Under the pieces are notes generated by a model. The model was not told the origin of the DNA. It was given only the letters and a program-made list of their open reading frames with translations, and made no database searches. DNA of 17,323 bases from Actinomycetota bacterium (GTDB lineage Bacteria > Actinomycetota > Thermoleophilia > Gaiellales > Gaiellaceae): contig JACDBY010000462.1 in assembly GCA_013694685.1 (NCBI GenBank), positions 1 through 17,323 of the forward strand, written 5' to 3'. The position numbers and the translations under genes are program-made. This document shows positions 1-17,323 of this stretch, piece after piece; the first letter of the stretch is position 1; the number at the start of each line of letters is the position of its first letter.

Positions 1-345
1 ACCGACGCCGCCCGCCGTTCGCTCCCGACCATGGTCACCCATCTCGACGCATCGGCGACGGCGGCCCGAGCGGCGCTGCTCGCCGCCGGCGTGGCGACCG
101 GGAACGCGGAGCTCTTCGCCGCAGGGCTCGACGACAGGCTGCACGAGCCCTACCGCCCCTCGTCGCTGCTCGACGACGTGCGCTTCGATTCCCCACCGGG
201 CGCCAGGGGCGCGACGCTCTCCGGCTCGGGGCCTACGGTGATCGTCTGGGCCGACGACACCGGCGCGTGCGTCGCAGCGCTCCGCGAGCGATATCGCGAC
301 CACGACGTCCTGCCACTCGCCGTCGCGGGTCGAGGCGCGCTGTGA
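1..345 (+). CDS. thrB: Homoserine kinase, C-terminal part (5' truncated by window edge)
   Basis: C-terminal end of a GHMP-family kinase that phosphorylates homoserine to O-phosphohomoserine in cytosolic threonine synthesis. The frame is open from base 1, so the gene begins outside the window and the ATG at 31 is internal. What is visible: an ARRSLPT segment, a helix pair containing DRLHEPYR, which is characteristic of homoserine kinase, and GATLSGSGPTV, the GHMP C-terminal glycine motif near the substrate site. The ATP-binding GHMP motif lies upstream and is not visible. The TGA stop overlaps the GTG of the next gene (GTGA), so the two are translationally coupled. Its product is the substrate of the threonine synthase encoded 3 kb downstream. 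Family assignment is firm; only about 114 codons are present. Confidence 0.88.
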   Translation, partial: TDAARRSLPTMVTHLDASATAARAALLAAGVATGNAELFAAGLDDRLHEPYRPSSLLDDVRFDSPPGARGATLSGSGPTVIVWADDTGACVAALRERYRDHDVLPLAVAGRGAL

Positions 346-1052
346 CCGACGTGGTGCTCGTCGACTGCCGCCCGCGGGCGGCGTACAACGACGGGCATCC
401 GCCGGGTGCCGTGCATCTCGACCCCGAAAGTGTCCTCTCCGCTGTCGTCGCGGATCCGGCGGTCGGAGGCCGGCACCCGCTGCCGGATCCCGAGAAGCTC
501 GCCGCGGCCATCGGGGCCGCGGGGATCGGGCCTGGGACGCTCGTCCTCGCCTACGACGATGGCACGGGCTGGGCCGCCCGTTGCTGGTGGCTCCTCCGCC
601 ACCTCGGTCACGACGCCTGCGGCACGTTCGACCTGCGCAGCTACGGCGGCGCGCTGACGACCGAGCTGGCGCGGCCCACGCCTGTGCGTTTCGTGTCACG
701 TCTCCGCGACGACGACCTGATCGACGCCGAGGAGATCCGCATGCGGCTCGACGATCCCTCGCTCGTCCTCTACGACGCGCGCGCACGCGACCGCTGGCGC
801 GGCGAGACCGAGCCGCTCGACCCGGTGGCCGGCCGGATCCCCGGAGCGCGCAACGCGTTCTTCGAAGAGCCGCTCCCCGCCGATGCGACCGGGCCGACGG
901 AGGTCGTCGCCTACTGCGGCTCGGGCGTGACCGCGTGCGTCGTCGTCCAGAAGCTCGTCGCTGCCGGCCGCGAGGATGCGAGGCTCTATCCCGGCTCGTT
1001 CAGCGAGTGGTGCCGCACCCCGTCCAATCCAATCGAGAGAGGCGACCCGTGA
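342..1052 (+). CDS. Tandem rhodanese sulfurtransferase (thiosulfate/3-mercaptopyruvate type)
   Basis: A 236-residue cytosolic protein with two rhodanese domains. The N-terminal domain begins VLVDCRPRAAYNDGHPPGAVHLD and is the inactive copy. The C-terminal domain (about residues 125-230) carries LYDARARDRW and the active-site loop CGSGVTA with the persulfide cysteine at about residue 192. That loop, followed by YPGSFSEW, matches the SseA-like group that moves sulfur from thiosulfate or 3-mercaptopyruvate to an acceptor; the CGSGVT form favours mercaptopyruvate, but the substrate cannot be settled from sequence. The GTG start at 342 overlaps the thrB stop and gives the family's usual N-terminus; the open frame upstream of it overlaps thrB and is discarded. 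The gene overlaps ilvD by 4 nt, so thrB, this gene and ilvD form one operon. A sulfurtransferase here could serve sulfur supply or Fe-S assembly for IlvD; that is inference. Confidence 0.88.
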   Translation: MTDVVLVDCRPRAAYNDGHPPGAVHLDPESVLSAVVADPAVGGRHPLPDPEKLAAAIGAAGIGPGTLVLAYDDGTGWAARCWWLLRHLGHDACGTFDLRSYGGALTTELARPTPVRFVSRLRDDDLIDAEEIRMRLDDPSLVLYDARARDRWRGETEPLDPVAGRIPGARNAFFEEPLPADATGPTEVVAYCGSGVTACVVVQKLVAAGREDARLYPGSFSEWCRTPSNPIERGDP

Positions 1053-2749
1053 CGACTCCCTACGACATCCCCTCCGACCCGGCAAAGCGTCACAGTGCAG
1101 CGCTGACCGACGGTCCCGACCGCGCCGGCGCGCGGGCGATGCTGAAGGCGACCGGCTTCACGGACGAGGATCTCGCGAAGCCGATCATCGGCGTCTGCAC
1201 AACGTGGATCGAGACGATGCCGTGCAACCTGAATCAGCGCGCGCTCGCGCCCCACGTCAAGCGCGGGATCCGCGAGGCCGGCGCGACGCCGATGGAGTTC
1301 AACACGATCGCCGTCTCGGACGGGGTCTCGATGGGAACGTCGGGCATGCGCGCCTCGCTCGTCTCACGCGAGACGATCGCCGACTCGATCGAGCTCGTCG
1401 TACGCGGCCACCTCTTCGACGGACTCGTGTGCCTGATCGCCTGCGACAAGACGATCCCGGCCGCCGTGATGGCGCTCGCGCGACTCGACATCCCCGGGCT
1501 CGTGCTCTACACCGGCTCGATCGCGCCCGGGCGCTGGCGGGGCCGCGACGTGACGATCCAGGACGTCTACGAGCAGATCGGCGCCCATGCGGCCGGCAAG
1601 ATCACGGCGGCCGACCTCCACGAGCTCGAGTCGGCGGCCTGTCCGGCGGCGGGCGCGTGCGGCGGCCAGTTCACCGCCAACACGATGGCGACGGCGCTCG
1701 AGTTCCTCGGCATCAGCCCGGGCGGCCGGAACGACATCCCGGCGCTCGACGCGTCGAAGGAGGAGGCGTCTGCGGAGGCCGGCCGGCTCGTCGTCGATCT
1801 CGTGCGACGCGACGTGCGACCGTCGCAGATCATCACGAAGGCGTCCCTCGAGAACGCGGCCGCCTCGGTCGCGGCCACGGGTGGGTCGACGAACGGCGTC
1901 CTGCACCTCGTCGCGATCGCGAAGGAGCTCTCGATCGACTTCACGATCGACGACTTCGACGCGATCTCGGCTCGGACGCCGATCGTGGCCGACCTGAAGC
2001 CCTTCGGTCGCTTCGTCGCGACCGACGTCCACGCCGCGGGCGGGATCGCGCTCGTCGCCCGCGAGCTCGCAAAGGCGGGGCTGATCGACCCCTCGACCCC
2101 GAATGTCGACGGACGCACGCTCGGCGAGATCGCTGATGCGGTCGTCGAGACCGACGGGCAGGAGGTGGTCGTCCCGATCGAGACCCCGATCAAGTCACGC
2201 GGCGGGCTCGCCATCCTGCGCGGCAACCTCGCGCCGGGCGGCTGCGTCCTGAAGCTCGCGGGCGAGGCGCGGACGCATCACCGCGGACCGGCGCGCGTCT
2301 TCGACTCGGAGGAGGACACCTTCGCCGCCGTCAAGGCGGGCCGGATTGTCGCCGGTGACGTAGTCGTGATCCGCTACGAGGGCCCCGTGGGCGGCCCCGG
2401 CATGCGCGAGATGCTGCACGTCACGGCCGCGATCGTCGGCGAGGGGCTCTCGGACGAGGTAGCGCTCGTCACCGACGGCCGCTTCTCCGGCGCCACCCAC
2501 GGGTTCATGGTCGGCCACGTCTGCCCCGAGGCCGCGACGGGCGGTGCGCTCGCGGCCGTCCGCGAAGGCGACACGATCGTGATCGACGTCGACCGCCGCT
2601 CCCTCGACGTCGAGCTCGCCGACGACGAGATCGCCGCGCGGCTCCGCGAGCTGCCGACGTTCGTCCCCAAGGTGACGAGCGGCGCGCTGGCGAAGTTCGC
2701 CTCGCTCGTCCAACCGGCCTCGGAAGGGGCGGTCACGCTGCCCCTCTGA
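1049..2749 (+). CDS. ilvD: Dihydroxy-acid dehydratase
   Basis: A 566-residue Fe-S enzyme that dehydrates 2,3-dihydroxy-isovalerate and -methylvalerate to the 2-keto acids leading to valine, isoleucine and, through ketoisovalerate, leucine. Visible IlvD/Edd hallmarks: WIETMPCN (Cys59), CDKT (Cys132, with Asp133 and Lys134 for Mg2+), GACGGQFTANTM (Cys204), and a C-terminal GRFSGATHGFMVGH. The three cysteines fit the [2Fe-2S] type of the shorter IlvD forms. The start is GTG at 1049, overlapping the rhodanese stop and preceded by a GAGAGAGG Shine-Dalgarno sequence; the open frame extends upstream to about 581 but that part is out-of-frame shadow of the rhodanese gene. It is the last gene of the thrB operon. 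Length and motifs are complete, with no sign of damage. Confidence 0.97.
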   Translation: MTTPYDIPSDPAKRHSAALTDGPDRAGARAMLKATGFTDEDLAKPIIGVCTTWIETMPCNLNQRALAPHVKRGIREAGATPMEFNTIAVSDGVSMGTSGMRASLVSRETIADSIELVVRGHLFDGLVCLIACDKTIPAAVMALARLDIPGLVLYTGSIAPGRWRGRDVTIQDVYEQIGAHAAGKITAADLHELESAACPAAGACGGQFTANTMATALEFLGISPGGRNDIPALDASKEEASAEAGRLVVDLVRRDVRPSQIITKASLENAAASVAATGGSTNGVLHLVAIAKELSIDFTIDDFDAISARTPIVADLKPFGRFVATDVHAAGGIALVARELAKAGLIDPSTPNVDGRTLGEIADAVVETDGQEVVVPIETPIKSRGGLAILRGNLAPGGCVLKLAGEARTHHRGPARVFDSEEDTFAAVKAGRIVAGDVVVIRYEGPVGGPGMREMLHVTAAIVGEGLSDEVALVTDGRFSGATHGFMVGHVCPEAATGGALAAVREGDTIVIDVDRRSLDVELADDEIAARLRELPTFVPKVTSGALAKFASLVQPASEGAVTLPL

Positions 2750-2750
2750 G

Positions 2751-2767
2751 CCACAGCCCCCATGTGG
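2751..2767. terminator. Small hairpin between convergent genes
   Basis: CCACA (2751-2755) pairs with TGTGG (2763-2767) around a 7-nt loop, directly after the ilvD stop and 11 nt before the end of the convergent NTF2-like gene. There is only a TT after it, so it is a weak, possibly bidirectional terminator candidate at best. Confidence 0.35.
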
Positions 2768-2777
2768 TTCCCCGACT

Positions 2778-3272
2778 CTAGAGCACGTCGCGAGCCATCG
2801 CGGCCCGAAGCGCGGCACGTGCTTGCGCGCGCACCTTGCCCTGCACCGGTGGCGACCAGCCGAGCAGGACACCCACGGGGCCGAGCGCCTGGCGCGTCCA
2901 CGTCCAGAGCGGAAACCGGTCGTCGTGCTCTGCGATCAGGTCCTCCTCGAAGCGGAACGCAGCCTCGATCTGGTTCCGCACACGGCGACCCGTGGCCGAG
3001 AACGTGTAGCTCGCGACCCACTGTGCGGAGCCCCGTTCGGCGTCCGCCTCGACATCGGAGTGCGTGACGACGAGATCCGTTCCGCGCTCGCACAGCATGC
3101 GCCACATCGCCCGCACCTCGTCGCCCTCGAGGTCACCGAAGACCGGATCCGAGAACCGCGCGTCCGCGCAGTAACAGGCGCCCATCGTCCAATGGTCTCG
3201 CAACGAGAAGGCCGTGTAGAACCGGTCGATCAGCTCACGGTTCGCCGAGCCGTCACCGGATGCGTCGATCAG
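2778..3272 (-). CDS. SnoaL/NTF2-like fold protein with an unusual 5' end
   Basis: A small cytosolic NTF2/SnoaL-like protein of unknown substrate. The core has the usual first helix (RELIDRFYTAFSLRDH), then MGACYCADARFSDPVFGDLEG, the typical conical-barrel entry of this superfamily, then strands through GSAQWVASYTFSATGRRV and RNQIEAAFRFEEDLIAEHDD. The C-terminal 50 residues (TRQALGPVGVLLGWSPPVQGKV) resemble ketosteroid-isomerase-like actinobacterial proteins. No ATG or GTG exists in this frame between the upstream in-frame TAG (3329-3327) and the core. The first standard choice, TTG at 3203, would delete helix 1, so the frame is drawn from CTG at 3272. That CTG overlaps the TGA of a short upstream frame (3316-3269) and has GAGG 4 nt before it. 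Alternatives are a frameshift joining the two frames or a true TTG start. The gene is convergent with ilvD and divergent from the thrC unit. Confidence 0.7.
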   Translation of the reverse strand: MIDASGDGSANRELIDRFYTAFSLRDHWTMGACYCADARFSDPVFGDLEGDEVRAMWRMLCERGTDLVVTHSDVEADAERGSAQWVASYTFSATGRRVRNQIEAAFRFEEDLIAEHDDRFPLWTWTRQALGPVGVLLGWSPPVQGKVRAQARAALRAAMARDVL

Positions 3273-3316
3273 AGCGCCTCGAGACGGGTGGGTGGACGAC
3301 GCTGCACTACGTACAC
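3269..3316 (-). other. 15-codon leader frame, or frameshifted N-terminus of the NTF2-like gene
   Basis: GTG at 3316 opens a 15-codon frame (VYVVQRRPPTRLEAL) that stops at TGA 3271-3269, overlapping CTG 3272-3270 of the NTF2-like frame. A TAGGCT hexamer ends 7 nt before this GTG, the spacing of a leaderless promoter. The peptide reads smoothly into the next frame (RLEAL then IDASGDGSANREL), so this may be the true N-terminus separated by an indel rather than an independent leader. Confidence 0.4.
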
Positions 3317-3323
3317 GACAGCG

Positions 3324-3329
3324 AGCCTA
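3324..3329 (-). promoter_or_regulatory. Putative -10 box (TAGGCT), minus strand
   Basis: TAGGCT read on the minus strand, 7 nt upstream of the GTG at 3316, fits TANNNT followed by a leaderless start. No convincing -35 element was found. Confidence 0.4.
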
Positions 3330-3367
3330 GCTTCGGACGGGTGGACGCGCCCGCGGCGGACAGGATG

Positions 3368-3373
3368 TAGGCT
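3368..3373 (+). promoter_or_regulatory. Putative -10 box (TAGGCT) for the SAM riboswitch-thrC transcript
   Basis: TAGGCT lies about 24 nt before the first paired base of the riboswitch, giving a predicted transcription start near 3380. The same hexamer occurs on the opposite strand at 3329-3324, making a divergent promoter pair. The -35 region is not recognisable. Confidence 0.4.
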
Positions 3374-3396
3374 GCGACCGGACGCGGGATTCGTCC

Positions 3397-3496
3397 CGCT
3401 CCACATCGAGAGAGGCTGAGGGACCGGCCCTGTGACGCCTCGGCAACCCCCCTCGCGAGAGGGCCCGGTGCCAAACCCGGATGGATGTGTCGAGCG
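3397..3496 (+). promoter_or_regulatory. SAM-I-clan riboswitch
   Basis: S-adenosylmethionine aptamer. P1 is CACATC (3402-3407) with GATGTG (3484-3489), extended by CGCTC (3397-3401) with GAGCG (3492-3496) across a TC bulge. P2 is GAGGC (3412-3416) with GCCTC (3437-3441), enclosing the SAM-I kink-turn and loop block TGAGGGACCGGCCCTGTGA. Next come the conserved CGGCAACC, P3 with a CCCTC/GAGGG stem and GCGA loop (3451-3463), and the GGTGCCAAACCC joining strand. After that strand only a few bases remain before P1 closes, so the separate P4 hairpin of classical SAM-I is absent; this compact form may belong to the SAM-I/IV variant. There is no terminator between aptamer and gene; the SD begins 5 nt after the extended P1, so control is probably translational. 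Confidence 0.88.
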
Positions 3497-3500
3497 AGCG

Positions 3501-3507
3501 AAGGAGG
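3501..3507 (+). promoter_or_regulatory. Shine-Dalgarno AAGGAGG fixing the thrC start
   Basis: A near-perfect SD, 9 nt before GTG 3517. It rules out the in-frame ATG at 3481, which lies inside the riboswitch. GGTCCC (3506-3511), which includes the last GG of the SD, is complementary to GGGACC (3420-3425) in the aptamer P2 region. Confidence 0.85.
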
Positions 3508-3516
3508 TCCCCAGCC

Positions 3517-4794
3517 GTGTCAGCCCTCTCCCTCACCTGTCGGGTCTGTGCGACCGAGCACCCCCTCGAGGCGATCGGCTCGTGCAGCCGGTGCTTCGGT
3601 CCCCTCGACCCAGCCTACGACTGGGAGCTGCTCCGCCGGACGGTGACGCGCGAGCGCCTGGCGGACGGCCCGGCCTCGATCTGGCGGTACGCCGACGTGC
3701 TCCCGGTCGCGGCTCCTACCGAGCCACGGCTGAGCCCGGGCTGGACACCGCTCGTGCCGGCCCCGCGGCTCGCCGCCGAGGTCGGGGTCCGCGAGCTCTG
3801 GCTCAAGCTCGACACCGCGAACCCGACGCACTCGTTCAAGGATCGGGTCGTCGCGGTGGCGGCCCGCAAGGCCCAGGAGCTCGGTCTCGGGACGCTCGCC
3901 TGCTCCTCGACGGGCAACCTCGCAGCAGCCGTCGCGGCGCGCGCCGCCGCCGAGGGACTCGACGCGGCGGTCTTCGTCCCAGCCGACCTCGAGCCGGAGA
4001 AGCTGACCGCGGCCGCTGCCTACGGTCCGACGGTCTACACCGTCGATGGCCACTACGACCACTGCTCGCGTCTGACCGTCGAGCTCTCCTTCGAGCTCCC
4101 GTGGGGCTTCGTCAACGTCAACCTCCGCTCGTACTACGCGGAGGGCTCGAAGACGCTCGCCTACGAGATCGCCGAGCAGCTCGGCTGGCGAGTGCCGGAC
4201 GTCGTCGTCGCGCCGATCGCCTCGGGGGCGCTCTTCCACAAGCTCGGACAGGGCTTCGCGGAGCTCCGCGAGCTCCGGCTGGTCGACGGTGTCGTTCCGA
4301 GCCTCGTGGGCGGCCAGGCGGCCGGTTGCTCTCCGGTCGCGACCGCGTTCGCAGACGGCGTCCGGGTGATCCCCGTGCGCCCCGCGACGGTCGCCCGTTC
4401 GCTTGCGATCGGGAGCCCCGCGGACGGCGACTTCGCGGTCGCCACCGCCCGCGAGACCGGCGGCTCGATCCACGCCGTCGCCGAGGAGGCTGTGGGTAAG
4501 AACATGGCTCTTCTCGCCCGGACGACCGGTGTGTTCGGCGAGACGGCGACGGGCGTGACGCTCGGCGCGCTGCGTGCCGCCCTCGCCGCGGGTGAGGTGC
4601 GAGCGCGCGATCGCGTCGTCCTGCTCGTCACGGGCGACGGCCTCAAGACCCCCGGCCCGGTCTCATTCACCTACGCCCCGGTCCCGATCGAGCCGGACGC
4701 GGAGACGTTTCTGGAAGACGTGCTCACGTTGGCAAGAGACTGGCCTCCCGAGGGGTCGCGTCAGGGTCGGCCGTTACGATCTCGGCTCTCATGA
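3517..4794 (+). CDS. thrC: Threonine synthase, SAM riboswitch controlled
   Basis: A 425-residue fold-type II PLP enzyme that converts O-phosphohomoserine to threonine and phosphate in the cytosol. An N-terminal zinc-ribbon-like knob has CRVC (8-11) and CSRC (23-26). The PLP lysine is Lys108 in NPTHSFKDR, and the phosphate loop is STGNLAAAVAAR. The C-terminal third has VGKNMALLARTTGVFGETATG and LLVTGDGLKTP, typical of the long-form synthases of actinobacteria and plants. GTG 3517 is chosen for its SD. The tail after FLEDVLTL (about 20 residues rich in R, P and S) looks non-conserved and may be read-through into a junction with the following low-GC insert. Placing it under a SAM aptamer is unusual, because SAM switches normally govern methionine or sulfur genes, so a homocysteine-forming side role from O-phosphohomoserine cannot be excluded. 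Confidence 0.9.
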   Translation: MSALSLTCRVCATEHPLEAIGSCSRCFGPLDPAYDWELLRRTVTRERLADGPASIWRYADVLPVAAPTEPRLSPGWTPLVPAPRLAAEVGVRELWLKLDTANPTHSFKDRVVAVAARKAQELGLGTLACSSTGNLAAAVAARAAAEGLDAAVFVPADLEPEKLTAAAAYGPTVYTVDGHYDHCSRLTVELSFELPWGFVNVNLRSYYAEGSKTLAYEIAEQLGWRVPDVVVAPIASGALFHKLGQGFAELRELRLVDGVVPSLVGGQAAGCSPVATAFADGVRVIPVRPATVARSLAIGSPADGDFAVATARETGGSIHAVAEEAVGKNMALLARTTGVFGETATGVTLGALRAALAAGEVRARDRVVLLVTGDGLKTPGPVSFTYAPVPIEPDAETFLEDVLTLARDWPPEGSRQGRPLRSRLS

Positions 4795-4833
4795 GGTCCA
4801 GTTTCGTTACACGTTCCGCGCCATGCTCAAGGC

Positions 4834-5754
4834 GTGCACGAGGAAAGCGAGTGGCTCGAGCTGCCATTCGCCGCGACCGATGACGCAGGTCGCTGCGTAG
4901 TGAAGGAGCTCGCGTTGCTCGAAGCGGAGGACCTCGAACGGCAGGACTTCGAGCTGCCTACGATAGTGATTGGCGACAGCCGCTCCGTTCTGAGGCGAAT
5001 GCCTTCGAGGCTTGTCCAGACCACGGTCACCTCACCGCCATACTGGTCGCTCCGCGACTACGACATCGAGGGTCAGATTGGTCTCGAGTCCTCCCTCGAG
5101 CAGTACATCGCGAACCTCGTTGCCGTCTTCGAGGAGGTACGACGAGTCACACGCGACGACGGCACGCTGTGGTTGAACATAGGCGACTCCTACACCTCAG
5201 GTGGTCGAACGTGGCGAGCGCCTGATCGCAAGAACCCCGTTCGAGCGATGGATGTCCGTCCACCGACGCCGAGGGGCCTTAAGCCGAAGGATCTGATTGG
5301 CGTGCCATGGAGACTGGCGTTCGCGCTGCAGGCCGCGGGCTGGTATCTCCGCGCCGACCTTGTGTGGAACAAGCCGAACTGTCAACCCGAGAGCGTCAAG
5401 GATAGGCCGACGAGATCACACGAATACGTCTTTCTGTTCAGCAAGAGCGAGCGTTACACGTACGACCACACAGCAGTTCGTGGCCTCAATGATCGCAATG
5501 TTCGGACCGTGTGGAACATCAACACGCAGGCGTACAAGGAAGCTCACTTTGCCACCTTTCCCTCCGCTCTGGTCGAACCATGCATCGCGCTGTCAAGCAG
5601 CCCGCATGACCTTGTGCTCGATCCGTTCCTGGGCTCGGGGACTACGGGGCTGACAGCCATAGCCTTAGGTCGACGGTTTCTCGGTGTCGAGCTCAATCCC
5701 GAATACGTCGACATCGCCGAACGCCGGTTGCGAGTCGCAGCGTCCGCGGCGTGA
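4834..5754 (+). CDS. Site-specific DNA methyltransferase, beta class (probably N4-cytosine)
   Basis: A 306-residue SAM-dependent DNA methyltransferase. Motif order is IV before I: TSPPYW at 66-71 is the catalytic motif, then VWNKPN (177-182) and HEYVFLFSK (196-204), then the SAM-binding DPFLGSGTTG (263-272) and FLGVELNPEYVDIAERRL. This order defines the beta class. SPPY rather than DPPY favours N4-cytosine, but some N6-adenine enzymes also have it. Target recognition probably lies in residues 115-175; the recognition site cannot be deduced. GTG 4834 is the first in-frame start after the thrC stop and has only a weak AAGG just before it; GTG 4900 is an alternative. Base composition is clearly less GC-rich than the flanking genes (a sampled stretch, 5401-5460, is about 52% GC), which suggests horizontal acquisition. 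It overlaps the next, broken frame by 4 nt. Confidence 0.92.
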   Translation: MHEESEWLELPFAATDDAGRCVVKELALLEAEDLERQDFELPTIVIGDSRSVLRRMPSRLVQTTVTSPPYWSLRDYDIEGQIGLESSLEQYIANLVAVFEEVRRVTRDDGTLWLNIGDSYTSGGRTWRAPDRKNPVRAMDVRPPTPRGLKPKDLIGVPWRLAFALQAAGWYLRADLVWNKPNCQPESVKDRPTRSHEYVFLFSKSERYTYDHTAVRGLNDRNVRTVWNINTQAYKEAHFATFPSALVEPCIALSSSPHDLVLDPFLGSGTTGLTAIALGRRFLGVELNPEYVDIAERRLRVAASAA

Positions 5755-6248
5755 CAATCAACCCACCCTCACCGTCACGTCAGATCGCGTTTCACCAGCT
5801 TCTTGTCGCCGCGCGCAAGACGTGGCTCACCGATGCCCGATCGATTGCTCTGGAAGCCGTCGACACGAGTGCAATGCGCACTCTTGACACTCGGGTCCCG
5901 GTTTCAGGGTGCGAACAACAACCCTATTGGTCGCCCGGCAACTCTAGAAGTGTTTCTCGCGATTGCCGAGGTCGTCGAAGGACATCTCAAGGGCGGAGCC
6001 GACAGGAGCAACGCTCACAACAGAGCTGGCGAGGCTGAGAAGTCGCATCAGAAGACAAGGGTGCCGGGTATCGGGAGTACTGGACCATCATTGCGCTGGG
6101 TGGCCTAGACCGTGAAACGCTCAAGTCCGAGTCCCCGACCACGCAGTCATGGTTCGACGCAGCCCACGTGCTCGGGAGAACGGGAGCTGACTGGGAGACG
6201 TTCAAGTCACGACTTGCAGGGAAGGCGGGGATTCCCGTTTCATCCTGA
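5751..6248 (+). pseudogene. Frameshifted partner of the methyltransferase, possible restriction endonuclease relic
   Basis: Starts at GTG 5751, overlapping the methyltransferase stop (GTGA). The first frame gives a coherent N-terminus (RQIAFHQLLVAARKTWLTDA up to about TRVPVSG). Coding then continues in the +1 frame from about 5919 (GANNNPIGRPATLEVFLAIA, then VVEGHLKGGADRSNAHNRAGEAE). It returns to the first frame at about 6037 (EVASEDKGAGYREYWTII, then ALGGLDRETL, SWFDAAHVLGRTGADWE) and ends at TGA 6246-6248. One extra G in the GGG at 5917-5919 and one missing base near 6037 would give a single chain of about 165 residues. I do not recognise the family. A cognate restriction enzyme is the contextual guess; 165 residues is short for most of them. 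The indels could be real decay or sequencing errors. After the stop, 6249-6346 shows nothing supportable. Confidence 0.65.
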
Positions 6249-6346
6249 CCAAGGCTGGCTGCGACGACGGAGTCCTGGGAGCCGTCGCGGCCTTCTCTTG
6301 ACTCGGGGGCCATGACGGGACGCATTCCTCGACGACGTCCTCGCGC

Positions 6347-6352
6347 TAGCCT
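6347..6352 (+). promoter_or_regulatory. Putative -10 box (TAGCCT) for a leaderless leuC transcript
   Basis: TAGCCT ends 6 nt before the leuC GTG at 6359, and there is no SD in the intervening GAGCGG. This is the spacing expected when transcription starts at or next to the start codon. No clear -35 element was found. Confidence 0.45.
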
Positions 6353-6358
6353 GAGCGG

Positions 6359-7771
6359 GTGGGTCGCACGCTCTTCGAGAAGGTTTGGGAGCGGCATCTC
6401 GTCCGGGACGAGCCGGGTGAGGCGGCGCTGCTGTACGTCGATCTGCACCTCGTGCACGAGGTGACCTCGCCCCAGGCGTTCGACGGGCTCCGGCTCGCGG
6501 GTCGAGGCGTGCGGCGGCCGGAGCTGACGGTCGCGACGATGGATCACAACGTGCCGACCTTGCCCGGTCCGGTCGCCGACCCTCTCGCGAGGGCGCAGCT
6601 CGACGCGCTGCGCGCCAACTGCGAGGAGTTCGGGATCGCGCTGCACGCGACGGGGTCGGGGCACGAGGGGATCGTGCACGTGATCGGCCCCGAGCTCGGC
6701 CTCACCCAGCCGGGAAAGACGATCGTCTGCGGTGACAGCCACACCTCGACGCACGGCGCCTTCGGCGCGCTCGCGTTCGGGATCGGCACGTCCGAGGTCG
6801 AGCACGTGCTGGCCACGCAGACCCTGCCGCAGCAGCGGCCGCAGACGATGCTGCTCGAGTTCACCGGCAAGCTGCCGCGCGGTCTCACGGCCAAGGACAT
6901 GATCCTCGGCGCGATCGGCCTCCTCGGCGTCGACGGGGGCGTGGGCCACGTCGTCGAGTACGCGGGCGACACCGTCCGCTCGCTCTCGATGGAGGAGCGG
7001 ATGACGATCTGCAACATGTCGATCGAGTGGGGCGCGCGAGCAGGGTTGATCGCACCTGACGAGACGACCTTCGCCTACCTCGAAGGTCGCGAGCACACAC
7101 CACGTGAAGAGCGCTGGGAGCGCGCACTTGCCGAGTGGTGCACGCTTCCGTCTGATGCGGATGCCGAGTTCGACAGGCATCACGTCGTCGACATCGCAGA
7201 GCTCGTCCCGCAGGTCACGTGGGGCACGAACCCCGGCATGGTCGCTCCCGTGAACGGCACCGTCCCCGATCCGGCGTCGCTCACCGACGAGGCCGACCGC
7301 GCCGCCGCCGAGCGCGCGCTCGCCTACATGGAGCTCCGACCAGGCCAGCGAATCGACGAGATCGCGATCGATCGCGTCTTCATCGGCTCGTGCACGAACT
7401 CGAGGCTCGCAGACCTGCGCGCCGCTGCCGAGATCGTCGCCGGCCAGAGAATCGACTCCCGGGTGAAGGGACTCGTGGTGCCCGGGTCGGCGACCGTGCG
7501 CCGCCAGGCCGAGGCGGAGGGGCTCGACCGGATCTTCGTCGACGCCGGGTTCGAGTGGCGGCTCGCGGGGTGCTCGATGTGCCTCGGCATGAACCCGGAC
7601 GTGCTTGCGCCGGGAGAGCGGTGCGCTTCGACGTCGAACCGCAACTTCGAGGGCCGCCAGGGCCGTGGCGGCAGGACGCACCTCGTCAGCCCGCAGATGG
7701 CGGCAGCGGCCGCGCTCCACGGCCGATTCGTCGACGTCCGGGAGCTCGACCACGAGCCGGTGCCCGCATGA
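6359..7771 (+). CDS. leuC: 3-isopropylmalate dehydratase large subunit
   Basis: A 470-residue aconitase-family subunit that, with LeuD, isomerises 2-isopropylmalate to 3-isopropylmalate in leucine synthesis. It begins [13 protein letters not shown], the family's standard N-terminus, which fixes the GTG at 6359. Visible motifs: [20 protein letters not shown] in the N-terminal third, and the [4Fe-4S] ligands Cys345 (GSCTNSR), Cys405 and Cys408 ([10 protein letters not shown]), spaced as in E. coli LeuC, then [10 protein letters not shown]. It is complete. It is the first gene of the leuC-leuD-leuB-oxidoreductase operon and overlaps leuD by ATGA. A large open frame on the opposite strand here is only a shadow of this gene. 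Confidence 0.98.
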
Positions 7772-8361
7772 GGCCGGTACGTGTCGCCTCCGGCCGCGTC
7801 GCCGTCATCGACCGCCCTGACGTCGACACCGATCAGATCATCCCGAAGCAGTTCCTCAAGCGCATCGAGCGCACTGGCTTCGGCAAGCACCTCTTCCACG
7901 ACTGGCGCTACGACGAGGACGGAAACGACCTGCACGGATTCGAGCTCAACCGTCCCGAGTTCCGCGGCGGGAGGGTGCTCCTCACGGGAAGGAACTTCGG
8001 CTGCGGCTCGTCGCGCGAGCACGCCGCCTGGGCGCTCCAGGACTACGGCTTCGAGGCCATCGTGGCGCCGTCCTTCGGTGACATCTTCCGCACCAACGCC
8101 GGGAAGGTCGGTCTTCTGGCCGTGACGCTGACCGAGGACGAGGTCGAGCGGCTGATGGAGGAGGTCGATCTCGACACGGGTTCCGAGCTGACCGTCGATC
8201 TCGAGCGGTGCGTCGTCGTCTCGCCGGCCGGGCGCGTGGTGCCATTCGAGTTCGACGGGGCGACCCGCAATCGGCTCCTCAACGGTCTCGACGAGATCGC
8301 CCTCACGCTCGGCCACGAGGACGCCATCGCGGACTACGAGCGCGCACACGGCATCGCGTGA
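7768..8361 (+). CDS. leuD: 3-isopropylmalate dehydratase small subunit
   Basis: A 197-residue swivel-domain subunit that completes the LeuCD isomerase. Motifs: [17 protein letters not shown] near the N-terminus, [13 protein letters not shown], and the signature [17 protein letters not shown], which contacts substrate, followed by [11 protein letters not shown]. Its length matches bacterial LeuD. ATG 7768 overlaps the leuC TGA, and the stop overlaps the leuB GTG, so the subunits are made in coupled amounts. Confidence 0.98.
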
Positions 8362-9338
8362 CACGCGTCGCCGTCCTGCCGGGCGACGGCATCGGGCCTG
8401 AGGTCGTGGCCGAGGCGGTCCGGGTGCTCGACGAGCTCGGAATCGAGCACGGCGAGCACGCATTCGGCGGGAATGCGATCCTCGCCGGGGGCCAACCATT
8501 ACCCCACGAGACGCTCGCTGCGTGTCGGGCCGCCGATGCGGTGCTCCTGGGCGCCGTCGGGCTGCTCGAGCTCGAGGGTGCCCCGGTCAGACCGGAGCAG
8601 GGACTCCTCGCGCTCCGGAAGGAGCTCGGCGTCTACGCGAACCTGCGACCCGCGCGCGCGGAGGGGATCGACCTCCTGGTCGTCCGCGAGCTCGTCGGCG
8701 GGCTCTACTTCGGGGAGAAGGGCACCCGCGACGACGGGACGTGGTTCGACACCTGCGAGTACTCGAGGCCCGAGGTCGAGCGCATCGCGCACCGTGCCTT
8801 CGCGCTCGCGCGCGAGCGAGGTCAGCGCCTGACCTCGGTCGACAAGGTGAACGTGCTCCACACGTCGCGGCTCTGGCGCGACGTCGTGACCGAGCTCGGC
8901 GCGACGGAGTACGCCGACGTGCCGCTCGACCATGCCCTCGTCGACTCGTTCGCGATGACGATCGTGACCGCGCCCGAGACGATCGACGTCGTACTGACGG
9001 AGAACACCTTCGGAGACATCCTCTCGGACGTCGCCGCCGCAGTGACCGGCGGGCTCGGGCTCGCGGCCTCGGCCTCCCTCGGCGACAACGGGCCGGGGAT
9101 CTTCGAGCCGGTGCACGGCTCGGCGCCGCAGATCGCCGGCCGGGGCATCGCCAACCCGGCCGCGATGCTCCGCTCGACCGCACTCCTGCTGCGGCACGGT
9201 CTCGGGCAAGGGCAGGAGGCCGACGCGCTCGAACGGGCGATCGACGCGGCTCTCGGCGAGGTGCAGACGCACGACTTGGGGGGCACCGCCACGACGAGCG
9301 ACGTGGGCACGGCCGTTCTCCGCAACCTGGCCGCCTGA
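8358..9338 (+). CDS. leuB: 3-isopropylmalate dehydrogenase
   Basis: A 326-residue NAD-dependent beta-decarboxylating dehydrogenase that oxidises 3-isopropylmalate to 2-ketoisocaproate. It begins [15 protein letters not shown], has LGVYANLRPAR with the substrate arginines, GGLYFGEKG, SVDKVNVLHTSRLWR with the catalytic lysine at about 163, and ENTFGDILSD followed by GPGIFEPVHGSAPQIAGRGIANP. It is shorter than the roughly 350-residue proteobacterial enzymes, as is usual in actinobacteria. GTG 8358 overlaps the leuD stop. The downstream gene starts 1 nt after the stop. leuA is not in the window. Confidence 0.97.
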   Translation: MTRVAVLPGDGIGPEVVAEAVRVLDELGIEHGEHAFGGNAILAGGQPLPHETLAACRAADAVLLGAVGLLELEGAPVRPEQGLLALRKELGVYANLRPARAEGIDLLVVRELVGGLYFGEKGTRDDGTWFDTCEYSRPEVERIAHRAFALARERGQRLTSVDKVNVLHTSRLWRDVVTELGATEYADVPLDHALVDSFAMTIVTAPETIDVVLTENTFGDILSDVAAAVTGGLGLAASASLGDNGPGIFEPVHGSAPQIAGRGIANPAAMLRSTALLLRHGLGQGQEADALERAIDAALGEVQTHDLGGTATTSDVGTAVLRNLAA

Positions 9339-9339
9339 G

Positions 9340-10704
9340 ATGGCGACGCTCGCGATCGTCGGGGCAGGGTTCTGCGGGACGATGGTCGCGACGCACGTGC
9401 TGCGCCTCTCACCCGGGTCGATCGACCGCATCGTCCTCGTCGAGCGAACCGGGCCGGAGGTCGGTGGCGTCGCCTACGGGACGCCGTCCACGAGCCATAC
9501 GCTGAACGTGCCCGCCGGGCGCATGAGCGCGTTCGAGGACGATCCGGACGACTTCCTACGCCACGTCCGCGCCCACGATCGTGCCCTGACGGGCGGCTCG
9601 TTCGTCCCCCGTCACCTGTACGGCGAGTACCTCGGCCGAAGCCTCGCCGAGGCAGAGCGCTCCTCGGGTGTGCGCCTGATCCGTGTCGCCGGCGAGGCGG
9701 TCGACGTCGAGGAGCATGCGGACGGTGCTCGCCTCACGCTCTCTGACGGTCGATTGGTGAACGCGGCGCATTGCGTGCTCGCGGTCGGGAACTACCCACC
9801 GTCCGACCCTCCGGTTGCCGGCGAGGGGCTCTACGCCAGCCTCAGGTACGCCCGCGACCCCTGGGCCGCCGACGCGCTCGAGCGCGTGCGCGAGGAGCCC
9901 GTGCTCCTCCTCGGCAGCGGTCTCACCATGTGCGACATCGTCCTCGCGCTCCGCGACGACGATCAGCAGGCGCCGATCGTCGCCATCTCGCGCCGCGGCC
10001 TCCTCCCACAGGCGCACCGCCTCTCGGCGAGGCCGCCGCCGCACCTGGATCCACCCGATGACGTGGATGTATGGCAGCCGACCGCTCTGGGGATGCTGCG
10101 CGCCCTGCGTGGCGAGGTGCGACGGGCCGAAGAGTCGGGCATCGACTGGCGCGAGGTCGTCACGTCGATCCGGGACGCGACGCCCGCGCTCTGGCAGCGT
10201 CTCGCGACGGACGAGCGTCGACGCTTCCTCCGTCACGCGCGGCCGTACTGGGAGACGCACCGCCACCGCTCGTCCCCCGAGACCGCGTTCGCCGTCGAGT
10301 CGATGCTCGAGTCGGGCGCGCTGCGGCTCGTTCGCGGCACTGTTCGCAGCTACACGGAGACGCCCACCGGAGTGCTCGTGCGCTACGCGCCACGAGACGG
10401 CTCGGACCCCGAGCTGCTGGAGGTGGGAAAGGTGATCAACTGCACCGGGCCGGACACGGATCTCGCCCGCGTGCGCGATCCCCTGATCCGCGCGCTCCGC
10501 GAACGCGGCGCGATCCGGCCGGACGCCCTCGGGCTCGGGCTCGACACCCACGAGGACGGGAGGCTGATCGCAGCCGACGGCGCCGCCACCCGGCGGCTCA
10601 CACTCGTCGGGCCTCTGCGCAAGGGGCGGCTCTGGGAGCACACGGCCGTGCCGGAGCTCCGCGTCGAGGCGAGGCGGGTCGCCGAGCGGCTCTGCGCCGT
10701 CTAA
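9340..10704 (+). CDS. FAD/NAD(P)-binding protein, YdhS-like
   Basis: A 454-residue cytosolic flavoprotein-like protein. The N-terminal Rossmann motif GAGFCG is at residues 8-13. It is followed by GGVAYGTPSTSHTLNVPAGRM, the hallmark of the NAD_binding_9/COG4529 group (E. coli YdhS, HpnW-like proteins), then the FAD-family VLAVGNYPPSDPP, a second nucleotide-binding GSGLTMCD near residue 192, and a C-terminal VINCTGPDTD. Substrate and reaction are unknown for this family. It starts 1 nt after the leuB stop, so it is cotranscribed with the leucine genes; whether it acts in leucine metabolism is unknown. Its TAA stop forms part of the TAAGCT promoter hexamer of the next unit. Confidence 0.85.
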   Translation: MATLAIVGAGFCGTMVATHVLRLSPGSIDRIVLVERTGPEVGGVAYGTPSTSHTLNVPAGRMSAFEDDPDDFLRHVRAHDRALTGGSFVPRHLYGEYLGRSLAEAERSSGVRLIRVAGEAVDVEEHADGARLTLSDGRLVNAAHCVLAVGNYPPSDPPVAGEGLYASLRYARDPWAADALERVREEPVLLLGSGLTMCDIVLALRDDDQQAPIVAISRRGLLPQAHRLSARPPPHLDPPDDVDVWQPTALGMLRALRGEVRRAEESGIDWREVVTSIRDATPALWQRLATDERRRFLRHARPYWETHRHRSSPETAFAVESMLESGALRLVRGTVRSYTETPTGVLVRYAPRDGSDPELLEVGKVINCTGPDTDLARVRDPLIRALRERGAIRPDALGLGLDTHEDGRLIAADGAATRRLTLVGPLRKGRLWEHTAVPELRVEARRVAERLCAV

Positions 10705-10707
10705 GCT
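10702..10707 (+). promoter_or_regulatory. Putative -10 box (TAAGCT) for the pheA leader transcript
   Basis: TAAGCT includes the stop codon of the upstream oxidoreductase gene and ends 7 nt before ATG 10715 of the Phe leader peptide. This fits TANNNT plus a leaderless start. No recognisable -35 element was found. Confidence 0.45.
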
Positions 10708-10714
10708 CTCGACG

Positions 10715-10774
10715 ATGGAGAGCACCAGTCGCCACACCTTCGCCTTTGCGCTCTCCTTCGCCTTTCGGCGCTAG
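10715..10774 (+). CDS. Phenylalanine-rich leader peptide of pheA
   Basis: A 19-codon frame, MESTSRHTFAFALSFAFRR, ending at TAG 10772-10774, 74 nt before pheA. Four of its last eleven residues are Phe (codons at 10739, 10745, 10757, 10763), as in the E. coli pheL peptide that senses Phe-tRNA supply. The two Phe-Ala-Phe stretches are encoded by an exact repeat, TTCGCCTTT (10739-10747 and 10757-10765). GCCTTTCGG (10760-10768) inside the second copy is perfectly complementary to the pheA SD region, and the stop codon lies in the left arm of an 11-bp hairpin. No SD precedes the ATG, but a TANNNT box sits 7 nt upstream, so it may be translated leaderless. Too short for ordinary gene finding; the call rests on Phe content, position and RNA structure. 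Confidence 0.75.
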   Translation: MESTSRHTFAFALSFAFRR

Positions 10775-10843
10775 CCGGCGGATCCCATCTCCCGCCACGC
10801 GCCGGCTAGCCGACACCAAGGCGGATCGTCCACCCCGAAAGGC
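10760..10843 (+). promoter_or_regulatory. pheA translational attenuator (anti-SD helix plus nested hairpin)
   Basis: The outer helix is 9 bp: GCCTTTCGG (10760-10768) with CCGAAAGGC (10835-10843), which contains the pheA SD AAAGG. The inner hairpin is 11 perfect bp: GCTAGCCGGCG (10770-10780) with CGCCGGCTAGC (10800-10810), with a 19-nt loop. The helices are one base apart on the 5' side. No T-run follows, so this is not an intrinsic terminator. A ribosome stalled late in the Phe codons would cover the anti-SD strand and free the SD; after normal termination the SD would be masked. The mechanism is inferred. Confidence 0.7.
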
Positions 10844-10848
10844 AGCCC

Positions 10849-11706
10849 GTGACCCAGAACGAGAACACCGTCGCCTACCCCGGCCGCGAAGGCGCGCACA
10901 GCGCTGCCGCATGTGACCGGCTGTTCCCTGCGGCCCGGCTCGCGCCACAGCCCTCCTTCACCGGCGTCGTCGAGGCCGTCACGTCGAGGGAGTGCGCCTA
11001 CGGCGTCCTGCCGATCGAGAGCTCGCTCGTGGGGCCTGTGAACGAGACGCACGACCTGCTCTACGACAGCGCGCTCTCGATCGTCGCCGAGGCGGTCCTC
11101 CCGATCCGCCACTCGCTTGTCGGCCCGGCGAAGATTCCGCTCGAGGAGGTGCGCGAGATCCGCTCGCATCCGGTCGCGCTCGACCAGTGCAGACGTCTCC
11201 TCGCCGACCTGCCGTGGGCGACCGCGGTGGTCGCTCCCACCACCGCCGACGCGGCGGAGACCGTCGCGCGGCTCGGCGATGCGAGTGTCGTCGCGATCGC
11301 GAGCCTGCGCGCGGCACGGACGCATGCGCTCGTCGTCCTCTCCGACGACGTCGGCGACCATGCGGCGTACACCCGGTTCGCGGCGCTCGCTCCCTACACG
11401 CGCCTCGATCGCCGGCACGGAGAGTGGCGCACGGCCCTCACGTTCGAGACGCACCATCGCCCCGGCGCGTTGCACCGGGCGATCGAGCCCCTCGCGCGGC
11501 GCGCGATCGACATGGTGCAGCTCGTCTCGCGGCCGATCCCGTCGAGGCCGTTCGACTACCGCTTCGACTGCGTGCTCGGTGGTCATCCGCTCGACGAGGA
11601 GCTCGCGACGGCGCTCGCCGAGATGCGCGCGGAAACGGCCCGGCTGCGCGTCTTCGGCTCGTACCGGGCCGACCGCGACGAGGGCTGGGAGACCGTCGCA
11701 GCGTGA
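10849..11706 (+). CDS. pheA: Prephenate dehydratase
   Basis: A 285-residue monofunctional enzyme that converts prephenate to phenylpyruvate, the penultimate step of phenylalanine synthesis. Catalytic domain: AYPGREGAHSAAA at the N-terminus, YGVLPIESSLVGPV, IRSHPVALDQC, and YTRF (174-177), where the TRF motif is essential in the family. A C-terminal ACT domain (about 196-272) contains RPGALHRAIEPL and VQLVSRP, which corresponds to the ESRP phenylalanine-binding loop with a VSRP variant; feedback inhibition by Phe is therefore likely. No chorismate mutase domain is present. GTG 10849 has the SD AAAGG (10838-10842) at 6-nt spacing. Expression is probably controlled by the Phe leader just upstream. 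The stop overlaps the next gene's GTG. Confidence 0.95.
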   Translation: MTQNENTVAYPGREGAHSAAACDRLFPAARLAPQPSFTGVVEAVTSRECAYGVLPIESSLVGPVNETHDLLYDSALSIVAEAVLPIRHSLVGPAKIPLEEVREIRSHPVALDQCRRLLADLPWATAVVAPTTADAAETVARLGDASVVAIASLRAARTHALVVLSDDVGDHAAYTRFAALAPYTRLDRRHGEWRTALTFETHHRPGALHRAIEPLARRAIDMVQLVSRPIPSRPFDYRFDCVLGGHPLDEELATALAEMRAETARLRVFGSYRADRDEGWETVAA

Positions 11707-12605
11707 CGGAATCCGACCGAACGCGCACCATCGAGCTCTGCGACGTCTCGCCGCGGGACGGGCTCCAGAGCCTCGAGGTCATGGTGCCCCCCGTGACGCG
11801 GGCCGAGCTCGCAGGGCGCCTTGCCGATTGCGGGATACCCCGCGTCGAAGTGGCGAGCTTCGTGCGGGACGACCTCGTACCGGCGATGGCGAGGCCCGAG
11901 GAGGTCGTCAGAGCGCTGCCGCAAGCCTCGGCCGTCTGGGCCGGGCTCGTCCTGAACGAGCGCGGCTACGAGCGCCTCGCAGAGACTGCGCTCGACAAGG
12001 TGCACTGCACGTTCGGCGTCACGGAGACGTTCCAGGAACGGAACGGCGGCTCGACTGTCGAGGCCGGGCTCGCCCGCACGCTCGCCGTCGCCGAGAGGGC
12101 CCGCACCGACGGACGACGTGTGACGGTGACCCTTAGCTGCTCCTTCGGCTGCCCCTACGAGGGAGAGGTCGACCCGGGCGCCGTCGCAGATCTGGTCGCC
12201 CGCACCGCCGGAGGCGCGGTCGACGAGATCGTCCTCGCGGACACGATCGGCGTGGCGACGCCTACTCGAGTCGGCCGGCTCGTCGGGCGCACGGTGGACG
12301 AGCTCGTGATCGCAACCGGTGTTCACCTGCACGACACTCGAGGAACCGCGCTCGCCTGCGTTGTCGCGGCGCTCGAGGCGGGCGCCACCGTCGTCGACGG
12401 CTCGGTCGGCGGGGTCGGCGGCTGCCCCTTCGCTCCCGGTGCACAGGGGAACGTCGCGACCGAAGACGTCGTCTACCTGCTCGAGCGCGAGGGCGTTGAG
12501 ACGGGCGTCGATCTCGACGCCCTGATCGAGACGGCGCGCTGGCTCGGCTCCGTGCTCGGGCGACCGCTACCCGGTCGAGTGCAGCGGGCCGGCGCCTGGC
12601 CGTAG
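11703..12605 (+). CDS. Hydroxymethylglutaryl-CoA lyase family protein
   Basis: A 300-residue TIM-barrel protein of the HMGL-like family. HMG-CoA lyase splits HMG-CoA to acetoacetate and acetyl-CoA, the last step of leucine breakdown. Visible: VSPRDGLQ with the catalytic Arg18-Asp19, VHLHDTRGTAL with metal ligands His208 and His210, and the catalytic loop GGCPFAPGAQGN with Cys241. The loop pattern matches HMG-CoA lyase more closely than isopropylmalate or citramalate synthases. GTG 11703 overlaps the pheA stop with GGGAG about 11 nt before it, so the gene should share pheA control. Pairing with pheA rather than with acyl-CoA genes is unexpected. A palindromic terminator follows. Confidence 0.88.
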   Translation: MTESDRTRTIELCDVSPRDGLQSLEVMVPPVTRAELAGRLADCGIPRVEVASFVRDDLVPAMARPEEVVRALPQASAVWAGLVLNERGYERLAETALDKVHCTFGVTETFQERNGGSTVEAGLARTLAVAERARTDGRRVTVTLSCSFGCPYEGEVDPGAVADLVARTAGGAVDEIVLADTIGVATPTRVGRLVGRTVDELVIATGVHLHDTRGTALACVVAALEAGATVVDGSVGGVGGCPFAPGAQGNVATEDVVYLLEREGVETGVDLDALIETARWLGSVLGRPLPGRVQRAGAWP

Positions 12606-12609
12606 AGCA

Positions 12610-12633
12610 CGTGTCCGACTGAGGTCGGACACG
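12610..12633. terminator. Bidirectional hairpin terminator candidate
   Basis: A 10-bp perfect stem, CGTGTCCGAC (12610-12619) with GTCGGACACG (12624-12633), and a TGAG loop, lie between convergent genes ending at 12605 (+) and 12667 (-). No T-run on either side. A second small hairpin, CCTG/CAGG with loop GCGAGC (12645-12658), follows. Confidence 0.6.
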
Positions 12634-12666
12634 GGTCGCGCCTGCCTGGCGAGCCAGGACAGCGCC

Positions 12667-13212
12667 CTACGCGGCCTCGGCGGCGCTCTGGGCGGCGTTT
12701 CCGGCTATCGGGTCGATCCCCGGCAGATAGCGAAGCCACGTCTCGGGCACGCGGTGGAGCGCGAGGCTGATGAAGAGCACGGGGGAGGGCGCACTCGGGA
12801 CTCGCTTCAGGTGCATCGGCGTCTCCTCGAGCAGTCGATCGCCCTTGCGAAGGTTGCACGGCCCGCACGCGGTGACGACGTTCTCCCACACGGAGTCGCC
12901 GCCCCGCGACCGGGGGACGACGTGGTCGAGAGTCAGCCGGGCGGCGCCGTCCCCGCAGTAGACGCACCGCCAGCCGTCGCGCGCGAAGAGCGCGCGCCGC
13001 GAGATCCGGCGCTTCACCGAGCGGGGGACGCGCACGTAGGTGACGAGCCGGATCACATGGGGCCGGACGTAGGTGTTCGTCGCCGTCCGCAGCGGCTCAT
13101 CGTGACGCTCGACGACCTCTGCCTTCCCTTTCCAGACGAGCACGTGCGCACGACGTGTCGAGCACACGTTCAGGGGCTCGTAGCTCGCGTTGAGGACGAG
13201 AACGTGATTCAC
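12667..13212 (-). CDS. HNH endonuclease family protein
   Basis: A 181-residue protein of the actinobacterial HNH group. It begins MNHVLVLNASYEPLNVCSTR, the conserved N-terminus of this group, which supports the GTG at 13212. The HNH module has zinc cysteines CVYC (83-86) and CGPC (116-119), the metal-binding LDHVVPRSRGG with His97, Asn111 in WENVV, and CNLRKGD. Such stand-alone HNH proteins are common chromosomal genes in actinobacteria; whether they repair DNA, act on foreign DNA or do something else is not established. There is no portal, terminase or intron context here that would make it phage-derived. The gene is convergent with the pheA operon. Confidence 0.9.
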   Translation of the reverse strand: MNHVLVLNASYEPLNVCSTRRAHVLVWKGKAEVVERHDEPLRTATNTYVRPHVIRLVTYVRVPRSVKRRISRRALFARDGWRCVYCGDGAARLTLDHVVPRSRGGDSVWENVVTACGPCNLRKGDRLLEETPMHLKRVPSAPSPVLFISLALHRVPETWLRYLPGIDPIAGNAAQSAAEAA

Positions 13213-13221
13213 CTCGTCGCG

Positions 13222-13227
13222 AATGTA
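13222..13227 (-). promoter_or_regulatory. Putative -10 box (TACATT) for the HNH gene
   Basis: TACATT on the minus strand lies 9 nt before the GTG at 13212, giving a very short or absent 5' leader. The -35 region overlaps the inverted repeats upstream and is not recognisable. Confidence 0.3.
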
Positions 13228-13228
13228 C

Positions 13229-13320
13229 CAGGCACTTTCCCGGACTTCGTCCGAAAAAGCGCCAGGCCCCGCGCGACCTGGCCAGGACCTGGCACTTTCG
13301 GCCGCGAGGCCGGAAGTGCC
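13229..13320. repeat. Cluster of inverted and direct repeats between HNH and DUF4446 genes
   Basis: The motif GGCACTTTC occurs at 13231-13239 and 13291-13299, with a near-inverse GGAAGTGCC at 13312-13320. Hairpins: CGGAC/GTCCG with a TTC loop (13241-13253); GCCAGG/CCTGGC (13261-13266 with 13277-13282); and a 13-bp stem, 13291-13303 with 13308-13320, closed by a GCGA tetraloop and containing one U-G wobble in the plus-strand RNA. The palindrome CCTGGCCAGG is at 13277-13286. This may be a dispersed intergenic repeat or a terminator for the DUF4446 transcript. Confidence 0.65.
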
Positions 13321-13326
13321 GACGGC

Positions 13327-13797
13327 TCAGCGAGCCATTGCTCTCTCCACTGCTTCGGCCTCCTCGGGTGAGAGGGCGAGCGACGGCTTGCCGCGCTCGA
13401 GTTCCTTCACGTAGACCCGCGCGTAGTCGCGGCCCTGGATCGCGGTGACGACCGTGCCGCTCCGATTCGTGTCGAGGAAGGCGAACGACGCCGACTGCTG
13501 GCCACCCGCGTCCGCGTAGGCGTCGTAGCGGACGACGGAAGTGTTCGTCACGGACCCGTCGACACGTCGATCCACCCGCGTCAATCCGGCCGCCACCTCG
13601 TCCACCGCACGGTGGAGATCGTCGATCCGGCCCTGGAGGGAGACGGCGAAGTCGACCACGTCGGCGGTCGAGCCGCCGAGGATCGCCTGCTGACCCCGGC
13701 GGAGCGCGCGGAGCCGCTGCCAGGTCGCGAGCGTGACGGCGACCGCCAGCACCGCCAGCGCGCACGCGGCGAGCGCAACCCCGAGTGCGAGGCTCAC
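13327..13797 (-). CDS. DUF4446 family membrane-anchored protein
   Basis: A 156-residue protein of unknown function. One N-terminal membrane segment (about residues 2-24, LALGVALAACALAVLAVAV) is followed by a charged region and a helical, probably coiled-coil stretch (about 28-80, RLRALRRGQQAILG to RIDDLHRAVDEVAAG). The conserved C-terminal domain then has NTSVVRYDAYADAGGQQSAS, FAFLDTNRSGTVVTAI and ARVYVKELERGKP, the DUF4446 pattern, with a final LSPEEAEAVERA helix. GTG 13797 is chosen because the frame upstream encodes only the G/C-rich hairpins; GAGG lies 3 nt before it. It lies downstream of the CARDB-like gene, with strong hairpins between, so separate expression is possible. Confidence 0.85.
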   Translation of the reverse strand: MSLALGVALAACALAVLAVAVTLATWQRLRALRRGQQAILGGSTADVVDFAVSLQGRIDDLHRAVDEVAAGLTRVDRRVDGSVTNTSVVRYDAYADAGGQQSASFAFLDTNRSGTVVTAIQGRDYARVYVKELERGKPSLALSPEEAEAVERAMAR

Positions 13798-13811
13798 GAG
13801 CCTCGGCTCGT

Positions 13812-13833
13812 GGGTGGGGAGGGGGTGGGGGGG
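13812..13833 (+). other. Potential G-quadruplex tract
   Basis: Four G-runs (GGG, GGGG, GGGGG, GGGGGGG) are separated by single bases on the plus strand, 15 nt upstream of the minus-strand DUF4446 start. It fits the canonical G4 pattern in DNA; in the minus-strand mRNA the tract is C-rich. Confidence 0.6.
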
Positions 13834-13854
13834 AACCGGAAGGTTCCCCCCCAC
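13825..13854 (-). terminator. 13-bp G/C-run hairpin upstream of DUF4446
   Basis: A perfect 13-bp stem pairs 13825-13837 with 13842-13854 (seven consecutive G-C pairs next to AACC/GGTT) around a 4-nt loop, GGAA on the plus strand. It lies between the CARDB-like gene and the DUF4446 start. It could end the upstream transcript or shield the DUF4446 mRNA 5' end. Confidence 0.55.
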
Positions 13855-13874
13855 GACCCGGGGAGTAGGGGGTA

Positions 13875-13901
13875 CGTGGGGGAAATAAGGGTTCCCCCAC
13901 G
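13875..13901 (-). terminator. 10-bp hairpin after the CARDB-like gene
   Basis: CGTGGGGGAA (13875-13884) pairs perfectly with TTCCCCCACG (13892-13901) with a 7-nt loop, 24 nt past the stop of the CARDB-like gene. It shares the GTGGGGGAA core with the neighbouring hairpin, so the two look like related copies. No T-run. Confidence 0.5.
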
Positions 13902-13924
13902 AGAGCGAGCCGCAGGCGAGCGAC

Positions 13925-15091
13925 TCATGAAGGCTCGAGCGTGAAGACGACCGGGTACTCGGCCGAGTTGTTGTCGGTGCGCGTCTCACCGGGCACGGGC
14001 TCGACGCTCACCTGCACCGTGGTGTTCTCGCCGAACGGGAAGTCGGGGAAGTCCGAGAAGGTCACCGTCTTCGTCTCGCCGGGGTCGATCACGTCGATCG
14101 CCCCGTTCTTGACGATCGGGGTGTCGCCCGCCGGGATCGTCAGCTTCACCTTGACGCCGACCTCCTGGTTCTCGCCCGAGTTCTGCACGCCGACCTCGAA
14201 CGTCAGGTCGGTGGAGATCGTGATCTTCGTCTCGGCCGAGGTCGTCAGCTGGACACCCGCGGGGTCGACCTCGGTGTAGGCGAGGGCGCTTCCGTGGAGG
14301 CCGCTAGCCGTGCCGCCCGTCGAGGCGCCGTGGACGCGCTGCCAGATCGAGCTCAGCGACCGGGAGGTGTAGAGGTCGACGTTCTCGACGAAGACCGAGG
14401 TGGGCGCCGTGACGCCCTGGACGCCTTCCGCCGCCATCGACGCGGTGGAGGGCGCGAGGAACAGGTCGGCCCAGACGACGTCGCTCGCCTCGAGCCGCTG
14501 GCCCATCACGGCGAGGCGGCGCCCCGCTGCCGTCTGATCCTGGGTGTCCTTGGTCGCCCGGAACGTGTCGAGCAGCCCCTGGAGACCGGCGACCCGCAGC
14601 TCGAGCGACTCGACCGCCTGCTCGTGCGGGGGCGTCAGCGGGCCGGGTGGATCGAGGTCGCGCGCGCGCGCCACGTCGAGCTCCTGGCGCTGCACCAGTC
14701 CACCGAGGCGCGTCTCGAGCGCCGCCTGCGCGAGCCCGGGCGTCGTCAGCAGCGTCGCGAGGTCGGCGCCCACCTTTGCGGAGTCCTTCGCGACCGCGTC
14801 GACATCGGCGAGGTACTCGCGGTAGGTGGCCTCCGCGTCAGTCCCGGCACAGCCCTGCACCCAGACCGAGAGGAGGACGACAATCGCGATCGCGAGCGCC
14901 ACGAGCCCGGCGAGACGAGCGAGTGGAGCGAGCCCCTGCGGCGCGCGGAGCCGCGGCCGGCGCGGTCCGCCGCCACGCGGTGGCTCGTCACCCGGCCGTC
15001 GAGGGCTCGGTCGGACGGTCGGCGGCGCGAGCTCGCGGGTCTCGTCGTCGACGAAGTCGAAATCGAGGATGTCGTCGTCGTGCACCGTCAC
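13925..15091 (-). CDS. Membrane-anchored protein with C-terminal CARDB-like domain
   Basis: A 388-residue protein of unknown function, probably anchored with its C-terminal part outside. Residues 1-55 are a cytoplasmic acidic then Pro/Arg-rich disordered region (HDDDILDFDFVDDETRE, then PRRPGDEPPRGGG). A membrane helix spans about 60-78 (LAGLVALAIAIVVLLSVWV) and is followed by GCAG. The middle (85-250) is helical and Ala/Leu-rich. The end (about 285-385) has LTFEVGVQNSGENQEVGVKV, TIPAGDTPIV, DPGETKTVTFSDF and ETRTDNNSAEYPVVF, typical of CARDB/APHP-type immunoglobulin-like folds. GTG 15091 is preferred: the frame opens at 15184, but the segment before 15091 overlaps the likely promoter, while VTVHDDDILDFDF looks like a genuine N-terminus. 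GTG 15085 is equally possible. It is divergent from the kinase gene. Confidence 0.8.
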   Translation of the reverse strand: MTVHDDDILDFDFVDDETRELAPPTVRPSPRRPGDEPPRGGGPRRPRLRAPQGLAPLARLAGLVALAIAIVVLLSVWVQGCAGTDAEATYREYLADVDAVAKDSAKVGADLATLLTTPGLAQAALETRLGGLVQRQELDVARARDLDPPGPLTPPHEQAVESLELRVAGLQGLLDTFRATKDTQDQTAAGRRLAVMGQRLEASDVVWADLFLAPSTASMAAEGVQGVTAPTSVFVENVDLYTSRSLSSIWQRVHGASTGGTASGLHGSALAYTEVDPAGVQLTTSAETKITISTDLTFEVGVQNSGENQEVGVKVKLTIPAGDTPIVKNGAIDVIDPGETKTVTFSDFPDFPFGENTTVQVSVEPVPGETRTDNNSAEYPVVFTLEPS

Positions 15092-15156
15092 GGGAATGCC
15101 CGCCGGGATCGTTGACGCCCGGCGGACGTGCTGCCGAACGACCCTGGACTCGTGCG

Positions 15157-15162
15157 AGTGTA
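15157..15162 (-). promoter_or_regulatory. Putative -10 box (TACACT) for the CARDB-like gene
   Basis: TACACT on the minus strand, about 65 nt before the chosen GTG. The same hexamer precedes the FHA-type gene at 16906-16911. No clear -35 element. Confidence 0.35.
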
Positions 15163-15229
15163 ACGGGAGAATCGGTCGCGGCACGCCTGCGGAGGACCCG
15201 TTCGGGCCGCGGCGAACGGGGCTGAACCA

Positions 15230-16897
15230 GTGTCGAACGCTGCCTTCGTCCTACCCGACCACGCCCTCGTCCTCGATCGCTACCGGCCGCTCCGACCGCT
15301 CGGCCGCGGTGGCTCGGGGTCGGTCTGGCTCGCCCACGACGAGCGCACCGGGCTCGAGGTGGCGCTGAAGATCGTCCCGAAGGAGGGCAAGCGCGCAGAA
15401 CGGGCGACCCGTGAGATGGAGGCCGCGTCGCGCCTTCGCCACGAGCGCTGCGTCCGCGCCTACGACTTCGGCACCGATCCAGGTCACGTCTACATCGCCT
15501 ACGAGTACGTGCGCGGACGCACGCTGCGCGAGGTGCTGCGAAGTGGCGAGCTTGGCGACGCCGCCGCCGTCGAGGCCGCGGCGCAGGTGCTCGACGGCCT
15601 GGCGCACGCGCATCGGCGCGGAATCGTCCACCGGGACGTGAAGCCCTCCAACGTCCTCGTCGAGGACGAGGTGGCGATCGCGATCCGAGTGCTCGACTTC
15701 GGTCTCGCGCAGTTCGACGAGGCGGACACGTTGACGGCGGTCGGCGACGTCCCGGGAACGCTCGCGTACATCGCGCCCGAGCGGCTCTCCGGTGCGGGGG
15801 CAACCGAGCGCAGTGACGTATGGGGGGTCGGCGTGATTCTCTGGGAGTCGCTCGCCGGCAGCCATCCGTTCTGGGGCGTCCCGCTGCCCGAGGTGGCCTC
15901 GACCATCGCCGGAGGGGCGCCTCCCCTCTCGGCTCGCCGCCGCGACCTGCCGAGGAGATTGCTCGCAGCCGTCGAGTCCGCGCTGGCGCTCGACCCTGCA
16001 AAGCGGCCGTCCGCCGCGCAACTCGCGACCGAGCTGCGTGAGGCGTACATCGCCGTCCCGGCGCGCGCACGACGACCACGCCACGCGACACGCGCCCGCC
16101 GGCCCGCAGTGCGCCCGCGCTCGGTACCACGGATCGAGCTGCGCCGCCGGCTTCCCTCCGCCGCACTCGCGTCGCTCGCGACGGTCGTGGGAGGCTCGCT
16201 CCTTCCCTTCTGGCCGCCGGGCCTGCTCGCACTCCTCGCCCTGGGGGCGGGTCTCGCGACGCTGCGGGCGCCGCGCGTCGGGCTCGTCGTCGCGCTCGCT
16301 GCTCCGATCTTCCCGCTCGGGAACCTCGCCCAGGCTGCGGCGATCGTCTACGGAGCTCTCGCGATCGCCTGGCTCGCGCTCGTGTGGCGCGACGCCCGGG
16401 CAGGCCTCGCGTTCCTCGCCGGCCCGGTTCTCGCCCCGCTCGGCCTCCTGGCACTCCTCCCGCTCGCGGTCCAGCCTGCCCGGGCCGGCTGGCGTCGGGC
16501 TCTTCATGCGGCCACGGGCATCCTGGCGGCCGCGGCTGTCGCCGGGCTCGACGGTGGCGCGCTACCGCTCGCGAACGTCGTCGTCGGCGACCTCGGGCTC
16601 GCACAGAGCGAGCGCCCGACGGACGTCCTGCAGACACTCGCCACCGTGCTCCGCGCTTCGCCCGAGCTCGGGACGACCGCGCTCGCGCTCGCGCTCGTCG
16701 CCGTGCTCCTCCCGCGGGCGGTCGCACGCGGCCCCTGGGGCATCGCGGGTCTCGGTGCGCTCCAGCTCGGACTGGTGCTCGTGTGGGCGCCCGGGATCGA
16801 CTGGCTCGGAATCCTCGCGGGCACGTGGCTCCTCTGCGGCCTGCTCGCCGCCCGGCCCACCCTCGCCGCGGCTCTCCGGCGCAGGAGCGGCGGCTAG
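15230..16897 (+). CDS. Ser/Thr protein kinase with polytopic membrane C-terminus
   Basis: A 555-residue membrane kinase. The Hanks-type kinase domain (about 18-280) is complete: glycine loop GRGGSGSV (25-32), ATP lysine Lys47 in VALKI, a likely helix-C glutamate Glu62, catalytic HRDVKPSN (Asp136), DFG (156-158), APE (182-184), and DVWGVGVILWE. The activation loop has TLTAVGDVPGT with phosphorylatable Thr. An Arg/Pro-rich linker (about 277-305) leads to roughly 250 hydrophobic residues with many predicted helices (for example LLALLALGAGLA, VGLVVALAAPIFPLG, AIVYGALAIAWLALVW, LALALVAVLLP). There are no PASTA repeats or other recognised sensor domain, unlike PknB. The GTG at 15230 lacks a good SD but gives a normal kinase N-terminus. 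It precedes an FhaA-like gene, a classic kinase/phosphopeptide-reader pairing. Confidence 0.92.
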   Translation: MSNAAFVLPDHALVLDRYRPLRPLGRGGSGSVWLAHDERTGLEVALKIVPKEGKRAERATREMEAASRLRHERCVRAYDFGTDPGHVYIAYEYVRGRTLREVLRSGELGDAAAVEAAAQVLDGLAHAHRRGIVHRDVKPSNVLVEDEVAIAIRVLDFGLAQFDEADTLTAVGDVPGTLAYIAPERLSGAGATERSDVWGVGVILWESLAGSHPFWGVPLPEVASTIAGGAPPLSARRRDLPRRLLAAVESALALDPAKRPSAAQLATELREAYIAVPARARRPRHATRARRPAVRPRSVPRIELRRRLPSAALASLATVVGGSLLPFWPPGLLALLALGAGLATLRAPRVGLVVALAAPIFPLGNLAQAAAIVYGALAIAWLALVWRDARAGLAFLAGPVLAPLGLLALLPLAVQPARAGWRRALHAATGILAAAAVAGLDGGALPLANVVVGDLGLAQSERPTDVLQTLATVLRASPELGTTALALALVAVLLPRAVARGPWGIAGLGALQLGLVLVWAPGIDWLGILAGTWLLCGLLAARPTLAAALRRRSGG

Positions 16898-16905
16898 TTA
16901 CCATC

Positions 16906-16911
16906 TACACT
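16906..16911 (+). promoter_or_regulatory. Putative -10 box (TACACT) for the FHA-type gene
   Basis: TACACT starts 9 nt after the kinase stop and 24 nt before ATG 16936, suggesting that the gene has its own promoter as well as possible readthrough from the kinase gene. No obvious -35 element. Confidence 0.4.
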
Positions 16912-16917
16912 CGTTCG

Positions 16918-16930
16918 GGGGAGGCTCCCC
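16918..16930 (+). promoter_or_regulatory. SD-containing mini-hairpin before the FHA-type gene
   Basis: GGGGA (16918-16922) pairs with TCCCC (16926-16930) around a GGC loop. The hairpin holds the GGGGGAGG Shine-Dalgarno (16917-16924), 11 nt before the ATG. It may lower translation initiation. Confidence 0.4.
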
Positions 16931-16935
16931 GTCGC

Positions 16936-17323
16936 ATGAGCGTCCTTCGCGTCATCGAGAGCAAGATCGAGGGCCTCTTCGAGGGGATCTTCGGGCGTGC
17001 CTTCCGGACGCACGTGCAGCCCGTCGAGCTCGCGCGGAAGCTTGCGAAGGAGATGGACGAGCACCGCTCCGTCTCCGTTTCCCGCGTCTACGTGCCGAAC
17101 GAGTACACGCTCTACCTCTCGACGGCCGACCGTGCCCAGTTCTCCGCCTACGAGGGCTCGCTCGTCGGTGAGCTCCAGGAGTACCTGGGCGAGCATGCCC
17201 GCCGCGAGGGCTACGCCCTCCTGACCGCGCCGCAGGTTCTGCTGCAGACGGACACCGACCTCGCGCTCGGTGAGTTCGGGATCGCGACACGGGTCGTCCA
17301 GCGCGAGGAGCACAGATCCGCAC
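16936..17323 (+). CDS. FhaA-like protein, N-terminal DUF3662 domain (3' truncated by window edge)
   Basis: The first 129 codons of an actinobacterial FhaA/FipA-type protein, open to the window end. SVLRVIESKIEGLFEGIFGR followed by VQPVELARKLAKEMDEH, VYVPNEYTLYLSTADRAQF and EGYALLTAPQVLLQTD is the DUF3662 domain, which in full-length family members is joined by a linker to a C-terminal FHA domain that binds phosphothreonine. The FHA part lies outside the window, so it is inferred. In mycobacteria FhaA works with Ser/Thr kinases in cell-wall and division control; here it directly follows a membrane Ser/Thr kinase, suggesting that the two act in one signalling unit. Confidence 0.9.
   Translation, partial: MSVLRVIESKIEGLFEGIFGRAFRTHVQPVELARKLAKEMDEHRSVSVSRVYVPNEYTLYLSTADRAQFSAYEGSLVGELQEYLGEHARREGYALLTAPQVLLQTDTDLALGEFGIATRVVQREEHRSA

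Follow-up and report, generated by a model that had tools for sequence, protein, structure and literature searches.

Organization of the pheA leader locus

The window, by which we mean the whole stretch of 17,323 nucleotides that was analysed, carries the prephenate dehydratase gene pheA directly behind a short Phe-rich frame, and the features of this region are given in Table 1. Read directly from the sequence, the leader is a frame of 19 codons (ATG at 10715, TAG at 10772–10774) that encodes MESTSRHTFAFALSFAFRR and contains TTCGCCTTT twice, at 10739–10747 and 10757–10765. Such a frame had been claimed in an earlier, sequence-only reading of the same DNA and is indeed present before a gene that matches PF00800. 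The other elements named there were likewise confirmed: a 9-nt perfect match between the end of the leader and the segment ccgaaaggc around the pheA Shine-Dalgarno sequence (SD), an 11-bp perfect hairpin (P2) that holds the leader stop codon, and the absence of a T run (across the 75 nt counted from the leader stop, no run exceeds a single T).

Table 1. Features of the pheA leader region in window coordinates.
Feature	Position	Strand	Basis and remarks
−10-like box TAAGCT	10702..10707	+	7 nt 5' of the leader ATG; overlaps the upstream gene's stop codon
Leader frame MESTSRHTFAFALSFAFRR, stop UAG	10715..10774	+	Direct reading; Phe-rich leaders conserved in relatives
Anti-SD segment, 5' side of the base stem (gcctttcgg)	10760..10768	+	Exact complement of 10835–10843; in the minimum-energy fold; no support from swaps across relatives
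Proposed stall site: last Phe codon (TTT), third codon ahead of the stop	10763..10765	+	Comparison of 19 leaders
Hairpin P2, 5' arm, UAG stop inside	10770..10780	+	Direct reading, covariation test, fold
Predicted pseudoknot, loop strand CCGCC	10792..10796	+	Swap test across relatives
Hairpin P2, 3' arm	10800..10810	+	Direct reading, covariation test, fold
Predicted pseudoknot, downstream strand GGCGG	10820..10824	+	Ends 24 nt before the pheA start; swap test
pheA Shine-Dalgarno GAAAGG	10837..10842	+	Reading; same position in 7/7 genus members
pheA, prephenate dehydratase, GTG start	10849..11706	+	PF00800, E 2.4e-45; weak ACT match

Folding of positions 10715–10860 gave −54.9 kcal/mol (z = −2.62; 2 of 200 shuffles equal or better), with both P2 and the leader–SD helix included in the minimum-energy structure. 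A search of the 10690–10870 segment against Rfam at E values up to 10 returned no credible match, and SAM was the sole family to reach its gathering score in the whole window. This SAM riboswitch (3400–3491, 66.9 bits) precedes a PALP-family, threonine-synthase-like gene (3481–4794, assigned from Pfam only) whose listed start falls within the riboswitch match, the true start probably being later. Frameshifting or stop read-through was considered and dropped; by reading, the frame past the UAG ends at a TGA that overlaps the pheA start.

The −10-like box recurs among relatives. A TANNNT box lies 6–9 nt before the start in 19/19 pheA leaders and 5–10 nt before it in 36 of 43 leaders of all targets (mean of 1.3 and maximum of 5 in shuffled sequences), a contrast that is somewhat flattered because the box-bearing start was chosen where several were possible and the shuffles kept that start. 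Comparison thus places a promoter-like box directly before the Phe-rich leader, which probably begins its own, nearly leaderless transcript.

In the window, leuB and the leader are separated by a gene for a FAD/NAD(P)-binding protein (PF13454, 9340–10704); in the relatives of the genus the leader seems, by reading, to follow directly 3' of leuB. Genes for an N6/N4 DNA methylase (4834–5754) and an HNH endonuclease (12667–13212) are found among the amino-acid genes.

Conservation and codon usage of the Phe leader

Relatives of the window do carry the Phe-rich frame. Of 103 genomes of the family, 56 have a detected pheA, and 54 upstream regions were read (17 loci and 37 further stretches; two gene fragments and the contig-end loci L112, L149 and G018 were left out). 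These 54 include partial genes and distant pheA copies with 32–36% identity. At 20 of the 54 loci, one of which (L148) is half masked by Ns, a Phe-rich leader has its UAG stop at the same hairpin; all seven genomes of the window's genus have it before pheA. Two loci (L137, L138) possess a Phe-rich leader with a different hairpin, and at 32 of the 54 neither kind of leader was seen in the stretch read. The doubled Phe-Ala-Phe module, to which a second, weaker anti-SD had been ascribed, is present in the window, but among the copies seen it is found in the window alone. One genome (G124) has two pheA copies (L124, L127), each behind an element.

Outside the family, a Phe leader precedes pheA at 5/5 loci of family f2 of the same order (L018–L022), followed in four of them by a hairpin and T6 and in L022 by a hairpin whose T tract is shorter and interrupted. 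No Phe leader was found before pheA at the eight loci of family f3.

Phe is enriched 9.7-fold in 16 non-duplicate pheA leaders (63 residues) relative to six window proteins. It occupies the third codon before the stop in 18/19 pheA leaders, and this last leader Phe codon is TTT in 18/19, against 11/55 for the other leader Phe codons and 1/50 for Phe codons of window genes (Fisher's exact test, 7e-9 and 2e-14, respectively; the 19 rows are non-independent, as they stem from six genera and include three near-identical pairs). The last-codon TTT accompanies AAAGG-like SDs in 9/9 and GGAG-like SDs in 9/10 cases, with SD classes assigned by reading. Since it is kept equally with both, TTT looks to have been chosen as a codon too, and its use cannot be explained by pairing with AAAGG alone. 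The comparison shows Phe, usually as UUU, at the third codon ahead of a UAG stop that belongs to the near-invariant P2.

Hairpin P2 and a predicted pseudoknot

The sequence of P2 is kept more strictly than pairing alone would require, with six of its 11 pairs never varying. Its covariation had been put forward as a check on the helices, and only part of the expectation held. Nineteen aligned pheA elements gave no P2 covariation (333 of 500 shuffles scored as high). With 31 elements of several targets the covariation score exceeded 500/500 shuffles, which is due to a single covarying pair (CG 20, UA 6, UG 2); both-side pair changes and pair-type counts in the same set, which spans few lineages, did not exceed the shuffles. 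The anti-SD helix showed no covariation.

The loop of P2 pairs with a downstream tract, forming a predicted pseudoknot that is absent from the sequence-only reading. We compared the pairing of each loop with its own tract and with tracts swapped between copies, after removal of near-identical copies (three in the 41-element run, five in the 50-element run). A first run scoring contiguous helices in 41 elements found none of 5000 swaps as good, and in 50 copies own partners scored 17.7 against 15.9 ± 0.33, with 0/10,000 swaps as good. The same held for gltB alone (25 copies, 0 as good) and for all copies except pheA (34, 0 as good). For pheA alone (16 copies) the swaps lent no support (3734/10,000 as good), and pairing in this subset exceeded 500/500 shuffles of the tail. 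L016, L128 and L006 have a weak pairing or none. Changed pairs occur as AUCCGCC/GGCGGAU (thrC), AGCCCGG/CCGGGCU (one gltB copy) and GGCUUUCGC/GCGAAAGCC (a methyltransferase copy). Across the family of elements, then, comparison points to a pseudoknot between the P2 loop and a tract before the SD.

Cruder measures gave weak signals. Duplex energies in 40 elements averaged −13.34 for own partners and −12.46 for permutations (sd 0.32, best permutation −13.74), with 484/2000 swaps as good for pheA and 51/2000 for gltB. Bases flanking the exact CCGCC/GGCGG core in 22 elements gave p values of 0.05–0.11 at the two nearest positions and 0.42 or more at the remaining four, the anchor probably being misplaced in three rows. 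An extra leader hairpin, GCGCG...CGCGC, found no support (2012/5000 swaps as good).

The tract lies over the SD in a minority of copies and otherwise close to it. Among 46 copies with a located start codon it ends within 14 nt of the start in nine (two of which, L016 and L128, have a weak tract only), including both thrC copies, where 2 nt separate tract and start; in 35 of the other 37 it ends 20–40 nt before the start. These close positions point to translation initiation.

The same fold before other genes

Two covariance models were searched against related genomes. R1 matched 34/103 genomes of the family and 37/399 of the class, 33 of the latter being in the family; on reading, five of the 16 retrieved matches were rejected (L224, L227, L230, L232, L234). 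R2 matched 56/399 genomes of the class; 45 of these belong to the family, five through matches rejected by reading and no others, and the eleven outside it stand by model score alone. Eight of 19 retrieved R2 matches were rejected on reading (L299, L307–L313). In the phylum R2 matched 12/396 genomes, three in the family and nine outside it, these again by model score alone. The fold is thus found almost only in the window's family, the accepted methyltransferase copies L231 and L233 being outside it.

The 55 copies collected precede pheA (19), gltB, coding for the large subunit of glutamate synthase (26), a small Cys-rich frame (4), thrC (2), an EamA-type transporter gene (1) and methyltransferase genes (3). 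Target identity was checked by profile for four gltB, two thrC, one transporter and one methyltransferase copy and by reading for the others; of the thrC products, L225 scores above the TIGR00260 cut-off and L226 just below. The gltB copies (L296–L298, L300–L306, L314, L205, L206, L209, L212, L213, L215–L223, L229) include three from genomes of the window's own genus (L296–L298). A Cys-rich frame of about 50 aa was seen behind the fold at L125, L128, L133, L134, L207, L208, L210 and L211; in one genus it sits between the leader and pheA, and the frame of L133 had no match in Pfam. At L177, L231 and L233 the gene behind a variant fold codes for a SAM-dependent methyltransferase (profile check of L231).

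The leader stop is UAG in 54/55 copies, a count to be taken with the fact that model and reading both favour UAG. Leaders of gltB show no Phe or Glu/Gln signature and are enriched in Lys (33 residues, 7.5-fold), with at least one Lys in 22 of 24 leaders, which shows that leader composition follows the target. In 44 copies scanned the longest T run was 1–4, with no intrinsic terminator.

Pairing between the leader and the Shine-Dalgarno sequence

The sequence-only reading had taken the Phe codons as an anti-SD, and comparison did not support this part of it as stated. In 16 pheA elements the leader paired with its own SD no better than with swapped ones (15.8 against 16.1 ± 0.5; 3748/5000 as good), and the same was seen in 38 elements (14.75 against 14.64; 1917/5000) and in gltB (1361/5000). 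Synonymous recoding was beaten at p < 0.05 by three of 42 elements, about the chance level, and the window by itself gave p = 0.15; swap and recoding tests alike omit the last two leader codons and cover six of the nine paired bases of the window. An anti-SD match in a single sequence is on its own weak evidence.

Without a ribosome, the predicted probability that the SD is unpaired varies within the genus, from closed in three of seven members (0.00, 0.04, 0.03) through partly open in two (0.29, 0.34) to open in two (0.62, 0.64). A ribosome-footprint folding model, which includes no pseudoknot, raised this value in the window from 0.00 to about 0.4–0.6 with a ribosome on the last codons, the openness being 0.62 with the ribosome at the stop and 0.60 at the Phe codon. 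In L003 and L006 a modelled ribosome at the Phe codon lowers SD openness, and nine pheA copies from other genera gave no average switch (0.28 without and 0.24–0.37 with a ribosome).

Proposed translational attenuation and alternative explanations

We favour, at slightly better than even confidence, a Phe-sensing translational attenuator in which the ribosome would stall on the UUU three codons before the UAG within the P2 stem; control would most likely act at translation initiation. With ample Phe-tRNA the ribosome would complete the leader and depart, P2, the pseudoknot and, in part of the genus, the leader–SD stem would re-form, and pheA would be poorly translated. With scarce Phe-tRNA the ribosome would pause while UUU occupies its A site; its leading edge would then cover the foot of P2 and the rest of it the anti-SD segment, so that the fold stays open; the SD would be exposed and more prephenate dehydratase made. 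This reading is favoured because Phe, the product of the controlled pathway, is enriched in the leaders, and because of the TTT bias at the last codon, the pseudoknot swaps, the P2 score, the lack of a T run and the Phe leaders of f2, four of whose five loci add hairpin and T6. From the sequence-only reading it retains the Phe leader, which proved to be conserved, and control without an intrinsic terminator but not the Phe codons as anti-SD. Counting against it are the pheA subset, in which swaps do not support the pseudoknot, and its weakness or absence in three copies; P2 covariation at one base pair in few lineages; the failure of the leader–SD stem in swap and recoding tests; the closing of the SD by a ribosome at the Phe codon in L003 and L006; and gltB leaders, which share the fold but carry neither a Phe nor a Glu/Gln signature. 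The SD is also as open with a ribosome at the stop as at the Phe codon, and our confidence is no higher because the footprint model cannot separate a stalled from a terminating ribosome. Lastly, Leu-codon mutations in the comparable LEU element are cited as without regulatory effect in PMC1262725.

A simpler switch would need no pseudoknot: the Phe codons would themselves act as the anti-SD, the hairpin would serve as spacer, and a stalled ribosome would free the SD. It would account for the 9-nt match, the minimum-energy fold and the predicted opening of the window's SD; we regard it as unlikely, given pairing no better than swapped or recoded, an SD clearly closed in just three of seven genus members, no average switch in the nine copies from other genera, and a conserved hairpin and pseudoknot that it leaves unexplained. 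Control of transcription, with P2 as a terminator lacking a T run or with an untranslated spacer permitting Rho termination, draws on the f2 leaders with their terminator hairpin and on the Rho-dependent control suggested for actinobacterial cys leaders (PMC1262725). The uniformly short T runs and a pseudoknot partner placed by the SD, or over it in some copies, argue against such control, which we hold to be rather improbable. Much the same low probability goes to the fold being a protein binding site, as proposed for LEU, with the leader codons not serving as the signal. The conservation of P2 beyond pairing needs and the sharing of one fold by genes with different leaders would fit a protein, which the 2005 paper favoured for LEU (PMC1262725), but the Phe codons, their position and the use of TTT in pheA leaders match the pathway, and gltB leaders are enriched in Lys. 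GC-rich DNA does yield many hairpins, and some pairing of UUU with A-rich SDs is expected by chance; a fortuitous short frame beside a GC-rich hairpin is nevertheless barely conceivable in view of the conservation, codon bias, −10 box and covariation.

Taking all targets together, we tentatively propose, at somewhat under even confidence, a family of cis-regulatory RNAs, so far undescribed, in Gaiellaceae-like members of the Thermoleophilia: a single pseudoknot chassis whose stem holds the UAG would carry swappable codon sensors that set the amino acid sensed (Phe before pheA, apparently Lys before gltB, and others before thrC and the transporter gene), with translation initiation as the output. 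As leader-peptide control it is ordinary in kind and unusual in design and extent. Were the proposal true, codon sensing through a pseudoknot would be directly testable by leader swaps on one chassis.

Comparison with known leader systems

Enterobacterial Phe attenuators such as the pheA leader end in an intrinsic terminator. They likewise place a Phe-rich leader before pheA, and differ from the present element, which has neither a T run nor an Rfam leader match. The f2 leaders are also Phe-rich, lie behind a −10-like box and precede the same gene, but four of five have a T6 terminator hairpin and they have no P2–pseudoknot core. In f2 the Phe leader goes with a terminator; in the window's family, leaders of different kinds share one fold and precede different genes. 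The ilvB-II uORF of Corynebacterium is, like the pheA leader, an actinobacterial leader peptide rich in the amino acids of its pathway; it acts by transcription attenuation through a terminator stem and a uridine stretch, and the word pseudoknot is absent from the text of that paper (PMC10272879).

The nearest known relative is the actinobacterial LEU element, which lies upstream of leuA (Seliverstov et al., 2005; PMC1262725) and likewise has a leader peptide and a pseudoknot and no T run. LEU joins Leu codons to leuA where the present element joins Phe codons to pheA, and the pseudoknot between leader and SD is common to both (in our case from the 50-copy swaps, pheA alone being non-significant). 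In LEU the codon run is able to base-pair with the downstream gene's SD, a pairing that is present in the window but unsupported across relatives, and here one core serves several genes, unlike LEU. Because codon mutations were cited as ineffective, the mode of action of LEU was left open in 2005. For the phenylalanine, threonine and lysine operons of Actinobacteria that survey saw no conserved RNA structure upstream (PMC1262725). In the pheA leaders described here the codons match the target gene. Our own literature search, with most subscription journals outside its scope, found no Phe leader or fold of this kind in Thermoleophilia. A comparison of R2 with six leuA regions gave no credible match (best 11.6 bits, E = 0.8). 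The window's own genome also has a Leu-rich leader, ending in ALLALALLLPR, before an actinobacterial-type leuA (L240, G000:C149), which is LEU-like by reading.
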